Part shown: piece after piece, positions 1-64,000 of the stretch | Position numbering within the stretch: the stretch's first letter is position 1 | Layout of the letters: the number at the start of each line of letters is the position of its first letter | From: Oceanihabitans sp. 2_MG-2023 | GTDB lineage: Bacteria > Bacteroidota > Bacteroidia > Flavobacteriales > Flavobacteriaceae | Direction of reading: 5' to 3' | Length of the DNA: 64,000 bases | Assembly: GCF_030547245.1 (NCBI RefSeq) | Contig: NZ_JAUOQT010000003.1 | Coordinates: forward strand, 434,001-498,000 | Made by a program: the position numbers and the translations under genes | The notes under the pieces: model-generated | What the model saw: only the letters and a program-made list of their open reading frames with translations | What the model was told of the DNA's origin: nothing | Databases searched by the model: none

Positions 1-2
1 TA

Positions 3-2021
3 ATGCCAACAACAGTTACAAAAAATGATATTATTTCCATTCCTTGGTCTCAATTAGCAGGGTATTACCCAATGTCTATTTACACATATACCAATACCGA
101 AGACGAATCTGGTAAAGGCAATCAAGGATACTTAAGAAACTTAAATACCGTTGATCACCAAACTGCTCCACTTCCATATAGATCTAATGCTAATGGAGAT
201 TGGAATACAAATGCTACTTGGTTAAACGGAAATGTACAAACCATTCCTGGAACTGCTTCTATTGTTGACAATACAATAACTGTGGATTGGAATATTGTAG
301 TTACAAACCATAATGTTACTATGGATAATGCTAGCCTACCTAGCGGTAATAACGAAAACAGATCGATACTAGGTCTATTTGTTAATTCTAATGAACTTAC
401 TGTTGCTGGAGATAATACCACAGAAACTGGTAACGCTCTTACTATATCTCATTACTTAAATTTAGATGGTAAAATTGATTTAGAAGGAGAATCGCAACTT
501 ATTCAAACAGAAGACAGTGATTTAAATGTAACAAGTGCTGGTACTATAGAAAAAGACCAACAAGGTACCCAAGATTATTATACATACAACTATTGGTCTT
601 CTCCAGTAGGTGTAAGTAATACTACTTCTAATAACAATAGCTATACCCTTAGTAATAATATTTTTAAAGATGGATCTAACCCATTAGCTCCTGTAAACAT
701 GAACTTCATTTCAGGCTATAATGGTGCTAATGGTACCCCAATTTCTATTGCAGATTATTGGATTTGGAAATACGCAAACCTAGCAGATGATTACTACAAC
801 TGGCAACATGTAAGAAGTACAGGTACTATATTTGCTGGTGAAGGTTTCACAATGAAAGGTGTCGATGATACAAGTGATAATCTGTCCTTAAAACAAAATT
901 ACGTGGTAGAAGGAAAACCAAATAATGGCGTAATAACACTACCTATTAATAACAATAACGATTATTTAGTTGGAAATCCTTATGCTTCTGCTATAGATGC
1001 GGATCGTTTTATTTTAGACAATACAAATACAACAGGAGCTATATACTACTGGGAGCATTTTGGTGGTGGCACACACAATACCATAGAATATGAAGGAGGT
1101 TACGCAGTATATAATCTTTCTGGTGGTGTACAAGCTATTCAATATGACTATGTTACTGGTGGAGTAGATCTTTCTGGAGGAACCGGTACTAAAACACCTG
1201 GTAGATATATACCAGTAGCACAAGGTTTCTTTGTTATAGGAAGTAATAACGGCACGATTAATTTTAATAATAACCAAAGAACCTTTACAAAAGAAGGTGT
1301 TACTTCTACTTTTATAAGAAGTAGTAATAATAATGAAGAAACCGATAATCGATTAAAACTTAGATTAGGCTTTGAATCTTCTAACACTTATAAAAGACAA
1401 TTATTAATTACAAGAGATGACCAAGCTACAAATGCAATAGATTTTGGTTATGATGCCGAAAATAAAGATGAACAAAATACAGATATGTTCTGGATGATTA
1501 ATAATGAAAAGTTTGTTATTCAAGGTACCAATGTTATCGATGAAGCTACAGTGCTTCCAATAGGAATAAAAACAAGTGAAAGTGGTATCAATACTTTTAA
1601 TATTGATGCACTAATACATTTCCCTGAAGAATTACAAGTATATATTCATGATAAAACATTAAACACTTATCACAACTTAAAAAATAGTGATTTCCAAATA
1701 GATTTACCTGCAGGAGAATACTTAGAACGTTTTGAAATCACTTTTAACAACCAATCCTTAAGTATTGCAGAAGTTAATCATGAAAATATAGAAACATATT
1801 TTGTAAATGATACAGAAACAATGGTAATAAACAACCCTAAAAGCCTTCAAATCGAGCAAGCAAAAATTATTAATATGCTCGGACAAGAAGTATACCGTTA
1901 CGATGAAATTACAAATAAAAATTATATAGAACTTAAAACAAAAAATCTTAGTGTTGGTAGTTATATTATAAGCTTAAAAACCGAAATCGGTGAAATTTCT
2001 AAAAAAGTTTTAGTTAATTAA
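3..2021 (+). CDS. Large T9SS-secreted protein, 5' partial
   Basis: This is the C-terminal 672 residues of what is probably a much longer exported protein. No stop precedes the first ATG in the window, so the true start lies upstream. The visible part is rich in Asn, Thr and Gly and has the low-complexity beta-sheet look of flavobacterial surface proteins. Residues about 445-590 form a domain resembling that of proteins annotated with type C sorting signals. The last 80 residues match a T9SS type A sorting domain, with MLGQEV, LSVGSYI and the final KKVLVN. The protein should cross the outer membrane through T9SS and be anchored or released. The next gene repeats the 445-590 domain. A strong terminator follows. 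Function of the N-terminal part is unknown. Confidence 0.85.
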   Translation: MPTTVTKNDIISIPWSQLAGYYPMSIYTYTNTEDESGKGNQGYLRNLNTVDHQTAPLPYRSNANGDWNTNATWLNGNVQTIPGTASIVDNTITVDWNIVVTNHNVTMDNASLPSGNNENRSILGLFVNSNELTVAGDNTTETGNALTISHYLNLDGKIDLEGESQLIQTEDSDLNVTSAGTIEKDQQGTQDYYTYNYWSSPVGVSNTTSNNNSYTLSNNIFKDGSNPLAPVNMNFISGYNGANGTPISIADYWIWKYANLADDYYNWQHVRSTGTIFAGEGFTMKGVDDTSDNLSLKQNYVVEGKPNNGVITLPINNNNDYLVGNPYASAIDADRFILDNTNTTGAIYYWEHFGGGTHNTIEYEGGYAVYNLSGGVQAIQYDYVTGGVDLSGGTGTKTPGRYIPVAQGFFVIGSNNGTINFNNNQRTFTKEGVTSTFIRSSNNNEETDNRLKLRLGFESSNTYKRQLLITRDDQATNAIDFGYDAENKDEQNTDMFWMINNEKFVIQGTNVIDEATVLPIGIKTSESGINTFNIDALIHFPEELQVYIHDKTLNTYHNLKNSDFQIDLPAGEYLERFEITFNNQSLSIAEVNHENIETYFVNDTETMVINNPKSLQIEQAKIINMLGQEVYRYDEITNKNYIELKTKNLSVGSYIISLKTEIGEISKKVLVN

Positions 2022-2060
2022 ATAGACCCCAAATCTACCATAAGGTTAACTAAACTTTGT

Positions 2061-2091
2061 AAAACCCAAAACATATTGTTTTGGGTTTTTT
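2061..2091 (+). terminator. Intrinsic terminator of the T9SS gene
   Basis: A 13-bp perfect stem (AAAACCCAAAACA pairing with TGTTTTGGGTTTT) around a 3-nt loop runs into a T tract, 40 nt after the stop codon of the large T9SS gene. Confidence 0.9.
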
Positions 2092-2360
2092 ATGTTTAAT
2101 AGTATAATATTTCAACCTATCTATATACTATATAACTCACTAAAATTTAATATTACAAACCAATATAATCTAAATTCAACTAGATGCTTCTAAACTATTT
2201 ATCTCTAAAAAACATGTAGTTAATCCAGAAAATTCGCACATTTTTTCGGTATATCGTTTATTTAAGTTAGTTATAGCTATTATTTTTTTCAAGCTTCAAT
2301 TGCCCATAAATTTGAATCAGAATTAATACTCAATCCCTCATGAGTTTCAAAATCCTACTT
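2092..2360 (+). other. Gene-free spacer with a possible promoter
   Basis: This AT-rich stretch holds no ORF I can support. At 2307-2314 the sequence TAAATTTG fits the Bacteroidota -7 box, but no TTG lies at the right distance upstream, so it is a weak promoter candidate for the next gene. Confidence 0.4.
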
Positions 2361-3215
2361 ATGAAGACCTTTTCAATTAAAGCAACTATTTTTGCATTTT
2401 CATTTCTTCTATTAGCCAATACACTATACGCTCAAAATAACTCGGATAGAGATAATAGAATGAAAATTCGCTTAGGATTTACTTCTTCTAGTAATTTACA
2501 TAGACAGATATTAGTAACCGTAGACAGTAATGCAACTGCAGGAATTGATTATGGTTACGATGCCGAAAATTTTGAAAATCATATAGATGATATGTATTGG
2601 ATGATTGACGATCGAAAATTTTTAATTCAAGGCATTAATTCTATCGATGCTTCCACTACACTTGCTTTAGGTTTACACACAGGAATAAATGGAACGAATG
2701 TTATTTCTATTGAAAGTATGATTAATGTACCTGAAGATTTAGAAATTGGTGTTTTAGACACAGAAACAAATACCTATTACAACATTAAAGAAACTACAAA
2801 TTTTTCTGTTGATTTACCTGCAGGTGAATACTTAAACCGTTTTAAGTTGAAATTTGAAAATATTGAAGATGCTAATAATACTACTTCAAATGAAGAAGAA
2901 GAAGAAGAAGAAGAAATAGTTGAACAGATAATAAATAATGAAAATAATTTTGATGCTGATTTAATTAAAGAAGATGTTGCTATGGAACTTAGCTATATAA
3001 ACAGAGTTAAAAGTATATCCATAAAAAACATTGGAAAACAAAACATCAAACATGTCTATGTATACAGTATTAACGGAAAGCTAATAACAATTTTCGACAA
3101 TATTAGAGCTGTAGACCAAATACTATTAGAAGCATCTCATTTAAATGCTGGAAATTATATTTTATTGCTTACCTCTGATACAGGTAGAATGTCTAAAAAA
3201 ATAACAGTAAAATAA
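2361..3215 (+). CDS. Secreted protein with T9SS C-terminal domain, relative of upstream gene
   Basis: A 284-residue exported protein. I chose the ATG at 2361 because it begins directly with a signal peptide (MKTFSIK, a hydrophobic core, then LYAQ); an in-frame ATG at 2340 would add seven residues. Residues about 28-165 resemble the penultimate domain of the large upstream protein at roughly half of positions, including shared runs such as RLGF, GYDAEN and DLPAGEYL. Next comes an acidic linker with eight consecutive Glu encoded by (GAA)8, then a C-terminal type A sorting-like domain ending in SKKITVK. It is therefore a stand-alone version of the domain normally found before the sorting signal. 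The role is unknown; a shared surface partner or a duplication is an inference. Confidence 0.85.
   Translation: MKTFSIKATIFAFSFLLLANTLYAQNNSDRDNRMKIRLGFTSSSNLHRQILVTVDSNATAGIDYGYDAENFENHIDDMYWMIDDRKFLIQGINSIDASTTLALGLHTGINGTNVISIESMINVPEDLEIGVLDTETNTYYNIKETTNFSVDLPAGEYLNRFKLKFENIEDANNTTSNEEEEEEEEIVEQIINNENNFDADLIKEDVAMELSYINRVKSISIKNIGKQNIKHVYVYSINGKLITIFDNIRAVDQILLEASHLNAGNYILLLTSDTGRMSKKITVK
2892..2915 (+). repeat. (GAA)8 microsatellite inside a coding region
   Basis: Eight perfect GAA triplets encode eight Glu in the linker between the two domains of the short T9SS protein. Being a triplet repeat, copy-number change would alter linker length without shifting the frame. Confidence 0.95.
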
Positions 3216-3242
3216 TTAATTTGGTTTTTATTTTTAGTTAAA

Positions 3243-3272
3243 CCTGAACAGAAATGTTCAGGATTTTTTTTT
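3243..3272. terminator. Terminator between the short T9SS gene and hisS
   Basis: An 8-bp stem CCTGAACA/TGTTCAGG with a GAAA loop is followed by a run of T on the plus strand. It lies between two convergent genes. The T tract is clear only in the plus direction. Confidence 0.85.
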
Positions 3273-4653
3273 ATTTAAGGCTAGCAATCAATCCGGTTAA
3301 AGAAAGTTTTAACTGCTCTCCGGTAACCATATTCTTTAATGTATACGTATTAGCATTCATTTCATCTGTACCAACTAAAACTACAAAAGGAATACCACGC
3401 TTATTAGCATGATTCATTTGTTTTTTCATGTGTTTTCCGTTAGTTATTTTGTCAGGATATAACTCTGCATTAAGACCATGGTTTCTTAGTTCCTTAATGG
3501 CTTTTAAGCAAAATAAAGCTTCCGCATCACCAAAATTTATAAACAGTACATCAATTGTTTTACTAACTGTTTCAGGAAATAAATGCAATTCTTCTAAAAC
3601 CAAATAAATTCTATCTAGACCAAAGCTTATCCCTACACCACTAACGTCTTTCATTCCAAAAATCCCAGTAAGATCGTCATAGCGTCCGCCACCACCTATA
3701 GAACCCATTTTCACGTTTTTTGGTGCAGAAACTTCAAAAATTGCTCCTGTATAATAATTTAAACCACGAGCAAGAGTAACATCCAATTGTAAAATAGCGG
3801 TTTCTAGCTGTAAAGCTTTAATTCCTTCATTAATAAATTCTAACTCTTCAATACCTTTTTTTCCTTCTTCGGAAGTATTAAGAATTCCTTTTAAACTTTC
3901 TATCTGACTTTCAAAATCGCCAGTAAGACTAAACAAAGGTTGCAATGTATCTATACCACTTTGCGCAATACCTTTACTTCGCATTTCTTCTTTTACCTTC
4001 TCCTCTCCTATTTTATCTAGCTTATCTAATGCAACCGTAAAATCGATTAATTTATCACTTGCACCAATAACTTCAGCAATACCAGAAAGTATTTTTCTAT
4101 TATTAATTTTAATAGTAACACCATCTAATTTTAAAGCTGAAAATACGGCATCATATAATTGTATAAATTCAATTTCTTGAAACAACGAAGTAGAACCAAC
4201 TACATCTGCATCACATTGGTAAAACTCTCTAAACCTTCCTTTTTGAGGTCTATCGGCTCTCCAAACAGGCTGTATTTGGTAGCGTTTAAACGGAAACTCT
4301 ATTTCGTTTTGGTGTTGCACAACGTATCTTGCAAAAGGAACCGTGAGGTCGTAACGAAGGGCTTTTTCAGAGATTCTAGAAGTCATTTTTGTAGCATCCT
4401 TACTAGTATAAAGCGTATCCTCCACCTTAGATAAATAATCGCCACTATTTAAAATCTTAAAAATAAGTCGATCGCCTTCTTCACCATACTTCCCCATTAA
4501 GGTATCACTATTTTCAAAACTTGGAGTTTCAATAGGTTGAAATCCAAAACGTTGGAAATTGGTTTGTATTACATTAAAAATATAGTTGCGTTTTGCTACT
4601 TGTTCTGGATTAAAGTCTCTTGTGCCTTTAGGAATGCTTGGTTTTTGTGCCAT
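3271..4653 (-). CDS. hisS: Histidine--tRNA ligase
   Basis: Histidyl-tRNA synthetase, a class II enzyme that charges tRNA-His with histidine using ATP in the cytoplasm. The 460-residue protein starts with the typical KGTRDF segment. It carries the motif 2 region [12 protein letters not shown] near residues 100-115, the histidine-specific [10 protein letters not shown] segment and the GGGGRYD loop. A C-terminal anticodon-binding domain follows, beginning around VLFINFGD. Length is normal for Bacteroidota HisS. It is monocistronic; a TATTTTTG sequence at about 4750 on the minus strand could be its -7 box, but a good -33 box is missing. Confidence 0.97.
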
Positions 4654-4848
4654 GTTTACTTCCCACGAAAGTGAGAATCTTATTTTAAAGTATGTAATTC
4701 TTTTCTCTTAAAAAAACTACATACTTGGTTAATTCATTTCTACTAGCACAAAAATATCATAAATTTTAAAGAGAGTGATATTTATTTCAGATTTATAGTA
4801 ACTTTATGGTGATTTAATAGTCTTATAAAAAAACAACCACCACAAACC

Positions 4849-6090
4849 ATGTTTGGATTAGTTAGAGAAAATATAAATATTGCTTTCGATTCTATTAAAA
4901 GTCAATTACTACGTACCATTTTAACTGTTTTAATTATCGCCATTGGTATTACTGCACTTGTTGGTATTTTAAGTGCCGTTTCTGCGCTTGAGAATACAAT
5001 TTCTAGCGATTTTTCTTCCATGGGTTCCAATACCTTTAATTTACAACGTTATGAGTTTACCACGCAACGTAGAGCTCGTGGCGAGGAACGAAAAATTAAC
5101 CCTATAATTAGCTACAGAAATGTAAAAGAATTTGAAGATAATTATGAATTTCCTGGTACAAAAACTTCGGTTTCTTTTACTGGTACTCGTAGTGCTGAGG
5201 TAAAATATGAAAACAAAAAAACCGATCCAGAAGTTACAATTATTGGTGCTAACGAGAATTTTATACAAAACTCTGGTTTAAAATTAGATGCAGGAAGAGA
5301 ACTCAACTTTTTCGATGTGCAAAATAATAGTAACCTTTGTATTATTGGTAGTGATTTAAATAAAGCTTTATTTGAAAACCTAAACCCAATTGGTAAAACC
5401 ATTAGTGTTAGAGGTGTAAAATTTACTGTTATTGGCACCTTAGAATCTAAAGGTGCTACTTTTGGAAATAATCAAGATTTACGGGTGATTATACCTGTAC
5501 AAAATGCACGTTCTATTTTTACTTTACCGAATATTAATTATGATATTAGTATCATGGTCAATAATAAAGAAATGTTAGAAGGCGCACAAGACCAAGCAAT
5601 ACTTACTTTTAGAAATATTCGTGGCTTAAACCCTGTAGAAGAAAACAACTTTGGTATAGAACGTAGTGACGATTTAATTAATAGAATTGGTTCTATAACT
5701 GTGTATTTAGAATATGCAGCCTGGATAATTAGTATCATTACCATTTTAGGATCCTCTATAGCACTTATGAATATTCTTTTTGTTTCGGTAACCGAAAGGA
5801 CTCGAGAAATTGGTGTACGTAAAGCATTAGGCGCAAAAAAGAAAACGATTGCTTTTCAGTTTTTTATGGAAGCCTTAATTATTGGTCAATTAGGTGGTAT
5901 TATAGGAATTATTTTTGGTGTATTAATAGGCTTATTAGTTGCTAATCTTGCCGATTTTCAATTTACAACACCTTGGTTTGCTATGTTTAGTGCCTTTGCC
6001 ATTGCCTTCTTGGTAGCAGTGGTTTCTGGTTTAATGCCAGCAATTAAAGCCGCAAAACTAGACCCTATTGAATCTTTGCGTTATGAGTAA
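4849..6090 (+). CDS. MacB-type ABC transporter permease
   Basis: A 413-residue inner-membrane permease of the MacB/FtsX type. There is one N-terminal transmembrane helix (about residues 20-45), then a periplasmic MacB-PCD domain. An FtsX core with three helices follows, including the conserved VTERTREIGVRKALGA coupling segment; the protein ends in the usual KAAKLDPIESLRYE. Proteins of this kind work mechanically with a cytoplasmic ATPase and often an adaptor to move lipoproteins, peptides or drugs. No ATPase or adaptor gene lies beside it, so partner and substrate cannot be read from context. A TAACTTTA sequence about 40 nt upstream is only a partial -7 match. Confidence 0.92.
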   Translation: MFGLVRENINIAFDSIKSQLLRTILTVLIIAIGITALVGILSAVSALENTISSDFSSMGSNTFNLQRYEFTTQRRARGEERKINPIISYRNVKEFEDNYEFPGTKTSVSFTGTRSAEVKYENKKTDPEVTIIGANENFIQNSGLKLDAGRELNFFDVQNNSNLCIIGSDLNKALFENLNPIGKTISVRGVKFTVIGTLESKGATFGNNQDLRVIIPVQNARSIFTLPNINYDISIMVNNKEMLEGAQDQAILTFRNIRGLNPVEENNFGIERSDDLINRIGSITVYLEYAAWIISIITILGSSIALMNILFVSVTERTREIGVRKALGAKKKTIAFQFFMEALIIGQLGGIIGIIFGVLIGLLVANLADFQFTTPWFAMFSAFAIAFLVAVVSGLMPAIKAAKLDPIESLRYE

Positions 6091-6116
6091 AATTTTGTGA
6101 ATTAAATAATTGAACT

Positions 6117-6473
6117 ATGCTTACCAATATTAATCCGAAATTGCCAATGCGTAACAAAAATGCTACAAAAGCATTTTACATTAATCAATTGGGATTTAAA
6201 GTTTTTGGCAGCCCAGATTATGAGGATTATTTAATGCTAGAAAAAGACAAGATCCAAATACACTTCTTTATATTTAAAGAACTAGATATAAAACAAAATT
6301 ACGGACAAGTTTATATTAGAACAGATAATATTGAGGATTTTTACCTTTCTTTATTAAATACCAATACGCCCATTCACCCAAACGGCATATTACAAAAAAA
6401 ACCTTGGGGACAAAAGGAATTTTCAATACTCGATCCAGATAATAACCTGCTAACCTTTGGAGAAAGTATTTAG
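6117..6473 (+). CDS. VOC-family protein (glyoxalase/bleomycin resistance fold)
   Basis: A 118-residue single-module vicinal-oxygen-chelate protein. It starts with a beta strand, then KAFYINQLGFKV, and ends with the typical FSILDPDNNLLTFGE segment. The overall pattern resembles bleomycin-binding proteins of this superfamily, which bind rather than cleave the drug; that identification rests on overall pattern only. It follows the ABC permease gene by 26 nt and may be co-transcribed. Substrate unknown. Confidence 0.85.
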   Translation: MLTNINPKLPMRNKNATKAFYINQLGFKVFGSPDYEDYLMLEKDKIQIHFFIFKELDIKQNYGQVYIRTDNIEDFYLSLLNTNTPIHPNGILQKKPWGQKEFSILDPDNNLLTFGESI

Positions 6474-6486
6474 AAACAATAGTAAC

Positions 6487-6954
6487 TTAATTAATCAATT
6501 TATTAAAAAACTGGTATAATTCTCCTTTTGTAATGACTCCTCCTTGTTGAATAAGTGTAAACTTATCCATATTCTTATCTTCTGTATATTCTTTTTTTGC
6601 TTGTAAAAACTCTACATCTTCATCCATTAAGTTTTCACGTAACCAATTAAAACCTTCTTTAGTCGTTAAATCTAAAGCATTTTTAAGCTGTACTGCAATG
6701 ACATGCATATTCGCTTCATTTAAAGAAAATAAATGCATTTGCTGTGGCGAAATATGCTCAACATATTTGGCTGTACTTAAAACACCTTCCCAAACCAAAT
6801 CGCTAAAAACATCTAATTCTTGAACTGCTACTTCCGGTTTGTTTGTTTTAATGTCTTCCCACTCCTCTCCTGTAATAGATTGTGTAGCTAGAAAATTTAT
6901 AAATTCTTGATGTAATTCTTCAAATTGTTCTTTAGTAAGTCTAGAGTATTTCAT
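6487..6954 (-). CDS. Conserved flavobacterial protein, possibly DUF6495
   Basis: A 155-residue acidic cytoplasmic protein without signal peptide or membrane segment. I prefer the ATG at 6954 (MKYSRLTKEQFEELHQEF); an upstream in-frame ATG at 6972 would add six residues. The pattern of short helices and the sequence HISPQQMHLFSLNE recall a family common in Flavobacteria that I believe is DUF6495, but I cannot confirm that. It is the downstream gene of a minus-strand pair with the glycerophosphodiesterase. No function can be assigned. Confidence 0.75.
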   Translation of the reverse strand: MKYSRLTKEQFEELHQEFINFLATQSITGEEWEDIKTNKPEVAVQELDVFSDLVWEGVLSTAKYVEHISPQQMHLFSLNEANMHVIAVQLKNALDLTTKEGFNWLRENLMDEDVEFLQAKKEYTEDKNMDKFTLIQQGGVITKGELYQFFNKLIN

Positions 6955-7003
6955 AAAAAATTCTTTTTTCATTCCCCAAAAAAGAGGAATCTTTTTTAAT
7001 GTT

Positions 7004-7906
7004 TTATTCTGTAATATTTAATGCTTTTGCAACTGCAAAAGGTCTATCTGTCGCAAAGACATCTATTCCTTTTTCTTGCCATACTTTATAGGGTTCATCT
7101 CCTTTAGATGCTGCTTGCTTATCTAAATTCCCTAAAGTACCCAAAATAGTTTTAATGCCATAGGATTGTACTTTTTTATAAAAGGCATTTGGAGATAATC
7201 GAGTACCTGTAAATGCGAGCATATTTTCGGTAGGTATATTAGTATGCAATAACCAATCTAATTCTTTGTCATTTCTAGCCGAAACAGAAAGTAATAAGTC
7301 TGGAGCCAATTTGTGTGCTTTTTCTGCTTGTTCTATACTATACGTAATAATCAAGCAAACATCTTCTGCTTTTTCTGCTCTAATTGCATCTATTACTGTT
7401 TCTATTGCTACGCTACGTTTTATATCTATAGTTAGTACTACATTATTAATTTTTGCCCATTTTAAAACAGTATTAAATAATGGAATTTTAAAAGTAGTTA
7501 CATTTCCAAAATCGTCTTCCAAATAAAAATTTTCTAATTCGGAATAAGTATAGTCGATTAACTTTCCGGTTCCTGTAGACGTTCTATCTAGTGTATTATC
7601 GTGTAACAATACTAATTGATTATCTTTTGTTTTTGCTACATCAATCTCAAAAATAGCAGTCGGAATACTTTGGTATACATGCGCTATAGTTTCTATGGCG
7701 TTTTCTGGATAGAACTCTATACTTTTTCCGCCACGATGTACACTTATTATTGGGCTTGCATTTGGCTTATATTTAAAGGCTTCAATTAATGCAGACTTTT
7801 TAATTGTTTCTTTTTGAGTTTTAACTTGTGTTTTAGTATTTGAAACCTCTTTTTTACAAGAAGTTATAAATACTAAAAACAGTATAAAAGAGAAATGCTT
7901 TATCAT
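7004..7906 (-). CDS. Glycerophosphodiester phosphodiesterase family lipoprotein
   Basis: A 300-residue lipoprotein with a short signal peptide ending in a lipobox (ITSC, Cys17). The body is a TIM-barrel GDPD domain: SVHRGGKS and PENAIET near the start, EIDVAKTKDNQLVLLHDNTLDRTSTGTG with the metal-binding Glu/Asp and catalytic His, and the late VFATDRP strand. Such enzymes hydrolyse glycerophosphodiesters to an alcohol and glycerol 3-phosphate. The lipid anchor places it in the cell envelope, facing the periplasm or the surface. It heads a two-gene minus-strand unit. Confidence 0.9.
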   Translation of the reverse strand: MIKHFSFILFLVFITSCKKEVSNTKTQVKTQKETIKKSALIEAFKYKPNASPIISVHRGGKSIEFYPENAIETIAHVYQSIPTAIFEIDVAKTKDNQLVLLHDNTLDRTSTGTGKLIDYTYSELENFYLEDDFGNVTTFKIPLFNTVLKWAKINNVVLTIDIKRSVAIETVIDAIRAEKAEDVCLIITYSIEQAEKAHKLAPDLLLSVSARNDKELDWLLHTNIPTENMLAFTGTRLSPNAFYKKVQSYGIKTILGTLGNLDKQAASKGDEPYKVWQEKGIDVFATDRPFAVAKALNITE

Positions 7907-7961
7907 TATTTTTAACAGCTAAAACAGAATAAACTTCTGTAAAAGCAATACTTTTAGAATT

Positions 7962-7994
7962 AAAAAAACCGTTTAGATTAGCTCCAAACGGTTT
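7962..7994 (-). terminator. Terminator of the rpsF-rpsR-rplI operon
   Basis: On the minus strand AAACCGTTT pairs with AAACGGTTT across an 11-nt loop and continues into a T run, starting about 20 nt past the rplI stop. Confidence 0.85.
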
Positions 7995-8015
7995 ATTATT
8001 ATGTAATTTAAAATA

Positions 8016-8459
8016 TTAAGCTTGAGCAATTACTTCAAAAGGTAAATCAATAGTTACCTCTCTGTGTAAACGTATAGTTGCGTCATACTTACCTAAACGC
8101 TTCACTGTAGTAACAGTAATGAATTTTTTATCAATTTCTTGACCTTCTTTTGCTAATGCTTCTGCTACATTAATATTGTTAATAGATCCAAATAATTTGT
8201 CTCCAGTACCAACTTTAGCAGCTATTTTAATTTCTAATGCTTTAAGTGCATCTGCAACTTGGTTAGCATCATCAATAATTTTCTTTTCTTTATAAGCTCT
8301 TTGCTTAATGTTTTCAGCTAAAACTTTCTTTGCAGAAGCAGTAGCGATAACCGCGTGACCTGTAGGAATTAAAAAGTTTCTACCATAACCGTTCTTAACC
8401 GTTACAACATCGTCTTTAAATCCTAAATTTTCAACGTCTTGTTTTAATATAAGTTCCAT
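8016..8459 (-). CDS. rplI: 50S ribosomal protein bL9
   Basis: bL9, 147 residues. It has the N-terminal rRNA-binding domain with MELILKQDVENLGFKDDVVTVKNGYGRNFLIP, a long connecting helix rich in Lys and Ala, and the C-terminal domain containing GKLFGSI-like GDKLFGSIN. It is the last gene of the rpsF-rpsR-rplI operon, 12 nt after rpsR, and is followed by a clear terminator. Confidence 0.98.
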   Translation of the reverse strand: MELILKQDVENLGFKDDVVTVKNGYGRNFLIPTGHAVIATASAKKVLAENIKQRAYKEKKIIDDANQVADALKALEIKIAAKVGTGDKLFGSINNINVAEALAKEGQEIDKKFITVTTVKRLGKYDATIRLHREVTIDLPFEVIAQA

Positions 8460-8471
8460 GTTATGATAATT

Positions 8472-8771
8472 TTATTTTAATAAATCTGCCACATAAGGCA
8501 TTAATGCTAAGTGACGTGCTCTTTTTACAGCAACAGACACTTTTCTTTGATATTTTAATGAAGTTCCTGTTAAACGTCTTGGTAAAATTTTACCTTGTTC
8601 GTTTACAAAACCTAATAACCAGTCTGGATTTTTGTAATCTACATACTTGATTCCAGATTTTTGGAAACGACAGTACTTTTTATTCTTGTTCGTTTCTATA
8701 TTAAGAGGAGTTAAATATCTAATTTCTCCGTCTTTTTTTCCTTTAGATTGTTGTTCTATAGTACTTGCCAT
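8472..8771 (-). CDS. rpsR: 30S ribosomal protein bS18
   Basis: bS18, 99 residues, within the longer size range seen in Bacteroidota. The core reads [41 protein letters not shown], ending in the [11 protein letters not shown] segment. It pairs with bS6 in the platform of the small subunit, which fits its place 2 nt downstream of rpsF. Confidence 0.98.
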
Positions 8772-8773
8772 GA

Positions 8774-9112
8774 TTATGCTTTTTGTTTTAGTTTAGCTCT
8801 TCTTCTTTCTGCCCACGAAATCGCGTGCTTATCTAAAGATACAGTTAAGTAACGCATAAAACGCTCATCACGTCTAAACTCTACTTCTAAAGGGTTAATA
8901 ACTTCACCATCTACTTGGTACTCGAATAAGTGGTAAAATCCACTTTTTTTGTTTTGAATTGGGTACGCTAATTTCTTTAAGCCCCAATCTTCTTTGGATA
9001 CCATCTTTGCTCCTTTAGAAACAAGAAAATCTTCGTATTTCTTTACTGTCTCCTTTATCTGAGTATCAGATAAAACGGGATTTAAGATGAAAACAGTTTC
9101 ATAATGATTCAT
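8774..9112 (-). CDS. rpsF: 30S ribosomal protein bS6
   Basis: bS6, 112 residues, with the ferredoxin-like pattern [16 protein letters not shown], then [20 protein letters not shown] and [13 protein letters not shown]. First gene of the bS6-bS18-bL9 operon. The leader is short, about 25-30 nt from the predicted promoter. Confidence 0.98.
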
Positions 9113-9143
9113 AAAAATCTAATTTATTTGTTAAAATTGGGTG

Positions 9144-9174
9144 CAAAAGTAAACCTTTTATTTAAATAGTACAA
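9144..9174 (-). promoter_or_regulatory. Promoter of rpsF operon
   Basis: Minus strand: TTG (9172-9174), a 20-bp spacer, then TACTTTTG (9144-9151) followed by C. This is a full match to the Bacteroidota housekeeping promoter TTG/TAnnTTTG. Confidence 0.88.
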
Positions 9175-9244
9175 CTAATTATAAAACAAATTTATATTAA
9201 AAATGAAACGCTAAAAACGTTAATATTATGTTAAAACAATCATT

Positions 9245-9306
9245 TTGTCGATGTTTTTTGGTTTTTAACCGAATTATTCGTACTATTGTCGATATCTTAA
9301 CCGAAT
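9245..9306 (+). repeat. Interleaved direct repeats around the LytTR gene promoter
   Basis: TTGTCGAT occurs at 9245-9252 and 9286-9293, and TTAACCGAAT at 9265-9274 and 9297-9306. The copies flank and overlap the promoter of the downstream regulator gene. LytTR domains bind paired direct repeats, so autoregulation is possible; the spacing here differs from classical LytTR sites. Confidence 0.6.
9258..9288 (+). promoter_or_regulatory. Promoter of the orphan LytTR regulator gene
   Basis: TTG (9258-9260), a 20-bp spacer, then TACTATTG (9281-9288), one mismatch from TAnnTTTG. The predicted start is roughly 25-30 nt upstream of the ATG. Confidence 0.65.
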
Positions 9307-9320
9307 AAATTATAAATGTT

Positions 9321-10016
9321 ATGACTTTAAACTGTGTAGTAGTTGATGATTCAGCAATACAACGTCTGTCTATAGTAAAGTTAATAGAAAATCACTCTTC
9401 TCTTAATTTAATAGCAGAATATAGTAGCGCACTTGAAACTAAAAATGGTTTAAATACACACAAAGTAGATTTAATATTCTTAGACATAGAAATGCCTGTG
9501 CTTAACGGATTTGAATTATTGGATGTATTAAATAATAAACCACAGATTATTTTTGTGACTGGTAAAACAGAATATGCTTTTAAAGCATTTAACTATGATG
9601 CAACAGATTATTTGCAAAAACCAATTACAAAAGAGCGCTTTAGTACTGCTGTAGAAAAAGCCCTAGAACAGCATAAATTAAAATTAGATTTTAACGAAGC
9701 AGAAGGAGAACACATTTTTGTGAAAAGTAACCTTAAAAAACGTAAAGTTTATATTAAAGACATTAAATGGATTGAAGCTCTTGGGGATTATGTAAAACTA
9801 GTTACCGAAGAAACAAGCCTTGTGGTTCTTTCTACTATGAAAGCTTTTGAACATGAACTACCAGAAGGTAAGTTTTTAAGAATTCATAAATCGTATATTG
9901 TTAACCTAGACAAAGTAGATCGATTTAACAGTAAAAATGTAGAAGTAGGATCGTATGAAATTCCTTTAAGTAGAAACAAAAAAACCCAACTTGTAGAAGC
10001 TTTAAATAACAACTAA
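9321..10016 (+). CDS. LytTR-family response regulator (orphan)
   Basis: A 231-residue response regulator. The receiver domain covers residues 1-120, with the acidic pocket VVDD, the phospho-acceptor Asp55 in IFLDIEMP, Thr/Lys positions VTGK and the QKP loop. A LytTR DNA-binding domain occupies about 130-230 (IFVKSNLKKRKVYIKDIKWIEALGDYVKL and FLRIHKSYIVNLDKV). No kinase gene is adjacent, unlike the regulator at 17336; its cognate kinase is not in the neighbourhood. Repeats around its promoter suggest self-regulation. Confidence 0.93.
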   Translation: MTLNCVVVDDSAIQRLSIVKLIENHSSLNLIAEYSSALETKNGLNTHKVDLIFLDIEMPVLNGFELLDVLNNKPQIIFVTGKTEYAFKAFNYDATDYLQKPITKERFSTAVEKALEQHKLKLDFNEAEGEHIFVKSNLKKRKVYIKDIKWIEALGDYVKLVTEETSLVVLSTMKAFEHELPEGKFLRIHKSYIVNLDKVDRFNSKNVEVGSYEIPLSRNKKTQLVEALNNN

Positions 10017-10039
10017 CCAAGAATTACATATTGCAAATT

Positions 10040-10067
10040 AAGTCCGACGAAAGTTGGACTTTTTTTA
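10040..10067. terminator. Terminator between LytTR gene and priA
   Basis: AAGTCCGAC/GTTGGACTT stem (one G-T pair) with a GAAA loop, followed by seven T on the plus strand. It sits between convergent genes and may serve both. Confidence 0.85.
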
Positions 10068-12521
10068 TTAGTAATTATCTACATTTAATATTACACGAAC
10101 AGACCTAAAATCTTTAACAGCATTAAAACTATTGTCTATTTTTAATATTGCTTCTTTTGTTTTTGGTAAAGATTGTTTTTGCGGAATTTTAACAAGAATA
10201 TTTTTATGAAATTGATTTCTAATTCTAGAAACAGGCGGAAATTCTGGACCTAAAACAAAATCACCAAATACTTGCCTTAAGGATTTTGCATACCAATCGG
10301 AAGCCATATTTACACGATTATAATCTTTATGTTTTAAAGTAACTTTTATCTGTCTATATATAGGAGGATATTTAAAATTATAACGCTCATCCATTTGCTC
10401 TTGATACATTGCTGCATAATCATTGGTAGAAACCTGCTGTAGTATTTTATGATACGGATTATAGGTTTGTATTAAAACCTTACCCCGTTCTTCTGTTCTT
10501 CCTGCTCTACCAGAAACTTGAAGCATCAATTGAAAGCTTCGTTCATGCGCTCTAAAATCTGGAAAATTTAGCATATTATCTGCATTCATAATTCCTACCA
10601 ATTTCACATTTCTAAAATCAAGACCTTTCGTTAACATTTGTGTACCAACTAAAATATCCACTTCTTGTTGTTCAAAAGCAGTAATAATTTTTTCATAACC
10701 ATATTTACCTCGCGTAGTATCTAAATCCATTCTTGCTACTTTATGCTTTGGAAACAGCTCCTTCACCTCTACTTCTATTTGTTCTGTACCAAAACCTTTA
10801 CTATCTATATCTGGACTACCACAAGCCATACATTTTTGTAGCATTGCAGCATGATATCCACAATAATGACAACGTAGCTGATTTCTGTATTGATGATAGG
10901 TTAAACTCACATCACAATTAGGACATTGTGGTGCATTACCACAAGTATTACATTCTACAATTGGCGAATATCCTCTTCTATTTTGAAACAGTATAATTTG
11001 CTGACCTGCTTTTAATGTTTCCCCCATTTCTTCCAACATTCGATCGCTAAAATGGCCTTTCATTTTTTTACGTTTATGCTTGTCCTTAATGTCTACCAGC
11101 TCAATTTCTGGCATCAAAACATTATTAAAACGGGTTGTTAATGCTACAAAACCATACTTGTTTTGCTGTGCATTGAAGGAGCTTTCTAAACTAGGTGTTG
11201 CAGATCCTAAAAGTGTTTTAGCTTTAAAAATATTGCCTAAAACAATTGCAGCATCTCGTGCGTGGTATCTTGGTGCTGGATCAAATTGTTTAAAAGATTG
11301 CTCATGTTCTTCGTCAACAATTATTAATCCTAAGTTTTTAAAAGGTAAAAATATAGAAGACCTTGCTCCTAAAATGATTTGCGCTTTCGCGGAATTGTTA
11401 AGCAAATTATTATAAACCTCTACACGTTCGTGTATGGAATATTTAGAATGAAACACAGCTACTTGTTCTCCAAAATAACTCTGAAGCCTAGAAACTAATT
11501 GGGTGGTTAGCGCTATTTCAGGAAGCAAATACAATACTTGTTCTCCTTGAACTAAAGCTTCTTCGATAAGTTTGACATAGATTTCTGTCTTACCAGAAGA
11601 AGTCACTCCATGTAACAACGTAACATTATGGGTTTCAAAAGAAGTTTTTACTTCTTCTAAGGCTTTTATTTGGTGTTCATTTAGTTTTTTAGAAGCCTCT
11701 TTTTCTTCACCAGAATAATGAATTCTATCGGTTTGAATGTGATACTCTTCCAATATGCCTTTGTCTACTAGTGTCTTTATTATTGTGGAAGATGCTTGGC
11801 TAGCTTCACTTAACTCGGCTACTTTAATAGGTTTTTTCGTTTTTGCCGAAAGCATAAACAAAGTCATAATTACTTGTTTTTGTTTTGGTGCTCTATTTAA
11901 TTCTTCTAATATATTTTGCAATGAAGTTTCCGAAGAAAAATTAGTATGCAACTTTACATATCGTACATATTTTGGCTTATATTTTTCGTAAATCTCTTCT
12001 TCTAAATGAATCGCCTCTTTTTCTAAAAGTCTTTTTATTACTGGAAGCACATTCTTTTTATCTAAAATAGAAATTAAGTCTTGGATTTTTAAAGAGGATT
12101 GATGGTGTAATGCTTCGTAAACTAGAAATTCATCATCTTTTAAATCTTCGTCTGCAATAACTTTACTTTCATTTTTACAAATAATCGTTTCACTTTCTAA
12201 CAAAAACGCACTTGGTAAAGCTGCTCGCATTACATCTCCTAAAGTACACATGTAATATTTAGAAATCCATTGCCAAAAGGTTAATTGTTCTGGATTTACA
12301 ATTGGTGTTTCGTCTAGAATTTGATGAATTTCTTTAGCATCATAAACCAAAGGCTTGTTATTATGTATACTTTGCACGAGTGCTGTGTACATTTTGGTTT
12401 TACCAAAAGGTACAGCGACACGCATTCCAACTTGTAGGAAAGAGGCTTCTGCTTCTGTAATGCTATAAGTAAATAACTTTTGTAGCGGAACTGGTAGAAT
12501 GACGTCTATGAAATAATGCAT
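10068..12521 (-). CDS. priA: Primosomal protein N' (replication restart helicase)
   Basis: PriA, 817 residues, the 3'-to-5' helicase that reloads the replisome at stalled forks. The N-terminal 3'-DNA-binding domain starts FIDVILPVPLQKLFTYSI. Then come Walker A (GVTSSGKTEIY), the DEEH box in VDEEHEQSF, the zinc-binding insertion with Cys pairs (CNTCGNAPQCPNC, CHYCGY, CMACGS), motif V-VI (GTQMLTKGLDFRNV, QVSGRAGR), and the C-terminal domain. Full length for the family. Transcribed alone on the minus strand. Confidence 0.97.
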   Translation of the reverse strand: MHYFIDVILPVPLQKLFTYSITEAEASFLQVGMRVAVPFGKTKMYTALVQSIHNNKPLVYDAKEIHQILDETPIVNPEQLTFWQWISKYYMCTLGDVMRAALPSAFLLESETIICKNESKVIADEDLKDDEFLVYEALHHQSSLKIQDLISILDKKNVLPVIKRLLEKEAIHLEEEIYEKYKPKYVRYVKLHTNFSSETSLQNILEELNRAPKQKQVIMTLFMLSAKTKKPIKVAELSEASQASSTIIKTLVDKGILEEYHIQTDRIHYSGEEKEASKKLNEHQIKALEEVKTSFETHNVTLLHGVTSSGKTEIYVKLIEEALVQGEQVLYLLPEIALTTQLVSRLQSYFGEQVAVFHSKYSIHERVEVYNNLLNNSAKAQIILGARSSIFLPFKNLGLIIVDEEHEQSFKQFDPAPRYHARDAAIVLGNIFKAKTLLGSATPSLESSFNAQQNKYGFVALTTRFNNVLMPEIELVDIKDKHKRKKMKGHFSDRMLEEMGETLKAGQQIILFQNRRGYSPIVECNTCGNAPQCPNCDVSLTYHQYRNQLRCHYCGYHAAMLQKCMACGSPDIDSKGFGTEQIEVEVKELFPKHKVARMDLDTTRGKYGYEKIITAFEQQEVDILVGTQMLTKGLDFRNVKLVGIMNADNMLNFPDFRAHERSFQLMLQVSGRAGRTEERGKVLIQTYNPYHKILQQVSTNDYAAMYQEQMDERYNFKYPPIYRQIKVTLKHKDYNRVNMASDWYAKSLRQVFGDFVLGPEFPPVSRIRNQFHKNILVKIPQKQSLPKTKEAILKIDNSFNAVKDFRSVRVILNVDNY

Positions 12522-12579
12522 AGACCAAAGATAATAGGTTTATATAAAAAAAACAGCTTTAAAAAAGAGGCTTTTTTAA

Positions 12580-13464
12580 CTATTCTAATTTAAATAATTT
12601 TTTGAGTGATGAAGAATCGCTTTTGGATTTTGTTTGTTTTGCTTCTTGTCTTGTTTTTGTTCGCCTTTCTGTAATTATTTCTGTTGTTTTTGTTGTTGTG
12701 CTTTTTGGTTTTGGTCGTCTTCTTTCTGTTTTATTTTTTATTACTGGTTCTGTTTTATTTACTGGTTTTGGTATACTGGACATGCTACCTCCTGCTTTTT
12801 TATTGGCAAGTGCTCTTAATTCTGCTATTTGCGAATCCAAATCTCCCATATATATTTTATCATATAGCGCTACTGCTTTGGCGAATTGTTTTTGTTCTTC
12901 ATAAACCAAAGCCAACAGCATCAATTCATGTCTTGTAGATTTAATGTTACTAGCATTTGGATTTACTTCTAAACTTTTATTTATATCTGCTTCGGCTTCT
13001 TTTAAATTTGCTAAATTAAAATGTAATTCTGCACGATGAAAGTATGCATAAGCATTGGGAGACATTGCTACCATTTGATTTTTAGCTTCGAGATCGCTTT
13101 CTTTAGCTTGTTCTCTAGCTATTAGTATTTTGCTAGTTCGATTTCTATCTAAATAATCAAAATATACTTTACAAGTATAAATTAGCTCGTATTGAAAAGC
13201 TAAGATTAAATCTTTTCTAGCAAGTTGGCCTAAGTAATATCTTTTGTTTAAATCGTCTTCAACAATAGCTGCATCTATTTGATTTGCATATTTAGGCAAT
13301 GTTTCTTTATAACAGTTTTTATATGCATTTGGTGTGAGGTTTCGTTTTAAACTTTCCGTTTCTAAACATTGACAAATGTCTGCTCGAAAAGCACTTTTAT
13401 AGGCTTGACCATAGGCGCTATAAACAGTTAAAAAAGCGAGCAAAACGATTATATTTGGTTTCAT
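12580..13464 (-). CDS. Secreted protein with TPR-like repeats and a basic tail
   Basis: A 294-residue exported protein with a signal peptide (MKPNIIVLLAFLTVYSAYGQ). The segment after it contains three Cys (CQCLETE, NCYKE) that may form disulfides. Residues about 130-215 look like two or three TPR-type helical repeats (AYFHRAELHFNLANLKEAEADINKSLEVNPNA; ALVYEEQKQFAKAVALYDKI). The last 75 residues are disordered and very rich in Lys, Arg, Thr and Ser. Together with the next two upstream minus-strand genes it forms a run of exported proteins. Function unknown. Confidence 0.8.
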   Translation of the reverse strand: MKPNIIVLLAFLTVYSAYGQAYKSAFRADICQCLETESLKRNLTPNAYKNCYKETLPKYANQIDAAIVEDDLNKRYYLGQLARKDLILAFQYELIYTCKVYFDYLDRNRTSKILIAREQAKESDLEAKNQMVAMSPNAYAYFHRAELHFNLANLKEAEADINKSLEVNPNASNIKSTRHELMLLALVYEEQKQFAKAVALYDKIYMGDLDSQIAELRALANKKAGGSMSSIPKPVNKTEPVIKNKTERRRPKPKSTTTKTTEIITERRTKTRQEAKQTKSKSDSSSLKKLFKLE

Positions 13465-13484
13465 TTTTTTCTTTTTTACATCTT

Positions 13485-13916
13485 TTATTTTTCTTCTTCT
13501 GTACCAACAAAATAAGTTTTCACCATAGTTAAACAGTATCGTAATACTTTTTTTGACTTATTTAAATTTGCTGTTGCTCTCCCTTTTTTCATAAGATTTG
13601 CTCTTCCATTTGCCATATCATCAAAAACTTCTGGGAAAATATCCCAAAGGCTGTCGATATCTTTTTCTGCACGTTCCATTAACTCGTCTTCAATTTCTGC
13701 AGGAACCTCAACTCCAGCCTGTGTTAAACTGTCGTAAACAAACACTTTATGATATAGATTAAAAGTGTTATCTACAAATTGATCTACACTAATAATATTC
13801 GATTCTCTTTTTGGAGGACTTATTCGTTTCTCTTGCGAGAAGACATCCATTGGTAATAAAAAAACAGCTAGGATTATTAAAACCGTTTTATAGTTTGATT
13901 TTTGAAATATTTTCAT
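13485..13916 (-). CDS. Hypothetical exported protein
   Basis: A 143-residue protein with an N-terminal hydrophobic segment (VLIILAVFLLPMDVFSQ) typical of a signal peptide. The remainder is charged and probably helical. I do not recognise a family. It lies 20 nt upstream of the TPR-like gene on the same strand, so the two are probably co-transcribed. Confidence 0.75.
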   Translation of the reverse strand: MKIFQKSNYKTVLIILAVFLLPMDVFSQEKRISPPKRESNIISVDQFVDNTFNLYHKVFVYDSLTQAGVEVPAEIEDELMERAEKDIDSLWDIFPEVFDDMANGRANLMKKGRATANLNKSKKVLRYCLTMVKTYFVGTEEEK

Positions 13917-13945
13917 GATACATTGTTTTGACAGTATGAATAACC

Positions 13946-15082
13946 TTATCGTTTTATAATCTTTTTAGTAATGATTTGACTTTGATTAGAAATTCTTAAA
14001 AGGTAAACCCCAATTTTTAATTGCGAAATATCGATTGTATTGTGTTTATTAAATAATATCTTTTTGTGTACTACTCTTCCGCTTAAATCTAAAATTTCGG
14101 CTTCACTATTTGCAGTGTCTGTAATAATATTTAAAATATCGTGTGCAGGAATTGGATATACAGAAAATGTTACCGTTGCATTGTTTTCGATATTCAGCGT
14201 ATAGCATTCTGGATAAGTTCTTCTATCTCTTGATGCATGTATCCAACTTCCCAACAGGTAGTTGTCTCTTATAAGCTCTGTATAGTATCCTTGACTATTA
14301 TTGGTATATAGTTCTCTTCTTTCTAAATCGTAAACTATAGTAGATGCATTCCAATTGGAAATTAAAGTTTCTATTAAAAAATCATTACTATCAAAAGTAT
14401 AAACCTCTTGGTTATCATTTACCCAATCATTGTTTTCCCAATCTTCAAAAGTCTTTGTGTTTAATAAATTATTTACATCATACACAAAAGTAGTTCTGCC
14501 ATCATTAATCCAAACTTGGTTAGTTTGATCCCATTCACTACCTAGTGTATTTATTAAAAGTGGAACGGCATTATAGGTAAACTCTTGTTTTGTAGCAGCT
14601 ATCCATGCATTCATATTTAAGTCTCTATTCTCGATTACACTTTCAATAATTAAATTATTAGTATTGTATGTATTGGTTATTCTGCTATCTAATTGCCAAA
14701 CATTGTCTATCCATAGATAATTAATAATTTCTATTAAGTTATTTCCTGAATAAGCCTGTGTAGATCGTCTATCATTTTCCCAAATTTCGGTATCTCCATT
14801 CCATAATTCATTTACCGTCTCCGATATTAGATTATTTGCATTATAACTTGTTGTTAACCTTGCACTATCGACAAAAGTATTTGAACTAAAATCTAAAACT
14901 TGCAAAACAGCTATAACCGGAAGGCAATCCTGGTTAAAAGTATAATCTACTGTAGAAAAATGCATCCATTGGTTAGAAAGCCAAATATCGTTTTCCCAAG
15001 TTTCTGGAACAGGAGGTGCTGCAATTTGAGCAACACTTAAATTCACATTAAAAAAAATAACAAAAAGTAACTTTAGTTTCAT
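13946..15082 (-). CDS. T9SS type A sorting protein with about 38-residue repeats
   Basis: A 378-residue exported protein with signal peptide (MKLKLLFVIFFNVNLSVAQ). Residues about 50-300 consist of six or seven repeats of roughly 38 residues, each with a Tyr-rich strand, an NNL turn, and two Trp-containing strands (for example FEDWENNDWVNDNQEVYTF). The spacing recalls YD/RHS-type beta repeats. The last 75 residues form a T9SS type A sorting domain (YPIPAHDILNI, LDLSGRVV, LKIGVYLLRI, KKIIKR). Likely a surface-attached or released adhesin-like protein; the ligand is unknown. Confidence 0.88.
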   Translation of the reverse strand: MKLKLLFVIFFNVNLSVAQIAAPPVPETWENDIWLSNQWMHFSTVDYTFNQDCLPVIAVLQVLDFSSNTFVDSARLTTSYNANNLISETVNELWNGDTEIWENDRRSTQAYSGNNLIEIINYLWIDNVWQLDSRITNTYNTNNLIIESVIENRDLNMNAWIAATKQEFTYNAVPLLINTLGSEWDQTNQVWINDGRTTFVYDVNNLLNTKTFEDWENNDWVNDNQEVYTFDSNDFLIETLISNWNASTIVYDLERRELYTNNSQGYYTELIRDNYLLGSWIHASRDRRTYPECYTLNIENNATVTFSVYPIPAHDILNIITDTANSEAEILDLSGRVVHKKILFNKHNTIDISQLKIGVYLLRISNQSQIITKKIIKR

Positions 15083-15244
15083 AAAAAAGGGATTCGTTAA
15101 TAGATATAAAATAACATCTCTTAAACGAGGATTACTAACAAGAACTTATAACTGTGCACTTTGACTTTATTTTCGTACAAATATTATGGTCTTTCCTAAA
15201 AATTGAACTAAATTTATCTTGCTATTATTTAATCTTAAAAAACT

Positions 15245-17335
15245 ATGAAATCTAGTGTTTACTATATACTTATGGTATGCTCTTTTATTTGCTATGCACA
15301 ACAGCAAAAAATAGACTCGCTAGAAATTGCATTTAATAGCATAGAACTAGCAAATCTTGAAAAACTTCAAATAGCAAATCAGCTTTCTAGTCTGCTTCAA
15401 CAAACCAATCCCGAAAAGGGTTTAAAGTTTTCTAAGCAAGCAATCATTCTAGCAAAAAGCCTTCATTTAAATGAAAAAGAAGCAATTGCCTATAAAAACA
15501 AAGCGCTTAACTTGGTGGCTTTATCTAAAGATTCTTTAGCAATTGAAGCCTATAATAAAGTCATTGCCATTCAAACAGAACGAAAAGACTGGAATCAAGT
15601 CGCTCGTATTAATTATAATAAAGGATTAATCTATTTTGGACAATCGGATTATATCCAAGCAAATGCGCAAAATTTTAAAGCTTTAGACGTTTTTGAAAAA
15701 GAAAAAGACAGTTTCTTAATGGCAGTTGTATGGAATAGTATTGGCATAAATCAAATGTATCAATCGCTTTATCCTGAAGCTATAGACACTTATTTAAAAG
15801 CTTCTAAAATTCATGAACAAACGAATACCACTAATACAGATCGCTATGCTGGAATTCTTACCAATATTGGATTATTATACTATAGATTAGAAAAAAATGA
15901 CGAAGCCTTAAAATATTACACTAAAAGTCTGGAAACCAACAAGAAATTAGATTCTAAAATTGGTACAGCAAACGCACTTACTAACATTGGCAATGTATAT
16001 GATGATATGAAACAGCCTGAAAAAGCGATAACCTATTACAAAGAATCACTAGCAATAATGCATAGCATAAATAACAAATACGGCATTGCAAGTGCACTAA
16101 CAAATACAGGAATTGCGTATATAAACTTAAAAGAATATAACAAAGCACTAACCTATTTAAAGGATACGAAAGAGTTATTTGAAGCATTAGATAATAGTAA
16201 CAATTTAGCGATAGTTTATGAAAGTATTGGCACTGCATATTTTAAAAGCGCATTGCAAAACGAAAACAAAAAAGAATTCTATTTAAAAGCTAAAAATAAT
16301 TTTGAAAACGCACTGGTATATTCAAAAAAAATCCCAAGTATAGAGCGACAAGCAAGTGCTTTAGAGAAGCTCGCTCAAGCAAATGCGTCACTTAAAAATT
16401 ATAAAGCTGCATATACTAATCAAACCGAAGCTAAAAAACTAAAAGATAGTTTTATGTCTTCCGAAAAAAAAGAAGAAATAGCAAAGTTAGAAGCAAAATA
16501 TGAATACGAAAAAAAAGAAGCAAACCTAACAGCAATTCACGATAAAAAACAAGCTATAAAAGAAGCAGAAGTATCGCGTTATAAATTTATAAAAAACACT
16601 TCTATTTTTGTTGGAAGCAGCTTGGCAATTGGTTTAATTGCTGGTTTTATACTTTATAAAAAAAAACAAGAAGCCAATGCTATTGTTAAAGAAACTGCAT
16701 TTAATTTAAAAGTATCTAACACAGAATTAAAAGCCTTACGAGCGCAAATGAATCCGCATTTTATTTTTAATTCTTTAAATTCCATTAATGCATATATTGC
16801 TAAAAATGATATTGAAAATGCAACTAACTATTTAACTAAATTTTCCAAATTAATGCGGGAAACTTTAGAAAAATCGACACAAAAAGAAATTTCTTTAGTC
16901 GAAGATATTACTATATTAAAAACCTATTTGGATATTGAAAACAAACGTGCAAATAATGGTTTTATTTATAGCATAAATATAGATGAAGCCATTGATGCAG
17001 AAAACACCTTAATACCACCAATGATTTTACAACCTTTTGTAGAAAATAGTATTATTCATGGATTAAGGAAAAGTACAGAAAAAGGAGAAATCCATATTAA
17101 CTACATTAAAGAAAAAGATATGCTTATTTGTACTGTCGAAGATAATGGCATAGGTAGAGCAGCATCTGCAATTACCAAAACTAATTTCGACAAACATTCC
17201 TTAGGTATGCGCATTACCAAAAGTAGAATTGAAATCATTAATAAAATAAAGAATACCAATGGAGATTTGCATATTATAGACAAACCAAATGGCACTAAAA
17301 TTGAAGTAAAACTACCACTAACACTAGCCTTTTAA
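15245..17335 (+). CDS. TPR-sensor histidine kinase (LytS-type)
   Basis: A 696-residue membrane sensor kinase. It has a signal peptide (to about residue 18), a periplasmic array of around eight TPR repeats (residues about 75-400), and a coiled coil (about 400-450). One transmembrane helix (about 452-472, SIFVGSSLAIGLIAGFILY) leads to a cytoplasmic His_kinase domain with His505 in RAQMNPHFIFNSLNSI. The ATPase domain has the N box around Asn601 (FVENSIIHG) and DNGIGR at Asp633. The partner regulator starts immediately after its stop codon. The TPRs probably sense a peptide or envelope protein. Confidence 0.95.
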   Translation: MKSSVYYILMVCSFICYAQQQKIDSLEIAFNSIELANLEKLQIANQLSSLLQQTNPEKGLKFSKQAIILAKSLHLNEKEAIAYKNKALNLVALSKDSLAIEAYNKVIAIQTERKDWNQVARINYNKGLIYFGQSDYIQANAQNFKALDVFEKEKDSFLMAVVWNSIGINQMYQSLYPEAIDTYLKASKIHEQTNTTNTDRYAGILTNIGLLYYRLEKNDEALKYYTKSLETNKKLDSKIGTANALTNIGNVYDDMKQPEKAITYYKESLAIMHSINNKYGIASALTNTGIAYINLKEYNKALTYLKDTKELFEALDNSNNLAIVYESIGTAYFKSALQNENKKEFYLKAKNNFENALVYSKKIPSIERQASALEKLAQANASLKNYKAAYTNQTEAKKLKDSFMSSEKKEEIAKLEAKYEYEKKEANLTAIHDKKQAIKEAEVSRYKFIKNTSIFVGSSLAIGLIAGFILYKKKQEANAIVKETAFNLKVSNTELKALRAQMNPHFIFNSLNSINAYIAKNDIENATNYLTKFSKLMRETLEKSTQKEISLVEDITILKTYLDIENKRANNGFIYSINIDEAIDAENTLIPPMILQPFVENSIIHGLRKSTEKGEIHINYIKEKDMLICTVEDNGIGRAASAITKTNFDKHSLGMRITKSRIEIINKIKNTNGDLHIIDKPNGTKIEVKLPLTLAF

Positions 17336-18073
17336 ATGATTAAAACTCTTATAGTAGATGACGAACAACATTGTATTGACAGTCTTATCAGATTAGTAAA
17401 AAAATATGCAACAAACTTAAAAATTATAGCTACTTGTACAACAGTTGAAGATGCTTTAGAAAAAACAAAAACACTACAACCAGATTTGGTTTTTTTAGAT
17501 ATTGAGATTCATAACAAAACAGGTTTTGATTATTTAGAAGCCTTAGGGAACTATAATTTTAATGTCATTTTTACAACAGCATTTAATAATCATGCCTTAA
17601 AAGCTTTTAAATATAGTGTTGCAGATTACCTATTAAAACCTATGGATAAAGAGGATTTTATTGAAGCAATGCAAAGGTTTGAGAAAAGAATACAACCTTC
17701 AAACTCTGAGGATGAAATTAAAAATATACTTTATAACTTACAAAAAGAAGACAAACAAAAAACCTTACGAATACCTACTTCTAACGGATTTGAAATACTA
17801 GCAATTAAAGATATAATTCACTGCAAAGCAGATACTAGTTATACCTTTATTTATACAAAAACAGAGAAAATATTAGTCTCTAAACCCATAAAACATTTTG
17901 AAGAACTATTAACAGACGCTAACTTTTTTAGAATACATAATTCACATCTTATTAATATAGATCACGTTAAGAAATACACCAAAGGAAAAGGTGGTTATGT
18001 AACCATGTCTAACCAAGAAACCATAGATGTTTCGGTTAGAAGAAAGGAAGCTTTTTTGAAGCTTTTCAATTAG
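17336..18073 (+). CDS. LytTR-family response regulator, partner of the TPR kinase
   Basis: A 245-residue regulator: receiver domain (residues 1-120) with VDDE and phospho-acceptor Asp55 in FLDIEIHNKTG, then a LytTR DNA-binding domain (about 140-245; IPTSNGFEILAIKDIIHCKAD, FRIHNSHLINIDHVKKY). The ATG directly abuts the kinase stop codon, so translation is coupled. The stop overlaps that of the convergent DUF2147 gene by 4 bp. Targets unknown. Confidence 0.95.
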   Translation: MIKTLIVDDEQHCIDSLIRLVKKYATNLKIIATCTTVEDALEKTKTLQPDLVFLDIEIHNKTGFDYLEALGNYNFNVIFTTAFNNHALKAFKYSVADYLLKPMDKEDFIEAMQRFEKRIQPSNSEDEIKNILYNLQKEDKQKTLRIPTSNGFEILAIKDIIHCKADTSYTFIYTKTEKILVSKPIKHFEELLTDANFFRIHNSHLINIDHVKKYTKGKGGYVTMSNQETIDVSVRRKEAFLKLFN

Positions 18074-18498
18074 CTCTCTACTCTTAACCAATATTGAGTT
18101 GCATATAAAAAAGAAATATAGCCTCTTACTTGAAGTACATTAGGATTATCGGTATCTAAAGCAATTCTGCATTTATACTTCTTTCCTTGTTCTGGGTCGA
18201 AAATACTTCCGTTTTTATAATAGCTTCCGTCTTTAGTAAGATTTTTAATAAGTTCGAAACCTAAAACGGGTTGGTTATAATCTTCCCCTTCACACTTGGT
18301 ACAAAGTGCATCTTTATCTAACGGGTTAATGATATCTATTATTTTTCCGAAGACTTTTCCGTCTCTTTCATAAATTTCGACAATCGATTTTGCTTCACCA
18401 GAAACCGCATCTATAGTTTTCCACTTTCCAAAGATATCTTGTGCGTTTCCAATAAAAGGAAAGAAAAAAAGCGCAATAAACACGACACATCTATGCAT
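18070..18498 (-). CDS. DUF2147 family exported protein
   Basis: A 142-residue protein with a signal peptide (VVFIALFFFPFIGNAQ). The mature part carries the DUF2147 pattern: IFGKWKTID, then VEIYERDGKVFGKIIDI, then CTKCEGEDYNQPVLGFELIKNL, ending with LQVRGYISFLYATQYWLRV. The family is thought to be a lipocalin-like beta barrel. Its start overlaps the 3' end of the YihY gene by 8 bp, so the two are co-transcribed. Confidence 0.9.
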   Translation of the reverse strand: MHRCVVFIALFFFPFIGNAQDIFGKWKTIDAVSGEAKSIVEIYERDGKVFGKIIDIINPLDKDALCTKCEGEDYNQPVLGFELIKNLTKDGSYYKNGSIFDPEQGKKYKCRIALDTDNPNVLQVRGYISFLYATQYWLRVES

Positions 18499-19438
18499 TG
18501 TTATTAATTTTTCGCAACCTATTTAATGAAGCATTTAACTCATAACCTAATAACAATATATTAGCATTTAACCACAAGTAAAACATTAAGATTAAAATAG
18601 CGCCAATAGAACCATACAGCTCATTATATTGTGCGAAATTGTTTATATAAATACCAAAAAGGTAGGACGTTAAAACAAACAATAAAGTGGTTAATATGGC
18701 GCCTACTGAAAAGAATTTAGAGTCTTTTCCTTCTCTTGTACCAAAGTAGTACAAGGTTGCAGTTGCTAAATAGGTCATTATTAAAAAGAAAAGGTACTTA
18801 GAAGCAACAATCCAGAATACATTAGAATCTACTTCTGTTAGTCCCTCTGCGTTTAGCTTATCAAAAAGAGGTTGTAACAAATATATTTCTACGTAACCAA
18901 AGATAATTACGGTTAAAATCACCATGATTGCTAAGATTAGAGCAACACCTAAAGCATACAAATATTGCTTAATCACATTACGTGTTAATTGTACGTGATA
19001 CGAGTTTTCAAAACCAGAAAACAGTGCATTTACACCATTTGCCATTAAAAATATAGAAAGTAAAAACACCGAAGACAGCAAACCTCCACGGCCTGTATTT
19101 ATGTTTTCGTAAATATTATCGTCAAAAAACTCGGAAGTATTTGGTGGTAAAAAAGAATTTAGAAAGGAAAGAAACTCTATTCTAAAATCGTCAATCGGTA
19201 TATACGGTATCACGATAAGTACAAATAACAAAAAAGGAAAAATAGCCATAAAAAAACTAAATGCAATAGCACTTGCTCTTGTAGCAAGCGTTCCTCTTGC
19301 TATACCAATAACATAAAGTTCTAATAAATCGTAAATAGATAAGCCCTCAAAACCAGGAAGTTTTATTTGCTTTAGTAGCTTTACCAATATATTTACTACT
19401 GGTATTTTTTCTAATTTATCTTCTATTTTCTTGGTCAT
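18491..19438 (-). CDS. YihY/BrkB family inner-membrane protein
   Basis: A 315-residue protein with six predicted membrane helices and the family pattern RASAIAFSFFMAIFPFLLF near residues 60-80, GSIGAILILMFYLW near 285. It starts with a basic helical cytoplasmic extension. YihY/BrkB proteins are widespread and of uncertain function; the old ribonuclease BN name is considered wrong. A (CTGTGA)5 repeat lies just upstream of its start, between it and nadC. Confidence 0.92.
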   Translation of the reverse strand: MTKKIEDKLEKIPVVNILVKLLKQIKLPGFEGLSIYDLLELYVIGIARGTLATRASAIAFSFFMAIFPFLLFVLIVIPYIPIDDFRIEFLSFLNSFLPPNTSEFFDDNIYENINTGRGGLLSSVFLLSIFLMANGVNALFSGFENSYHVQLTRNVIKQYLYALGVALILAIMVILTVIIFGYVEIYLLQPLFDKLNAEGLTEVDSNVFWIVASKYLFFLIMTYLATATLYYFGTREGKDSKFFSVGAILTTLLFVLTSYLFGIYINNFAQYNELYGSIGAILILMFYLWLNANILLLGYELNASLNRLRKINNNA

Positions 19439-19486
19439 TAATTTAGACTAGCGCATTTAAGGAACTATTGAATTACTTACTTTAAA

Positions 19487-19520
19487 CTGTGACTGTGACT
19501 GTGACTGTGACTGTGACTGA
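19487..19520. repeat. Tandem hexanucleotide repeat (CTGTGA)5
   Basis: Five perfect CTGTGA units plus a partial CTGA lie between the end of nadC and the start of the YihY gene, within 50-80 nt of the YihY start codon. Copy-number change would alter promoter or leader spacing, not a reading frame. Confidence 0.95.
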
Positions 19521-19523
19521 AAA

Positions 19524-20384
19524 CTATTTTACTGCCTTTAAACTCAAATCCATATTATATACAGAATGTGTTAAAGCTCCAGAAGAAATATAATCTACAC
19601 CACAAAGTGCGTATTCTCTAACGGTTTTTTCGTTAATTCCACCAGAGCTTTCTGTAAGGCATGTATCCCCAATTAATTTTACAGCTTTTTTGGTATCTTC
19701 GTAATTAAAGTTGTCAATTAAAATTCGGTATACACCATCACTTTTCAAAATTTCTTCAATTTCATTTAAATCTCTAGCTTCTACTATAATTTTTAAGTCT
19801 CTATTGGTTTCTTTTAAATAGTTTTTTGTTTTATTTATAGCTTTAGTAAGTCCGCCAGCAAAATCAATATGATTATCTTTTAACATAATCATATCATACA
19901 ATGCAAATCTGTGGTTCTCTCCTCCTCCAATTTTAACAGCCCATTTTTCAAGAGCACGAATTCCAGGTGTTGTTTTTCTGGTATCTAAAATTTTAGTTCC
20001 AGTACCCTCTAATAAATCTACAAATTTTCTTGTTTTTGTAGCAATAGCACTCATACGTTGCATAGCATTAAGCACTAAACGTTCGGCTTTTAAAATCGAT
20101 TGTGAAGCGCCTTCTACATAAAAAACAATATCTCCATACTTTACTTTACTACCGTCTTCTATAAGTGTTTCCACTTTCATGTCTTTATCTACGTAAGCAA
20201 AAACCTGCTTAGCGAACTCTATTCCTGCAATAACGCCTTCATCTTTTACTAAAAGCTTTGCTTTACCCTTTGCAGTTGCAGGAATGCAAGCAAGAGAACT
20301 ATGGTCTCCATCACCAACGTCTTCTCTAATGGCATTAGCTATTATTAATTCTATCTCTGTATCCAATTGCGCTTTACTTATCAT
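19524..20384 (-). CDS. nadC: Nicotinate-nucleotide pyrophosphorylase (carboxylating)
   Basis: Quinolinate phosphoribosyltransferase, 286 residues; it converts quinolinate and PRPP to nicotinate mononucleotide in de novo NAD synthesis. Visible signatures are EDVGDGDHSS near the start, RLVLNAMQRMSAIAT, the phosphoribosyl-binding segment ILDTRKTTPGIRALEKWAVKIGGGENHR, and the KDNHI and ESSGGI loops. No nadA or nadB is nearby. Divergent from rlmH. Confidence 0.97.
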   Translation of the reverse strand: MISKAQLDTEIELIIANAIREDVGDGDHSSLACIPATAKGKAKLLVKDEGVIAGIEFAKQVFAYVDKDMKVETLIEDGSKVKYGDIVFYVEGASQSILKAERLVLNAMQRMSAIATKTRKFVDLLEGTGTKILDTRKTTPGIRALEKWAVKIGGGENHRFALYDMIMLKDNHIDFAGGLTKAINKTKNYLKETNRDLKIIVEARDLNEIEEILKSDGVYRILIDNFNYEDTKKAVKLIGDTCLTESSGGINEKTVREYALCGVDYISSGALTHSVYNMDLSLKAVK

Positions 20385-20441
20385 AAAAAATTTCTTTGTG
20401 CTAAAATAAGAAATTGATTTATGAATTACGATTAAAAAAAA

Positions 20442-20472
20442 TTGAAATCATAAATCTGAAATTGTAATTTTG
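20442..20472 (+). promoter_or_regulatory. Promoter of rlmH, implying a leaderless mRNA
   Basis: TTG (20442-20444), a 20-bp spacer, and TAATTTTG (20465-20472) followed by C: a perfect match. The rlmH ATG begins only 4 nt after the -7 box, so transcription probably starts at or next to the start codon. Confidence 0.88.
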
Positions 20473-20476
20473 CAAC

Positions 20477-20950
20477 ATGCAAATTAAACTCCTTGCCATT
20501 GGCAAAACAGACAATAAGCAATTACAAAGCTTAATAGAGGATTATACCAAACGACTTGGTTTTTATATTAAGTTTCAATTAGAGATTATTCCAGATTTAA
20601 AAAAAGTTAAAAACTTAAGCGAAGATCAACAAAAACAAAAAGAAGGCGAGCTCATTTTAGGAAAACTAAACACTACAGATGTATTAATTTTACTAGATGA
20701 AAATGGGAAACAATTAGATTCTGTTGCTTTTTCAAATTATTTACAAAAACACATGAATTCTGGAATCAAGCAATTGGTTTTTGTTATTGGTGGACCTTAC
20801 GGATTTAGTCCTGAGGTATACCAAAAAGCACAAGGAAAAATCTCCTTATCTAAAATGACATTTTCCCATCAAATGGTTCGATTATTTGTAATAGAACAAT
20901 TATATAGAGGGTTCACTATTTTAAAGAATGAGCCTTATCATCATAGGTAA
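20477..20950 (+). CDS. rlmH: 23S rRNA (pseudouridine1915-N3)-methyltransferase
   Basis: RlmH, 157 residues, a SPOUT methyltransferase acting on assembled 70S ribosomes at helix 69. It has the N-terminal MQIKLLAIGKTDN strand, the SAM-binding knot FVIGGPYGFSPEVY, and the highly conserved C-terminus SLSKMTFSHQMVRLFVIEQLYRGFTILKNEPYHH. Start chosen at the only ATG, 4 nt after the -7 promoter box. Confidence 0.98.
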   Translation: MQIKLLAIGKTDNKQLQSLIEDYTKRLGFYIKFQLEIIPDLKKVKNLSEDQQKQKEGELILGKLNTTDVLILLDENGKQLDSVAFSNYLQKHMNSGIKQLVFVIGGPYGFSPEVYQKAQGKISLSKMTFSHQMVRLFVIEQLYRGFTILKNEPYHHR

Positions 20951-20973
20951 ACCCTCTAGATATATTACATCGC

Positions 20974-21273
20974 TTAATGTGCTGTAAAAGTTTCTTTTCG
21001 TTTTTTAAGTTGCTTTTCTAAATCTTTAATGGTGTTTTTTACTGCATCTTCATAGTTTTCTTCGTCTGATGTTGCAAAAATACGCGGTCCAGGAGCACTT
21101 AATTCTATCTTACAAATTTTTCCGTTTTTCTTTGCATTTTGCTCTACTTCAAAATGCACCTCTGCTTTAATTATCCATTCGTATTTGTTAGCTAATTTTT
21201 CTAATTTTTCCGTTACATAAGCATTCATTGTCTCACTTGTAGACATATGCACATATTGAATATTTATTGTCAT
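20974..21273 (-). CDS. hpf: Ribosome hibernation-promoting factor, HPF/RaiA family
   Basis: A 99-residue short-form HPF/YfiA-like protein that binds the decoding region of the small subunit and silences ribosomes in stationary phase. It follows the fold pattern beta (MTINIQYVHMSTSE), helix (VTEKLEKLANKY), beta strands (KAEVHFEV, CKIELSAPGPRIFATSDEENYEDAVKNTIKDLEKQLKKRKE). It lacks the C-terminal dimerisation domain of long HPF. Confidence 0.9.
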   Translation of the reverse strand: MTINIQYVHMSTSETMNAYVTEKLEKLANKYEWIIKAEVHFEVEQNAKKNGKICKIELSAPGPRIFATSDEENYEDAVKNTIKDLEKQLKKRKETFTAH

Positions 21274-21437
21274 AATCTTGTAGTTTAATTATTAATAAAT
21301 ATAAATTTAATCAAGATTTCAGAATCTAAAAATGATTAATATCATACTTTAATTAGTCTTTATTATTCCTTTCTATTTATACTATGACAATGTTTCTTTT
21401 AATAAATGGTATGCCTATAAAAAATAAAGTAGTAGTA

Positions 21438-22451
21438 TTATTTTTTAGCTTTTAACTTATAGCCAATAGCTAATTTTGCGTTAGTTAAATTGAAAAAATA
21501 ATTATTATCCTTATCAAAATCAGTAGTATAAAAACCGTTTCCGTAGGTTAAACTAGCATAATAACGTTTATAACTATAACCCAAACCAATATGAAAATCT
21601 ATTTTATATAACATTGGGTTAGATGGCCTATAACTATCCTCTTGAAGGGTAATCTTCTTGTTAATTAAAGCAACTCCTGGCATAAAATTAAAAGTAGCAG
21701 TAATATTTTCTGGAAGTTTAAAATACGAAACAAAACCCGCTAAAAGACCAAGTGCTCGACCATTATACCTTTTAATATTTGCCTCTTCATTAAAATATGC
21801 ACGTGTTTCTTCGTTAAAAATAGTAGGATCCGCAGAAAAATAATCATACACTCCAAAAACACCAAGCCCTCCAGTTATGTAAATATCTTTATTTTTCTTT
21901 TGAGGCAAGCCTGCTTTTAATTGCGAGTAGGAAAAGGCAACATCATCTAAAGTATATAAATAATTAAGCCCAAAGGTTACAGAACGAATATCGCTTCTAA
22001 AAACTGTAGGTACATCAAAATCATTTTTAACATTAAAGCCTTTATAGGTTTGTATATATGCATTTACGTAATGCTGTTTTTCTAATATGGTTGTCACTTG
22101 TAAATCAAACCTTTTCGTTTCGGCTTTGTTTGGATTCTTAATATTGAAAGCCAAATCGATTATAAATTTTTCACTAGCAATACCAAAACCTAAACCGTAT
22201 CGATTATTAGGTACAAATTTAGATTTGGAATCTTCATCTTTTATGGTGAATTTTTTGACTTTAAAATTAGAAAAAATACGAACCGAATAATTTTCTAAAT
22301 TTCTATCTATTAACAATGAGTCTACCTCTTCTATAGTTTGCGCATTCATTGAAAATAAATGGAAACAAAAAATAAAGAGGAAAGAGAAACTAAATTTTAA
22401 ATAATTTTTAAAAATATTTTGTTCTAACAAAGGAGGATTAATTGGATTCAT
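21438..22451 (-). CDS. Outer-membrane barrel-like protein, probable DUF4421
   Basis: A 337-residue exported protein with an unusually long, Phe-rich signal peptide after a 14-residue polar N-terminus, ending in MNAQ. The body alternates aromatic beta strands with turns (NRYGLGFGIASEKFIIDLAFNI; FGLNYLYTLDDVAFSY; FHIGLGYSYKRYYASLTYGNGFY) and ends KLAIGYKLK, as expected for an outer-membrane beta barrel. The pattern fits DUF4421 of Bacteroidota; that family name is from memory. Function unknown. Confidence 0.8.
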   Translation of the reverse strand: MNPINPPLLEQNIFKNYLKFSFSFLFIFCFHLFSMNAQTIEEVDSLLIDRNLENYSVRIFSNFKVKKFTIKDEDSKSKFVPNNRYGLGFGIASEKFIIDLAFNIKNPNKAETKRFDLQVTTILEKQHYVNAYIQTYKGFNVKNDFDVPTVFRSDIRSVTFGLNYLYTLDDVAFSYSQLKAGLPQKKNKDIYITGGLGVFGVYDYFSADPTIFNEETRAYFNEEANIKRYNGRALGLLAGFVSYFKLPENITATFNFMPGVALINKKITLQEDSYRPSNPMLYKIDFHIGLGYSYKRYYASLTYGNGFYTTDFDKDNNYFFNLTNAKLAIGYKLKAKK

Positions 22452-22492
22452 ATATTTTTACAAAAGCTAAAATACATTAATTACCATAAACT

Positions 22493-23071
22493 ATGCAACT
22501 TGTTTTCGCCACCAATAATTTAAATAAATTAAAAGAAGTACAATCTTTAATTCCGCAACACATAAAACTTTTAAGTTTAAAAGATATTGGTTGTTTTGAA
22601 GACGTACCAGAAACACAAAATACTATTGAAGGTAACGCCATACAAAAAGCAGAGTACATTAAAGAACATTATGGCTACGATTGTTTTGCAGACGATACGG
22701 GATTAGAAGTTACAGTTTTACATAACGAACCAGGAGTTTTTTCGGCGCGTTATGCAGGAGCACAACGCGATGCTAACGATAACATGAACTTACTTTTAGC
22801 AAACCTAAAAGAAAAAGACAATAGACAAGCACAATTTAAAACGGTTGTTGCTTTGCATTTAAACGGAAAGTTAGAAACGTTTACAGGAATTTGTAAAGGA
22901 GAAATAACCACAGAAAAACATGGAGAAAAAGGTTTTGGATACGACCCTATTTTTAAAGCAGAAGGCTATACAAAAACCTTTGCCGAAATTTCTTTAGAGG
23001 AAAAAAATAAAATTGGCCATCGTGGAAAAGCGGTTAAACTACTTGTTACTTATTTAAAAGAAATAAATTAA
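22493..23071 (+). CDS. rdgB: XTP/dITP diphosphatase, RdgB/HAM1 family
   Basis: A 192-residue non-canonical purine NTP pyrophosphatase that removes ITP, dITP and XTP from the nucleotide pool. Signatures: LVFATNNLNKLKEV at the start, the ADDTGLEV loop, GVFSARYAG, and the C-terminal GFGYDPIF and GHRGKAVK segments. Its stop overlaps that of the convergent flavoprotein gene by 4 bp (TTAA). Confidence 0.97.
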   Translation: MQLVFATNNLNKLKEVQSLIPQHIKLLSLKDIGCFEDVPETQNTIEGNAIQKAEYIKEHYGYDCFADDTGLEVTVLHNEPGVFSARYAGAQRDANDNMNLLLANLKEKDNRQAQFKTVVALHLNGKLETFTGICKGEITTEKHGEKGFGYDPIFKAEGYTKTFAEISLEEKNKIGHRGKAVKLLVTYLKEIN

Positions 23072-24111
23072 TCTTGTTTGCTTATTATACTAGCCAAATA
23101 ACTAGCATCTTTGGAAACACCTCCCAAAGTTGCAGATCCGCGAGTAAACATCCAAGGTAAACCAATAAAAAACAGCCCGTCTATATTACTTACTCCTCTA
23201 TAATTTTTCGGGTAGCTATTCTCGTCTAATTCTAATCCTTCAATCCACTTAAAATTAGGACGATAACCTGTAGCCCAAATAATATTTTTAATGCTAGAAA
23301 CTTTAGAGTCTTCAAAAATAATTTCTTCTTGTAATGCATCTTTAGTTCTTCCTTTAGCAATGACATTTTCTCTAGAAAGTATTTCTTTTACGTCTGTACC
23401 AATAACAGGTTGTGAAGAAGCACTAATTTTCTTTCCAATCCAACTGTATTTATTATAACTTAAAAAGCCTACGAGTGTAAACCACCACCATAATGTTTTA
23501 CCTAAAATTTGTTGTGGTAAAGATCTCACTGCTGTATCTCCAGAAAAATAAACCGTTCTAGAAGTGTTTTTAGAAATTTCATTTAAAATTTGATATCCCG
23601 AATCTCCTCCTCCTACAACCAATGCATCTCCTTCTTGTAATTGGTGTATTCCTTTATAATAATTACTATGCATTTGAAGGACACTTTTAGCGATTTTGGT
23701 ATTACATGGTGGTGTATATGGAATATGAAATGGTCCTGTGGCAACAATAACATTTTTAGCCTGTAATTCGCCTTCTTTATAAGTTACAAAAAAACCTTTT
23801 TCTGTTTTACGTACCGAAGTAACTAAGGTATTAAGTTGCACTGGTATTTTAAAGGTTTCTACATAGTTTTTAAAATAATTACTCACTTCTACTTTAGTAG
23901 GATAATGCCCTTTGGCTGCATCAAACTTTAAACAAGGAAGATGATTGTACTCGGTAGGTGTAAATAATTTTAGAGAGTCCCAACGGTTTAACCAAGAAGC
24001 ACCAATTTCATTTTCGCCATCTAAAACAAGAAAATTCTTATTTTGTAGTTGTAAATGATATGCCATAGACAATCCTGCTTGTGCGCCACCAATGATAATA
24101 TAATCTAACAT
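23068..24111 (-). CDS. Flavin-dependent oxidoreductase, CzcO/FMO-like
   Basis: A 347-residue NAD(P)H/FAD oxidoreductase. It has an N-terminal FAD-binding Rossmann motif (IIGGAQAGLSMAYHL), the LFTPTEYNHLPCL region, a second dinucleotide motif around residues 165-180 (LVVGGGDSGYQIL) for NADPH, and an ATG motif (IIWATGYRP) near the C-terminus. This is the layout of small flavin monooxygenase-like proteins once labelled K+ transport flavoproteins. The substrate is unknown. Confidence 0.9.
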   Translation of the reverse strand: MLDYIIIGGAQAGLSMAYHLQLQNKNFLVLDGENEIGASWLNRWDSLKLFTPTEYNHLPCLKFDAAKGHYPTKVEVSNYFKNYVETFKIPVQLNTLVTSVRKTEKGFFVTYKEGELQAKNVIVATGPFHIPYTPPCNTKIAKSVLQMHSNYYKGIHQLQEGDALVVGGGDSGYQILNEISKNTSRTVYFSGDTAVRSLPQQILGKTLWWWFTLVGFLSYNKYSWIGKKISASSQPVIGTDVKEILSRENVIAKGRTKDALQEEIIFEDSKVSSIKNIIWATGYRPNFKWIEGLELDENSYPKNYRGVSNIDGLFFIGLPWMFTRGSATLGGVSKDASYLASIISKQD

Positions 24112-24320
24112 TTATTTTCTTTAGTAATTATGGCACTAAGGTAAAAACTTTTACAGGAAGACCTAAGACTGTACAGTATAAGATTGTAAAAATCACTCCT
24201 ATTAATGATAAATAAGAAACGAAAGAAGATGTTGCGTTAACGATGGAGCAATTGTTGGAGCTCTTTTTTATTTTTTCATAAAAAAAGCGACTTGCGAGAG
24301 CGTGTTAAAACGCCCAAAAA
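24112..24320. other. Spacer upstream of the helicase promoter
   Basis: There is no supportable ORF. A short GAGC/GCTC inverted repeat followed by T and A runs lies around 24251-24290, too weak to call a terminator. Small GC-rich repeats (GCGTGTTAAAACGC) occur just before the -33 box. Confidence 0.4.
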
Positions 24321-24350
24321 TTGAATATCGAAAATAATATCGTACCTTTG
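24321..24350 (+). promoter_or_regulatory. Promoter of DEAD-box helicase gene
   Basis: TTG (24321-24323), a 19-bp spacer, then TACCTTTG (24343-24350) and C: a perfect TAnnTTTG match. It lies 138 nt before the ATG, so the mRNA carries a long leader. Confidence 0.9.
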
Positions 24351-24360
24351 CACCTTGAAA

Positions 24361-24453
24361 ACGCGAAATGCGTTAAAATGGACTCCTCAGAGAGAGGATG
24401 TGTTACTAGAAGTTTTAGGTTAAGTATGTTCAATGCACTTCTATTTGTAACAC
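24361..24453 (+). promoter_or_regulatory. Structured 5' leader of the helicase mRNA
   Basis: Three inverted repeats follow the predicted transcription start: ACGC/GCGT (24361-24373), TCCTC/GAGGA (24384-24398), and a long one with GTGTTAC (24400-24406) pairing with GTAACAC (24447-24453), plus AGAAGT (24408-24413) pairing with ACTTCT (24437-24442). The last is a 13-bp stem with a small bulge. A temperature- or protein-responsive leader, as in cold-shock genes, is an inference. Confidence 0.6.
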
Positions 24454-24488
24454 CAAAATAGATTGACATTGAAATACATAAAACAAGA

Positions 24489-26348
24489 ATGAGCACATTC
24501 CAAGATTTAGGTCTTAACGAAGAACTATTACAAGGTATTACAGATTTAGGGTTTGAAACACCATCTGAAGTACAAGAAAAAGCAATCCCAATTTTATTAA
24601 ACGAAGAGACAGATTTAGTTGCATTAGCACAAACTGGAACTGGTAAAACTGCAGCATTTGGTTTCCCTATGCTACAAAAAATTGATGTAAACAGTCGTAC
24701 CACACAAGGGTTAATACTTTCTCCTACTCGTGAGCTTTGTTTGCAAATTGCAAATGAGATGAAAGCTTACGGTAAATACTGTAAAGGTTTAAATGTAGTT
24801 GCCATTTATGGTGGATCTAGCATTACAGACCAAGCAAGAGCTGTAAAAAGAGGTGCACAAGTTATTGTGGCTACTCCTGGTAGAATGAAAGATATGATTA
24901 ACAGACGCTTGGTAGATATTTCTAAAATAGAATATTCTGTTTTAGATGAAGCCGATGAGATGTTAAACATGGGTTTTAAAGAAGATATTACCGATATTCT
25001 TTCTGGTACACCAGAAGATAAAAACACTTGGTTATTCTCTGCGACTATGCCAAAAGAAGTTGCAGCAATTGCTAGAAACTTTATGAATAGCCCACAAGAA
25101 ATTACGGTTGGACATAAAAACGAAAGCACATCTAACGTATCGCACGAATATTATTTAGTAAATGCTCGTGATCGTTACCAAGCTTTAAAACGTTTAGCAG
25201 ATGCAAATCCAGATATTTTTTCGGTAATTTTTTGTAGAACAAAAAGAGATACGCAAAAAGTTGCAGAAAACTTAATAGAAGATGGGTATAGTGCTGGAGC
25301 ATTACATGGGGATTTATCTCAAAATCAACGTGATATTGTGATGAAGCAATTTAGATCTCGTCAAATACAAATGCTTGTAGCTACAGATGTTGCTGCTCGT
25401 GGTATTGATGTAGACGATATTACACACGTAATTAATTACCAATTAAGTGATGAGGTAGAAACCTATACGCACCGAAGCGGAAGAACTGGACGTGCTGGAA
25501 AAACGGGTGTTTCTATGGTAATTGTTTCTAAAAGTGAAATACGCAGATTAAAAAGTATCGAGCGTATTATTAATAAGAAATTTGAATTAAAGGAAATTCC
25601 GAACGGAATGGAAATTTGCGAAGTACAATTAATGTCTTTAGCAAATAAGATTCACAATACAGAAATCAATCATGAAATTGATAAGTATTTAGAAGATATT
25701 AATGGGTTATTTGAAGAAACAACAAAAGAAGAACTTATTAAAAAATTCTTCTCTGTAGAGTTTACTCGTTTCTTTAACTACTACCAAAAATCTAAAAACC
25801 TAAACGTTACAGCTTCTGCTAATGATCGTGAAGGTGGAAGAAGCAATAATAGTGGAAATGATTCTAGATACTTTATTAATGTTGGTGAAAAAGATGGTTT
25901 TGATTGGATGAAGTTAAAAGATTTCTTAAAAGAAATTTTAGAACTTGGTAGAGACGACGTATTTAAAGTAGATGTAAAAGAAAGTTTCTCTTTCTTCAAT
26001 ACCGAAAAAGTACACCAAGAAAAAATACTTGCCTTTTTTACAGATTATAAGCATGAAGGTCGCTTTGTAAATGTTGAAGTAAGCGAAAACCGTGGTGGAG
26101 GCGGAAGAAATCGCGGTGGCGGAAGACGTCGTGATGGAGGAAATGACAGAAGACGAGGTGGATCGGATAGACCAAGAGGTGAAAGACGTAGTTCTGGAAG
26201 AAGAAATGATTCTGGTGGAGATTCTAGAAGAAGCGATTCGAACCGAGGAGATAGACGTAGTTCTGAAACTTCTTCAAGAAGATCATCGGATAGAGATAAA
26301 TCGGAATTTAAAACAACACACTCTAGACCAAGACGCTCAAGACGTTAA
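24489..26348 (+). CDS. DEAD-box ATP-dependent RNA helicase
   Basis: A 619-residue RNA helicase of the DeaD/CsdA type. The Q-motif region (FQDLGLNEELLQGI) precedes motif I AQTGTGKT, PTRELCLQ, motif II DEAD, motif III SAT, and the second RecA domain with GDLSQNQRD, ATDVAARGIDV and HRSGRTGRAG. Residues about 460-540 resemble a DbpA-type RNA-binding domain (YFINVGEKDGFDWMKLKDFL). The last 75 residues are an RGG/Ser-Arg tail typical of RNA-chaperone tails. Probable roles are ribosome assembly and cold adaptation. The long structured leader supports post-transcriptional control. Confidence 0.95.
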   Translation: MSTFQDLGLNEELLQGITDLGFETPSEVQEKAIPILLNEETDLVALAQTGTGKTAAFGFPMLQKIDVNSRTTQGLILSPTRELCLQIANEMKAYGKYCKGLNVVAIYGGSSITDQARAVKRGAQVIVATPGRMKDMINRRLVDISKIEYSVLDEADEMLNMGFKEDITDILSGTPEDKNTWLFSATMPKEVAAIARNFMNSPQEITVGHKNESTSNVSHEYYLVNARDRYQALKRLADANPDIFSVIFCRTKRDTQKVAENLIEDGYSAGALHGDLSQNQRDIVMKQFRSRQIQMLVATDVAARGIDVDDITHVINYQLSDEVETYTHRSGRTGRAGKTGVSMVIVSKSEIRRLKSIERIINKKFELKEIPNGMEICEVQLMSLANKIHNTEINHEIDKYLEDINGLFEETTKEELIKKFFSVEFTRFFNYYQKSKNLNVTASANDREGGRSNNSGNDSRYFINVGEKDGFDWMKLKDFLKEILELGRDDVFKVDVKESFSFFNTEKVHQEKILAFFTDYKHEGRFVNVEVSENRGGGGRNRGGGRRRDGGNDRRRGGSDRPRGERRSSGRRNDSGGDSRRSDSNRGDRRSSETSSRRSSDRDKSEFKTTHSRPRRSRR

Positions 26349-26435
26349 ACCTTTTTGTTAATTTTAAGTCAAAGTTTAAAAGGTATTATGTATTTATAAA
26401 TATGTTTGTACCTTTATAAAACGATAACCACAAAT

Positions 26436-27218
26436 ATGAAGAACGGCTTTACTTTATTTATTTTACTATTAACCTTTACTTTTAGTCAAGCACAAGACTT
26501 GCCAACTAAAGTGATAGGTGTAGTAATTAATGCTGCAGATGACACCACTCTAGAAAGTGTAAATATTGTAAATCTTACACAAGTCGTTGGAACAACTACA
26601 GATGAAAAAGGCGGCTTTGAACTAAAAGCGAAAGCGAATGATACATTGCATTTTTCTTATTTAGGTTTTAAATCTATAAAAGTTAGAGTAACAAATGACT
26701 GGTTAAAGTACGGAAGTGCTAATATTGCATTAACAGAACTAGCACTAGCATTAGAAGAAGTTGTTGTAACACAGTTCAAATTAACGGGGTATTTAGAAGT
26801 TGACATTAAAAATGTTCCAGTAAATAATAATTACCGATATGCTATTTCTGGTTTATCTAGTACTGGTTATGAAGCTGGAAACAATTCGCCAAGTGCTGTT
26901 ACCAAAGTATTAGGTGCTATTTTTAATCCTGCAGACTTTTTATATAGAATGTTTGGAAGGCAACCTAATGAAATGCGTAAGTTGAAAAAGATGAAGCAGG
27001 ACGACGAAATACGAAAACTTCTTGCTACTCGTTTTGACAGAGAAATGCTTATTGCATTATTACAAGTAGATCGTGTAGATTTAGATGAAATTATAAGTCA
27101 GTGTAACTACTCTAAAGAATTTATTAATACAGCTAACGATCTACAAGTATTAGATGCTATTAGTGAATGTTATGAAGAATACAAGGTTTTAAACAGAAAT
27201 AGGTCTGGAAAATTTTAA
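26436..27218 (+). CDS. Exported protein with carboxypeptidase regulatory-like domain
   Basis: A 260-residue exported protein. The ATG at 26436 starts a signal peptide (MKNGFTLFILLLTFTFSQAQ); a possible TTG start at 26406 overlaps a -7-like box (TATGTTTG, 26401-26408) and is unlikely. Residues about 25-105 form a CarboxypepD_reg-like beta sandwich (VIGVVINAADDTTLESVNIVN, GTTTDEKGGFELKAK, DTLHFSYLGFKSIKV) as found at the N-terminus of SusC-type receptors, but there is no barrel. The rest is helical and charged. Function unknown. Confidence 0.88.
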   Translation: MKNGFTLFILLLTFTFSQAQDLPTKVIGVVINAADDTTLESVNIVNLTQVVGTTTDEKGGFELKAKANDTLHFSYLGFKSIKVRVTNDWLKYGSANIALTELALALEEVVVTQFKLTGYLEVDIKNVPVNNNYRYAISGLSSTGYEAGNNSPSAVTKVLGAIFNPADFLYRMFGRQPNEMRKLKKMKQDDEIRKLLATRFDREMLIALLQVDRVDLDEIISQCNYSKEFINTANDLQVLDAISECYEEYKVLNRNRSGKF

Positions 27219-27241
27219 ATACTTAATATAGTACTATTTAT

Positions 27242-27278
27242 AAAAGCGTAATCCAATTGGGTTACGCTTTTTTTTTAT
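27242..27278. terminator. Terminator between the CarboxypepD_reg gene and trmH
   Basis: AAAAGCGTAA pairs with TTACGCTTTT around an inner CC/GG stem, followed by a long T run. Positioned between convergent genes. Confidence 0.9.
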
Positions 27279-27284
27279 CTAAAA

Positions 27285-27944
27285 TTACTTACTCTCATCA
27301 TAATAACGAGCTATAATTTGGTCATAGCTTTTAATCGTTTTTTTAACCCAATCTAATCGTTTTGCATTTTGTTCCTCTTGGCTAAGTTGCCAAGCAATAT
27401 CACTACGTCTTAGTTTTGCTGTTACCTCTTGTAAAACAATCGCAGCACTAACCGATATATTTAAACTTTCGGTAAAACCTACCATTGGTATTTTTAAATA
27501 GCAATCTGCTGTATCTAAAACCTCTTGACTTAACCCTTCCGTCTCTCTTCCAAAGAAAAAACAAGACTTTTTAGTAAAGTCAAAATCTTGCAATTCACAA
27601 TCTTCTGTATGTGGTGTTGTGGCTACAATTTGATACCCTTGCGATTTTACAGCAGCAATACAATCTTTAATAGAATGAAACCTATTTAGGTCTACCCATT
27701 TCTGTGCTCCCATTGCTATTTCTCTATCGATACTTTTGGTATTTACCTCTTCTACAATATTAAGTTCTTGTATTCCAAAAACATCGCAACTACGCATAAC
27801 CGCACTCGTATTGTGCAATTGGTATACATCTTCGGTAGCAACCGTAAAATGCTTGGTTCGCTGTTTTATTACTTTATTAAAACGTGTTCTTCGGTTTTCG
27901 GTTAAATAGGTTTCTAAGTATTCTAGGAGTTTTATATCTGTCAT
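27285..27944 (-). CDS. trmH: tRNA (guanosine(18)-2'-O)-methyltransferase
   Basis: A 219-residue SpoU/TrmH-family SPOUT enzyme that methylates the 2'-OH of G18 in tRNA. It has RTKHFTVATEDVYQLHNTSAVMRSCDVFGIQ (motif 1 with the NTSAVMRSC catalytic Arg), FFFGRETEGLS (motif 2), and IPMVGFTESLNISVSAAIVL (motif 3), then a C-terminal basic extension. On the minus strand TAAATTTG at 27961-27968 is a likely -7 box, with GTG instead of TTG at -33. Confidence 0.93.
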   Translation of the reverse strand: MTDIKLLEYLETYLTENRRTRFNKVIKQRTKHFTVATEDVYQLHNTSAVMRSCDVFGIQELNIVEEVNTKSIDREIAMGAQKWVDLNRFHSIKDCIAAVKSQGYQIVATTPHTEDCELQDFDFTKKSCFFFGRETEGLSQEVLDTADCYLKIPMVGFTESLNISVSAAIVLQEVTAKLRRSDIAWQLSQEEQNAKRLDWVKKTIKSYDQIIARYYDESK

Positions 27945-28026
27945 TTTTCTTACTAAAAGTCAAATTTAATTAAAAAAGAATGGATTACCACTTTCGTAGG
28001 AATGACAAAAAAAGTAATTTTATAAA

Positions 28027-28704
28027 ATGAAGAACATGATAGTATTAACTGGAGCAGGAATAAGTGCCGAAAGCGGTATTAAAACCTTTAGAGATGCAGA
28101 TGGTTTATGGGAAGGACATGATGTAATGGAAGTTGCTTCTCCTCAAGGATTTGCAAACAACCCAGCTTTGGTTTTAGACTTTTACAACCAACGAAGAAAA
28201 CAACTTTTAGAAGTACAACCAAACCAAGCACATTATGATTTGGCTACTATAGAAAAAGATTACAACGTTACAATAATTACACAAAATGTAGACGATTTAC
28301 ACGAACGTGCTGGAAGTTCTAACGTTATACACTTGCATGGTGAATTATTAAAAGCTCGTAGTGTTAATAATGAAACCAACATTCAAGAATGGAAAAAAGA
28401 TTTATTACTTGGTGATCTCGATACCAAAGGACATCAAATGCGACCACATATTGTTTGGTTTGGTGAAGCAGTACCAAAGTTTGAAAAAGCTGTAGAAATT
28501 TGCCAAACAGCAGATATTTTAATGATTATTGGTACTAGTATGCAAGTATATCCTGCTGCAAGTTTAATGCATTATGTACCAGAAAACACTGCTACTTACT
28601 TTGTTGACCCTAAACCTGCAGTGTCTAGTAATAAAAACCTAACGGTTATTGCTAAACCTGCAACTGTTGGTGTAAAGGAAGTAATACGTTTATTGAAGGA
28701 TTAG
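28027..28704 (+). CDS. Sirtuin NAD-dependent deacylase without zinc cysteines
   Basis: A 225-residue sirtuin of the CobB type that uses NAD to remove acyl groups from lysine. It has TGAGISAESGIKTFR (residues 8-22), TQNVDDLHERAG (85-96) and catalytic His104 in LHGE. Tyr53 and Arg56 in FYNQRR match the class III pocket that favours succinyl and malonyl groups. The two Cys pairs that normally bind structural zinc between the catalytic His and RPHIVWFGE (139-147) are absent; that region has no Cys at all. Desuccinylase activity is inferred. Confidence 0.93.
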   Translation: MKNMIVLTGAGISAESGIKTFRDADGLWEGHDVMEVASPQGFANNPALVLDFYNQRRKQLLEVQPNQAHYDLATIEKDYNVTIITQNVDDLHERAGSSNVIHLHGELLKARSVNNETNIQEWKKDLLLGDLDTKGHQMRPHIVWFGEAVPKFEKAVEICQTADILMIIGTSMQVYPAASLMHYVPENTATYFVDPKPAVSSNKNLTVIAKPATVGVKEVIRLLKD

Positions 28705-28719
28705 ATCTTTTCTAAAATT

Positions 28720-29103
28720 CTAAATAGCATTATTTACTTCAATCCAATACTTATCTGGATCTTGAAAATACACTTGTTGAATACCGTCTTTTCTTACATA
28801 ATCTTTATTTACAGTACCCAGCCAATCACTATATGCTACATCTAGAGCTTTTAAATGCTGCACAAAAGAATTTAAATCTGTAATCGCTAATGCAAAATGA
28901 ACTGCTTTATTGGTTTTCACTTCCAAGTTTGGCCTAGGAATTAAGTGCAATTGTTTTCCTGCACCAAAAGCAAGCCATCTCGTTTTAGAATTAGAAGCTG
29001 TATTTTCAATTTCTTTAAACTTAAAGACCTTCTGATAAAACGCAATAGATTCGTCTACATTTTTTACAGATAGTGCTATATGATTGAATGAAAAAGTAAA
29101 CAT
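28720..29103 (-). CDS. VOC-family protein (glyoxalase fold)
   Basis: A 127-residue vicinal-oxygen-chelate protein. The sequence FNHIALSVKNVDESIAFYQKVFKF at the start and VYFQDPDKYWIEV at the end are the usual metal-site strands, with His at the first position and Glu at the last. The substrate is unknown. It lies 40 nt upstream of the serine hydrolase gene on the same strand. Confidence 0.9.
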   Translation of the reverse strand: MFTFSFNHIALSVKNVDESIAFYQKVFKFKEIENTASNSKTRWLAFGAGKQLHLIPRPNLEVKTNKAVHFALAITDLNSFVQHLKALDVAYSDWLGTVNKDYVRKDGIQQVYFQDPDKYWIEVNNAI

Positions 29104-29125
29104 GGTTTTATAGTTTAATATTTTA

Positions 29126-29157
29126 TTCTACTCTTCTACTCTTCTACTCTTCTACTC
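29126..29157. repeat. Tandem octanucleotide repeat (TTCTACTC)4 across a stop codon
   Basis: Four perfect 8-bp units overlap the last codons and the stop of the minus-strand serine hydrolase gene. The stop (29144-29146) lies within the repeat, so adding or losing distal units would not change the protein. Confidence 0.95.
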
Positions 29158-30712
29158 GGTTTAAATCTAAATCATGAAAATCGAAACTAAAATCAATATT
29201 TGGAGAAATACCTTTGAGTTTCATATTTTTTGCTTTTCCGTTTTCATCTAAAGAAAATGTTACAAAAGCATCTGCATTCATATCTTGATATTCCCATTTA
29301 ACGGCAAAGGTTTCTGCTTCATAAAATTGTAAAGGTCCATTTAGTTTTGGAGATCTATGAAATTGTAACCATAGTTGGTCTTTTTTCATAAAAACTTCAC
29401 AAGTACCAAACCAATTATCTTTATAAACCCCAATATACTTTTGAGTATCTATAGGGTTACTTGCATTGTTTTTAACTGTTTCCCATACTTTATCTGTAAC
29501 AGCATCTCCTTTTTTTTCTTTAGATTTTAAGTAATCAGAATATTTATCTATCCATTTAAAATCGTCTAATTTTAAATACTTATCTAAAATAGTTTGAGAA
29601 ACAGAAGAAAATAATCCTGCTCCATCATCACTTGTATTGGTTAAAATAACAATTCCTAAATTCATATCTGGAATTAAAACCGTTTCCGATAGCATTCCTG
29701 GCAAACCTCCTGTATGCTCTACTTTCATGTTCCCTAATACATCGGAAACAAACCAACCTAAACCATAACCTGAAAAATGCGAATTATATCTCGGGTTTTT
29801 ATTGACTCCCATAACCGTGTGTATTTTCCACATTTCGTCATGATTGGTAGCCGAAAAAAGTTCTTTATCTAGATTCTCCCCGTATTTTCCAGCATGTAAT
29901 TGTAATAACATCCATTGGCATAAATCGTCTACATTAGAAAAGATACCTCCTGCTGCACCATTCATCATTTCTTCAAAGGTTGGAATTATTTTTATCTCTC
30001 CTGTTTCAGTAGTGTGTGAAGCAGATAAGTTAGAAGTATCTTTTATTTCTGCTAAAGAAGCATAGGTATTATCCATTCCTAAAGGCTCCAGAATACGTGT
30101 TTTAGTAAAAGCTTCCCAAGTCATACCACTTTTTCTAGCAATTAATTCGCCTGCAACAAGATATAGCAAGTTATCATAATCCCATTTGGTTCTAAAAGCT
30201 GAAGACGCTTTAAAATGTTGAAAACTGGCTAATAAATCTTGCATAGTAAAATCGGTTCCATCCGGAAAAAACATTAAATCTCCAATTCCTAAAGGTAAAC
30301 CACTACGATGCGTTACTAAATCTAGAATACTAAAATTTTCTTCTACATAATTATTATACATCGTGAATTCTGGAATATGCGCTTTCACTTTATCTTCCCA
30401 ATTTATTTTACCTTCTTCTACCAAAATGGCTAATCCAGCAGTTGTAAATGCTTTACTATTGGAAGCTATTGCGAATTGCGTATGCTTGTTTACTGGTTCT
30501 TTAGTATTTATAGATTTTACACCATAGCCTTTGCTATGAATTACCTTGCCATCTTTAACAACTGCAACTGCAGTTCCAGCGACATGAAACTTAGTCATGG
30601 CATAATGAACAATAGAATCGATTTGTTGCGAAGATACTTGAGCATGTGTACTATTAGTCACTAAGAATAAAGTGAAAAGCATGCTTATAATAATTATTTT
30701 TAATGGTTTCAT
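29144..30712 (-). CDS. Class C beta-lactamase-like serine hydrolase
   Basis: A 522-residue exported hydrolase with a signal peptide (IIIISMLFTLFLVTNSTHAQ). The beta-lactamase/transpeptidase domain shows the nucleophile motif ASNSKAFT (SxxK, about residue 86), the YDN-like WDYDNLLY motif and the HTGG motif. A C-terminal lipocalin-like extension of about 100 residues (YIGVYKDNWFGTCEVFMKKDQLWLQF) resembles DUF3471. Such proteins are usually esterases or peptidases rather than antibiotic-resistance enzymes. The stop codon lies inside an 8-bp tandem repeat. Confidence 0.92.
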   Translation of the reverse strand: MKPLKIIIISMLFTLFLVTNSTHAQVSSQQIDSIVHYAMTKFHVAGTAVAVVKDGKVIHSKGYGVKSINTKEPVNKHTQFAIASNSKAFTTAGLAILVEEGKINWEDKVKAHIPEFTMYNNYVEENFSILDLVTHRSGLPLGIGDLMFFPDGTDFTMQDLLASFQHFKASSAFRTKWDYDNLLYLVAGELIARKSGMTWEAFTKTRILEPLGMDNTYASLAEIKDTSNLSASHTTETGEIKIIPTFEEMMNGAAGGIFSNVDDLCQWMLLQLHAGKYGENLDKELFSATNHDEMWKIHTVMGVNKNPRYNSHFSGYGLGWFVSDVLGNMKVEHTGGLPGMLSETVLIPDMNLGIVILTNTSDDGAGLFSSVSQTILDKYLKLDDFKWIDKYSDYLKSKEKKGDAVTDKVWETVKNNASNPIDTQKYIGVYKDNWFGTCEVFMKKDQLWLQFHRSPKLNGPLQFYEAETFAVKWEYQDMNADAFVTFSLDENGKAKNMKLKGISPNIDFSFDFHDLDLNRVEE

Positions 30713-30748
30713 ATGTTTTATGATTAATAGCTTCTTTTAAATATACAA

Positions 30749-31984
30749 TTATTTCTTATTTTTTTCGGCAATCCACTTACTCATAAATTTGGTGCTCTGC
30801 AACGTATGATGCATTAGCATTTGTCCTGTAAAGTTATTTTGCCTGTGCTTACTTAGTTGTGGTATTATTTTTTCAAGAAGTTTTACAAACTCTTTTTCAA
30901 TTTCAACTTTATTAAATCGATTATTAAGTACTTGAAATCCGTTTTGTTGTTTTTCTTTCCAGAGTATTTCCTCTTTATAAATCGCAACCGCTTTCTCTGC
31001 AAACTCGAGCGGTGTATTAGTAATAAACCCGTTAGGTTCTAAATTACCATACATACCTTCTGCTCCAATAGTTGTTGTTACGCAAGGTGTTCCGTTTTGC
31101 ATGGCTTCTACTAGTTTTCCTTTTAATCCTGCGCCAAATCGAATTGCTGCTAAACAGACTTTAGCGTCTTGCATGGCTTGGTTTGCGTCTTTAACGAAGC
31201 CTTTTATTAAAAAGCCTTGTTTTTTATTATGCAACTGATTTACTTTTTGACTTGCATAAGATCCATAAATATGCATTTCTGCTTTTGGTAATTGTTTACG
31301 TATTAAAGGCCAAAGGCTTTCTTTTAAATATAAAACGGCATTATAATTAGGTTCATGTATAAAATTCCCTATAGTTATAAAATGTTCTCGTTTTTGAAAA
31401 GTTGGTAATCTCTCGATAGCTTCCAAAGCAACACCATCTAACATAAATGGCAAATAATGCAATAAAGTTTCAGCTATTTTAAAACGGTTTTTTAAAATTT
31501 CTATCTCTGCTTCCGAAATAATTAAACTTAGATCGCATCTATAAATACTAGCAATTTCACGTTTTGTAGTATCGTTAAACAAATAGGAATCATCAAAAAC
31601 TTGCTTCTCTTTAAAGGCTTGTTGTCTTCCTTTTCGTAAAAAGTGTAAATCTTCTGTATCGAGTATTCGAAGTGCCATTGGGCAATTTTCGGCAACTCGC
31701 CATCCAAATTGTTCTTCCATCATAAAGCGATCAAACAACACAACATTTGGATTTAGGTTTTCTATAAAAACATCAAAACTCGTATTATTTAATTCGATAG
31801 AAACTTGCTCAACTCCTATAGATGTTAAGTTAAAAGCATTGTCACTTTTAGCACAAGGACTAGCAAATGTAATTTGATATGCTTGATTTTGAAACACCTC
31901 AATGATTTGCATCATTCGACTTCCTGCTGCAGAGCTTTTTGGTTCTGGCCAGACAAAACCAATTATTAAGAGTTTTTTTACCAC
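30749..31984 (-). CDS. Glycosyltransferase, GT4-like
   Basis: A 411-residue protein with a GT-B fold. The N-terminal domain starts KLLIIGFVWPEPKSSAAGSRM. The C-terminal domain has FITIGNFIHEPNYNAVLYL, AEMHIYGSYA, and a donor-binding region KVCLAAIRFGAGLKGKLVEAMQNGTPCVTTTIGAEGM with the usual late Glu and Gly residues. Transfer of a sugar to an unknown acceptor is expected. No polysaccharide cluster surrounds it. Confidence 0.88.
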   Translation of the reverse strand: MVKKLLIIGFVWPEPKSSAAGSRMMQIIEVFQNQAYQITFASPCAKSDNAFNLTSIGVEQVSIELNNTSFDVFIENLNPNVVLFDRFMMEEQFGWRVAENCPMALRILDTEDLHFLRKGRQQAFKEKQVFDDSYLFNDTTKREIASIYRCDLSLIISEAEIEILKNRFKIAETLLHYLPFMLDGVALEAIERLPTFQKREHFITIGNFIHEPNYNAVLYLKESLWPLIRKQLPKAEMHIYGSYASQKVNQLHNKKQGFLIKGFVKDANQAMQDAKVCLAAIRFGAGLKGKLVEAMQNGTPCVTTTIGAEGMYGNLEPNGFITNTPLEFAEKAVAIYKEEILWKEKQQNGFQVLNNRFNKVEIEKEFVKLLEKIIPQLSKHRQNNFTGQMLMHHTLQSTKFMSKWIAEKNKK

Positions 31985-32029
31985 AAATACACAAATGTTT
32001 TTTTATACGTACTGTATATTATTTACTAA

Positions 32030-32503
32030 CTACTCTGGTTTTGGAGTTAGACTATATTTTACGCGTACATTTTTTGCCCAATTAATAACAGACTCCATTT
32101 GTGCGTCGGTAAGTTTTGCTTCAGTATGTGTCCAGGTATAAGAAGGTAAAGGCATTTCCTTTTCTTCTACCATTTCTATAAGTTCTTCAAATTTATGATC
32201 TTTTCGTTTTACCGAATTTGCTTCCCAACCAGAAACATTAAAATGTTTTTTTCCATCATTAACATGACTTGCTAGCCAATAATTTACGGGAGTTATTTTG
32301 TTATACCAAGGGTATTTAGTTACATCACTATGGCAATCATAACAACTCGTTTTTAAAATAAGTTTTACATCTTCTGGTGGATTTGTATCTGCTTCAAAAG
32401 CGATAATAGAAGTAAGTTCTCCTTCGTTTCTTTCAGGTCCGAAAAATTGAGCAATCACAAATACAACAAGTAAAAGCAATAGTATCTTTTTTATCCTCTT
32501 CAT
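32030..32503 (-). CDS. Haem-binding domain protein
   Basis: A 157-residue membrane-anchored protein with an N-terminal hydrophobic helix (ILLLLLVVFVIAQFF). The motif SCYDCHSDVTKYPWY is a CxxCH c-type haem site, and the pattern PVNYWLASHVNDGKKHFNVSGW and EMPLPSYTWTH fits the Bacteroidota haem-binding domain (PF14376 type). It may be a periplasmic electron carrier or sensor. It overlaps nothing and is divergent from the small gene before purB. Confidence 0.9.
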   Translation of the reverse strand: MKRIKKILLLLLVVFVIAQFFGPERNEGELTSIIAFEADTNPPEDVKLILKTSCYDCHSDVTKYPWYNKITPVNYWLASHVNDGKKHFNVSGWEANSVKRKDHKFEELIEMVEEKEMPLPSYTWTHTEAKLTDAQMESVINWAKNVRVKYSLTPKPE

Positions 32504-32540
32504 TTTTATTAGTTTTATTTTTTAAAAATAAGAAAACCTT

Positions 32541-33101
32541 TTGACTACTGCGCAACTTTATCAAGAATTAAATTATGTAAATCACTCTCGTGAAAAACGC
32601 TTGTATTATGCTAATTTGGTAATTAAAAATCCTAGTTTAATCGAGAAGCTTTTAGAAATTCTTTTTATGGTAGACGATAAAATTTCGCCACGAGCAGCTT
32701 GGGTTTTTGAGTTTATGTGCAATGAGCATTTGGAAGAAGCGATTCCGTATCTAGATTATTTTACAAAAAATATGCATAAAGTGCATCAAGATTCAGCCGT
32801 TAGACCTGTTGCTAAAGTATGTGAGTATTTAGTAAAAGCATATTATTCTAAAAAGGAAAACAGGATTAAAACGGAATTACTTCCGAGACATCGAGAAAAA
32901 ATTATAGAAGTCTGTTTTGATTATATGATTAATGACGAAAAGATTGCACCTAAAGCTTACTCTATGAATTCGCTGTATTTACTTGGTAAAGATTACGATT
33001 GGATTCACCCAGAACTTGTTTTAATTTTAGAGCGTGATTTCCAGATGCAAAGTTCTGGTTTTAAGGCGAGAGCCAAACATATTCTCAAGAAACTGAAATA
33101 G
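32541..33101 (+). CDS. Small helical protein upstream of purB
   Basis: A 186-residue all-helical protein that resembles HEAT-like repeats (SREKRLYYANLVIKNPSLIEKLLEILFMVDDKISPRAAWVFEFMC). An in-frame stop at 32529 and no ATG mean the start is TTG at 32541, which also gives the expected MTTAQLYQELNYVNHS N-terminus. Homologues are often labelled adenylosuccinate lyase in databases, but it lacks every catalytic motif; that name comes from its neighbour purB. Role unknown, perhaps linked to PurB. Confidence 0.82.
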   Translation: MTTAQLYQELNYVNHSREKRLYYANLVIKNPSLIEKLLEILFMVDDKISPRAAWVFEFMCNEHLEEAIPYLDYFTKNMHKVHQDSAVRPVAKVCEYLVKAYYSKKENRIKTELLPRHREKIIEVCFDYMINDEKIAPKAYSMNSLYLLGKDYDWIHPELVLILERDFQMQSSGFKARAKHILKKLK

Positions 33102-33242
33102 AAGCTGAAAATAGGGCTTAAAAAATCATTTCATGCACTTTCCTTAGATTGAAGAAGGGTAGATTTTATTTAATTACAACAAAACAAATTTAAAACCTTC
33201 AAAAATCATAATTCGAAATTCGTAATTCGCAATACAAAAACC

Positions 33243-33250
33243 TATATTTG
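33243..33250 (+). promoter_or_regulatory. Possible -7 box of purB
   Basis: TATATTTG lies 26 nt before the purB ATG. The -33 position reads TTC with a 21-bp spacer, so the match is partial. Confidence 0.5.
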
Positions 33251-33276
33251 AAACTTCTTAAAAAACAACACACACT

Positions 33277-34620
33277 ATGTCTTTAAACACACTAAATGCC
33301 ATTTCACCAATTGATGGACGATACAGAAATAAGGTGGATGAATTAGGTAAATATTTTTCGGAAGAAGCACTTATTAAATATCGTGTTTTAGTAGAAATTG
33401 AATACTTTATTGCACTTTGCGAAATTCCTTTACCACAACTAGAATCTGTAAACAAATCGATTTTTGAAGATTTAAGAGCTATTTACAGTGAATTTTCGAC
33501 CGAAGATGCATTAGCAATTAAAGATATTGAAAAAGTTACCAATCATGATGTTAAAGCTGTTGAATATTTTATAAAAGAAAAATTTGACCAACTAGGTTTA
33601 CAAGATTATAAAGAGTTTATTCACTTTGGGCTTACTTCTCAAGATATCAACAATACTGCAATTCCGTTAAGCATTAAAGATGCCATGAACGATGTATATG
33701 TTCCAGAATATTTTGTAATTCTTAACCGTTTAAAAGAGTTAGTAAAAGATTGGTCGCATGTTTCTATGCTAGCAAGAACACATGGTCAACCAGCTTCGCC
33801 TACAAGATTAGGAAAAGAAATAGAAGTATTTGTAGTTCGTTTAGAAGAACAATTTAATTTATTAAATGATATACCAAGTGCAGCTAAGTTTGGTGGAGCA
33901 ACTGGAAACTTTAATGCACATAAAGTAGCATACCCAAATATAGATTGGAAAGCATTTGGAAGCACATTTGTTGCAGAAAAACTAGGTTTGCAACATTCTT
34001 TTCCAACCACACAAATTGAGCATTACGACCATATGGCTGCTTTATTTGATACTTTAAAAAGAATAAATACCATCCTTATAGATTTAGATAGAGATATTTG
34101 GACTTATGTTTCGATGGATTATTTTAAGCAAAAAATTAAAGCTGGAGAAGTTGGTAGTAGCGCCATGCCACATAAAGTAAATCCTATCGATTTTGAAAAC
34201 TCGGAAGGAAACCTAGGAATAGCGAATGCTATTTTCGAGCATTTATCTGCAAAATTACCAATCTCAAGATTACAACGTGATTTAACAGATAGTACCGTTT
34301 TACGTAATGTTGGTGTACCTTTTGGACATACTTTAATTGCTTTTAAAAGTACTTTAAAAGGATTAAATAAATTGCTATTGAATGAAGCAAAATTTGCGGA
34401 AGATTTAGAAAACAATTGGGCTGTTGTAGCAGAGGCAATTCAAACTATTTTAAGAAGAGAAGCATATCCAAATCCATATGAAGCTTTAAAAGGTTTAACA
34501 AGAACTAACGAGAAAATAACAAAACAATCTATCGCAAATTTTATTGATACTTTAGAAGTATCTAAAGAAATTAAAGAAGAATTAAAAGTGATTTCGCCTA
34601 GTAATTATACAGGAATATAA
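33277..34620 (+). CDS. purB: Adenylosuccinate lyase
   Basis: PurB, 447 residues. It cleaves SAICAR and adenylosuccinate to release fumarate in purine synthesis. Signatures: SPIDGRYRNKV at the start, KDIEKVTNHDVKAVEYF, HFGLTSQDINNTA, TRTHGQPASPT-like ARTHGQPASPTRLGKE, and the fumarase/lyase signature GSSAMPHKVNPIDFENSEGN. Full length. Confidence 0.98.
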   Translation: MSLNTLNAISPIDGRYRNKVDELGKYFSEEALIKYRVLVEIEYFIALCEIPLPQLESVNKSIFEDLRAIYSEFSTEDALAIKDIEKVTNHDVKAVEYFIKEKFDQLGLQDYKEFIHFGLTSQDINNTAIPLSIKDAMNDVYVPEYFVILNRLKELVKDWSHVSMLARTHGQPASPTRLGKEIEVFVVRLEEQFNLLNDIPSAAKFGGATGNFNAHKVAYPNIDWKAFGSTFVAEKLGLQHSFPTTQIEHYDHMAALFDTLKRINTILIDLDRDIWTYVSMDYFKQKIKAGEVGSSAMPHKVNPIDFENSEGNLGIANAIFEHLSAKLPISRLQRDLTDSTVLRNVGVPFGHTLIAFKSTLKGLNKLLLNEAKFAEDLENNWAVVAEAIQTILRREAYPNPYEALKGLTRTNEKITKQSIANFIDTLEVSKEIKEELKVISPSNYTGI

Positions 34621-34637
34621 TCTCTTATATTACATAT

Positions 34638-34674
34638 AAAAAAGGCTTACCAAATATTTGGTAAGCCTTTTTTT
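34638..34674. terminator. Bidirectional terminator between purB and DUF4252 gene
   Basis: A near-perfect palindrome, AAAGGCTTACCAAA pairing with TTTGGTAAGCCTTT, flanked by A and T runs on both sides between convergent genes. Confidence 0.95.
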
Positions 34675-34695
34675 ATTGAAAATTAACTAAAATTA

Positions 34696-35238
34696 TTATT
34701 TAAAAAAATTCATAATTCCTTTTAGTTGCTCATCGTCTACTTTTCCTTTATTCATTGATTCTGCCAGTCGTACCAGTTTTGCAGGACTCATATCGTCGCC
34801 CAAAATACGTAAAACACCAAAGCCATATTCTTTAGAGCTTCCAAATACAATAAATTCATCTGCTAAATCATTATCTCCAATATATTTTACAGATAATTTA
34901 GAACCAAACATATTAAAATCTCCTAGTTCTATATATCTTTCATCTGCTAAAATAGAAGCAACTTTGGCCATTTCTACTTTATAAGTATTTTGATTGCTAG
35001 AGTCTAATTTAAATCCTAAAAAATTTAGTTTATCGATAGAGTTATATGCTTCTTTTTCATCTTCACTAAGGTCTGCATTTTCAAAATCTACAATACTAGT
35101 AGGTATATCTACAGTTGTAAAACTTGCTGATTCTTGATTATCTACAAAGTAAGTTTGTAAAGATTCTTTATTGTTACAACTTACTAACAAGGTTATTGTT
35201 AGTAAGCTGCACAAGATTGTTTTGATTGATGGTTTCAT
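34696..35238 (-). CDS. DUF4252 lipoprotein
   Basis: A 180-residue lipoprotein with signal peptide and lipobox (LLVSC). The body matches the DUF4252 pattern, with alternating charged helices and strands (YKVEMAKVASILADERYIELGDFNM, DEFIVFGSSKEYGFGVLRILGDDMSPAKLVRLAESM). Last gene of the sigma/anti-sigma/DUF4252/DUF4252 unit. The family function is unknown; its place suggests an envelope role controlled by the sigma factor. Confidence 0.88.
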   Translation of the reverse strand: MKPSIKTILCSLLTITLLVSCNNKESLQTYFVDNQESASFTTVDIPTSIVDFENADLSEDEKEAYNSIDKLNFLGFKLDSSNQNTYKVEMAKVASILADERYIELGDFNMFGSKLSVKYIGDNDLADEFIVFGSSKEYGFGVLRILGDDMSPAKLVRLAESMNKGKVDDEQLKGIMNFFK

Positions 35239-35251
35239 GTGTATATATTAT

Positions 35252-35812
35252 TTATTTTTTATCTTCTAAATGTTCTCCTCCAGGAATATTCATTTTTTTG
35301 GTAAGTTTAGAAACTTGTTTTAAGTCTATATCTCCTGTTAAAGATACAATTACGGTTTCAAATTTACGTTGCGTACCATTTACAGAAACGTCAGATCCTT
35401 CCATGTGTTTACTAATTCCGTTTACAAAAATTAAAAGCTCTTTTACGTGATCTTCATCTTTTCCTTCTTTGATATAGAATTTAATAACAGTTCCATCATC
35501 TTTAACTTCCATTAATTCTTCTAAACTACTTGCTTTAGAGGTTACCCAAGAAGTTAAATCTGCAGAAATTGCACCTTTTTCGGTAATTATAGTTTTTAAA
35601 CTAGTAATACTATTTACCATTTCAAGATATTCATTTGCTTCAGGATCATCGGAATCGATATCCATTTTTGCTAACATTTGAAACATTTTAGGTTTAATAT
35701 TTACATAGGTTACATCTGCATTGTCGCTATATTTGGAAAATATATCTTGAGCCATAGATGTTAAAGGCATCATTAATAAAGCCATTGCGACTAAAATTAC
35801 ATTCTTTTTCAT
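35252..35812 (-). CDS. DUF4252 exported protein
   Basis: A 186-residue exported protein. I chose the ATG at 35812, which starts a clean signal peptide (MKKNVILVAMALLMMPLTSMAQ); one at 35842 would add ten residues. The mature part resembles the DUF4252 gene 14 nt downstream in layout: an N-terminal IFSKYSDNADVTYVNIKPKMFQMLAKM helix pair, then VIKFYIKEGKDEDHVKELLIFVN and VIVSLTGDIDLKQVSKLTKKM. No lipobox Cys is present, so the pair differs in anchoring. Confidence 0.87.
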   Translation of the reverse strand: MKKNVILVAMALLMMPLTSMAQDIFSKYSDNADVTYVNIKPKMFQMLAKMDIDSDDPEANEYLEMVNSITSLKTIITEKGAISADLTSWVTSKASSLEELMEVKDDGTVIKFYIKEGKDEDHVKELLIFVNGISKHMEGSDVSVNGTQRKFETVIVSLTGDIDLKQVSKLTKKMNIPGGEHLEDKK

Positions 35813-35943
35813 TTTACTTATTTTATTTATTTGTGTATTCATTTTTGTAGTATTTATTTGTTATTAATTGTAAAAATGTGTTCGCCTATTCTTCCTCTTT
35901 TAGATTTGTTTTAAAATAAGATAGATGGCTAGGTACATGTTTT

Positions 35944-36381
35944 CTATTTTTTAAAAATTAGACTAGTAGTATTATCTACTTCTGCTAAATAATTGATACT
36001 TGAAGCTCCTTTATTGAACTGCGTAGAGATCATTTCTAAAGATTTTTTCACTTCTAGGTATGCCATTTCAGGATCATCATAAGTACCTAAATCTTCTGCA
36101 GAAGTTAGAGGTGATTTAAAATAAAATCCTAACATAAGAACTGCTACTGCTGCAACCGAAATCCATTTATACAAATTGTTTTTGTTAGTTTTTAATGGAA
36201 CGTCTTTTGTAAACTGCTCTTCTTGACTTACAGAAAAATAGGCAAACATTGGTTTATACATTTCTAAATGTGGCGCTACAGTCTCTTGTTTAAAATAGTT
36301 TTTTAACTGCTGCTCTTCTATTAGCGATGTTTCGCCATTGTCGTACTTTTCTAGTAATTCTTCTATATTATCTAACACCAT
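35944..36381 (-). CDS. Probable membrane anti-sigma factor
   Basis: A 145-residue protein with a cytoplasmic N-terminus (EELLEKYDNGETSLIEEQQLKNYF), one transmembrane helix near residues 72-90 (WISVAAVAVLMLGFYF), and a short periplasmic tail. Its start overlaps the sigma factor gene by 14 bp. Size, topology and position are those of anti-sigma partners of ECF factors; there is no clear zinc motif. The role is inferred from context. Confidence 0.8.
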   Translation of the reverse strand: MVLDNIEELLEKYDNGETSLIEEQQLKNYFKQETVAPHLEMYKPMFAYFSVSQEEQFTKDVPLKTNKNNLYKWISVAAVAVLMLGFYFKSPLTSAEDLGTYDDPEMAYLEVKKSLEMISTQFNKGASSINYLAEVDNTTSLIFKK

Positions 36382-36877
36382 AATTGTGTGTTTTTGTTAA
36401 TTTTTCTCTTATTGTTTTTCTTGCTCTAGACAATGCAACTCGCACTGCTGTATTATTCATATCAAGCATCTTGCCAATTTCGTCAAAATCATACTGCTCA
36501 ATATCCCTTAATTGCACTACCAGCTTTTGTTGTTCTGGTAAATCTTCCATTATTTTAGCAACCCAATCTACACTATCACTAAATTCTAATTGTTTTTGTA
36601 AAGATGTATTGTTGTCTTGGTAATTACTATGTACTAACTTTAAATTTTGTGCTTGTTTCGATTTTAACTTATCTAAACAAAAATTTTTCGTCATGGTCAT
36701 AGAAAATGCTTCTACGTTTTTATACTCTTGCATTTTTGTTTTATTCTTCCACAATTTCAAAAGCACTTCTTGTGTTGCATCTTCTGCTTCTTCTCTAGAC
36801 ACTAGCAATCGTTTTGCTAAACGAAACACCTTATCTTTAAAAGGCATTACAATATGTAAAAACTCAGTTTGTGTCAT
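36368..36877 (-). CDS. ECF-family RNA polymerase sigma factor
   Basis: A 169-residue sigma-70 family ECF factor. Region 2 covers about residues 15-80 (VFRLAKRLLVSREEAEDATQEVLLKLWKN; NVEAFSMTMTKNFCLDKLKS), region 4 about 112-165 (MEDLPEQQKLVVQLRDIEQYDFDEIGKMLDMNNTAVRVALSRARKTIRE). First gene of a four-gene minus-strand unit with its probable anti-sigma factor and two DUF4252 proteins. An ECF-type promoter lies 48 nt upstream, suggesting autoregulation. Confidence 0.95.
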   Translation of the reverse strand: MTQTEFLHIVMPFKDKVFRLAKRLLVSREEAEDATQEVLLKLWKNKTKMQEYKNVEAFSMTMTKNFCLDKLKSKQAQNLKLVHSNYQDNNTSLQKQLEFSDSVDWVAKIMEDLPEQQKLVVQLRDIEQYDFDEIGKMLDMNNTAVRVALSRARKTIREKLTKTHNYGVR

Positions 36878-36924
36878 TTTTTTGGTTTTGGTTAAAACTG
36901 CTTGGTAAGGGCTGTTTGTATTAC

Positions 36925-36949
36925 GACGAACAACTTTACATTTTGTTAC
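36925..36949 (-). promoter_or_regulatory. ECF-type promoter of the sigma operon
   Basis: Minus strand: GTAAC (36945-36949), a 16-bp spacer, then CGTC (36925-36928). This fits the common ECF pattern of AAC at -35 and CGTC at -10, and not the TAnnTTTG housekeeping type. It lies 48 nt before the sigma factor start codon. Confidence 0.65.
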
Positions 36950-37010
36950 AATAAATTTTTATTTGCAGGTAAAATAAGTACTTTTAAAAAAAAAAGAAAA
37001 CTTTATTGCT

Positions 37011-38432
37011 ATGATACGTTTAAAAAAAATTATACTTCTATGCTTTGCTGCTACTTTATGTACAGCTTGTTTTGAAGATTTAGATGACAACCCTGTAACC
37101 GCTTCCGAAATTAAAGATTTTGTTTGGAAAGGAATGAATTACGCCTATTTATATAAAGAAAATAAACCGGACTTAGCTGATAATCGATTTTCTAGTGATG
37201 CCGATTATTCTAGCTATTTAAACTCTTTTGAAACTCCTGAGGCATTATTTGAAAATCTAATTTACGACAGACAAAACACCGATAGATTTAGTTGGATTAC
37301 AGATGATTATATTGCCTTAGAAGAAAGTTTTGATGGCGTAAGAACAAGCAATGGTTTAGAATTTGACTTTTACTATGAACCAGGAAGTAACACCGAAGTT
37401 TTTGGAATAATTAAACTGGTTTTAAACAATAGTCCTGCGGAATCTCAAGGATTGCAACGCGGACAAATATTTAATGCTGTAGATGATGTAGCCTTAACCG
37501 AAAATAACCTAGGCACTTTATTAAACCAAGATAGTTATACCTTAAATTTAGCAACGTATAATGATAATAACACGCCAAATGATGATAGTGATGACAGTAT
37601 TGAAGCGACCAACGAAACAGCAACTTTAACTAAAGTGGCTTTTACAGAAAATCCAGTATATAAAACGGAAATATTAGAAGTTAACAACCAAAACGTTGGT
37701 TATTTAATGTACAATGGTTTTACAGCCGATTTTAACAATCAATTAAACAATGCTTTTGCTACACTACTTAGTAATAATGTGCAACATCTGGTTTTAGATT
37801 TACGATATAATCCTGGTGGATCTGTAAATACTGCAACACTTTTAGGAAGTATGATTACTGGACAATTTAATGGAGAAACTTTTGCTAAGCTAATTTATAA
37901 CACCGATTTACAAAGTAGTAATACCGAATATCGATTCACAAATTCTTTTGATGGCAATAGTATTAACAGTCTTAATTTACAAAAGGTATATATTCTTACT
38001 ACTGGAGCATCTGCTTCTGCAAGCGAAATGGTTATTAATAGCTTAAAAGCGTATTCGCAATTAGAAGTGATACAAATTGGTTTACAAACTACAGGGAAAT
38101 CGCAAGCATCCATTACGCTATATGATTCACCAGACTTTGGACGAAGTGGAGCAAGCCCTTTACATAACTATGCTTTACAACCTTTAGTAGCAAAAACTGT
38201 TAACAAATTAGATGTAAGTGTACCTAACGAAGGATTAATACCAACTATAGAAATAAACGAAGATCCAAGTAACTATGGTATTCTAGGAGATGCTAGTGAA
38301 CCTTTACTAGCTGCAGCATTACTACATATTTTACAAAACGGAAGGTTTGCACAAACCAAAACAAATAATTTTAATAAGATTAAAAATAAAGTGGATTACA
38401 ACCCTTTTGAAAACGGTATGTATTTAGATTAA
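37011..38432 (+). CDS. S41-family peptidase lipoprotein
   Basis: A 473-residue lipoprotein (lipobox CTAC, Cys about 20) with an N-terminal helical region, a PDZ-like segment near 130-190 (FGIIKLVLNNSPAESQGLQRGQIFNAVDD), and the S41 tail-specific protease core with LVLDLRYNPGGSVNTA and the catalytic Ser region TTGASASASEM, followed by the Lys segment GLQTTGKSQA. It probably cleaves envelope proteins at the C-terminal end. Divergent from the ECF sigma operon. Confidence 0.93.
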   Translation: MIRLKKIILLCFAATLCTACFEDLDDNPVTASEIKDFVWKGMNYAYLYKENKPDLADNRFSSDADYSSYLNSFETPEALFENLIYDRQNTDRFSWITDDYIALEESFDGVRTSNGLEFDFYYEPGSNTEVFGIIKLVLNNSPAESQGLQRGQIFNAVDDVALTENNLGTLLNQDSYTLNLATYNDNNTPNDDSDDSIEATNETATLTKVAFTENPVYKTEILEVNNQNVGYLMYNGFTADFNNQLNNAFATLLSNNVQHLVLDLRYNPGGSVNTATLLGSMITGQFNGETFAKLIYNTDLQSSNTEYRFTNSFDGNSINSLNLQKVYILTTGASASASEMVINSLKAYSQLEVIQIGLQTTGKSQASITLYDSPDFGRSGASPLHNYALQPLVAKTVNKLDVSVPNEGLIPTIEINEDPSNYGILGDASEPLLAAALLHILQNGRFAQTKTNNFNKIKNKVDYNPFENGMYLD

Positions 38433-38446
38433 AATATATGTAAACT

Positions 38447-38481
38447 AAAAAAAAGCCACTCTACGGAGTGGCTTTTTTTTT
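38447..38481. terminator. Bidirectional terminator between the S41 gene and btuG-like gene
   Basis: AAGCCACTC/GAGTGGCTT stem with a TACG loop, flanked by long A and T runs on both sides. Confidence 0.95.
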
Positions 38482-38497
38482 ATATAATTAAGTAATA

Positions 38498-39562
38498 TTA
38501 ATTAAAATGAAAACTATTTGGTCCTACTCCTACTGTTATTGTATTTAATAAAGAACCGCTTAAAGAGTATTCATATACATTACTGTTAGAGTTAAAATCT
38601 CCTCCATCGGAAATATAGATTTTATTATCTTCTACATTAAACCCATACATAACACCATATGTAGATGTAGAATTATACGTTAATAAAGCGATATCAGAAA
38701 TAGTAGTACTACTCATAGAAGCACTATAAACCGAAGCGTCTACCGTAAAGTAAAAAGTATCGTCTTCTATTACTAAGTTTTTAGCTGCAACTAATGAAGC
38801 TGGAAGATCTATTGTACTTTCAATAGCATTCGTAGCTGTATTGATTTTAAAAATTTTTCCATTAGATCCATAATCATAAGATAATAAGAATAAATCATCA
38901 TCTTCTTCTATTATGGAATTTGGAGAGTTTCCTACCCCCAAATCAATACTAGTTAATACTTGTGTATTTGTATTTAAAATAGTTACCGCATTTCCACTTC
39001 CATAATATCCATTAGAAATATACACATAATCATCATCTGAAGTAATTTTTTCTGAATAATCACCAACAATTATAGTTGTCGTAGAATAATCATTAAGGTC
39101 GATAACAGTAAGAAAATCATCTGCTCCTGTGTTCCATTCTGCAGAGTTAGTGACATAAGCTTTTCCGTTTTCAACAGTACCAAATCTAGGTGCAGAAAAA
39201 TTAGAATTAATAGTTGCTATGTATTCAAAAGTATAACGATCAACAACCGTTACTTGATTTGCAGATCCAGAAATAATAAATGCTCTAGTATCATCAAAAA
39301 AGATATCTTGTAAGTAAGAACCAATTTCATCTGCTGTTGGATTTACTAGTCTAAACACATCTTCTACAACAATACCATCATCACCTACAAAAGTAACAGA
39401 TGCTGTTGCAGGATTACCATTTCCTTCATTCAACACAAAATAACCATTATCATATGCTCCTAAGCTTGAAGAACCGCTATCATCATTATCATCATTACTA
39501 CATGAAGTTATTAATACACTTAAAAGAAGCGTAAAAGCTAAAAATTTGAATTGTTTTTTCAT
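38498..39562 (-). CDS. BtuG-like surface beta-propeller lipoprotein (B12 capture)
   Basis: A 354-residue lipoprotein (ITSC lipobox, followed by an Asp/Ser-rich SNDDNDDSGSSS spacer typical of surface-exported lipoproteins). The rest is a YncE/DUF5074-like propeller with repeated strands such as GYFVLNEGNGNPATASVTFV, YIATINSNFSAPRFGTVENGKAYVTN, and DDYVYISNGYYGSGNAVTILN. It sits 3 nt after the riboswitch-controlled TonB-dependent receptor. In Bacteroides, BtuG proteins of this type cap BtuB and bind cobalamin very tightly; that role here is inferred from fold and position. Confidence 0.85.
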   Translation of the reverse strand: MKKQFKFLAFTLLLSVLITSCSNDDNDDSGSSSLGAYDNGYFVLNEGNGNPATASVTFVGDDGIVVEDVFRLVNPTADEIGSYLQDIFFDDTRAFIISGSANQVTVVDRYTFEYIATINSNFSAPRFGTVENGKAYVTNSAEWNTGADDFLTVIDLNDYSTTTIIVGDYSEKITSDDDYVYISNGYYGSGNAVTILNTNTQVLTSIDLGVGNSPNSIIEEDDDLFLLSYDYGSNGKIFKINTATNAIESTIDLPASLVAAKNLVIEDDTFYFTVDASVYSASMSSTTISDIALLTYNSTSTYGVMYGFNVEDNKIYISDGGDFNSNSNVYEYSLSGSLLNTITVGVGPNSFHFN

Positions 39563-39565
39563 TGT

Positions 39566-41401
39566 TTAAAAATTATAGTTAAAGTAAAAATTATAGTTAA
39601 TTCCAGGCATGTAGCGACTTGCTACACTCTGATAGTTTATATTATAAAGGTTTTTAATTTGTGCTCCTAAAGTAAATTGTTTCTCTTTTCCAAAGGCATA
39701 AGAAAGCCCAATATTAGAAACAAAATAAGCATCTAATATGTATTTAGGATCGTCGTCTTGTAAAGTAAGAACATCGCCCACATAAAGTGTTTGGTAATAA
39801 AAAGAAGCGCGATTACGTTGATAATTAAAAGTAGCTGTTGCCTTGTGTTTTGGCACATAAATTAACTGTAAATCTGTTTCTTTATTTTTTGAAACAGTAT
39901 ACGCATACGTTCCTCCTAAAGTAAACTGATGTTCTTTTAAATGATATTTTAAATCTAATGTAGATTCTAAACCATAGGTTTCTACATGGTCTGTATTTAT
40001 AGGTTGCCAGTTACTTCCTGAAGGGAGCCAACGAATCATGTCTTTTATATCATTATAAAAACCTGTTGCAGAAAAAGAGACGTGTTTAAAATCTAATTGA
40101 TTTCCTATTTCTATTTGCTTAGAAGTTTCTGGTTTTAAATTGGTATTACCACTTCCTTCCCAATACAAATCATTATAAGTAGGAATTCTAAAATTCTTAG
40201 AACCATTTACATTTACCGTATAATACTTCCCAAATTTATATTGCAATCCTAGGCTATACAGCAATGGGCTATCATAATTACTAGTAACTTCTTTTCTTAG
40301 TGTGGCTTCGTAAAAAAAGGATTTAATTTGTTGTTTGTATAATAAACTAAAACTAGAAATGGTTCGTTCGTTTTCACCTATATCAGAACCTTTACCTAAA
40401 GTATTTGTAATATCTACAACCCCTTGCAGCATGGCATCTTTAAATACACGATAACTTAAATCGTATTTACCTATAAGGGTTTTTGCTTCACCAAAAGAGA
40501 ATGTTTCAAAATTACTATTCGCAAAATATTTATACTTTTCGGAAAGATATACTAGTTTTAAAGTAGATATAAATTTTCCATATATACCATTCCATTCTAG
40601 CATATTTCTAGAATTTAAATCTTGGTATTTTGTAGGTGTTTCTGAAGCGAATATAAACGAAAATTCACGTTCGCCATCGTATAGATAAGTATACAACTTC
40701 AGAATATTCTTCGCATTTATTTTATATCCAAAATTTGCAGATATACTCTGATTGTAAAACGCACCATTAAGATTGGTTTTATCACTATCTACATAATCGT
40801 AATCATTGTCTGAACTCGACCTGCTAAGTGCAACATCGACGCTAAATTTTTTAGAAGAAAATGCAGACTTAACACCAAAATCTAAAGTATTAAAACTCCC
40901 GTAATTGGTATAAACAAAATTGTTAAAGCCTTCATTAAAAGCGATATTATTATTTAAGTGAATAGAACCGCCAATAGCACCACTTCCATACAGCACACTC
41001 CCTCCACCACTTCTAATACTTACTGCATCAAAATTGCGAATATTAATAGTATTAAAATCAGTCTGTCCATTAAATTGCGAATTGATATTAACCCCATTCC
41101 ACACTACTGCAGTTTGCTGTGCTGTGGTACCTCGAAATGATGGTGAGGAAACCATACCTAAGCCATTTTCTTTAAAATAAATAGCCGAATTATTATTTAA
41201 CAACTGGGTTAAAGAAGGAGCGCTTCTATTTAATAATGTATCTTTTAATGTAGCAACTTTTTGTGTGTTAGAAAAAGTTTTTAGGTGCCTATCAGACTTT
41301 AAAACTACTTCATCTAAATGTTGCAGAGAGTCAAGCTTTGTTTGCGAAAAACAGTGAAAGCTATAAACAATACCAATTAAAAATAGAATACCTTTTTTCA
41401 T
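39566..41401 (-). CDS. btuB: TonB-dependent receptor for cobalamin (BtuB-like)
   Basis: A 611-residue outer-membrane receptor with signal peptide (GILFLIGIVYSFHCFSQ), a TonB-box-like start (LDEVVLKSD), a plug domain (about residues 45-155; SFRGTTAQQTAVVWNGVNINSQFNGQTDF, GSGAIGGSIHLNN), and a 22-strand barrel ending in INYNFYFNYNF with a terminal Phe. A cobalamin riboswitch in its leader identifies the ligand as B12 or a related corrinoid. It is the first gene of the minus-strand arm of the B12 locus. Confidence 0.93.
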   Translation of the reverse strand: MKKGILFLIGIVYSFHCFSQTKLDSLQHLDEVVLKSDRHLKTFSNTQKVATLKDTLLNRSAPSLTQLLNNNSAIYFKENGLGMVSSPSFRGTTAQQTAVVWNGVNINSQFNGQTDFNTINIRNFDAVSIRSGGGSVLYGSGAIGGSIHLNNNIAFNEGFNNFVYTNYGSFNTLDFGVKSAFSSKKFSVDVALSRSSSDNDYDYVDSDKTNLNGAFYNQSISANFGYKINAKNILKLYTYLYDGEREFSFIFASETPTKYQDLNSRNMLEWNGIYGKFISTLKLVYLSEKYKYFANSNFETFSFGEAKTLIGKYDLSYRVFKDAMLQGVVDITNTLGKGSDIGENERTISSFSLLYKQQIKSFFYEATLRKEVTSNYDSPLLYSLGLQYKFGKYYTVNVNGSKNFRIPTYNDLYWEGSGNTNLKPETSKQIEIGNQLDFKHVSFSATGFYNDIKDMIRWLPSGSNWQPINTDHVETYGLESTLDLKYHLKEHQFTLGGTYAYTVSKNKETDLQLIYVPKHKATATFNYQRNRASFYYQTLYVGDVLTLQDDDPKYILDAYFVSNIGLSYAFGKEKQFTLGAQIKNLYNINYQSVASRYMPGINYNFYFNYNF

Positions 41402-41439
41402 AATCTTGAAATCTTTCTCCCGAAGATTTGTTGAATGCT

Positions 41440-41615
41440 GAAATTGGCAGGTCTCCTGACTTACGTCTTCATGTTGGTCTTCCCAGAAATTATTTCCAGT
41501 GACTTGAAGTTTAACATGAAGCTTTATAGCTTACAGTTGCGGGAACAGTTCTAGATTTTAACTAGATTCCCTTTTAATCGACTTTGCATCATTGCGAAGT
41601 CAAACCAAAATTCTC
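41440..41615 (-). promoter_or_regulatory. Cobalamin riboswitch
   Basis: Read on the minus strand, this leader has the conserved elements of the adenosylcobalamin aptamer: AAAAGGGAA, ACTGTTCCCGCAACTGTAA, GTCACTGG, GGGAAG, and the B12 box AAGTCAGGAGACCTGCC (41446-41462). It ends about 40 nt before the btuB start codon, so control is probably at translation initiation or by premature termination. Cobalamin binding should lower receptor synthesis. Confidence 0.95.
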
Positions 41616-41617
41616 GG

Positions 41618-41625
41618 CAAAAATA
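41618..41625 (-). promoter_or_regulatory. -7 box of the btuB riboswitch transcript
   Basis: TATTTTTG followed by C on the minus strand, just upstream of the riboswitch. The -33 position reads TTA with a 21-bp spacer. Transcription would start right at the aptamer's 5' end. Confidence 0.7.
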
Positions 41626-41656
41626 GATTCTTTTTTAAATGCAAACTAATTTAAAC

Positions 41657-41764
41657 TCACTTTTTCTTATTCATTTTATAAATAAGATAAATAAAGCCAA
41701 TTAAAAAATGTCCAATTATAATCCCCCCTACTATATATATTGTTACATTTGAACCATCTCTCAT
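41657..41764 (-). CDS. Possible 35-residue single-helix membrane peptide
   Basis: An ORF of 35 codons starting MRDGSNVTIYIVGGIIIGHF and ending NKKK. It has one clear transmembrane helix (about residues 7-29) followed by a basic tail. It lies between the btuB promoter and the divergent btuF-like gene. There is no obvious promoter or ribosome binding site, but the hydrophobic-basic pattern is unlike random AT-rich sequence. A real small protein is plausible, not proven. Confidence 0.45.
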   Translation of the reverse strand: MRDGSNVTIYIVGGIIIGHFLIGFIYLIYKMNKKK

Positions 41765-41807
41765 TACTAAAATTTTATATAAATTTACACGAATTTAATC
41801 AGTTTAA

Positions 41808-42974
41808 ATGTCACTAATGTTACAAAACAAAAAAATCACTTTCCTTCTATTTTGTAGTATACTATTCTTTATTTCTTGCAAAAAGGAAGCAAAACTAATT
41901 CCGGAAAACAAACAAGATATTGCCTATTCCGATTTTAATTATGCACAAGGATTTTACATTACACATAACGAAAATTTTAAAATATTAACGATAAAAAACC
42001 CTTGGCCTAAAGCCGAAAAAGAATACAAATATGCATTAGTACCGAAACACCTAGCTGCTAAAGTCACTTTAAATAAAGATGCATTTGATGGTATAATTAC
42101 AATTCCTATTGAAAAAATTGTAGTAACATCTACTACACATATTCCTGCTTTAGAATTGCTAGGTGTTGCACAAACACTGGCTGGTTTTCCTGGTAGTGAT
42201 TATATTTCTTCTGAAGAAACAAGAGAAAACATTGACAATGGATTGGTTAGAGAATTAGGTAAAAATGAAGGTATCAATACCGAAGTTTTATTAGACGTTA
42301 ACCCAGATGTTGTTGTTGGTTTTGGAATTGATGGAAACAACAAAACTTTCGAAACCATTAAAAAATCTGGAATCCCTGTAATTTACAATGGTGACTGGGT
42401 AGAAAAATCACCTTTAGCAAAAGCGGAATGGATAAAGTTTTTTGGTGTACTCTATAACAAACAAAAAGAAGCAGATTCTATTTTTAATACTATTGAAAAA
42501 GACTATTTAGAAGCCAAAACATTAGCTGCTAAAGTAAAAAAGCAACCAACCGTTTTATGTGGAGCTATGCACAAAGATGTTTGGTATTTACCAAATGGTA
42601 CAAGTCCGGAAGCGCAAATTTTAAAAGATGCTAATGTAAATTATTTATGGAGCGAAACCACTGGAAGTGGAAGCTTAGCCCTTAACTTTGAAAGCGTTTA
42701 TGAAAAAGCGAAACAAGCCGAATTATGGTTAAGCCCGTCATATTATTCCAGTTTAGAAGCTCTTGAAAAAGCGAGTAAACATTACACAAAATTTGATGCT
42801 TTCACCAATAAGAATATTTTTTCATTTGTTAATAATACAGGTAAAACTGGAGGTGTTACCTATTATGAATTAGGAACTGCTAGACCAGATTTAGTATTAA
42901 AAGATATTATAAAAATCTGTCATCCAGAAGTATTACAAGATTACAAACCTTACTTTTTTAAACCATTAGAATAA
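41808..42974 (+). CDS. btuF: B12 ABC importer substrate-binding lipoprotein (BtuF-like)
   Basis: A 388-residue lipoprotein (ISCKKE, Cys24) of the class III periplasmic-binding fold. Segments IVVTSTTHIPALELLGVAQTLAGFP, LLDVNPDVVVGFGID and SGIPVIYNGDWVEKSPLAKAEWIKFFGVLYN match metal-chelate and cobalamin binding proteins. It is the first gene of a btuF-btuC-btuD unit, divergent from the riboswitch-controlled receptor. A second ATG at 41817 is possible. B12 as ligand is inferred from context; a siderophore or haem is the alternative. Confidence 0.88.
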   Translation: MSLMLQNKKITFLLFCSILFFISCKKEAKLIPENKQDIAYSDFNYAQGFYITHNENFKILTIKNPWPKAEKEYKYALVPKHLAAKVTLNKDAFDGIITIPIEKIVVTSTTHIPALELLGVAQTLAGFPGSDYISSEETRENIDNGLVRELGKNEGINTEVLLDVNPDVVVGFGIDGNNKTFETIKKSGIPVIYNGDWVEKSPLAKAEWIKFFGVLYNKQKEADSIFNTIEKDYLEAKTLAAKVKKQPTVLCGAMHKDVWYLPNGTSPEAQILKDANVNYLWSETTGSGSLALNFESVYEKAKQAELWLSPSYYSSLEALEKASKHYTKFDAFTNKNIFSFVNNTGKTGGVTYYELGTARPDLVLKDIIKICHPEVLQDYKPYFFKPLE

Positions 42975-43991
42975 TTGCCGGAAACAAAAACATATAAACT
43001 CCCTTTTTTACTATTAAGTATTCTCTTAATTATATGCTTTTTTGCAAATATTAGTTTGGGTTCTGTGTCTATACCGTTTAAAACTATTTTTGAAAGTTTA
43101 ACAGGCACAACAGATAATTATATTATACAAGCTTATAGATTGCCCAAGGCGTTCACTGCTATTTTAGTTGGTTCTGGCTTAGGCATTTCAGGGCTATTAA
43201 TGCAAACTTTATTTAGAAACCCGCTTGCTGGTCCTTTCGTACTAGGTATTACCTCAGGAGCCAGCTTAGGTGTTGCTTTAATTATTATGGGAGCTTCCGT
43301 TTTTGGAGGTGTTTTTGCAACTTTACTAATCTCCAAATGGAGTATCGTTATAGCTGCAAGTTTAGGTAGTTTTTTAGTTTTATTAATTGTTTTAATTGTA
43401 TCTGCAAAAGTGCGAGATACTATGGCAATACTTATTATTGGACTCATGTTTGGAAGCATAACTGCCGCAATTGTAAGTGTACTCTCCTATTTTAGTTCTG
43501 CCGAACAATTACAACAATACATTTTTTGGGGATTTGGAAGTCTAGGTAATTTATCTTGGCAAGAACTTGGTGTTTTTTTCATTATTTATTCCTTTGGAAT
43601 ACTTATAAGCATCCTTTCTATAAAAGGATTAAACACATTATTACTTGGTGAAAATTACGCAAAAAGTCTAGGATTAAACATTAAACAAAGTCGTTTAATA
43701 ATTATTATCGCAACTAGTTTATTGGCAGGAACCATAACAGCCTTTGCGGGACCAATTGCATTTATAGGTTTGGCTATTCCTCACTTAACACGACAAATCT
43801 TTAACACGGCTAATCATAAAATATTATTACCAGCAGTGTTTTTATTTGGAGCAATTATTATGCTTATTTGTGATAGTATTGCTCAAATACCCAATAGTGA
43901 TTATACATTACCAATTAACGCAATTACTAGTTTAATTGGTGCTCCTGTTGTTATTTGGTTATTAGTAAGAAAAAGAAAGATGCTTTTTTAA
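42975..43991 (+). CDS. btuC: B12 ABC importer permease (BtuC-like)
   Basis: A 338-residue FecCD-family permease with about ten membrane helices. Conserved segments include YRLPKAFTAILVGSGLGISGLLMQTLFRNPLAGPFVLGITSGASLG, WGFGSLGNLSW and GPIAFIGLAIPHLTRQI, the coupling helix that contacts the ATPase. The start is TTG, directly after the btuF stop; no ATG is available nearby. Translational coupling to btuF is likely. Confidence 0.92.
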   Translation: MPETKTYKLPFLLLSILLIICFFANISLGSVSIPFKTIFESLTGTTDNYIIQAYRLPKAFTAILVGSGLGISGLLMQTLFRNPLAGPFVLGITSGASLGVALIIMGASVFGGVFATLLISKWSIVIAASLGSFLVLLIVLIVSAKVRDTMAILIIGLMFGSITAAIVSVLSYFSSAEQLQQYIFWGFGSLGNLSWQELGVFFIIYSFGILISILSIKGLNTLLLGENYAKSLGLNIKQSRLIIIIATSLLAGTITAFAGPIAFIGLAIPHLTRQIFNTANHKILLPAVFLFGAIIMLICDSIAQIPNSDYTLPINAITSLIGAPVVIWLLVRKRKMLF

Positions 43992-44785
43992 TGGAAAATA
44001 AAAACCAACATACCATTCTAAAAACCAAAAATCTAACCATTGGTTATACTTCAAAAAAAGAAGAAAACACAATTGCTACAAACATAAATATTGTCTTAAA
44101 AAAAGGAGAATTAATTGGTTTAGTTGGTGGAAACGGTATTGGTAAATCTACCTTATTAAGAACAATTTCTCAAGTACAACCCAAATTATCTGGGTCTATT
44201 TTTTTAAATGAAAAGCCTTTAGAAAACTATACCAATTTAGACTTAGCAAAAAGTATGAGTTTGGTTTTAACCGAAAGTATTTCTTCTAAAAACTTATCTG
44301 TTTTCGAGCTCATTGCTTTAGGTAGACAACCTTACACCAATTGGGTTGGTAATTTATCTAATACCGATATTACAATCGTTAACAACGCCATTTCACAAAC
44401 AAATATTGAAGATTTAAAACATAAAAAATGTTTCGAACTTAGTGATGGGCAGCTTCAAAAAGTAATGATTGCTCGTGCTTTGGCTCAAGATACAGATTTG
44501 ATAATTCTAGACGAGCCAACTACTCATTTAGATATGTACCACAAAGTATATATTTTAAAACTGCTTCAAAAATTGGTAAAAGAAACAGGTAAAACTATAT
44601 TATTTTCTTCGCATGAAATAGATTTAGCTATACAGTTATGTGACACTATGATTGTAATGAATAAAACCGAAGTAACTTCAAATTCGCCTTGTCTTTTAAT
44701 TCAGCAAGGAACATTTAGCACATTATTCCCAGAAGATTTGATTTCTTTCGATGCAACTACTGGTACTTTTAGAGTGAAAAAATAA
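43991..44785 (+). CDS. btuD: B12 ABC importer ATPase (BtuD-like)
   Basis: A 264-residue ATP-binding subunit. It has Walker A GGNGIGKST, the Q loop, the signature LSDGQLQKVMIARALAQD, Walker B LIILDEPTTHLD and the switch His (SSHEIDLA). The ATG overlaps the btuC stop by 1 nt (TAATG), so I prefer it to a possible TTG at 43955. Closest in type to FecE/BtuD ATPases. Confidence 0.92.
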   Translation: MENKNQHTILKTKNLTIGYTSKKEENTIATNINIVLKKGELIGLVGGNGIGKSTLLRTISQVQPKLSGSIFLNEKPLENYTNLDLAKSMSLVLTESISSKNLSVFELIALGRQPYTNWVGNLSNTDITIVNNAISQTNIEDLKHKKCFELSDGQLQKVMIARALAQDTDLIILDEPTTHLDMYHKVYILKLLQKLVKETGKTILFSSHEIDLAIQLCDTMIVMNKTEVTSNSPCLLIQQGTFSTLFPEDLISFDATTGTFRVKK

Positions 44786-44902
44786 TTTTATTAAAACTAT
44801 CAAATAAATTAACTATATTTATGCTGCTCATTTTCAGACACTTAAATCTATTTATTAAAATTTATCCTATTTATTTTAATGGTATTCTAAATTATAGAAA
44901 CC

Positions 44903-46630
44903 ATGAAAACGAAATTAAATCTATTCTTATTTTCACTGCTTACAGTGACTATAATGCCTTTATTCTTTTTAAATAAAGAAGAAGAAATCGACTACTCTAA
45001 AAAATACGGTATGGATGTTATTACATGCATCCCTGCAAAATTTTTATTGGAAGCGGTAGATACGACTAAACAAATTTCTCCGCTATTTGAAAATCTTGGA
45101 AATCATGCGTACAAAGTCAGCACAAAAAATGAATTAGCACAACAATTTTTCAACCAAGGCTTACGACTTACATATGCATTTAATCATGCGGAAGCACATC
45201 GTTCTTTTATGGAAGCTTCCAGATTAGACCCAAATTTAGCAATGGCATTCTGGGGTCAAGCCTATACTCTTGGTCCAAACATTAACGATCCTTTACCAGA
45301 CGATGATCGTAAAAACAAATACAACGAAGCTATAAGCAAAGCGAAACAATTAGCTACAAACGCAACTAAAAAAGAGCAAGATATCATTGGAGCATTAACC
45401 CATCGATATTCTAAAGATTTGACTGCAGATACTCCAGAATTAAATGTAGCCTATATGCATGCAATGTCTAAACTTTTGGATACATATCCAGAAGATACCA
45501 ATATCAACACCTTATTTGCAGCTTCAGTTATGAATACGGTACCTTGGAATTATTGGGACAAAGACGGTAATCCTTCACCAAATATTGATAAAGCAAAAGC
45601 AGCACTTGAAAAAGCGATGGTTTTAGACGCCAATAATCCTGGTGCGCATCATTATTATATTCATATGGTAGAACTACCAAAACCAGATTTAGCAATTCCA
45701 AGCGCAGAAAAACTAGCATTATTAATGCCTGCAGCTGGACATATTGTACATATGCCATCGCATATTTATATACGAGTTGGTAGATATAAAGATGCTGTAG
45801 AATCTAACCAAAAGGCCATTTTAGCAGATGAAGATTATATATCGCAATGTTTATCTCAAGGCATGTATCCTTTAGGGTATTATCCCCATAATATTCACTT
45901 TTTATGGTCGGCAGCAACATTATTAGGAAACAGTGAAATTGCTATAGATGCCGCTAAAAAAACAGCAGAAAAAGTTCCTACTGGCGAATTAAAAGAACTT
46001 CATTTTTTACAAAATTTTGCGGCTACACCACTCCTTGCTTATACGCGATTTGGAAAATGGAATGACATTTTAACTATTCCGAAACCAAATGATGAACTCA
46101 AACATTTAAAAATGATTTGGCATTATGCACGTGGGATAGCCTTTATTAGAAAAAACAATATTAAAGATGCGCAAGAAGAATTAGACGCAATTGCTAGTTT
46201 CCTTAAAGATCCAGAAATGGAAACCATAATTGCCACAGGTTTCGATAATGGTACCACAATTTCTAAATTGGCATTTCAAGTAGTTGCTGGCGAATTAGAA
46301 GCCTTAAAAGGAAACTATGACTCTGCCATTACCCATTTGGAAAGCGCTGTAAAAATGGAAGACAATTTAATATATAACGAACCATCGGCATGGTATATTC
46401 CTCCAAGACAGAATTTAGGTGCTGTTTTACTTCAAGCAAATAAATACAAGGAAGCAGAGTTGGTTTTTAAAGAAGATTTAAAAAATTTAAGACAAAATGG
46501 TTGGTCGTTAATGGGTTTATATCAATCCTTAAAAGCACAAGGAAAATTGGATGAAGCAAACAAAATAAAGCTAGAGTTTGATACTGCTTGGAAGGATGCT
46601 GATATTGAAATTTCTACATCTATTTTATAA
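44903..46630 (+). CDS. Large TPR protein with conserved His motifs
   Basis: A 575-residue protein with an N-terminal hydrophobic segment (LFLFSLLTVTIMPLFFL) that is a signal peptide or anchor. It is built of TPR-like helical repeats. Unusual for TPR proteins, it carries clustered His motifs: GAHHYYIHMVE (about 247-257), AGHIVHMPSHIYIRVGRY (about 275-292), and HNIHFLWSAA (about 330). These look like a metal or haem site within the helical array. Function unknown. Confidence 0.88.
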   Translation: MKTKLNLFLFSLLTVTIMPLFFLNKEEEIDYSKKYGMDVITCIPAKFLLEAVDTTKQISPLFENLGNHAYKVSTKNELAQQFFNQGLRLTYAFNHAEAHRSFMEASRLDPNLAMAFWGQAYTLGPNINDPLPDDDRKNKYNEAISKAKQLATNATKKEQDIIGALTHRYSKDLTADTPELNVAYMHAMSKLLDTYPEDTNINTLFAASVMNTVPWNYWDKDGNPSPNIDKAKAALEKAMVLDANNPGAHHYYIHMVELPKPDLAIPSAEKLALLMPAAGHIVHMPSHIYIRVGRYKDAVESNQKAILADEDYISQCLSQGMYPLGYYPHNIHFLWSAATLLGNSEIAIDAAKKTAEKVPTGELKELHFLQNFAATPLLAYTRFGKWNDILTIPKPNDELKHLKMIWHYARGIAFIRKNNIKDAQEELDAIASFLKDPEMETIIATGFDNGTTISKLAFQVVAGELEALKGNYDSAITHLESAVKMEDNLIYNEPSAWYIPPRQNLGAVLLQANKYKEAELVFKEDLKNLRQNGWSLMGLYQSLKAQGKLDEANKIKLEFDTAWKDADIEISTSIL

Positions 46631-46685
46631 ATAACCGACTGTTAAATCATTTCTTATTCATTCGTTTTATTTCTGAATAAAAATT

Positions 46686-46693
46686 TATCTTTG
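46686..46693 (+). promoter_or_regulatory. Possible -7 box of rmuC
   Basis: TATCTTTG followed by GG, 18 nt before the rmuC ATG. No TTG is present at the -33 distance. Confidence 0.45.
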
Positions 46694-46711
46694 GGTAAAC
46701 TTCAATTTTAA

Positions 46712-48097
46712 ATGAACGACAGTATTATTCTTATTATTTCTATAGTTATTGCTGCTGCATTTGGTGCATATTTAGGCATGCTATTCACTAAACTTAAAAG
46801 TAAAAGCGAAAGGAGTACATTAGAAGAACGCAATAATAACTTACAACAACAGTTAAACGATTTTAAACAGTTTCATAGTACCGAAAACGAAAAACAAAAC
46901 ACCACGTTTACTGCGCAGTTAAAGGAACTTAGAGAAACTATTTCTAAAATTGAAACGGAGCGTGAAAGCATCCGTCGTGAAAAAGATTTCTTAAATCAAG
47001 AATTAGCAAGAAAGAATACCGAGTTTGAAAACCTTCAGAAACTAAATTTAAAAAGAGATGAAGAACTAGAAGAACAACAAAAAATGCTTCGTACCGATTT
47101 TGAAAATCTTGCCAATAAAATATTAGATGCGAAATCGGAAAAATTCACTCTTCAGAATAAAGAAAACATCCAACAAATTTTAAATCCATTACAAGAAAAA
47201 ATTCAAATTTTCGAAAAGAAAGTAGACGATACACAAAAAGAAAGCATTAGTATGCATTCTGCTTTAAAAGAACAATTATTAGGTTTAAAAGATTTAAACC
47301 AGCAAATGACAAAAGAAGCAACAAACCTTACTAGAGCTTTAAAAGGAGATAGTAAAATGCAAGGGAATTGGGGCGAATTGGTACTAGAACGTGTATTAGA
47401 AAAATCTGGACTAGAAAAAGACAGAGAATATTTTGTGCAACAAAACTTTACTAGAGAAGACGGTTCGCGTGTGCTTCCGGATATTGTTTTGCATTTACCA
47501 GATAACAAAAAGATGATTATTGATAGTAAAGTATCTTTAACCGATTATGAACGTTATGTAAATGCAGAAGACGAAGAACGAGAAACATTTTTAAAAGCAC
47601 ATATCCATTCAATTAGAAGACACGTAGATCAGCTTTCTGAAAAAAAATATGAAGATTTATACGATATTGAATCTCCAGATTTCGTGTTACTTTTTATACC
47701 TATAGAGCCTGCTTTTGCTGTAGCTATTAATGCCGATAATTCTCTATATAATAAAGCATTTGAAAAAAATATTGTAATTGTTACTCCAGCAACCCTTTTA
47801 GCTACATTACGAACTGTTGATAGTATGTGGAATAACGAAAAACAACAACAAAATGCCATTGAAATTGCTAGACAAGCTGGTGCTTTATACGATAAATTTC
47901 ATGGTTTAGTTACCGATTTAACAGGTGTTGGCAAAAAAATTGATGCAGCAAAAACAGATTATTCGGCTGCAATGAATAAACTAGTAGAAGGAAAAGGAAA
48001 CCTAGTTACTAGTGTCGAAAAAATTAAAAAATTAGGAGCAAAAGCTAAAAAAACACTACCAGAAACTATTATTAAAAGAGCTGCTGCAGACGATTAA
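46712..48097 (+). CDS. rmuC: DNA recombination protein RmuC
   Basis: RmuC, 461 residues. An N-terminal membrane helix (IILIISIVIAAAFGAYLGMLF), a long coiled coil (about residues 30-200), and a C-terminal nuclease-like domain (MQGNWGELVLERVLEKSGLEKDREYF, DIVLHLPDNKKMIIDSKVSL). The family limits recombination at short inverted repeats. It starts a unit of three closely spaced genes. Confidence 0.95.
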   Translation: MNDSIILIISIVIAAAFGAYLGMLFTKLKSKSERSTLEERNNNLQQQLNDFKQFHSTENEKQNTTFTAQLKELRETISKIETERESIRREKDFLNQELARKNTEFENLQKLNLKRDEELEEQQKMLRTDFENLANKILDAKSEKFTLQNKENIQQILNPLQEKIQIFEKKVDDTQKESISMHSALKEQLLGLKDLNQQMTKEATNLTRALKGDSKMQGNWGELVLERVLEKSGLEKDREYFVQQNFTREDGSRVLPDIVLHLPDNKKMIIDSKVSLTDYERYVNAEDEERETFLKAHIHSIRRHVDQLSEKKYEDLYDIESPDFVLLFIPIEPAFAVAINADNSLYNKAFEKNIVIVTPATLLATLRTVDSMWNNEKQQQNAIEIARQAGALYDKFHGLVTDLTGVGKKIDAAKTDYSAAMNKLVEGKGNLVTSVEKIKKLGAKAKKTLPETIIKRAAADD

Positions 48098-48109
48098 CTT
48101 GTAAACACT

Positions 48110-48475
48110 ATGATAAAATTTTTAATAAAAGCATTTATTACCATTGCATTACTATTTGTAGCCTATTTCTGCTTCCTTTATTTTGTAACCTATAGCGAAG
48201 GCGTTAGAGCTGGAGAACTAGTAAAGTTTAGTAGTAAAGGTGTACTATTTAAAACTTGGGAAGGCGAAATTAGCCAAGGAGTTTCGGAATCGCAATTTTT
48301 TAAGTTTTCGGTGGAAGATAAAAACGAAAAAGTAATTCAAGATTTAAATAATTTACAAGGCAAGTTTGTAAAACTAAGCTATTTTGAACGTTACAAAACC
48401 TTCTTTTGGCTTGGAGATACCAAATATTTTATAACCAAAGTGGAAGAAGATACTTCACGAAATAATAGATACTAA
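48110..48475 (+). CDS. Small membrane-anchored protein (database name 6PGDH is wrong)
   Basis: A 121-residue protein with one N-terminal helix (FITIALLFVAYFCFLYFVTY) and a small soluble beta-rich domain (GELVKFSSKGVLFKTWEGEISQG, GKFVKLSYFERYKTFFWLGDTKYFITKVE). Homologues are often labelled 6-phosphogluconate dehydrogenase, but it has no Rossmann fold or catalytic residues. It lies between rmuC and the thioesterase gene, with 12 and 1 nt gaps. Function unknown. Confidence 0.85.
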   Translation: MIKFLIKAFITIALLFVAYFCFLYFVTYSEGVRAGELVKFSSKGVLFKTWEGEISQGVSESQFFKFSVEDKNEKVIQDLNNLQGKFVKLSYFERYKTFFWLGDTKYFITKVEEDTSRNNRY

Positions 48476-48476
48476 T

Positions 48477-49040
48477 ATGAAACAAAAATTTAAAACAGTC
48501 GATTCTTCTCGTATTAGCATTTCATTACTAATGCAACCCTCGCACTCCAATTTTGGAGGAAAAATTCATGGTGGTTATATTTTAAGCTTAATGGATGAAA
48601 TTGCTTTTGCATGTGGCTCTAAACACTCGGAAACCTATTGTGTTACTGCTTCTGTAAATACAGTAGATTTTTTAAGCCCTGTAGAAATTGGAGATTTAGT
48701 AACCATGAAAGCTTCTGTTAATTTTGTTGGAAGAACTTCTATGGTTATTGGTATTCGTGTAGAAGCAGAAAACATAAGAACTGGAGAAACCAAACATTGT
48801 AATTCTTCTTATTTTACAATGGTTGCAAAAGATGACAATGGTAAATCTGTTGTTGTTCCTGGGCTAATTTTAAATGACAAAACAGAAGTTGTACGCTTTT
48901 TAAAAGCTATAAACCGTAACGAAAACCACAAAGCAAGACAAGAAGAATTTAACCATGTAGATTTTTCTTTAGACAACTATTTAAGTGATCTAAAAGATCA
49001 CCGTGTACGCATTGATTTACCAGACCACTTTTCTAAATAA
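48477..49040 (+). CDS. Acyl-CoA thioesterase, hotdog fold
   Basis: A 187-residue hotdog-fold thioesterase of the YciA/BFIT type. The core reads HSNFGGKIHGGYILSLMDEIAFACGSKH with the catalytic Asp in LMDE, then VTASVNTVDFLSPVEIGDLVTMKASVNFVGRTSMVIGIRVEAENI. It hydrolyses acyl-CoA to fatty acid and CoA. A 40-residue C-terminal extension lies beyond the domain. Confidence 0.92.
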   Translation: MKQKFKTVDSSRISISLLMQPSHSNFGGKIHGGYILSLMDEIAFACGSKHSETYCVTASVNTVDFLSPVEIGDLVTMKASVNFVGRTSMVIGIRVEAENIRTGETKHCNSSYFTMVAKDDNGKSVVVPGLILNDKTEVVRFLKAINRNENHKARQEEFNHVDFSLDNYLSDLKDHRVRIDLPDHFSK

Positions 49041-49072
49041 CCTTTTTTTTGCTATTGAAAAGAGTAAAACTA

Positions 49073-49184
49073 CATTATTCCCAAATAAAAAAATATGTTT
49101 GATTATTCCATAAAAAAGGAATATATTTGATTATCACTCAATAAAGCGATAATTTTAATTATCACATAATAAGATGATAAATCA
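49073..49184 (+). repeat. Four 28-bp tandem repeats with palindromic cores: operator array
   Basis: Four 28-bp units start at 49073, 49101, 49129 and 49157, each beginning with ATTAT after one variable base. Units 2-4 hold palindromes TATTCC/GGAATA (49104-49123), TTATC/GATAA (49131-49152) and TTATCA/TGATAA (49159-49180), with centres at 113.5, 141.5 and 169.5 past 49000. Unit 1 keeps only the left half. The array covers the promoter of the next gene and ends at its first ATG. Confidence 0.8.
49099..49129 (+). promoter_or_regulatory. Promoter of satD inside the operator array
   Basis: TTG (49099-49101), a 20-bp spacer and TATATTTG (49122-49129): a full housekeeping match. The first full palindrome (49104-49123) fills the spacer, an ideal repressor site. 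A second -7-like box, TATGTTTG, lies exactly 28 bp upstream. Confidence 0.85.
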
Positions 49185-49219
49185 TGTTATCTCTTAAAAG
49201 AGAACAAAAATCAAAACAA

Positions 49220-49834
49220 ATGACAAGTATACTTACAGGGGATATTATCAAATCCCGCGGACAAAAAAATCCAGAGATTTGGCTTAGTCAATTAAAAGAG
49301 AGTCTATCGTATTTAGAACCAAACAATAAACACTGGGAAATTTATCGTGGAGACAGTTTTCAAATAGAAATTAAAGATGCTTTTAAAAGTTTTGAAGCTG
49401 CTATTTATATAAAAGCAGCAATTAAAATGATAAAAGGATTAGACGTTAGATTGGCTATTGGCATTGGCGAAAAAACATATCAAGGTAACGATGTAACAGA
49501 ATCTAATGGCGAAGCCTTTATTTTTTCTGGGGAAACTTTTGAGACTTTAAAAAAGGAAAAACAAAATTTAAAAATTAAAACAAAATCGGAAATACTTAAT
49601 AAGGAGTTGAATCTATATTTTAAACTAGCACTAATTAGTATGGATCATTGGACAGTCAATTCGGCAGAAATTGTTAAATTAACTTTAGAAAACCCGAAAG
49701 CATTACAAGAAGATTTAGGAAAAACAATTGGCATTAACCAAAACGCTATTAGCACTAGGCAAAAACGTGCCAATTTGGAAGAAATTTTAGCATTAAATGG
49801 CATGTTTAAGAAAAAAATAAACAGTTTAATATGA
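49220..49834 (+). CDS. SatD-family protein with cyclase-like domain and C-terminal HTH
   Basis: A 204-residue protein. The ATG at 49220 gives the usual MTSILTGDIIKSRG start; one at 49184 would add twelve residues. The order TGDIIKSR, YRGDSFQIEI, a long helix and LDVRLAIGIGE copies the metal and nucleotide strands of class III nucleotide cyclases in a shortened form; this reading is my inference. Near the C-terminus LQEDLGKTIGINQNAISTRQKRA has the pattern of a helix-turn-helix. It overlaps the DUF3307 gene by 4 bp (ATGA). The promoter lies in four 28-bp repeats, so self-repression is likely. Confidence 0.85.
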   Translation: MTSILTGDIIKSRGQKNPEIWLSQLKESLSYLEPNNKHWEIYRGDSFQIEIKDAFKSFEAAIYIKAAIKMIKGLDVRLAIGIGEKTYQGNDVTESNGEAFIFSGETFETLKKEKQNLKIKTKSEILNKELNLYFKLALISMDHWTVNSAEIVKLTLENPKALQEDLGKTIGINQNAISTRQKRANLEEILALNGMFKKKINSLI

Positions 49835-50535
49835 TACTACTTATTAAACTTTTATTGGCTCACTTTATTGGTGATTTCTTTTTGCAACCAGAAAAATGGG
49901 TAAAAGATAAAGAAGTAAAAAAACTAAAATCTCCAAAATTATATTTGCACATATTGATACATGTGCTATTACTTTTTATACTTCTTTGGGATTTTACACT
50001 TTGGTCAATCGTACTAATTATTGGTATTTCGCACTTTATTATTGATGCAACTAAACTTAGCATTCAAAAGAAGAAAACAAAACGATTACTTTTCTTTATT
50101 GACCAAGTTCTACATATTATGGTAATATTAATTACCTATTTTGTTTATACCAATTCAAAAATAGATTTTAAAGTACTTCTTTTAGAAGAAAACCTTCTTT
50201 TAATAACCTGTTTGGCATTTTTAACGCAACCAGTTGCTATACTAATGAAAATCCTTTTTACAAAATGGGATATTTCAAAACTTACAAAAGGGAATGAATC
50301 TTTAAAAGATGCAGGAAAATATATTGGTATTTTAGAACGTATTTTAGTGTTCACCTTTATTGTAGCAGACCATTGGGAAGCTGTTGGTTTTTTAATCACA
50401 GCAAAATCTGTATTTAGATTTGGGGATCTTAAAGAGTCTAAACACCGAAAACTTACTGAGTATATATTAATTGGTACGTTAATTAGCTTTGGTATTGCTA
50501 TATTAACTGGGCTCGTTTTTAAAATAGCCTTATAA
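49831..50535 (+). CDS. DUF3307 multi-pass membrane protein
   Basis: A 234-residue inner-membrane protein with six or seven helices. Polar pairs lie in or next to the membrane segments: His11 and Asp15 (HFIGDFFLQ), His40 and His44, His68 and Asp72 (SHFIIDATK), Asp91 and His95 (DQVLHI), plus the late GILERILVF and KSVFRFGDLK segments. The spacing (HxxxD) is reminiscent of intramembrane metal enzymes. Translation is coupled to satD through an ATGA overlap. Biochemical role unknown. Confidence 0.88.
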   Translation: MILLIKLLLAHFIGDFFLQPEKWVKDKEVKKLKSPKLYLHILIHVLLLFILLWDFTLWSIVLIIGISHFIIDATKLSIQKKKTKRLLFFIDQVLHIMVILITYFVYTNSKIDFKVLLLEENLLLITCLAFLTQPVAILMKILFTKWDISKLTKGNESLKDAGKYIGILERILVFTFIVADHWEAVGFLITAKSVFRFGDLKESKHRKLTEYILIGTLISFGIAILTGLVFKIAL

Positions 50536-50576
50536 CAAAAAAGAGAAGCTGCTAAACAACTTCTCTTTTTTGTTAT
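50532..50576. terminator. Bidirectional terminator between DUF3307 gene and carB
   Basis: A 17-bp stem (ATAACAAAAAAGAGAAG pairing with CTTCTCTTTTTTGTTAT) with an 11-nt loop, flanked by A and T tracts, between convergent genes. Confidence 0.93.
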
Positions 50577-50590
50577 AAACTACAATATTA

Positions 50591-53443
50591 TTATTTACTT
50601 AAGTACATTTTACGTCTAGAGTATAAATTATAGAATTCGTCTTCTTTTAAACTATCTATAAATAGAATACTCTCTCCAGTACTTTTCATTTCTGGTCCAA
50701 GCTTTTTATTTACATTATGAAACTTATTAAAGGAGAATACAGGTTGTTTAATAGCATAACCTTTAAGTTCTGGTTTAAAATCGAAATCTGTAACCTTCTT
50801 CTCTCCTAACATCACTTTGGTTGCAAAATTTACATAAGGTTCTCCATAAGCTTTAGATATAAAAGGAACAGTACGTGAAGCTCTAGGATTTGCTTCAATT
50901 ATGTACACAATATCATCTTTAATAGCAAACTGAATATTAATTAAACCAACGGTATTTAATGCTAATGCTATCTTTTTAGTGTGGTCTTTAATTTGTTGCA
51001 TAACAAATTCACCTAAATTAAAAGGTGGTAATGTAGCGTTACTATCACCAGAATGAATTCCACAAGGTTCTATATGTTCCATAATACCAATAATATAAAC
51101 ATTTTCTCCATCACAAATCGCATCTGCTTCAGCTTCTATTGCTCCATCTAAATAGTGATCAAGAAGCAATTGATTTCCTGGCATTCTTCGTAACAAATCT
51201 ACAACATGCTTTTCAAGTTCTTGTTTGTTAATTACAATCTTCATGCCTTGTCCACCAAGAACATAAGACGGTCTTACCAATATTGGAAAATCTAGAACAT
51301 CTGCAATTGCTGCTGCTTCATCTGCTGTGGTTGCAATATCAAATTGAGGAAAAGGAATATTGTTTTCTTTTAAAAGATTAGAAAAATGCCCTCTATCTTC
51401 TGCTAAATCTAAAGATTGGAAACTAGTTCCTAAAATTTTAATTCCGTATCTATCTAACTTTTCAGCTAACTTTAAAGCGGTTTGCCCACCAAGTTGTACA
51501 ATAACACCTTCTGGTTTTTCGTGCTTAATGATGTCGTAGATATGTTCCCAAAATACAGGTTCAAAATATAGTTTATCTGCTGTATCAAAATCGGTAGAAA
51601 CCGTTTCTGGATTACAGTTAATCATGATGGTTTCGTAACCACATTCCGCGGCAGCTAAAACACCATGTACACAACAATAATCGAACTCAATACCTTGACC
51701 AATTCTATTTGGACCAGAACCAAGAACTATAATTTTCTTTTTATTGGAAACGATACTTTCATTATCTGCAAAACGTTTTCCATCAGCAGTTTCTACATCA
51801 TTCTCGAAAGTAGAATAATAATAAGGTGTCTTTGCTTTAAATTCTGCAGCACAAGTATCCACCAATTTATATACTCTATTTACACCTAATTCTTCACGTT
51901 TATTATACACTTGACTTTCTAAACAACCAAGCATGTGCGCAATTTGTCTGTCTCCATAGCCTTTTTGTTTAGCTTCTAGTAACAAATCTTTTTGAATAGT
52001 ATCAATTTTAAAAGTAGAAATTTCTTTTTGAAGCATATGTAATTCTTCATATTGCTTTAAGAACCACATATCGATTTTAGTAATCTCATGAATTCTACTT
52101 AATGGAATTCCCATTTGAATGGCATCATAAATAACAAAAACACGATCCCAACTTGCATATTTCAACTTGCTAATTATTTGATCGTAATCTTTATATCCTT
52201 TTCCGTCTGCACCTAAACCATTACGTTTAATCTCTAGGGATTGTGTTGCTTTATGTAATGCTTCTTGAAAAGAACGACCAATTCCCATGACTTCACCAAC
52301 AGACTTCATTTGCAGTCCTAGAGTTCTATCGCTTCCTTCGAATTTATCGAAGTTCCAACGTGGAATTTTTACAATCACATAGTCTAAAGTAGGCTCAAAT
52401 AAAGCAGAAGTAGATTTTGTAATTTGATTTTGCAATTCGTCTAAATGATAACCAATAGCTAATTTAGCTGCAATTTTTGCTATAGGATAACCAGTTGCTT
52501 TACTCGCTAATGCGGAAGAACGCGAAACACGCGGATTAATTTCGATGGCTATTATGTCTTCGTTTTCATCTGGGCTTACAGCAAATTGCACATTACAACC
52601 ACCAGCAAAATCACCAATACTACGCATCATATGAATTGCCATATCTCGCATTTTTTGGTACGTTTTATCGCTTAATGTCATTGCTGGAGCAACTGTTATA
52701 GAGTCTCCAGTATGAATACCAATAGGGTCCATGTTTTCTATAGAACAAATAATGACTACATTATCGTTAGCATCTCTTAAAAGTTCTAATTCATATTCTT
52801 TCCAACCTATTAACGCTTTATCAATCATTACCTCGTGAATTGGAGAAATTTCTAGTCCACGTGTTAATAACTCATCAAAATCTTCTTCTTTATGTACAAA
52901 GGAAGCACCAGCACCACCTAATGTAAAAGAAGCTCTAATAATTAAAGGGAAGCCAAACTCTTGTGCTATTTCTTTTCCTTTTAAATAGGAAGTTGCAGTA
53001 GCTTGAGGTGCCATTGGCACTCCTATTTTAAGCATTAGTTCTCTAAATTTCTCTCTATCCTCGGTAATATTAATGGCATCAATATCTACACCAATAATTT
53101 CTACACCAAAATCTTCCCAAATACCTTTTTCATCTGCTTCAATACATAAATTTAAAGCGGTCTGTCCTCCCATTGTAGGCAATACTGCATCAATTTGAGG
53201 GTGTTCTTTTAATATTTGAACTAAAGACTTCGTAGTTAAAGGCAACAAGTATACATGATCTGCCATAGATGGATCTGTCATGATAGTTGCAGGATTAGAA
53301 TTAATTAAAACGGTTTCTATACCATCTTCTCTTAATGAGCGTAAGGCTTGCGTTCCTGAATAGTCAAACTCACAGGCTTGCCCAATAACAATTGGTCCAG
53401 AACCAATAATTAAAATAGATTTTAGTTGCGTGTTTTTTGGCAT
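50591..53443 (-). CDS. carB: Carbamoyl-phosphate synthase large subunit
   Basis: CarB, 950 residues. It makes carbamoyl phosphate from bicarbonate, ammonia and two ATP for pyrimidines and arginine. Both ATP-grasp halves are present, each opening with a ILIIGSGPIVIGQACEFDYSG-type segment (IVLGSGPNRIGQGIEFDYCC in the second). The protein ends soon after the second half (SLKEDEFYNLYSRRKMYL), so the C-terminal MGS-like allosteric domain found in the 1070-residue enterobacterial enzyme is absent. carA is not in the window. Confidence 0.97.
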   Translation of the reverse strand: MPKNTQLKSILIIGSGPIVIGQACEFDYSGTQALRSLREDGIETVLINSNPATIMTDPSMADHVYLLPLTTKSLVQILKEHPQIDAVLPTMGGQTALNLCIEADEKGIWEDFGVEIIGVDIDAINITEDREKFRELMLKIGVPMAPQATATSYLKGKEIAQEFGFPLIIRASFTLGGAGASFVHKEEDFDELLTRGLEISPIHEVMIDKALIGWKEYELELLRDANDNVVIICSIENMDPIGIHTGDSITVAPAMTLSDKTYQKMRDMAIHMMRSIGDFAGGCNVQFAVSPDENEDIIAIEINPRVSRSSALASKATGYPIAKIAAKLAIGYHLDELQNQITKSTSALFEPTLDYVIVKIPRWNFDKFEGSDRTLGLQMKSVGEVMGIGRSFQEALHKATQSLEIKRNGLGADGKGYKDYDQIISKLKYASWDRVFVIYDAIQMGIPLSRIHEITKIDMWFLKQYEELHMLQKEISTFKIDTIQKDLLLEAKQKGYGDRQIAHMLGCLESQVYNKREELGVNRVYKLVDTCAAEFKAKTPYYYSTFENDVETADGKRFADNESIVSNKKKIIVLGSGPNRIGQGIEFDYCCVHGVLAAAECGYETIMINCNPETVSTDFDTADKLYFEPVFWEHIYDIIKHEKPEGVIVQLGGQTALKLAEKLDRYGIKILGTSFQSLDLAEDRGHFSNLLKENNIPFPQFDIATTADEAAAIADVLDFPILVRPSYVLGGQGMKIVINKQELEKHVVDLLRRMPGNQLLLDHYLDGAIEAEADAICDGENVYIIGIMEHIEPCGIHSGDSNATLPPFNLGEFVMQQIKDHTKKIALALNTVGLINIQFAIKDDIVYIIEANPRASRTVPFISKAYGEPYVNFATKVMLGEKKVTDFDFKPELKGYAIKQPVFSFNKFHNVNKKLGPEMKSTGESILFIDSLKEDEFYNLYSRRKMYLSK

Positions 53444-53465
53444 CGTATTAATTTATAGTGTGTTG

Positions 53466-53473
53466 CAAAAATA
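53466..53473 (-). promoter_or_regulatory. Possible -7 box of carB
   Basis: TATTTTTG followed by C on the minus strand, about 23 nt before the carB ATG. The upstream DNA is the rpmH terminator, and no TTG is seen at -33. Confidence 0.55.
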
Positions 53474-53488
53474 ATATTTATTAGATAT

Positions 53489-53520
53489 AAAAAAAGGCGT
53501 TACACCTAAGTAACGCCTTT
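53489..53520 (-). terminator. Terminator of rpmH
   Basis: Minus strand: AAAGGCGTTAC pairs with GTAACGCCTTT around a 6-nt loop and runs into Ts, 24 nt after the rpmH stop. Confidence 0.9.
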
Positions 53521-53543
53521 ATAATATTAACAATTGTTAATCA

Positions 53544-53705
53544 TTATTTTTTATGTCTTGTTTCCGTTGATACAGACAATTTCTTTCTTCCTTTAGCTCT
53601 TCTACGTGCAAGTACTTTTCTTCCGTTAGCAGAAGCCATTCTTTCTCTAAAACCGTGTTTGTTTCTTCTTTTTCTTTTTGACGGTTGAAACGTTCTTTTT
53701 GGCAT
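53544..53705 (-). CDS. rpmH: 50S ribosomal protein bL34
   Basis: bL34, 53 residues: [19 protein letters not shown], then [27 protein letters not shown]. The short C-terminal ETRHKK extension is common in Flavobacteria. It lies between carB and a TPR-like gene, with its own promoter and terminator. Confidence 0.97.
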
Positions 53706-53773
53706 TGTCTTATCTTTTTAAATCTTCTTAATAATAAATTTTAGTCAGTATTGAGTTTCCTCAAATCTGCGCG

Positions 53774-53803
53774 CAAATATACAAAGCCTTTTTTATTTAA
53801 CAA
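53774..53803 (-). promoter_or_regulatory. Promoter of rpmH
   Basis: Minus strand: TTG (53801-53803), a 19-bp spacer, then TATATTTG (53774-53781) followed by C. Full match. The leader is about 60 nt. Confidence 0.9.
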
Positions 53804-53893
53804 ACCTAAATTTAAATATTTTTTTTGAATTTTATAAAGCAGTGTTTTACATAAAAATTTAGTTTCTTTGTAATCCAAAAATTTCAGTAAAAA

Positions 53894-54472
53894 ATGTACA
53901 ACAAAAATTTTAAATTAATTATTGCTGCAGCCATAGTAGGAGTAGCTATTTGGCAGTTTATAGAAGGCTATATTGGTAATGGTATTATGTTTATTTTATT
54001 ATCCTTAATCTTTATATTCTTATACTTTAAAAACGAATTTATTTTATTAGCTTTTTTAAAATTACGTAAGCAAGATTTTGAAGGAGCCAATAAATGGTTA
54101 GATAAAATTAAAAACCCGGAAGCTGCTTTGGTTACAAAACAGCAAGGTTATTTTAATTATCTTAAAGGTATTATGGTTAGCCAAACCGATATGAATGAAG
54201 CAGAAAAACGTTTTAAAAAAGCGATTACTTTGGGTTTATCTATGGATCATGATTTAGCGATGGCAAAATTAAATTTAGCAGGAATTGCTTTTACAAAAAG
54301 AAGAAAGCAAGAAGCGCAAATGCTTTTAAAAGAAGCAGAAAAACTAGATAAGCGTGATATGCTTAAAGACCAGATTAAAATGATGAAAGATAATATGAAG
54401 CGTGCACAAGCACCAAATCAACATTATGGTCAAGGTGGTTCTATGCGATCTCAAAAGAGAAGAAGTAGATAG
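53894..54472 (+). CDS. Membrane protein with TPR-like cytoplasmic domain
   Basis: A 192-residue protein. Two N-terminal membrane helices (LIIAAAIVGVAIWQFIEGYI, IMFILLSLIFIFLYF) are followed by a helical domain with TPR-type repeats (FEGANKWLDKIKNPEAALVTKQQGYFNYLKGIM; LAMAKLNLAGIAFTKRRKQEAQMLLKEAEKLD) and a basic tail. Such proteins are common in Flavobacteria and of unknown role. It is divergent from rpmH. Confidence 0.85.
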   Translation: MYNKNFKLIIAAAIVGVAIWQFIEGYIGNGIMFILLSLIFIFLYFKNEFILLAFLKLRKQDFEGANKWLDKIKNPEAALVTKQQGYFNYLKGIMVSQTDMNEAEKRFKKAITLGLSMDHDLAMAKLNLAGIAFTKRRKQEAQMLLKEAEKLDKRDMLKDQIKMMKDNMKRAQAPNQHYGQGGSMRSQKRRSR

Positions 54473-54499
54473 TTAGAAATACTTTTAAAATAATTTATA

Positions 54500-54534
54500 A
54501 AAAAAAGCCTTGAAAATTTCAAGGCTTTTTTTTT
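54500..54534. terminator. Bidirectional terminator before the transglycosylase gene
   Basis: AAGCCTTGAAA/TTTCAAGGCTT stem with a very small loop between A and T runs, between convergent genes. Confidence 0.95.
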
Positions 54535-55462
54535 ATGGTTGTGATTGATAATATCCTTCATGCGGAATATCAATTAAATATTTTTTTCTTGATGCATTAT
54601 TTAATTTTGATTCCCGTAACCAAGGATTATGTATTTTAAGAATTTTATAGTTAATACCAAATCCTTTTGCAAAGTTTGCAAAATCTGTTACTACAGTATC
54701 TACCTCTACTTTATAGGTTGGTATATAACCATATAAATCTTTATCCCTAAAATTAAAACCATATTTATCTGGATGGCTTAATATTTCTTTTAAAGCTATA
54801 ATTCTAAATACATAACGACCGGTTTCTTCCCCCAAAAGTAAATCATAATAACTAGAAACGTCTTGTGCTTTTAGTCTTCTTGCCATTCCTGCCATTCCTG
54901 CATTATATCCAGAAGCAGCAAGTGTCCAAGAGCCTAATTTTTCTTTAGACTTTTTTAAGTACTCACAAGCAACCTCGGTTGCTAATTCAATATTATAGCG
55001 TTCGTCTACATTATCATTAACCTCTAAGCCATACTCTCTTCCTGTGCCTTTCATAATTTGCCAAACACCACTTGCTCCTGCATGCGATCTTGCATTGGTT
55101 AGTCCACTCTCTATTACGGCAAGGTATTTAAAATCGTCTGGAATACCATGTTTTGCAAGTATAGGCTCTATAATAGGAAAATATTTTCGTGCACGTTTAA
55201 ACATTAAAAAACCATTAGATTGCCAGTAGGTATTTACTAACAACTCTCTATCCATACGCTCTAGAATATCTGGATTATGTAAAGGCACTTGCTCACCGGC
55301 AAACTCTAAATAACTTGGCACTTGTAAGGCATAAACGTTATAATCGTTAATTATTTTCTTTTCAAAATTTTCATCTGTTGGTGCATCTTGTAAAGCAAAA
55401 ACAAACATTGTACATAAACCTAACAGCCCAAAAAGAGCCAGTGTATTTTTAATCCATTTCAT
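54533..55462 (-). CDS. Lytic transglycosylase (MltD-like)
   Basis: A 309-residue exported SLT-type enzyme that cleaves peptidoglycan glycan strands. After a signal sequence (LALFGLLGLCTMFVFA) the domain shows the catalytic Glu region AVIESGLTNARSHAGASGVWQIMKGTGREYGL, then ERYNIELATEVACEYLKK and TLAASGYNAGMAGM. A C-terminal region without a clear LysM repeat follows. Role in wall remodelling. Confidence 0.93.
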   Translation of the reverse strand: MKWIKNTLALFGLLGLCTMFVFALQDAPTDENFEKKIINDYNVYALQVPSYLEFAGEQVPLHNPDILERMDRELLVNTYWQSNGFLMFKRARKYFPIIEPILAKHGIPDDFKYLAVIESGLTNARSHAGASGVWQIMKGTGREYGLEVNDNVDERYNIELATEVACEYLKKSKEKLGSWTLAASGYNAGMAGMARRLKAQDVSSYYDLLLGEETGRYVFRIIALKEILSHPDKYGFNFRDKDLYGYIPTYKVEVDTVVTDFANFAKGFGINYKILKIHNPWLRESKLNNASRKKYLIDIPHEGYYQSQP

Positions 55463-55517
55463 AGTCCTTAATTTTTTTATAAAGTTAAAAAATAAATAGC
55501 AAAATTTACGCCAGAAA

Positions 55518-56180
55518 TTACTGTAATATTAATTGTGGCAAATTTTCATTAAACCACTTATATTTATTAATGATCATAATATGTGTTCCTCCTTTAATAG
55601 TTATACAGTCGCAAACATGCCTATGTGGAAAAACTTGATCTTTTTCTCCATGAATATGGATGGCTCCTGGTATTGGTTTATCTTGTTCCCAACAAACTAC
55701 TTGCTCAATAGCCCAATCTAAATACTGCTTATTATTAACAGACATATATTTTTTATACAATTCAATACGTTTAGTAATACTTTTACCAAATGTATATTTT
55801 GTTAATGCATCTATATTACCTGCCAAACTAGTTGGCAACATTTTATATGCTTTAGTAAGCTTTGCTATTTTCATTCGATTTGGTAGTTCGTGCATAGTCT
55901 TAACAGAAGATACAACAATTAACTTACGTAAGTTAATATGCTTGCTCATTTCTTGAACTAAGATACCTCCAAAAGATACTCCTAATAAAACAATATTATC
56001 TTGTTTTATATGTAGCGTCATACGTTTTGCATACTCACTTATAGATTCGTTTTTGTAAGGGATCATCCATTCTAACCAATGTATTTGAAACTTATCTTTT
56101 GGTAATTTTATATTTTCAAAGATAGTAGGATTAGCAGCCATTCCCGGCATTAAATAAACATGTATAAGTTCTTGATCCAT
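55518..56180 (-). CDS. Alpha/beta hydrolase
   Basis: A 220-residue cytoplasmic protein with an alpha/beta-hydrolase pattern: VYLMPGMAANPTIF near the start, the nucleophile elbow VLLGVSFGGILVQE (Ser in GVSFGG), and the final IHGEKDQVFPHRHV and KGGTHIMI with the expected Asp and His. The substrate is unknown. A -7-like TAGTTTTG lies about 70 nt upstream on the minus strand. Confidence 0.85.
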   Translation of the reverse strand: MDQELIHVYLMPGMAANPTIFENIKLPKDKFQIHWLEWMIPYKNESISEYAKRMTLHIKQDNIVLLGVSFGGILVQEMSKHINLRKLIVVSSVKTMHELPNRMKIAKLTKAYKMLPTSLAGNIDALTKYTFGKSITKRIELYKKYMSVNNKQYLDWAIEQVVCWEQDKPIPGAIHIHGEKDQVFPHRHVCDCITIKGGTHIMIINKYKWFNENLPQLILQ

Positions 56181-56296
56181 TAGTTTTTAAGTTCTTAATA
56201 ACTTTAAATAACCGATTAATTTTCGTAAATTTACTGCACAAAACTATGAAAAAAGTTTTGACTCCTTAATTTTCCATTGAATTAAAAAAATTAATT

Positions 56297-56593
56297 ATGA
56301 TTGATGCAGCTGAATTAATTGACAATGCCTTTTTACGTCAATTTGAATTAAAAATTGAAGACCAATTAGCAATAATTGAATACTCGCTTCAAGAACGAAA
56401 AATATTTTTAACCAAACTTATTATTCCTGAAAACATATTTACTGAAGATTTTCAAAACGATTTTATTATACTTGCTTTAAATCATATAGAAGAAAGAAAT
56501 TTAAGTGTTGTACCAACAAGTCCTGAAATAGCTAAGTTTATTCGAAAAAACAGAAAATACAAAAGTATGTTACCTGTAGGTTTAAGAATATAG
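56297..56593 (+). CDS. Small GNAT-like N-acetyltransferase (YjdJ type)
   Basis: A 98-residue protein resembling the short GNAT-related family (Acetyltransf_CG). It has an N-terminal strand (FELKIEDQLAIIEYSL), KIFLTKLIIPENIF, a helix, and the characteristic LSVVPTSPEIAKFIRKNRKY segment. The acceptor is unknown. The match is moderate, as the acetyl-CoA loop is degenerate. Confidence 0.7.
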   Translation: MIDAAELIDNAFLRQFELKIEDQLAIIEYSLQERKIFLTKLIIPENIFTEDFQNDFIILALNHIEERNLSVVPTSPEIAKFIRKNRKYKSMLPVGLRI

Positions 56594-56643
56594 TAGGAAT
56601 AGAATTAATGTTAAAAAAGAGGCTACTAAAGTTTCCTTTTATT

Positions 56644-57969
56644 TTAAGCCATAATATTTTCGTAGGCAAACCTAACTATGCCATCTTCATCAATGTTAGT
56701 AAGTTTTACATCGTGAAGTGTATTTACTAATTCTGGATTCCAAGGAGCTTTTACTTTTACATAATTTTCGGTAAAACCATGTATATATCCTTCTTTGTTT
56801 TCACTTTCAAATAAAACAGTTCTAGAACTTCCTATTTGACTTTCGTAATATGCTCTTCTTTTCTTTACCGATAATCCTCGAAGCATCTTACTACGTTTAG
56901 CTCTTACATTTTTAGGGATTTCTCCTTGCATTGTTGCAGCAACTGTATTATCTCTTTCTGAATATGTAAAAACATGTAAATACGATATATCTAGTTCATT
57001 TAAAAAATTATATGTTTCTAGAAATATTTCATCTGTTTCTCCTGGAAAACCAACTATTACATCTACACCAATGCAAGCGTGAGGCATAACTTGCTTTATT
57101 TTACTAACACGATCTACATAGAGTTCTTTCATGTATCGTCTTCGCATTAACTTTAAAATAGCATTACTACCACTTTGCAAAGGAATATGAAAATGCGGTA
57201 CAAAAATCCTGCTTTTAGAAACAAAATCTATGGTTTCATTTTTTAATAAATTTGGTTCGATAGATGATATTCGTAAACGTTCAATACCTGCTACCTGATC
57301 TAATGCTTGTACTAGTTCAAAAAAAGTATGTTCGTGTTTTTTATTTCCAAACTCCCCTTTTCCATAGTCGCCAATATTAACACCTGTAAGAACGATTTCT
57401 TTGATACCTTTCTCTGAAATTTCCTTTGCATTTTTTAATACGTTAGCAAGTTCATCACTTCTAGAAATACCTCTTGCTAAAGGGATTGTACAATAGGTAC
57501 ATTTATAGTCACAACCATCTTGTACTTTTAAAAAAGCTCGGGTTCGATCACCAATAGAATAGCTACCAACATAAAAATCTGCTTCTTCAATTTCGCAGGA
57601 ATGCACTTCGCCAAAATCGTTTTTGGAAAGGTCGTTTATGTAATCTGTGATTTTAAATTTCTCGGTAGCACCAAGAACTAAATCTACACCATGAACATCT
57701 GCTAATTCTTGAGGTTTTAATTGTGCATAACAACCAACAGCAGCAACAAAAGCATCTGGATTTGCTTTTTGTGCTTGCTTTACAATGGTTTTAAACCTTT
57801 TGTCAGCATTTTCTGTAACAGAACATGTATTTATAACATAAATATCTGCTTCTTCCTTAAAATCTACACGTTCAAATCCTTCTTCTGTAAAGTTTCTAGC
57901 GATGGTAGATGTTTCTGAAAAATTAAGTTTACAACCTAAAGTATAAAATGCGACTTTTTTTTGTGCCAT
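56644..57969 (-). CDS. mtaB: tRNA t6A37 methylthiotransferase
   Basis: MtaB-type radical SAM enzyme, 441 residues, converting t6A37 of tRNA to ms2t6A. I use the ATG at 57969 (MAQKKVAFYTLGCKLN); one at 57993 overlaps the predicted -7 box. The N-terminal UPF0004 domain holds three Cys (GCKLN, NTCSV, GCYAQ). The radical SAM cluster is CDYKCTYC, and the TRAM domain is at the C-terminus. The LGCKLNFSET motif favours MtaB over MiaB and RimO. Confidence 0.93.
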   Translation of the reverse strand: MAQKKVAFYTLGCKLNFSETSTIARNFTEEGFERVDFKEEADIYVINTCSVTENADKRFKTIVKQAQKANPDAFVAAVGCYAQLKPQELADVHGVDLVLGATEKFKITDYINDLSKNDFGEVHSCEIEEADFYVGSYSIGDRTRAFLKVQDGCDYKCTYCTIPLARGISRSDELANVLKNAKEISEKGIKEIVLTGVNIGDYGKGEFGNKKHEHTFFELVQALDQVAGIERLRISSIEPNLLKNETIDFVSKSRIFVPHFHIPLQSGSNAILKLMRRRYMKELYVDRVSKIKQVMPHACIGVDVIVGFPGETDEIFLETYNFLNELDISYLHVFTYSERDNTVAATMQGEIPKNVRAKRSKMLRGLSVKKRRAYYESQIGSSRTVLFESENKEGYIHGFTENYVKVKAPWNPELVNTLHDVKLTNIDEDGIVRFAYENIMA

Positions 57970-57990
57970 GAATTGAATAATAAAACAATG

Positions 57991-57998
57991 CAAAATTA
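57991..57998 (-). promoter_or_regulatory. -7 box of mtaB
   Basis: TAATTTTG followed by C on the minus strand, about 21 nt before the ATG. The -33 position (TAG or CTA) deviates from TTG. Confidence 0.65.
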
Positions 57999-58001
57999 CA
58001 T

Positions 58002-58037
58002 AAAAAGAGCGTTTTAACTAGTAAAACGCTCTTTTTT
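58002..58037 (-). terminator. Terminator of the downstream T9SS gene
   Basis: AAAAAGAGCGTTTTA pairs with TAAAACGCTCTTTTT around a 6-nt loop. It ends the minus-strand T9SS gene and abuts the mtaB promoter. Confidence 0.9.
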
Positions 58038-58059
58038 ATAAGGAAAGAAAAATCAACTT

Positions 58060-58920
58060 TTAACTTCTAATTACTTTTTTAGTTATACTACCAAGATCTG
58101 TATCTACTTTTAACATATAAATACCAGATTCTAGATTAGTTAAATCTAAAGTAGTTGTTGCATTTGTTTTTATTACTTGTTTACCAATAACATTATATAA
58201 TTCGATACTTTTAATAGCAACAGCATTAGAAACATTTAAATTTAGAATATTACTCGTTGGATTAGGATAAATAGAAATACTATTATCTAAAGAAAACTCT
58301 TCTACACTTAGAATGTTACCTATTACATTCATAACATATTGATTATCTGAAAAACCAATGGCTGTTGCAGGTGTAGGTGTTGTTATTCCACATGCAGTAG
58401 CTTTTAAATAACTATCATCATTTTCGCCTCCAGTATTGATCCCTGGAAAAAAAGTTTCGTTTATATTTGTTCCACTATCTCCTGCTAAAACTTCGAAAGC
58501 AATGGTAGCAGTTGTTGAAGGAATTGTTGCTGTTAATGCTACACTAATTAAACTTAAATCATCTGCAGAAGATGATATATGTGTTGCAGTACCAAGTAAT
58601 GTTAAAGTAGCAGTATTCAAATCATCTGAAGTTGCAGCGTAAATATTACAAGTAATTAATTTACCATCATCTGCAGTTCCTTGACCATATTCTACAGAAG
58701 AAATTTCAAAATCTTCAGTAACACTAAAATCTGCTAGATTGTAAGCTCTAAAAAAAGAATTTTCTCTATATTCTCCTGTTCCTGTTGGCGGTTGACTCCA
58801 ACAACCTACTCCTCCAGCTGTTACACTTATCGCGTCGTTAGATTGAGTTAATGTAATTTGACCATTTATAGACCAAACAAAGAAACCAATCATAAAAAAA
58901 AGAATGTAATTTTTTTTCAT
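58060..58920 (-). CDS. T9SS type A sorting protein
   Basis: A 286-residue secreted protein. The ATG at 58920 starts a signal peptide (MKKNYILFFMIGFFVWSINGQ). The mature part is a beta-rich domain with two Cys (GGVGCWSQ, TACGI) resembling domains often found in flavobacterial extracellular proteins. The C-terminal 75 residues are a type A sorting signal (SIYPNPTSNILNLNV, LYNVIGKQVI, LESGIYMLKV, ITKKVIRS). Function unknown. Confidence 0.9.
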   Translation of the reverse strand: MKKNYILFFMIGFFVWSINGQITLTQSNDAISVTAGGVGCWSQPPTGTGEYRENSFFRAYNLADFSVTEDFEISSVEYGQGTADDGKLITCNIYAATSDDLNTATLTLLGTATHISSSADDLSLISVALTATIPSTTATIAFEVLAGDSGTNINETFFPGINTGGENDDSYLKATACGITTPTPATAIGFSDNQYVMNVIGNILSVEEFSLDNSISIYPNPTSNILNLNVSNAVAIKSIELYNVIGKQVIKTNATTTLDLTNLESGIYMLKVDTDLGSITKKVIRS

Positions 58921-58973
58921 ATTATAATATTTTGGATTAACATTGATTAAATATAACACTTTACTACTTTTAA

Positions 58974-60557
58974 ATGAAATATTACTATCTAATTTTGCTA
59001 CTTCTAGTTAGTTGCGGTTCTAAAAACAAAGAAAAGGGTAATGTATTTAGATATAATGAACATAAAAACATTGGTTCTTTAGATCCTGCTTTTGCAAAAG
59101 ACAACGCAGATATTTGGGCAACTAATCAACTTTTTAATGGTTTGGTACAAATGGATGATGCATTAAACGTGGAGCCATGTATTGCTAAAAGCTGGACTGT
59201 TTCTAAAGATGCTCTCACCTACTCCTTTTTACTTAGAGATGATGTGTATTTTCATAAACATAAGCTTTTTGGAAAAGATTCTACTAGAAAAGTAATTGCT
59301 AGTGATTTTGAGTACAGCTTAAACCGATTGACAGATAAAAAAGTAGCTTCATCTGGAAGTTGGGTGTTAAATAAAGTGGCACATTTTAAAGCGATAAACG
59401 ATTCTGTTTTTCAAATGCAGTTAAAACAACCTTTTCCTGCTTTTTTAGGATTACTTACCATGAAATATTGCTCTGTAGTACCTAAAGAAATCGTAGAACA
59501 TTATGGAAGTGATTTTAGAGCAAATCCAATAGGAACTGGTCCATTTGTATTTAAACGATGGGAAGAAAATATAAAACTAGTTTATAGAAAGAATACTAAT
59601 TATTTTGAAAAGGACACCAACGGAAATAACTTACCTTATTTAGAAGCTATAGCTATCACTTTTTTACCAGATAAACAAAGTGAGTTTTTACAATTCGCTC
59701 AAGGAAACATTGATTTTGTTTCTGGATTAGACGCTTCTTATAAAGATGAAATATTAACTGCTACTGGAAATCTTCGGGATATGTATATTAATGCTGTAAA
59801 CATGATTCGTGGTCCCTACTTAAACACAGAATATCTTGGTTTTTATATGGAAAGTGATGCAAATGAAATACAATCGAAATTACTTAGACAAGCTGTAAAT
59901 TATGGTTTTGACAGAGAAAAAATGATGACCTATTTAAGAAACGGTATTGGTATTCCTGCTAATGGAGGCTTTATACCAAAAGGGCTTCCTGGCTATAATG
60001 TAACCATAGGTTATAATTACCAACCCGAAAAAGCTAGAGATTTAGTAGTACAATACATTAATAAAACAGGAAATAAAAATCCAGAAATAACACTTACTAC
60101 AACTAGTAATTATTTAAGTTTTTGTGAATATATACAAAGGGAATTAAAAAAAACAGGATTAAATATTATTGTCGATGTGGTTCCTGCTTCTGCTTTAAAA
60201 GAAGCAAAGGCTAATGGAAAAACAGATATGTTTAGAGCGAGTTGGGTTGCCGATTATCCAGATGCAGAAAATTATCTTTCTTTATTTTACAGTAAGAATT
60301 TTGCACCAAATGGACCTAACTATACTCATTTTAAAAAGGAACAATTTGATATTTGGTATACAGAAGCTTTTACAGAAACAAACACTATTAAAAGAGAAAA
60401 TTTATATACAAAAATGGATTCTCTAATCATGCAAGAATCACCTGTTATTACTATGTTTTATGATGAAGTTATTCGTTTTACAAGAAAAAATGTATATGAT
60501 TTAGGCATAAACCCTATTAACATGCTAGACTTAAAGCGTGTTAAGAAAATAGATTAA
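58974..60557 (+). CDS. Peptide-type ABC substrate-binding lipoprotein, orphan
   Basis: A 527-residue lipoprotein (LLLLVSC lipobox) of the SBP-bac-5 (DppA/OppA) family. It has the NIGSLDPAFAKDNADIWATNQLFNGLV start, AKSWTVSKDALTYSFLLRDDVYFH, and YGFDREKMMTYLRNGIGIPANGGFIPKGLPGY. It probably binds peptides or nickel-like ligands in the periplasm. No permease or ATPase gene is near, so it must use one encoded elsewhere or act as a receptor. Confidence 0.93.
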   Translation: MKYYYLILLLLVSCGSKNKEKGNVFRYNEHKNIGSLDPAFAKDNADIWATNQLFNGLVQMDDALNVEPCIAKSWTVSKDALTYSFLLRDDVYFHKHKLFGKDSTRKVIASDFEYSLNRLTDKKVASSGSWVLNKVAHFKAINDSVFQMQLKQPFPAFLGLLTMKYCSVVPKEIVEHYGSDFRANPIGTGPFVFKRWEENIKLVYRKNTNYFEKDTNGNNLPYLEAIAITFLPDKQSEFLQFAQGNIDFVSGLDASYKDEILTATGNLRDMYINAVNMIRGPYLNTEYLGFYMESDANEIQSKLLRQAVNYGFDREKMMTYLRNGIGIPANGGFIPKGLPGYNVTIGYNYQPEKARDLVVQYINKTGNKNPEITLTTTSNYLSFCEYIQRELKKTGLNIIVDVVPASALKEAKANGKTDMFRASWVADYPDAENYLSLFYSKNFAPNGPNYTHFKKEQFDIWYTEAFTETNTIKRENLYTKMDSLIMQESPVITMFYDEVIRFTRKNVYDLGINPINMLDLKRVKKID

Positions 60558-60560
60558 CTA

Positions 60561-61283
60561 TTAGATTTCTAAAATGTTATCTTCATATAGGTTCTTGTTT
60601 TTTTTTATTATTTTTTCGGAAACGATGCCTGTTACTATTAAATACTGTGAAATGCCATAGAGTAAAATAACTGTTACTTTTTCATAAAAAATTCCTTCAG
60701 AGTAAAATACATGTAAAACAGAAATGGAATCTGAAAAAACAGAAAACAATACTCCTAATCCAACTATTAGATAACTTTTTCTATCTACTTCTGATTTTCT
60801 TAGATAAGCAAATTGCAATACTAACATCGCTACAAATAGATAAAATAATACTGGAAAAAAATATCCTTCTAATTTATCATACACAATATTTAATATAATT
60901 AGAATATAAATAAAACAGAAACTCAATATAGGAAATAGCTTTATTAGTTTAAAGTCATTTTGATTTGAAAATTTAAATGCAAAAAACAGCTTTCCTAGTA
61001 CAAAACTAAACATTCCTAAAGTAAATAAAACACTAATATTCTTGAATATAAAAAGGATATCTCCAACCAAAAAAAGAGATAAAGCGATAATCATAAATAA
61101 AAACTTATTTTTAGACTTCTCCTTATGATTAATGATATAATAGACTAGAAGAGATATCATTAAAAAAGGTTTTGTAATTAACCTAAATGAAATTGTATCT
61201 ATATTTAATTTCAATATTATATCTAATAATAGAATAGAAAAATACAGTACTGAAAATATGCGTTTATTCTTAAAAATAAACAT
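60561..61283 (-). CDS. Lysoplasmalogenase-like (YhhN family) membrane protein
   Basis: A 240-residue protein with about eight membrane helices. It follows the YhhN/TMEM86 pattern: TKPFLMISLLVYYI, then LSLFLVGDILFIF with the conserved Gly-Asp, MFSFVLGKLFFAF, and late VLFSVFSDSISVL. Members cleave vinyl-ether lysophospholipids. The match is moderate because the His of the usual FLLGHVFY motif is a Lys here. Confidence 0.75.
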   Translation of the reverse strand: MFIFKNKRIFSVLYFSILLLDIILKLNIDTISFRLITKPFLMISLLVYYIINHKEKSKNKFLFMIIALSLFLVGDILFIFKNISVLFTLGMFSFVLGKLFFAFKFSNQNDFKLIKLFPILSFCFIYILIILNIVYDKLEGYFFPVLFYLFVAMLVLQFAYLRKSEVDRKSYLIVGLGVLFSVFSDSISVLHVFYSEGIFYEKVTVILLYGISQYLIVTGIVSEKIIKKNKNLYEDNILEI

Positions 61284-61418
61284 AATTATATATTGGGAGT
61301 TAAATTTTGAGGGAATTTAGTTTTAAGCAAATTAAGAAAAAAAATGCATGTTTTACAATGTAAAAAAAATAAAACTTAAATAAAAAAAATGTATTAGATG
61401 AAGCTATTCTCAAAATAA

Positions 61419-62336
61419 TTATTCCTTGATAAAATAATACAAATCATCTCCACCTTTGCCTTTAGGTCTTGTAGAAGTAAAATAACCAGTTTTTAAATCA
61501 TCCTTAATCATAAAACTATAATCATCGAACCTAGAATTTATTGGTCCATCAAGTAATTGCGCTTCACTATAAGTACCATCTTCTAGCATTTCGCTTTTAT
61601 AAATATCCAATTGCCCTTTTCCTTTTGGTCTATTCGAAGAAAAATATAATGTATTATCTTTTGCTATAAATGGAAAAAGCTCTTTTTTTCTAGTGTTTAC
61701 CTTAGGCCCTACATTTTCTGGTTTTCCAAAAACATTATTTTCATGTATGGCAACTCTAAAAATATCTGTCCCTCCTAAAGTCCCACGCATTGTAGAAACA
61801 AAATACATAAACTTACCATCTGGACTAATTGTAGGATGACCATAAGAAGAGTTTGGTTTACAAAAGCTTGGCACTTTAAAGTTTGTCCAACCAATACCTT
61901 CTATGTATTCTCCTATTTCGATTCTTAATCTGGAAGCTTTCTGAGATAAATTTGCTTTTCTTTCTTTATTATATACATTGGTAGTAATAACTATATATTT
62001 TTTATCTGAAGTATAAAAAGTCGAAGCAGACATATTAAAAGCTGCATCACTTAACTTATTAGGTAAAGGTAAAACATTAATAATATCACCATTATTACCA
62101 ATTTCTCCTTGATATAAAGTTACTAACGGAGTATCATTAAGCATTTGTTGCTTTCCTCTTTTGTTTAATAAATTAGATGTGAAAACTATTTTATTACCCT
62201 CTAAATAAGATACTCCAAAATGAGTATTTTCATCATTAACGTTAAGATTAACAATTTTAATCGTATCCTTTTGCGCATACCCTTTAAAACAAATGCAAAA
62301 AAGCATTAAAAAACAAAACCAAAATATATTTTTCAT
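61419..62336 (-). CDS. PD40 beta-propeller exported protein
   Basis: A 305-residue exported protein with signal peptide (IFWFCFLMLFCICFKGYAQ). It has WD40-like PD40 repeats as in TolB: FGVSYLEGNKIVFTSN, HPTISPDGKFMYFVSTMRGTLGGTDIFRV, LFPFIAKDNTLYFSSNRPKGKGQLDIY, and YSFMIKDDLKTGYFTSTRPKGKGGDDLYYF. Unlike many Bacteroidota relatives it has no OmpA domain. It is separated from the GlmU-like gene by 21 nt on the same strand. Role unknown. Confidence 0.88.
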   Translation of the reverse strand: MKNIFWFCFLMLFCICFKGYAQKDTIKIVNLNVNDENTHFGVSYLEGNKIVFTSNLLNKRGKQQMLNDTPLVTLYQGEIGNNGDIINVLPLPNKLSDAAFNMSASTFYTSDKKYIVITTNVYNKERKANLSQKASRLRIEIGEYIEGIGWTNFKVPSFCKPNSSYGHPTISPDGKFMYFVSTMRGTLGGTDIFRVAIHENNVFGKPENVGPKVNTRKKELFPFIAKDNTLYFSSNRPKGKGQLDIYKSEMLEDGTYSEAQLLDGPINSRFDDYSFMIKDDLKTGYFTSTRPKGKGGDDLYYFIKE

Positions 62337-62357
62337 AAATTATAAAAAAATCAAAAA

Positions 62358-63536
62358 CTAATAATTACTTCGCCACTTTTGGGTATCGTTAAAAACATGT
62401 TCTAAAATTGCTTCATCCGTTTCGGTAAAATCAATGTTTCTTCTAGACATAACTACTTTAGCAACTTCAAAAGCTTTTTTAGTTAAATATGTTGTAAAAC
62501 CACTATTTCCTCCCCAAGAAAAGCTTGGCACAAAATTTCTTGGAAAACCGCTTCCAAAGATATTAGCACAAACTCCAACAACTGTGCCAGTATTAAACAT
62601 GGTATTTATACCACATTTACTGTGATCCCCCATCATCAATCCGCAAAACTGCAAACCAGTTTTAGCAAAACCTTCCGTTTCGAAACTCCATAATCGCACT
62701 TCTGCATAATTATTTTTCAAATTCGAATTATTGCTATCTGCTCCTAGATTACACCATTCGCCTAGTACCGAATTTCCTAAAAAACCATCATGTCCTTTAT
62801 TAGAATAACCAAAAAGGACAGAGTTATTCACTTCACCACCTACTTTACTGTGTGGTCCAACTGTTGTTGGTCCATAGATTTTTGCTCCTAATTTAACGGT
62901 AGCATGATTGCATAGCGCAAAAGGACCACGAATAAGGCTTCCTTCCATAATCTCTGCATCTTCTCCAATATAAATTGGACCAGAACTAGCATTTAAAGTT
63001 GCAAATTCTAGTTTTGCGCCTTCTTCAATAAAAATATTTTCTGCAGCAATTATACTATTAGAACTAGGTATTGGCTGCGATTTTCTTCCGTTGGTTAAAA
63101 GCTCAAAATCTTCTTGAATTGCTTCTCCATTTTTAGAAAAAATATCCCAAGTATTTTCAATTTTTAAAACTTCTTGATCATACTCAATTGCTTCGTAAGT
63201 ACTTAAATCTATATCTTCTTGTGCTTCTTTTGTAAAAAAAGCAATAACTTCTTCGCCATTAAAAATGGCTTGGTTTTCTTCTAAGTTTTTAATCAACTCA
63301 ACCAACTCATAATCTGGAAGATAGGATGCATTTATCATTATATTTTTTTCCATTTCTACCATTGGGTATTTTTCAGATAAATAATCTTCAGTAATTGTAG
63401 TAGTGGTAGATCCTAAATGTTTTTCCCATTTTTCTCTAATGGTTAAAATACCTATGCGAATATCGGCAACTGGTCTAGTATAGGTAAATGGCAATAGTTG
63501 GTTTCGAGAAGGGCCATCAAAAAGAATATAATTCAT
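62358..63536 (-). CDS. GlmU-like sugar nucleotidyltransferase
   Basis: A 392-residue protein with an N-terminal domain of putative nucleotidyltransferase type (YILFDGPSRNQLLPFTYTRPVADIRIGILTIREKW) and a C-terminal left-handed beta helix of hexapeptide repeats (SSGPIYIGEDAEIMEGSLIRGPFALCNHATVKLGAKIYGPTTVG in part). This family is called GlmU-like in Bacteroidota; it lacks the canonical LAAGxGTRM loop, so its activity is uncertain. It may act in nucleotide sugar metabolism. Confidence 0.88.
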   Translation of the reverse strand: MNYILFDGPSRNQLLPFTYTRPVADIRIGILTIREKWEKHLGSTTTTITEDYLSEKYPMVEMEKNIMINASYLPDYELVELIKNLEENQAIFNGEEVIAFFTKEAQEDIDLSTYEAIEYDQEVLKIENTWDIFSKNGEAIQEDFELLTNGRKSQPIPSSNSIIAAENIFIEEGAKLEFATLNASSGPIYIGEDAEIMEGSLIRGPFALCNHATVKLGAKIYGPTTVGPHSKVGGEVNNSVLFGYSNKGHDGFLGNSVLGEWCNLGADSNNSNLKNNYAEVRLWSFETEGFAKTGLQFCGLMMGDHSKCGINTMFNTGTVVGVCANIFGSGFPRNFVPSFSWGGNSGFTTYLTKKAFEVAKVVMSRRNIDFTETDEAILEHVFNDTQKWRSNY

Positions 63537-63631
63537 GATAAAACGGAAAGTTAAATGTTAAATGATAAAAGTTCTTTACTCTTATTAAATCTATTTTTTG
63601 ATTAATTCAAAAGTAATCTAAATATTAAAAA

Positions 63632-63665
63632 CAAAAAAGCCTTTCAATATTTTGAAAGGCTTTAA
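63632..63665 (-). terminator. Terminator of rpmE2
   Basis: Minus strand: AAAGCCTTTCAA pairs with TTGAAAGGCTTT and runs into Ts, about 20 nt after the gene. Confidence 0.92.
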
Positions 63666-63685
63666 TTAAATATTTATAAGCTAAA

Positions 63686-63937
63686 TTATTTTTTAAACTT
63701 AGCATATTTAGTTTTAAACTTATCAATACGACCAGCAGTATCTACTAATTTAGATTTACCAGTATAAAATGGATGAGATGTTCTAGAAATCTCCATTTTT
63801 ATTAATGGATATTCAACACCATCAACTTCTAATGTTTCTGACGTATTTGCTGTAGATTTAGTTAAAAAAACATCTTCATTTGACATGTCTTTAAATGCTA
63901 CTAATCTATAATTTTCTGGATGTATTCCTTTTTTCAT
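63686..63937 (-). CDS. rpmE2: 50S ribosomal protein bL31, type B
   Basis: bL31B, 83 residues: MKKGIHPENYRLVAFKDMSN at the start, then ISRTSHPFYTGKSKLVDTAGRIDKF. The four zinc-binding Cys of type A are absent, so it is the zinc-independent form usually used when zinc is scarce, though in Bacteroidota it is commonly the main copy. Confidence 0.97.
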   Translation of the reverse strand: MKKGIHPENYRLVAFKDMSNEDVFLTKSTANTSETLEVDGVEYPLIKMEISRTSHPFYTGKSKLVDTAGRIDKFKTKYAKFKK

Positions 63938-63974
63938 CGCTAAATGCTTTATTATCTTAACTATTTTCGAGGTG

Positions 63975-63982
63975 CAAATTTA
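63975..63982 (-). promoter_or_regulatory. -7 box of rpmE2
   Basis: TAAATTTG followed by C on the minus strand, about 38 nt before the ATG. The -33 box would fall just outside the window. Confidence 0.75.
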
Positions 63983-64000
63983 AGTAAATTTTACTAATGC

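Follow-up and report, generated by a model that had tools for sequence, protein, structure and literature searches.

Palindrome arrays with fixed 28- or 29-bp spacing precede satD-like genes across Bacteroidota and point to a probable autoregulatory circuit

The repressor NrdR forms nucleotide-controlled oligomers on DNA boxes whose spacing is constrained, with 15-16 bp between the boxes and about three turns from centre to centre (PMC12051234, PMC9110341). As a small repressor that combines a nucleotide-binding with a DNA-binding domain, it is the best functional analogue, and not a relative, of the SatD-like protein that we analyze here in a 64,000-nucleotide stretch of the genome of Oceanihabitans sp. 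2_MG-2023 (the window). NrdR is built from a Zn-ribbon and an ATP-cone, which are unrelated to the SatD-like domains; it acts from two boxes on one helix face, whereas SatD arrays mostly place three or four sites 2.67 turns apart; and it regulates several ribonucleotide reductase operons, whereas the SatD-like circuit has a single target operon. The window protein does not qualify as an NrdR, because neither a Zn-ribbon nor an ATP-cone is among the Pfam matches listed for it and its predicted fold differs. A second resemblance is to class III adenylyl cyclases and GGDEF diguanylate cyclases (such as Ma1120, 4wp9, and DosC, 4zvg), which share the predicted fold of the N-terminal domain and have two Asp residues in equivalent places, although identity is only about 8-19% and the SatD-like domain is fused directly to a single helix-turn-helix (HTH). 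Known cyclase-HTH fusions, mycobacterial Rv0386 among them, are larger proteins of the LuxR type. The third resemblance, to the SatD family (PF16264), is one of sequence and lies in the relatives: 59 of 73 match this model at E<=1 (best E=1.6e-13). The window protein itself has no match at E<1, and a six-frame search of its genome found none, so the name satD, which a sequence-only reading had given to the gene, holds only through these relatives. The family owes this name to a Streptococcus operon rather than to the present context. No established regulatory function of the SatD family was found in the literature, nor were binding, expression or ligand data for any family member, and searches for SatD with DUF3307, the SatD family, DUF3307 and 28-bp operators (open-access papers only) returned nothing on the circuit.

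The genes and codons concerned are the following:

49220 to 49834, plus strand: SatD-like regulator of 204 aa, with a palm-fold domain (about residues 1-122) and a C-terminal HTH, as predicted by AlphaFold2 and fold matches
49739 to 49768, plus strand: codons of the predicted recognition helix (residues 174-183), in which residues 174, 175, 176 and 179 covary with operator bases
49831 to 50535, plus strand: DUF3307 membrane protein (PF11750, E=7.9e-31), overlapping the satD stop codon

In the AlphaFold2 model of the SatD-like protein (mean pLDDT 95.8), residues 1 to about 122 are predicted with high confidence to adopt the nucleotidyl-cyclase/GGDEF palm fold, including its beta-alpha-beta-beta-alpha-beta order. 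The top Foldseek match is the Ma1120 adenylyl cyclase (E=7.6e-4), and VIA against GGDEF and adenylyl cyclase domains aligned 112-135 residues with Z 9-10 (up to 9.9) and an rmsd of about 3 A. The two metal-coordinating acidic residues of this fold correspond to D8 (first strand) and D45 (second hairpin), both invariant in 73 sequences, an equivalence taken from secondary structure and not from superposition. The DUF2652 cyclase-like proteins (PMC4886424) were set aside as a different family, and neither the SatD-like protein nor the DUF3307 protein had a PADLOC defence-system match. A phage search also gave no match.

Upstream of the SatD-like gene lies an array of palindromic sites, which we interpret as operators, together with a putative promoter:

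49076 to 49095, no strand: operator site 1, TATTCC-N8-AAAATA, right half degenerate, centre 49085.5, in the 28-bp array
49098 to 49101, plus strand: putative -33 element TTTG, by sequence match
49104 to 49123, no strand: operator site 2, TATTCC-N8-GGAATA, a perfect palindrome between -33 and -7
49122 to 49129, plus strand: putative -7 element TATATTTG, fitting TAnnTTTG
49132 to 49151, no strand: operator site 3, TATCAC-N8-GCGATA
49160 to 49179, no strand: operator site 4, TATCAC-N8-ATGATA
49188 to 49207, no strand: degenerate site 5, left half TATCTC only

The sequence-only reading had described four 28-bp tandem repeats here, carrying inverted repeats with centres exactly 28 bp apart, and direct sequence checks agree on both points. 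Units begin at 49074, 49102, 49130 and 49158, the four full units spanning 49074-49185, and a weaker, degenerate fifth begins at 49186; each holds a 20-bp site of the form TATNNN-N8-NNNATA. The centres of sites 1-4 (49085.5, 49113.5, 49141.5 and 49169.5) are exactly 28 bp apart, and the array has two-fold axes both at the site centres and at the linker centres. The region matches itself at 64% for a lag of 28 and at 61% for a lag of 56, with every other lag tested at 42% or below. The palindromic-array score of the window is 57.4, a value reached by none of 1000 dinucleotide shuffles (best 40.8). Two half-site types, TATTCC and TATCAC, occur together in this array, so that one recognition helix must tolerate both, which remains unexplained beyond possible affinity differences.

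The TTTG -33 consensus is known for Bacteroidota promoters. At this locus, 20 bp separate TTTG from the putative -7 element; this putative promoter of Bacteroidota type sits inside units 1 and 2, and site 2 overlaps the 20-bp spacer, where the first of the reported palindromes had indeed been placed. The TAnnTTTG -7 consensus is documented for flavobacteria (PMC9723704). The start codon implied by the sequence-only reading, ATG at 49184, is probably wrong. Orthologues begin at the equivalent of 49220, with the family N-terminus M-x-(A/S)-V-I-T-G-D-I, and for this reason we place the start of the satD-like gene, in all probability, at 49220. Because the gene start moves there, we count site 5 (49188-49207) as part of the array, which then ends about 12 bp short of the corrected start codon. 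Better-formed counterparts of site 5 lie at -33 in two other loci (L032 and L033).

If this array were an operator of its own gene, repeats with the same spacing should stand before orthologous genes, as the sequence-only reading had proposed to check. A set of 156 orthologous loci, drawn from both the order and the phylum, was scanned for palindromic arrays with periods of 18-40. The expectation was met far beyond the genus: the top period was 28 in 86 loci and 29 in 47 (133/156 jointly, against about 14 expected by chance for both together). A score of at least 41 with a period of 28 or 29 was reached by 114/156 real loci, compared with 0/780 shuffles and 2/156 control stretches. These arrays contain two to seven sites, most commonly three (69/114). 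No 28/29 array emerged at about 15% of the loci, which include distant ones and ones at the end of a contig. Conservation covers the outer TAT/ATA and the spacing, and the inner bases change by clade: TATTCC is found in Lacinutrix and Winogradskyella, TATCAC in Xanthomarina, and TATTAC, TATCGG, TATCGT, TATAAG, TATATG and others in further clades. It is unusual for operator geometry to persist over a phylum when operator sequence does not; here contact between proteins can therefore be investigated separately from DNA specificity. A difference in protein spacer length between the 28- and 29-bp lineages was sought without clear result. In one locus (L028) the entire array now has a 29-bp period, and its close relatives (L013 and L025) still have 28, which suggests a concerted change of all units.

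Such regularity could in principle arise without any contact between neighbouring proteins. SatD would then still regulate itself, with independent dimers, and the 28 bp would merely reflect past tandem duplication or the distance between the -33 and -7 elements. The promoter distance in the window does equal the repeat period (TTTG to TTTG is also 28 bp), and the wholesale shift in L028 fits repeated duplication. Comparison of neighbouring units points the other way: identity is 87% in the half-sites, 55% in the site centres and 47% in the linkers, where composition alone predicts 31%. The linkers are thus slightly more alike than expected, as duplication would leave them, but they have diverged well below the half-sites, and yet more than 220 intervals hold 28 or 29 bp, some of them outside the promoter core. 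Half-sites that stay alike between diverged linkers imply that the spacing was held while other sequence drifted. Gammaproteobacteria, which have other promoters, also show 28: in the Pseudoalteromonas homologues L203 and L204, two TGTAAC-type sites lie 28 bp apart (judged by eye). We therefore consider independent dimers unlikely, although they cannot be set aside.

Autoregulation would also require that the SatD-like protein be the one that recognizes the array. The C-terminal HTH suspected in the sequence-only reading is supported by the AlphaFold2 model, which places its helices at residues 163-170 and 174-183, the latter being the recognition helix. We calculated mutual information between each protein column (about 200) and each operator position in 63 representatives, using the N-domain columns, which share the phylogeny of the HTH columns, as a control. 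Residue 179 ranks first for operator positions 4 and 6, where residue 175 comes second or third, and residue 176 ranks first for position 5. Residue 174 is top of the roughly 200 columns for position 2, a rank that rests on a single operator change in the set. Residues 174, 175, 176 and 179 occupy the positions that in a recognition helix classically face the DNA. The covariation z-scores carry no phylogeny correction; a nearest-relative pair test is a partial control: in 40 disjoint pairs, any of the four residues had changed in 14/17 pairs with different operators vs 3/23 with the same operator (Fisher p=1.5e-5), and random four-column sets equalled this result in 1/20000 draws. Taken singly, N-domain column 66 does as well in this test as column 176. 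The correspondence can be read as a code: E, D or G at residue 179 goes with C at position 4, and K or R mostly with T, while Q at residue 174 goes with A at position 2, and R with G. Natural switches include Q174R with TAT->TGT (L010, L016) and, between the close relatives L005 and L020, G179R with TATCGT->TATTCC. That operator bases covary with the SatD-like protein's own recognition helix points to direct binding; the evidence that the SatD-like protein reads its own operator is strong, comparative in kind and without binding data. The predicted helices and the covariation together match the C-terminal HTH to the operator, and a cyclase-fold/HTH protein thereby offers a readable recognition code.

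In the genome of the window, we found no other array above the rate of the control pattern, which makes the circuit look dedicated to its own operon. Single palindromes of the TATYMC type number thirteen vs five for the control pattern, and the only other perfect TATTCC/GGAATA palindrome lies inside a coding sequence. We accordingly rejected a wider regulon of arrays. The loose half-site pattern TATN14ATAN8TAT was uninformative, its count being equal to that of its control. A different regulator could still bind the array, with satD and DUF3307 merely its targets, given that direct SatD binding data are lacking and the excess of single palindromes leaves room for other sites. We think this very improbable, as the columns that covary with the operator are those of SatD's own recognition helix that face the DNA, the array occurs only at the satD locus, and the one other perfect site is in a gene.

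Comparative sequence analysis establishes the arrays, their 28/29 spacing, the covariation of operator and helix, the linkage to DUF3307 and, within the genome, the uniqueness of the array. We regard it as likely that the array serves a dedicated autoregulatory SatD circuit as its operator, with a cooperative, possibly nucleotide-gated repressor, in which binding, repression, cooperativity and ligand are inferred. In this proposed circuit, the C-terminal HTH would bind each TATNNN-N8-NNNATA palindrome through helix 174-183, and adjacent dimers would touch, locking the spacing at 28 bp (29 in some lineages). Since 28 bp is 2.67 turns, neighbouring dimers face different directions, and three units (84 bp) make eight turns. 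The protein would wrap along two to seven sites over the -33/-7 promoter, and the wrapped assembly would repress satD-DUF3307. The cyclase-fold N-domain would probably form the second of two dimer contacts and convey a nucleotide signal on which assembly or break-up of the oligomer depends, comparable to the ATP-cone of NrdR; two dimer interfaces, one on the HTH side and one on the cyclase-domain side, would suit both kinds of two-fold axis. Of the two modes left open by the sequence-only reading, wrapping or independent binding, we infer direct dimer-dimer contact and a wrapped or helical assembly because independent dimers need no fixed 28/29 spacing. Its multi-site operator for autorepression fares well as regards autoregulation, given the orthologue arrays, the covariation and the uniqueness, and less well as regards the sign. 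The TAnnTTTG box is present in 75 loci, and in 47/75 its first base falls within the right half-site of a site, at offset 16 or 18. It is because sites cover the -7 box that we infer repression rather than activation; steric repression is the simplest reading, and promoter overlap alone is no proof of it. That the repeats instead work in RNA, as leader hairpins, an attenuator or a riboswitch, is scarcely tenable and was rejected: sites 3-5 of the window do follow the putative -7 box, and the leader folds better than shuffles (z -2.9), as would any palindromic DNA, but most loci with a recognisable -7 box have no site starting downstream of it, which leaves the array largely untranscribed, a hairpin needs no fixed 28-bp pitch, covariation with the HTH would not be expected, and there is no Rfam match. 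The autoregulatory reading assigns a concrete role to a widespread uncharacterised family. It can be extended, tentatively, to a phylum-wide group of undescribed one-component regulators, in which the class III cyclase/GGDEF-type domain might sense or make a nucleotide and control a helical filament on 28-bp arrays, each dimer turned by 240 degrees, and so set the level of the membrane enzyme-like DUF3307; this wider picture is possible, and we hold it with much less confidence than autoregulation itself.

The DUF3307 gene directly follows the satD-like gene in 97/97 Flavobacteriales loci and lies downstream in 55/59 further Bacteroidota loci, tying this unknown membrane family to a testable regulatory input. 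The DUF3307 protein is all-helical with invariant H11, D15, H40, H68, D72 and H95; these His and Asp residues are suggestive of a membrane metal site, and the predicted fold had no PDB match (best E 1.8).

In addition, we noted satD-like genes in further settings. In three contigs classed as viral (L206, L207 and L208), satD-like genes stand behind palindrome arrays with a 29-bp period, for example GGCCGG/CCGGCC-like. A second Bacteroidales paralogue group (L179, L180, L184, L185 and L186) has an ORF of 100-160 aa, probably a membrane protein, between the satD-like gene and DUF3307. On a Segatella copri plasmid (L205, NZ_CP137558.1), DUF3307 follows a distant satD-like gene, and an IS1182 transposase lies alongside.

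Follow-up and report, generated by a model that had tools for sequence, protein, structure and literature searches.

Class III nucleotidyl cyclases carry a transition-state Asn and Arg (the VNxAxR motif) on the helix that follows the VRxxIGxG strand, and palm domains of other kinds, such as those of GGDEF proteins, GTP cyclohydrolase III and Cas10, can act without this pair. GTP cyclohydrolase III has two palm domains in one chain. In the mycobacterial class III cyclase-HTH fusions (e.g., Rv0386) a cyclase domain and an HTH are joined in one chain, and we know of no repeat array or coupled membrane partner for these fusions. For the SatD family (PF16264), one paper (PMC11323703) describes S. 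pyogenes satD as both essential and accessory, and another (PMC10326533) mentions a SatD family protein by name only. Our literature search, with subscription journals mostly outside its coverage, found no paper on the SatD fold, array or gene pair. Here we describe a SatD-like gene of Oceanihabitans sp. 2_MG-2023 in a stretch of DNA of 64,000 nucleotides (hereafter the window), and compare it, the repeats upstream of it and the membrane protein gene downstream of it with these systems.

The open reading frame occupies positions 49184-49834 of the forward strand and encodes, in order, TGDIIKSR, YRGDSF, a long helix, VRLAIGIGE and then an HTH. Translation most likely starts at the ATG at 49220, since the family alignments begin there and the repeat array covers the ATG at 49184; from this start the product would be a 204-residue SatD-family protein with a palm domain and an HTH (49220..49834, forward strand), as supported by the ORF, the alignments, the Pfam matches of relatives and a structural model. 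Residues are numbered from 49220, so that the two Asp residues of interest are D8 (TGDI) and D45 (RGDSF), which are residues 20 and 57 when counted from 49184, and VRLAIGIGE is 76-84. The earlier note had labeled the product a SatD protein. Taken literally, the label did not hold for the window protein itself, which has no match to PF16264 or to NCBIfam and none over the cut-off in Pfam; weak DUF4292 and sigma70-ECF rows were below the cut-off and were taken as chance or HTH-like. The family placement behind the label is supported, as 37 of 51 relatives match PF16264 at E <= 1 (best 1.5e-10), orthologues at loci found with the window protein (e.g., in genomes G125, G131, G160 and G001) pass the Pfam SatD cut-off, and the Asp, Ser and Gly-Asp positions are shared. 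On these sequence grounds the window protein is a diverged SatD-family member. It is of similar length to other SatD proteins, has the same Asp/Ser/GD pattern (D10, S14, G52 and D53 are the invariant residues of the typical SatD alignment) and has the same partner; it differs from typical SatD in that its branch has RGDSF for LGDEF, and SG for AR on the third palm helix.

Homologues were found in 111 of 199 genomes of the window's family, once per genome except for one genome with two match pieces, and in a sample of 296 Bacteroidota genomes PF16264 was matched over its curated cut-off in 59. Seventy of the 112 match places from the family genomes were retrieved, and another search kept 80 of its 582 confirmed loci. 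More distant members occur on plasmids of Gammaproteobacteria, Alphaproteobacteria and haloarchaea (plasmid records examined: 6 of 8 in one set and 5 of 8 in another), and protein searches of phage records with the L153 and L165 proteins as queries found no SatD. Within 4 kb on either side of SatD at 80 loci, rmuC was present at 49, a thioesterase gene at 46 and carB at 35, and none of the three at 26, so that the gene context is partly kept and partly variable. On an Enterobacter plasmid the module copy (L156:47-1828) lies near a gene for a Gabija GajB helicase (E 1.5e-232) and a DUF4365 gene, and a DUF4365 gene also neighbors the Agrobacterium copy, L257. We dropped the idea of a defense island as too thin, the GajB match beside L156 being the one strong match among the five neighbor genes scanned. 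On the Pseudomonas plasmid pPFL (L158; 10,308 bp) the pair makes up ~18% of the plasmid.

The AlphaFold2 model of the window protein, built with 44 of 84 possible sequences, had a mean pLDDT of 95.4 and a pTM of 0.92. Its first ~122 residues form a beta-alpha-beta-beta-alpha-beta palm, followed by a linker helix and four helices of the HTH region, and together with the fold searches and the profile alignment it identifies residues 1-122 (49220..49585, forward strand) as a predicted palm domain resembling those of the nucleotidyl-cyclase superfamily. A diverged class III cyclase-like fold, followed by an HTH-like end, was what the earlier note had read from the order of the motifs; the motifs and the HTH are present in the ORF and the model, and the structure prediction and fold search that it had proposed in advance returned class III cyclase and GGDEF palms. 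The top Foldseek row was the class III adenylyl cyclase Ma1120 (4wp9_A; E 6.3e-4, probability 1.0, TM 0.41/0.49), followed by GGDEF domains and GTP cyclohydrolase III. By VIA-align the top row was GTP cyclohydrolase III (2qv6_C; Z 9.6, 3.3 A, 112 aligned), with the DosC GGDEF domain (4zvh_A; Z 9.6, 2.7 A, 114 aligned), Cmr2/Cas10 (3ur3; Z 9.2, 3.6 A, 137 aligned), Rv1625c (7yzk_A; Z 8.7, 2.7 A, 119 aligned), PleD (1w25_A; Z 8.7, 3.2 A, 116 aligned) and a Y-family polymerase (6l97_B; Z 8.6, 2.4 A, 100 aligned) close behind. As these Z values are tied or nearly so, we describe the fold as a palm whose nearest subfamily is not separable by Z. No row at E <= 0.001 was obtained among the BFVD viral structures, and a sequence search of solved structures with the single SatD protein found nothing. 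The SatD profile gave non-significant rows against solved structures, the best being the unrelated EfmM60 (E 0.019), with HipB antitoxin HTHs and the Ma1120 cyclase (E 0.065, profile positions 4-89) among the others. In the genome of the window (G000) neither GGDEF domains nor class III cyclases were matched at E <= 0.001, and SatD is thus a protein of predicted cyclase fold in a genome without those families.

The codons of the two putative metal ligands lie at 49241..49243 (Asp8) and 49352..49354 (Asp45), both on the forward strand. Among 183 aligned sequences (L255 was left out), D8, S12, G44 and D45 are each conserved in 182, G97 in 181, and Q48 and R77 in 177. In a set of 179 members, from which L164 had been dropped as truncated at a contig end, 178 have both Asp residues, far more than chance would give; only L038 differs, having lost the two together. 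When the profile of the SatD N-domain was compared with that of 30 Bacteroidota class III cyclase domains (probability 78, E 1.8e-5), the Asp of ADIVGFT was matched by D8, that of TIGDAYM by D45 and the Arg of LRIGMHSG by R77, and all three motifs named in the earlier note were aligned. The same comparison with 30 GGDEF domains gave a probability of 33 (E 4.6e-4), against at most 2.7 for ten column-shuffled profiles and 2.7 for GGDEF versus class III itself; forced global alignment gave lower scores (19.5 and 12.3), with the last part not sensibly aligned. A diverse set of 23 typical SatD sequences, mostly with LGDEF, reached a probability of 68 with GGDEF domains but 7 with class III cyclases (20 shuffled controls each, at most 1.5, and at most 1.2 for GGDEF). 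Presuming that the structural alignments start without an early gap, D8 would correspond to the metal-binding Asp of Rv1625c (residue 256) and of PleD (residue 327). From the structure and profile alignments we infer that D8 and D45 lie close together, and the modeled fold and the conservation of both Asp residues point to putative nucleotide binding by SatD.

SatD thus resembles class III cyclases (PF00211; Ma1120) in its fold, motif order, two Asp positions and VRxxIGxG strand, but differs from them in lacking a conserved VNxAxR motif and a Pfam match, and in having a fused HTH and a predicted operator array. No Asn or Arg at positions 85-115 is conserved at 80% across the SatD family; an Arg at position 104 in a typical SatD branch (21 of 183) is by count one place off the class III Arg. 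We therefore do not file SatD as a cyclase and would not expect canonical class III catalysis. With GGDEF diguanylate cyclases (PF00990) it shares the palm fold and a GD[SE]F hairpin; however, SatD has no PF00990 match at E <= 10 and the first Gly of GGDEF is replaced, the hairpin being RGDSF in the window protein and RGDEF or LGDEF in relatives rather than GG[DE]EF. In GTP cyclohydrolase III (2qv6), a chain of 252 residues, the alignment covers the second half, whereas SatD has one palm and an HTH, and the Rv0386-type fusions are much larger, multidomain proteins.

Directly upstream of satD, five 28-bp units follow one another without gaps (49074..49213, forward strand; TRF period 28, units located), forming a tandem array that we predict to be the SatD operator array. 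Several of its units contain an inverted repeat, e.g., ATTCC-N8-GGAAT, so that the array is partly palindromic. Within the 200 bp that precede each of 179 SatD genes, a lag of 28 gave the best repeat for 124 genes and a lag of 29 for 36 (160 of 179 together), and five of the remaining upstream regions had a lag of 56, twice 28. In 146 of the upstream regions a lag of 28 or 29 was reached by at most one of 40 Markov shuffles. The 179-member set counts the window twice (as itself and as L001) and contains near-duplicates, and for this reason redundancy-reduced counts are also given: 97 of 114 at 70% identity and 32 of 41 at 50% identity had a best lag of 28 or 29. Among 400 control upstream regions drawn from 642 at the same loci, the best lag was 28 or 29 in 11 and significant in four, the 28-bp period of these four possibly coming from pieces of satD arrays. 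Most Flavobacteriaceae copies, and the Vibrionaceae ones, have a period of 28 bp, and many other branches one of 29 bp. It is 28 in two alphaproteobacterial plasmids (0 of 100 shuffles) and 29 in two haloarchaeal upstream regions, L254 (2 of 100 shuffles) and, weakly, L255 (35 of 100); the period search with shuffles found no array at L152, at L158 or at the haloarchaeal L258. The palindrome arms vary by lineage (TATCAC/GTGATA, TATCGG/CCGATA, TATAAGTC/GACTTATA and a GGCCGG type), and palindromy of the folded unit was clear (at most 5 of 100 column shuffles) in 95 of 146 arrays.

We found no second array in the window genome by BLAST of the array or by a palindrome pattern search. BLAST returned 42 rows, of which the self match alone was convincing (next E 0.01), and the pattern occurred 5 times forward and 3 times in reverse (one of these matches within the array); the reversed control gave 0 and 1. 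The array overlaps promoter-like boxes of the form TTTG-N17-23-TAnnTTTG, which follow a promoter consensus and which were present in 48 of 153 upstream regions of the Bacteroidota set; the spacer is 20 nt in 42 of the 48 occurrences because the 28-bp repeat imposes this spacing.

The four-helix HTH region of the model comprises residues 146-201 (49655..49822, forward strand; helices 146-157, 163-170, 174-183 and 186-201), and relatives of the window protein match Sigma70_r4 and HTH_24. From the HTH, together with the position and near-universality of the array, we infer that SatD binds DNA. We also considered a recognition-helix/operator code, for which some pairs fit by eye, and rejected it as inseparable from general relatedness in a partial Mantel test: the partial correlation of operator sequence was higher with the palm (r 0.35) than with the recognition helix (r 0.19, 0 of 999 permutations), and hence the covariation does not single out the HTH.

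The stop codon of satD and the start codon of the next gene overlap in ATGA (49831..49834, forward strand), consistent with translational coupling, and this gap of -4 is by far the commonest among 153 loci. The second gene (49831..50535, forward strand) encodes a predicted membrane protein of 234 residues with an N-terminal DUF3307 part (PF11750; E 7.9e-31, 107.2 bits against a cut-off of 23) and an unnamed C-terminal domain. The DUF3307 part (49837..50190, forward strand; PF11750, alignment) has an HxxxD/HxxxH/HxxxD/DxxxH pattern, and its sequence suggests a membrane-embedded metal site. In the alignment of the 37 partner sequences used, H11, D15, H40, H44, H68, D72, D91 and H95 are invariant. 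The gene after satD is DUF3307-like in 152 of 153 loci, and likewise in 25 of 26 loci of another set. What the partners have in common is the C-terminal membrane domain (G..ER ... AAKS..R ... EYxLxGTLxS; 50284..50514, forward strand), which is encoded next to SatD in 182 of 184 loci, including those on archaeal plasmids, and which may stand alone. Of the 182 partners, 161 also have the DUF3307 part and 21 have the C-terminal part only (E <= 0.01). Several of these 21 are full-length chains, in which the N-terminal part has diverged rather than being absent; four short partner forms have no Pfam match above the cut-off. The near-invariant residues of the C-terminal domain (n = 182) include an ER pair (E in 182, R in 180), Y (180), G (181) and S (179). 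The partner at L169, which fails the C-terminal domain test but has a DUF3307-like match in the other partner search, is probably a broken frame. At L038 (2391-3020) the SatD-like protein that lacks both Asp residues has neither a partner nor an array beside it, making this locus a natural negative control. Protein searches found no partner in phage records. The partner model is all-helical (pLDDT 88.8, pTM 0.69) and yielded no Foldseek row at E <= 0.001; its best VIA Z (6.2, 4ons_A, 4.1 A, 94 aligned) is below the noise level for helical proteins, and we therefore claim no fold for it.

The reading that we favor, and consider reasonably probable, is that of a three-part module in which SatD is a nucleotide-responsive one-component regulator that acts on its own phased operator array and controls the membrane partner. 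The palm, of the class III cyclase/GGDEF kind, would bind a metal-nucleotide through D8 and D45 and, by analogy with such domains, would pair with another copy, while the HTH would bind the 28-29-bp phased palindromes just upstream of the protein's own start, so that several SatD dimers might sit side by side on the array in a cooperative manner. The nucleotide state would alter SatD pairing and, through it, how tightly the array is held. The operon would thereby be switched, its output being the translationally coupled membrane protein. SatD would thus presumably regulate itself; repression is our guess as to the sign, and rests on the overlap of the array with the promoter-like boxes. The joint absence of the Asp pair, the partner and the array at L038 speaks for this reading, as does the description of S. 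pyogenes satD as essential (PMC11323703), since without the regulator a damaging partner would be released. Speaking against it are the covariation result, the limited number of arrays with clear palindromy (95 of 146), the members without an array and the lack of a conserved class III Asn/Arg.

The same palm fold and Asp pair are also consistent with an active enzyme, whose cyclic or linear (oligo)nucleotide product would open or activate the partner, with the HTH and array keeping expression low. Cyclase-plus-membrane-effector defense pairs work likewise, and the near-invariant pairing with a membrane protein and the plasmid and viral-contig settings, one beside a Gabija GajB gene, would fit such a system. 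However, SatD lacks the class III Asn/Arg, the partner has no recognized ligand-binding domain, no PADLOC model (including those for CBASS/Pycsar-type defense) matched SatD or the partner at E <= 0.01, and the one-per-genome occurrence in the family (111 of 199 genomes) is more like that of a housekeeping gene, so we regard an active enzyme as unlikely.

A harmful membrane protein restrained by SatD through repression or contact, in the manner of a toxin-antitoxin pair, would account for the overlapping genes, their tight co-occurrence and the retention of the pair on a 10-kb plasmid, but usual antitoxins differ from SatD in size and in its conserved palm residues, and we consider this explanation rather improbable. 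That S. pyogenes satD is described as essential yet accessory (PMC11323703) is also in its favor. The single phased array in the genome, beside genes for a DNA-binding protein and a membrane protein, and the presence of the module on plasmids could also be read as a DNA-membrane tether or partition-like system, with the array as anchoring site, SatD as nucleotide-switch adaptor and the partner as membrane anchor; against this, the module is mostly chromosomal and the array overlies promoter-like boxes, making a tether very improbable.

Under the regulatory reading the partner would be the output of the module, and the module, of which the earlier note had remarked neither the array nor the membrane partner, is more unusual than the SatD protein alone. 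Tentatively, and as a possibility that we rate as doubtful, SatD may found a kind of nucleotide-gated regulator in which palms lie side by side on a phased 28/29-bp array, make or sense a nucleotide signal and control a membrane effector with an unnamed domain, the spacing being conserved across Bacteroidota, Proteobacteria and a haloarchaeal plasmid as the operator letters drift. The favored reading would provide a family hitherto named only after streptococcal acid tolerance with an identity that can be tested, and would connect operator DNA directly with the nucleotide-cyclase/palm superfamily within a single short protein. It would also draw attention to an unusual phased operator array, of which the spacing is conserved and the sequence is not, and would mark an unnamed membrane domain as the partner of SatD.

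What the first reader, a model, noticed from the sequence alone, without database searches (positions are those of the whole stretch)
49831..50535. DUF3307 partner with repeated His/Asp pairs in its membrane helices
HxxxD-type pairs (His11/Asp15, His68/Asp72, and Asp91/His95) and His40/His44 lie in or beside membrane segments, which suggests a metal site or an intramembrane enzyme rather than a simple carrier. ATGA overlap with satD indicates one two-gene system: a sensor-repressor and a membrane effector. No function is assigned to it.
Basis: partly seen in the sequence, partly recalled or inferred. Interest (0 to 1): 0.7.

Follow-up and report, generated by a model that had tools for sequence, protein, structure and literature searches.

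The report
Cyclase-fold repressor paired with membrane protein
A widespread two-gene bacterial module couples a DNA-binding protein built on a nucleotide-cyclase fold to a membrane protein with an invariant histidine/aspartate site; what the pair does is unknown, but its parts are now clear enough to test.

Summary
His11, Asp15, His40, His68, Asp72 and His95 are invariant in 74 relatives and Asp91 in 72 of 74; His44 is not (65 of 74). The gene forms a closed operon with the upstream SatD-like gene: 72 of 75 loci in a phylum sample, 80 of 80 elsewhere.

The SatD-like protein has a class III cyclase/GGDEF-type palm fold with both metal-binding aspartates, plus a helix-turn-helix. It almost certainly binds a tandem operator array upstream of its own gene: a TATnnn-N8-nnnATA palindrome every 28 bp, whose variable bases co-vary with the recognition helix.

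The membrane protein has two modules. The His/Asp domain (DUF3307) also stands alone in phages. SatD's constant partner is the unnamed C-terminal three-helix domain: 17 of 20 SatD genes without DUF3307 still precede it. Where SatD was lost, only the C-domain eroded.

Best reading: an autoregulated, nucleotide-responsive regulator controlling a membrane effector. A published oddity, that satD is accessory yet essential in Streptococcus pyogenes, fits a restrained effector. Defence, toxin or metabolic role is undecided.

The parts
49074..49185 (.). Four tandem 28-bp units, the operator array of the satD-like gene
   Evidence: Palindromes TATnnn-N8-nnnATA at 49076-49095 (4 of 6 pairs), 49104-49123 (6/6), 49132-49151 (5/6), 49160-49179 (5/6), exact 28-bp period. 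A tandem-array pattern occurs nowhere else in the 3.69-Mb genome.
49122..49129 (+). TATATTTG, resembles the Bacteroidota -7 promoter element TAnnTTTG, inside the array
   Evidence: Read from the sequence; the -7 consensus is recalled from general knowledge, from no call.
49184..49834 (+). SatD-like regulator, 216 aa; conserved start is probably Met13 at 49220
   Evidence: Alignment of 72 relatives; AlphaFold2 model pLDDT 94.2, pTM 0.90.
49241..49243 (+). Asp20, first metal-binding aspartate (TGDIxxS)
   Evidence: 72/72; aligned with FTDIEEST of the class III cyclase Ma1120.
49352..49354 (+). Asp57, second metal-binding aspartate (RGDSFQ, the GGDEF-loop position)
   Evidence: 72/72; aligned with QGDGF of Ma1120.
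49706..49783 (+). Helix-turn-helix of SatD (residues 175-200); recognition-helix residues 187, 188, 191
   Evidence: Sigma70_r4/HTH matches in family members; columns 191, 187, 188, 179 have the highest mutual information with the operator arm.
49831..50535 (+). DUF3307 membrane protein, 234 aa
   Evidence: PF11750 E 7.9e-31; model pLDDT 91.2.
49831..50166 (+). N-domain (residues 1-112): four helices with H11, D15, Q19, H40, H68, D72, D91, Q92, H95
   Evidence: stands alone in 14 viral contigs.
50278..50532 (+). C-domain (residues 150-234): three helices, GxxERxL ... AKSxxRF ... EYxxIGTLxS; constant partner of SatD, unnamed in Pfam
50531..50577 (.). Terminator-like stem-loop closing the operon before the convergent carB-like gene
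   Evidence: 20-pair stem reported on the - strand; a near-symmetric stem in the sequence.

Best explanation
The pair is an autoregulated module. SatD (palm domain plus HTH) binds tandem operators over its own promoter and represses the operon. Its cyclase-type pocket binds a nucleotide with metal and reports on nucleotide state. The downstream membrane protein is an effector whose C-terminal three-helix domain is functionally tied to SatD, and whose N-terminal DUF3307 domain carries an intramembrane His/Asp/Gln site, probably metal-binding and enzymatic. When the nucleotide signal changes, SatD lets go: the operon is derepressed and the effector is freed to act on the membrane. Shown here: linkage, modularity, cyclase-type fold and metal aspartates, operator array and its recognition-helix code, erosion of the C-domain after SatD loss. 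Inferred: repression rather than activation, nucleotide binding, metal binding, enzymatic activity, the SatD to C-domain coupling being direct, and that the free effector harms or remodels the cell.
For: Linkage: 72 of 75 loci, 80 of 80, all 11 full-length plasmid loci from Gamma/Alphaproteobacteria, Bacteroidota, Fusobacteria and haloarchaea. SatD fold: Foldseek GGDEF 6eib E 6e-4 and adenylyl cyclase Ma1120 E 1e-3, prob 1.00; VIA Z 9.7 GTP cyclohydrolase III (rmsd 3.2, 113 aligned) and GGDEF (rmsd 2.9, 123 aligned), 9.6 OaPAC cyclase (rmsd 3.9, 143 aligned); profile hit to Ma1120 E 0.0012 with both aspartates aligned. Operators: 95 of 152 upstream regions against about 2.75 in shuffles; every other spacer from 2 to 16 gives 0-5 of 152, other genes 22 of 672; spacing 28/29 bp in 84 of 96 neighbours; arm covaries with recognition-helix residues 191, 187, 188 (z 9.8, 8.3, 6.7); only such array in the genome. 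Modularity: C-domain after 17 of 20 SatD genes that lack DUF3307; 185 of 189 SatD genes in hand. SatD loss: C-domain deviations 9, 4, 4 of 17 positions against a mean of 0.18, N-domain 1, 0, 0 of 13. A SatD without partner lost both aspartates (L185). satD of S. pyogenes is accessory (178/249) yet essential (PMC11323703, passages).
Against: Three genomes keep a long DUF3307 protein without SatD, so it is not lethal by itself there (though its C-domain is altered). The stand-alone phage domain shows that the His/Asp site is kept without SatD. In Bacteroidota chromosomes the pair sits at stable sites with few defence neighbours. L204 has SatD with both aspartates and no partner. No nucleotide, metal or DNA binding was measured. 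Whether the S. pyogenes satD has the same partner could not be checked. The loci that carry DUF3307 were fetched with DUF3307, so their share is by construction.
Confidence: 0.55

Rival explanations
1. SatD is an active nucleotidyl cyclase: it makes a small signal that holds the membrane effector off (Panoptes-like) or switches it on (Pycsar-like), and the HTH only sets the dose.
For: Both metal aspartates are kept in 187 of 189 SatD genes, and the two exceptions are a partnerless gene and a gene without a readable first motif. Cyclase-type fold. satD essential though accessory, as expected if its loss frees an effector; in Panoptes OptE alone inhibits colonies and only catalytically intact OptS rescues (PMC12657218, abstract and passages). 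Pair lies between ThsB and PycC/PycTM on a Sphingomonas plasmid and beside GajB on an Enterobacter plasmid.
Against: The partner has no soluble ligand-binding domain in the model (all helices), and some partners are only 104-111 aa. Degenerate GGDEF-type domains often only bind nucleotides (general knowledge).
Confidence: 0.25
2. Ordinary envelope or metabolic regulation: SatD adjusts the amount of a useful membrane enzyme to nucleotide or acid stress; no toxicity and no defence.
For: Stable chromosomal positions in Flavobacteriaceae and Chryseobacterium; few defence neighbours; long DUF3307 kept without SatD; some phage stand-alone DUF3307 lie near thymidylate synthase and other nucleotide genes.
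Against: Patchy (77 of 296 genomes), on tiny 3.77-kb plasmids, and on defence-rich plasmids; accessory-but-essential satD; partner often has no DUF3307 domain at all.
Confidence: 0.35
3. Toxin-antitoxin module: the C-domain protein is a small membrane toxin, SatD its autorepressing antitoxin.
For: Two overlapping genes, regulator first (-4 bp overlap in 74 of 186 pairs); operator array; minimal partner of 104-111 aa; essential accessory satD.
Against: SatD is a 200-aa folded nucleotide-fold protein; partner survives without SatD in L060, L064, L067; no direct evidence of toxicity.
Confidence: 0.3
4. The His/Asp cluster is structural or a proton/ion path, not an enzyme or metal site.
For: No solved structure or Pfam enzyme family matches.
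Against: About ten invariant H/D/Q/K residues on four helices, kept in phage stand-alone versions, look like an active site.
Confidence: 0.25

Closest known systems
SatD family (PF16264), sat operon of Streptococcus mutans
   Same: Same overall SatD architecture in intermediates (L188 3.8e-28, L201 4.3e-18).
   Different: The window protein itself does not match PF16264; the papers seen call SatD an acid-tolerance protein (passages), and those passages give no fold or operator.
Class III nucleotidyl cyclases and GGDEF diguanylate cyclases
   Same: Fold and both metal aspartates.
   Different: Short, HTH-fused, RGDSF instead of GGDEF; activity unknown.
CdaR/PucR-type regulators (degenerate GGDEF-like domain plus HTH; domain make-up recalled, from no call)
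   Same: GGDEF-like sensor plus HTH; a regulator that I recall as of this type is among the Foldseek rows (3onq).
   Different: SatD keeps both metal aspartates and has a fixed membrane partner.
Panoptes (OptS/OptE)
   Same: Two-gene operon, small palm-domain protein plus membrane protein (abstract and passages).
   Different: OptS is a Cas10-type minimal polymerase, OptE has a soluble ligand-binding domain; 'helix-turn-helix' does not occur in that paper's text.
Pycsar (PycC/PycTM)
   Same: Class III cyclase plus membrane effector; a Pycsar pair lies next to one of our loci.
   Different: No PADLOC match of the window pair.
Phage stand-alone DUF3307 (phrog_2470)
   Same: Same His/Asp domain.
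   Different: No C-domain and no SatD in 14 of 14.

Membership tests
DUF3307 (PF11750) | Pfam match over the gathering cut-off | tested here: met
   107.2 bits against 23
SatD (PF16264) | Pfam match of the window protein over cut-off | tested here: not met
   No match; so it is called SatD-like
SatD (PF16264) | Linked by intermediate sequences | tested here: met
   34 of 61 members of A2 match PF16264 at E up to 0.1, best 2.9e-13; L188 matches PF16264 at 3.8e-28 and the SatD profile at 1.5e-23
Class III nucleotidyl cyclase | Two metal-binding aspartates in the palm fold | tested here: met
   D20, D57 72/72; alignment with Ma1120
Class III nucleotidyl cyclase | Transition-state Asn/Arg pair | tested here: inconclusive
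   The profile alignment ends before that region
Class III nucleotidyl cyclase | Cyclase activity | not testable with these tools
   Needs biochemistry
GGDEF diguanylate cyclase | GG[DE]EF motif | tested here: not met
   Window has RGDSF; some relatives have LGDEF
Pycsar | PycC/PycTM match | tested here: not met
   No PADLOC family
Panoptes | Partner with soluble ligand-binding domain | tested here: not met
   Model of the partner is all helices
Toxin-antitoxin system | Toxic partner neutralised by the other gene | not testable with these tools
   Needs expression tests
UbiA prenyltransferase fold | Asp-rich motifs and fold | tested here: inconclusive
   Weak helical similarity only, 8j8k Z 5.9, rmsd 4.5, 92 aligned, under the tool's noise level for helical bundles

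The most novel reading that the evidence does not exclude
A third kind of cyclase-guarded membrane immunity, found in Bacteria and Archaea: an autoregulating palm-HTH protein senses or makes a nucleotide signal that keeps a C-domain membrane effector silent, with swappable N-terminal enzyme modules; phages carry the DUF3307 module alone, possibly as a decoy or for their own nucleotide economy.
Probability: 0.25. Interest if true: 0.88.

Novelty: new variant of a known kind. Interest (0 to 1): 0.7.

Why it matters
It gives an anatomy to two families of unknown function, defines an unnamed membrane domain as SatD's real partner, reveals a readable operator code, and turns a reported paradox (satD accessory but essential in S. 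pyogenes) into a simple test: whether satD becomes dispensable when its partner is removed too.

Tried and rejected
Fold of the membrane protein: no PDB match with E under 0.001; VIA rows (best Z 6.1; UbiA-type 8j8k Z 5.9 and 7bpu 4.8, MraY 4.4) are within noise for helical proteins; profile against PDB sequences gave nothing. A weak match does not show a new fold. In BFVD the only clear matches (prob 0.99-1.00, rows 1-6) are named DUF3307 phage proteins or unnamed viral proteins.

Known defence system: no PADLOC match of either protein. Defence-island idea for chromosomes: of 148 neighbours scanned (of 221 in 45 loci; lengths 120-700 aa, random choice), the family table is led by E1-E2 models (6 members), helicases (3) and type I methyltransferases (2) (the E1-E2 hits are probably the thiF-like neighbours, my reading), so enrichment is weak; no control set was scanned.

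'Orphan SatD' idea: dropped, since 17 of 20 orphans have a C-domain partner. The 20 were taken of 22 matches with E up to 5e-6 and no adjacent PF11750; G046:C11 and G203:C50 were left out, as were weaker partial matches. L200 is cut by a contig end.

Sigma-70 promoter scan was uninformative (13 found, 10.0 expected). E. coli chromosomes hold no DNA relative of the plasmid pair. No phage record matches the window protein by tblastn. Viral scan with L188 SatD found no relative.

Dropped rows: L001 duplicates the window; L066 is split into two ORFs; L051's partner is frameshifted at its end and accounts for the maximum of 5 C-domain deviations among paired proteins. G104 and G119 were not fetched. 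For the phage neighbours 85 of 106 were scanned. Shuffled controls do not keep relatedness; the covariation used 51 representatives under 75% identity, with the other SatD columns as internal control (mean z 2.75 in residues 175-200, 1.38 in 13-150). The Fisher p ignores relatedness (L064 and L067 are relatives).

Papers: searches of the open library listed no paper whose title or abstract start gives a function for DUF3307 or a fold for SatD; passages on satD or DUF3307 were read. Subscription papers, including the S. mutans sat operon paper (recalled, not seen), were not available.

Full report
The observation. The ORF 49831-50535 encodes a 234-aa protein with a strong DUF3307 match over its first half (E 7.9e-31, residues 3-120). 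It starts inside the stop of the preceding gene (ATGA), and a long terminator-like stem closes the pair before a convergent carB-like gene (50531-50577). In 74 homologues the named residues H11, D15, H40, H68, D72 and H95 never change and D91 changes in 2; Q19 and Q92 are also invariant, while His44 is kept in only 65. Fourteen short phage versions keep the same set apart from His44 and Lys75, with His40 in 13. An AlphaFold2 model from 77 sequences is confident (pLDDT 91.2, pTM 0.73) and places these residues on or beside four helices.

Linkage. In 296 genomes of the phylum, 77 have a DUF3307 match and 92 a match to the SatD-like profile; comparing the two lists, 73 of the 77 have both. Of 75 loci read, 72 have the SatD-like gene directly upstream on the same strand. 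A separate collection scan gave 80 of 80, and 11 of 11 full-length plasmid loci agree, from E. coli, Klebsiella, Enterobacter, Vibrio, Pseudomonas, Haloplanus, Sphingomonas, Fusobacterium, Segatella, Salinivibrio and Pseudoalteromonas records. No other neighbour is constant: in the window's relatives the pair lies between a thioesterase-like gene and carB, in Chryseobacterium before purC-purF-like genes, in Pedobacter beside helicase and ligase-like genes (most gene names there are my reading of the sequences, not database calls).

What SatD is. The window protein misses Pfam SatD, but relatives match it, so I call it SatD-like. Its model (pLDDT 94.2, pTM 0.90) matches GGDEF domains and class III adenylyl cyclases, and a profile of the family finds the cyclase Ma1120 by sequence (E 0.0012), aligning TGDIxxS with FTDIEEST and RGDSFQ with QGDGF. 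Both metal-binding aspartates are present in 72 of 72 aligned members and in 187 of 189 SatD genes in hand; of the other two, one gene lost both and also lacks a partner (L185), and one (L187) has no readable first motif in the ORF used. A helix-turn-helix follows.

SatD reads its own promoter. Upstream of satD lie tandem palindromes TATnnn-N8-nnnATA. A perfect copy is found in 95 of 152 Bacteroidota upstream regions against about 2.75 expected from shuffles (36 of 72 and 59 of 80). Spacers of 2 to 16 other than 8 give 0 to 5 of 152, other genes in the same loci 22 of 672, and 120 of 142 copies in the L076-L155 loci lie at satD. Neighbouring copies are 28 or 29 bp apart in 84 of 96 cases. The three inner bases differ between species, and over 51 representatives the SatD columns that best predict them are 191, 187, 188 and 179 (z 9.8, 8.3, 6.7, 5.4), in the recognition helix and just before it. 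In the window four units sit at 49076, 49104, 49132 and 49160, and a pattern of two such units has no match in the genome outside this array. In the 15 viral and plasmid loci and the 20 loci without DUF3307 this particular operator is absent, so the code is specific to the Bacteroidota branch.

Two modules in the membrane protein. SatD genes without DUF3307 are mostly not orphans: 17 of 20 are followed by a membrane protein that matches only the C-terminal part of the window protein, as a short protein of 104-137 aa (one ORF of 69 aa) or under a different N-terminal membrane domain. The same C-domain follows SatD in Agrobacterium, Arthrobacter and Sphingomonas parapaucimobilis plasmids. Overall 185 of 189 SatD genes have it next door, one more has it split by a frameshift, and three lack it, one of them at a contig end; the DUF3307 share of this set is by construction, as most loci were fetched with DUF3307. 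Conversely the 14 short phage proteins have only the His/Asp domain and no SatD.

A natural experiment. Three long DUF3307 proteins have no SatD match anywhere in their genomes (L060, L064, L067). In L064 and L067 relatives show the order thiH-like, thiF-like, satD, DUF3307, here with satD missing. At 13 positions conserved in the N-domain these three deviate 1, 0 and 0 times; at 17 conserved C-domain positions 9, 4 and 4 times, against a mean of 0.18 in 71 paired proteins. So SatD and the C-domain appear to depend on each other, and the His/Asp domain does not depend on SatD.

What it does. Shown: a closed two-gene module with a cyclase-fold regulator that very probably reads its own promoter, and a modular membrane protein. 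Inferred: repression, nucleotide sensing, metal binding and the action of the effector. Points towards a restrained, potentially harmful effector: satD is accessory (178/249) yet essential in the transposon studies of S. pyogenes compared there (PMC11323703, passages; the partner there was not checked), the pair travels on 3.77-kb plasmids, and it sits between ThsB and PycC/PycTM on one plasmid and beside GajB on another. Points away: stable chromosomal sites, few defence neighbours, and SatD-less survivors. The stand-alone phage domain is sometimes near nucleotide-metabolism genes (thymidylate synthase in 3 of 85 neighbours scanned of 106; single cases of dCTP deaminase, an adenylosuccinate-synthetase-like enzyme and nicotinamide phosphoribosyltransferase), a weak hint that its chemistry concerns nucleotides or their sugars.

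Comparison. It resembles CdaR-type GGDEF-like regulators on the DNA side (recalled), and Panoptes and Pycsar in gene layout (abstracts in the listing; Panoptes abstract and passages), but meets the defining features of neither defence system (membership table). I rate it a new variant of a known kind, with an unnamed membrane domain and a readable operator code as the new elements.

Noticed in passing
L173 (E. coli pEC34A, 3770 bp) and Klebsiella plasmids of 3770 and 4424 bp: Tiny plasmids, most of whose non-replication cargo is a SatD-like/DUF3307 pair with a longer (332 aa) membrane protein.
   Followed up: partly
L179 (Sphingomonas insulae plasmid), L175 (Enterobacter kobei plasmid): Pair lies between ThsB and PycC/PycTM, and downstream of GajB, respectively.
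   Followed up: partly
L159-L172 viral contigs: Stand-alone short DUF3307 proteins, some near thymidylate synthase and other nucleotide genes.
   Followed up: partly
L201:2332-3660 and L202:4990-6321: A third gene of about 442 aa with an N-terminal membrane segment directly follows the C-domain gene in both loci; could be a further effector.
   Followed up: no
L185:3926-4552: Partnerless SatD-like gene in which both metal aspartates are replaced (K, N) but the helix-turn-helix looks intact.
   Followed up: no
L204:4067-4711: Second SatD-like gene of its genome with no C-domain partner but intact aspartates.
   Followed up: no
L180 (Fusobacterium vincentii, 2.1-Mb record): Record listed as a plasmid is of chromosome size, probably a labelling matter.
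   Followed up: no
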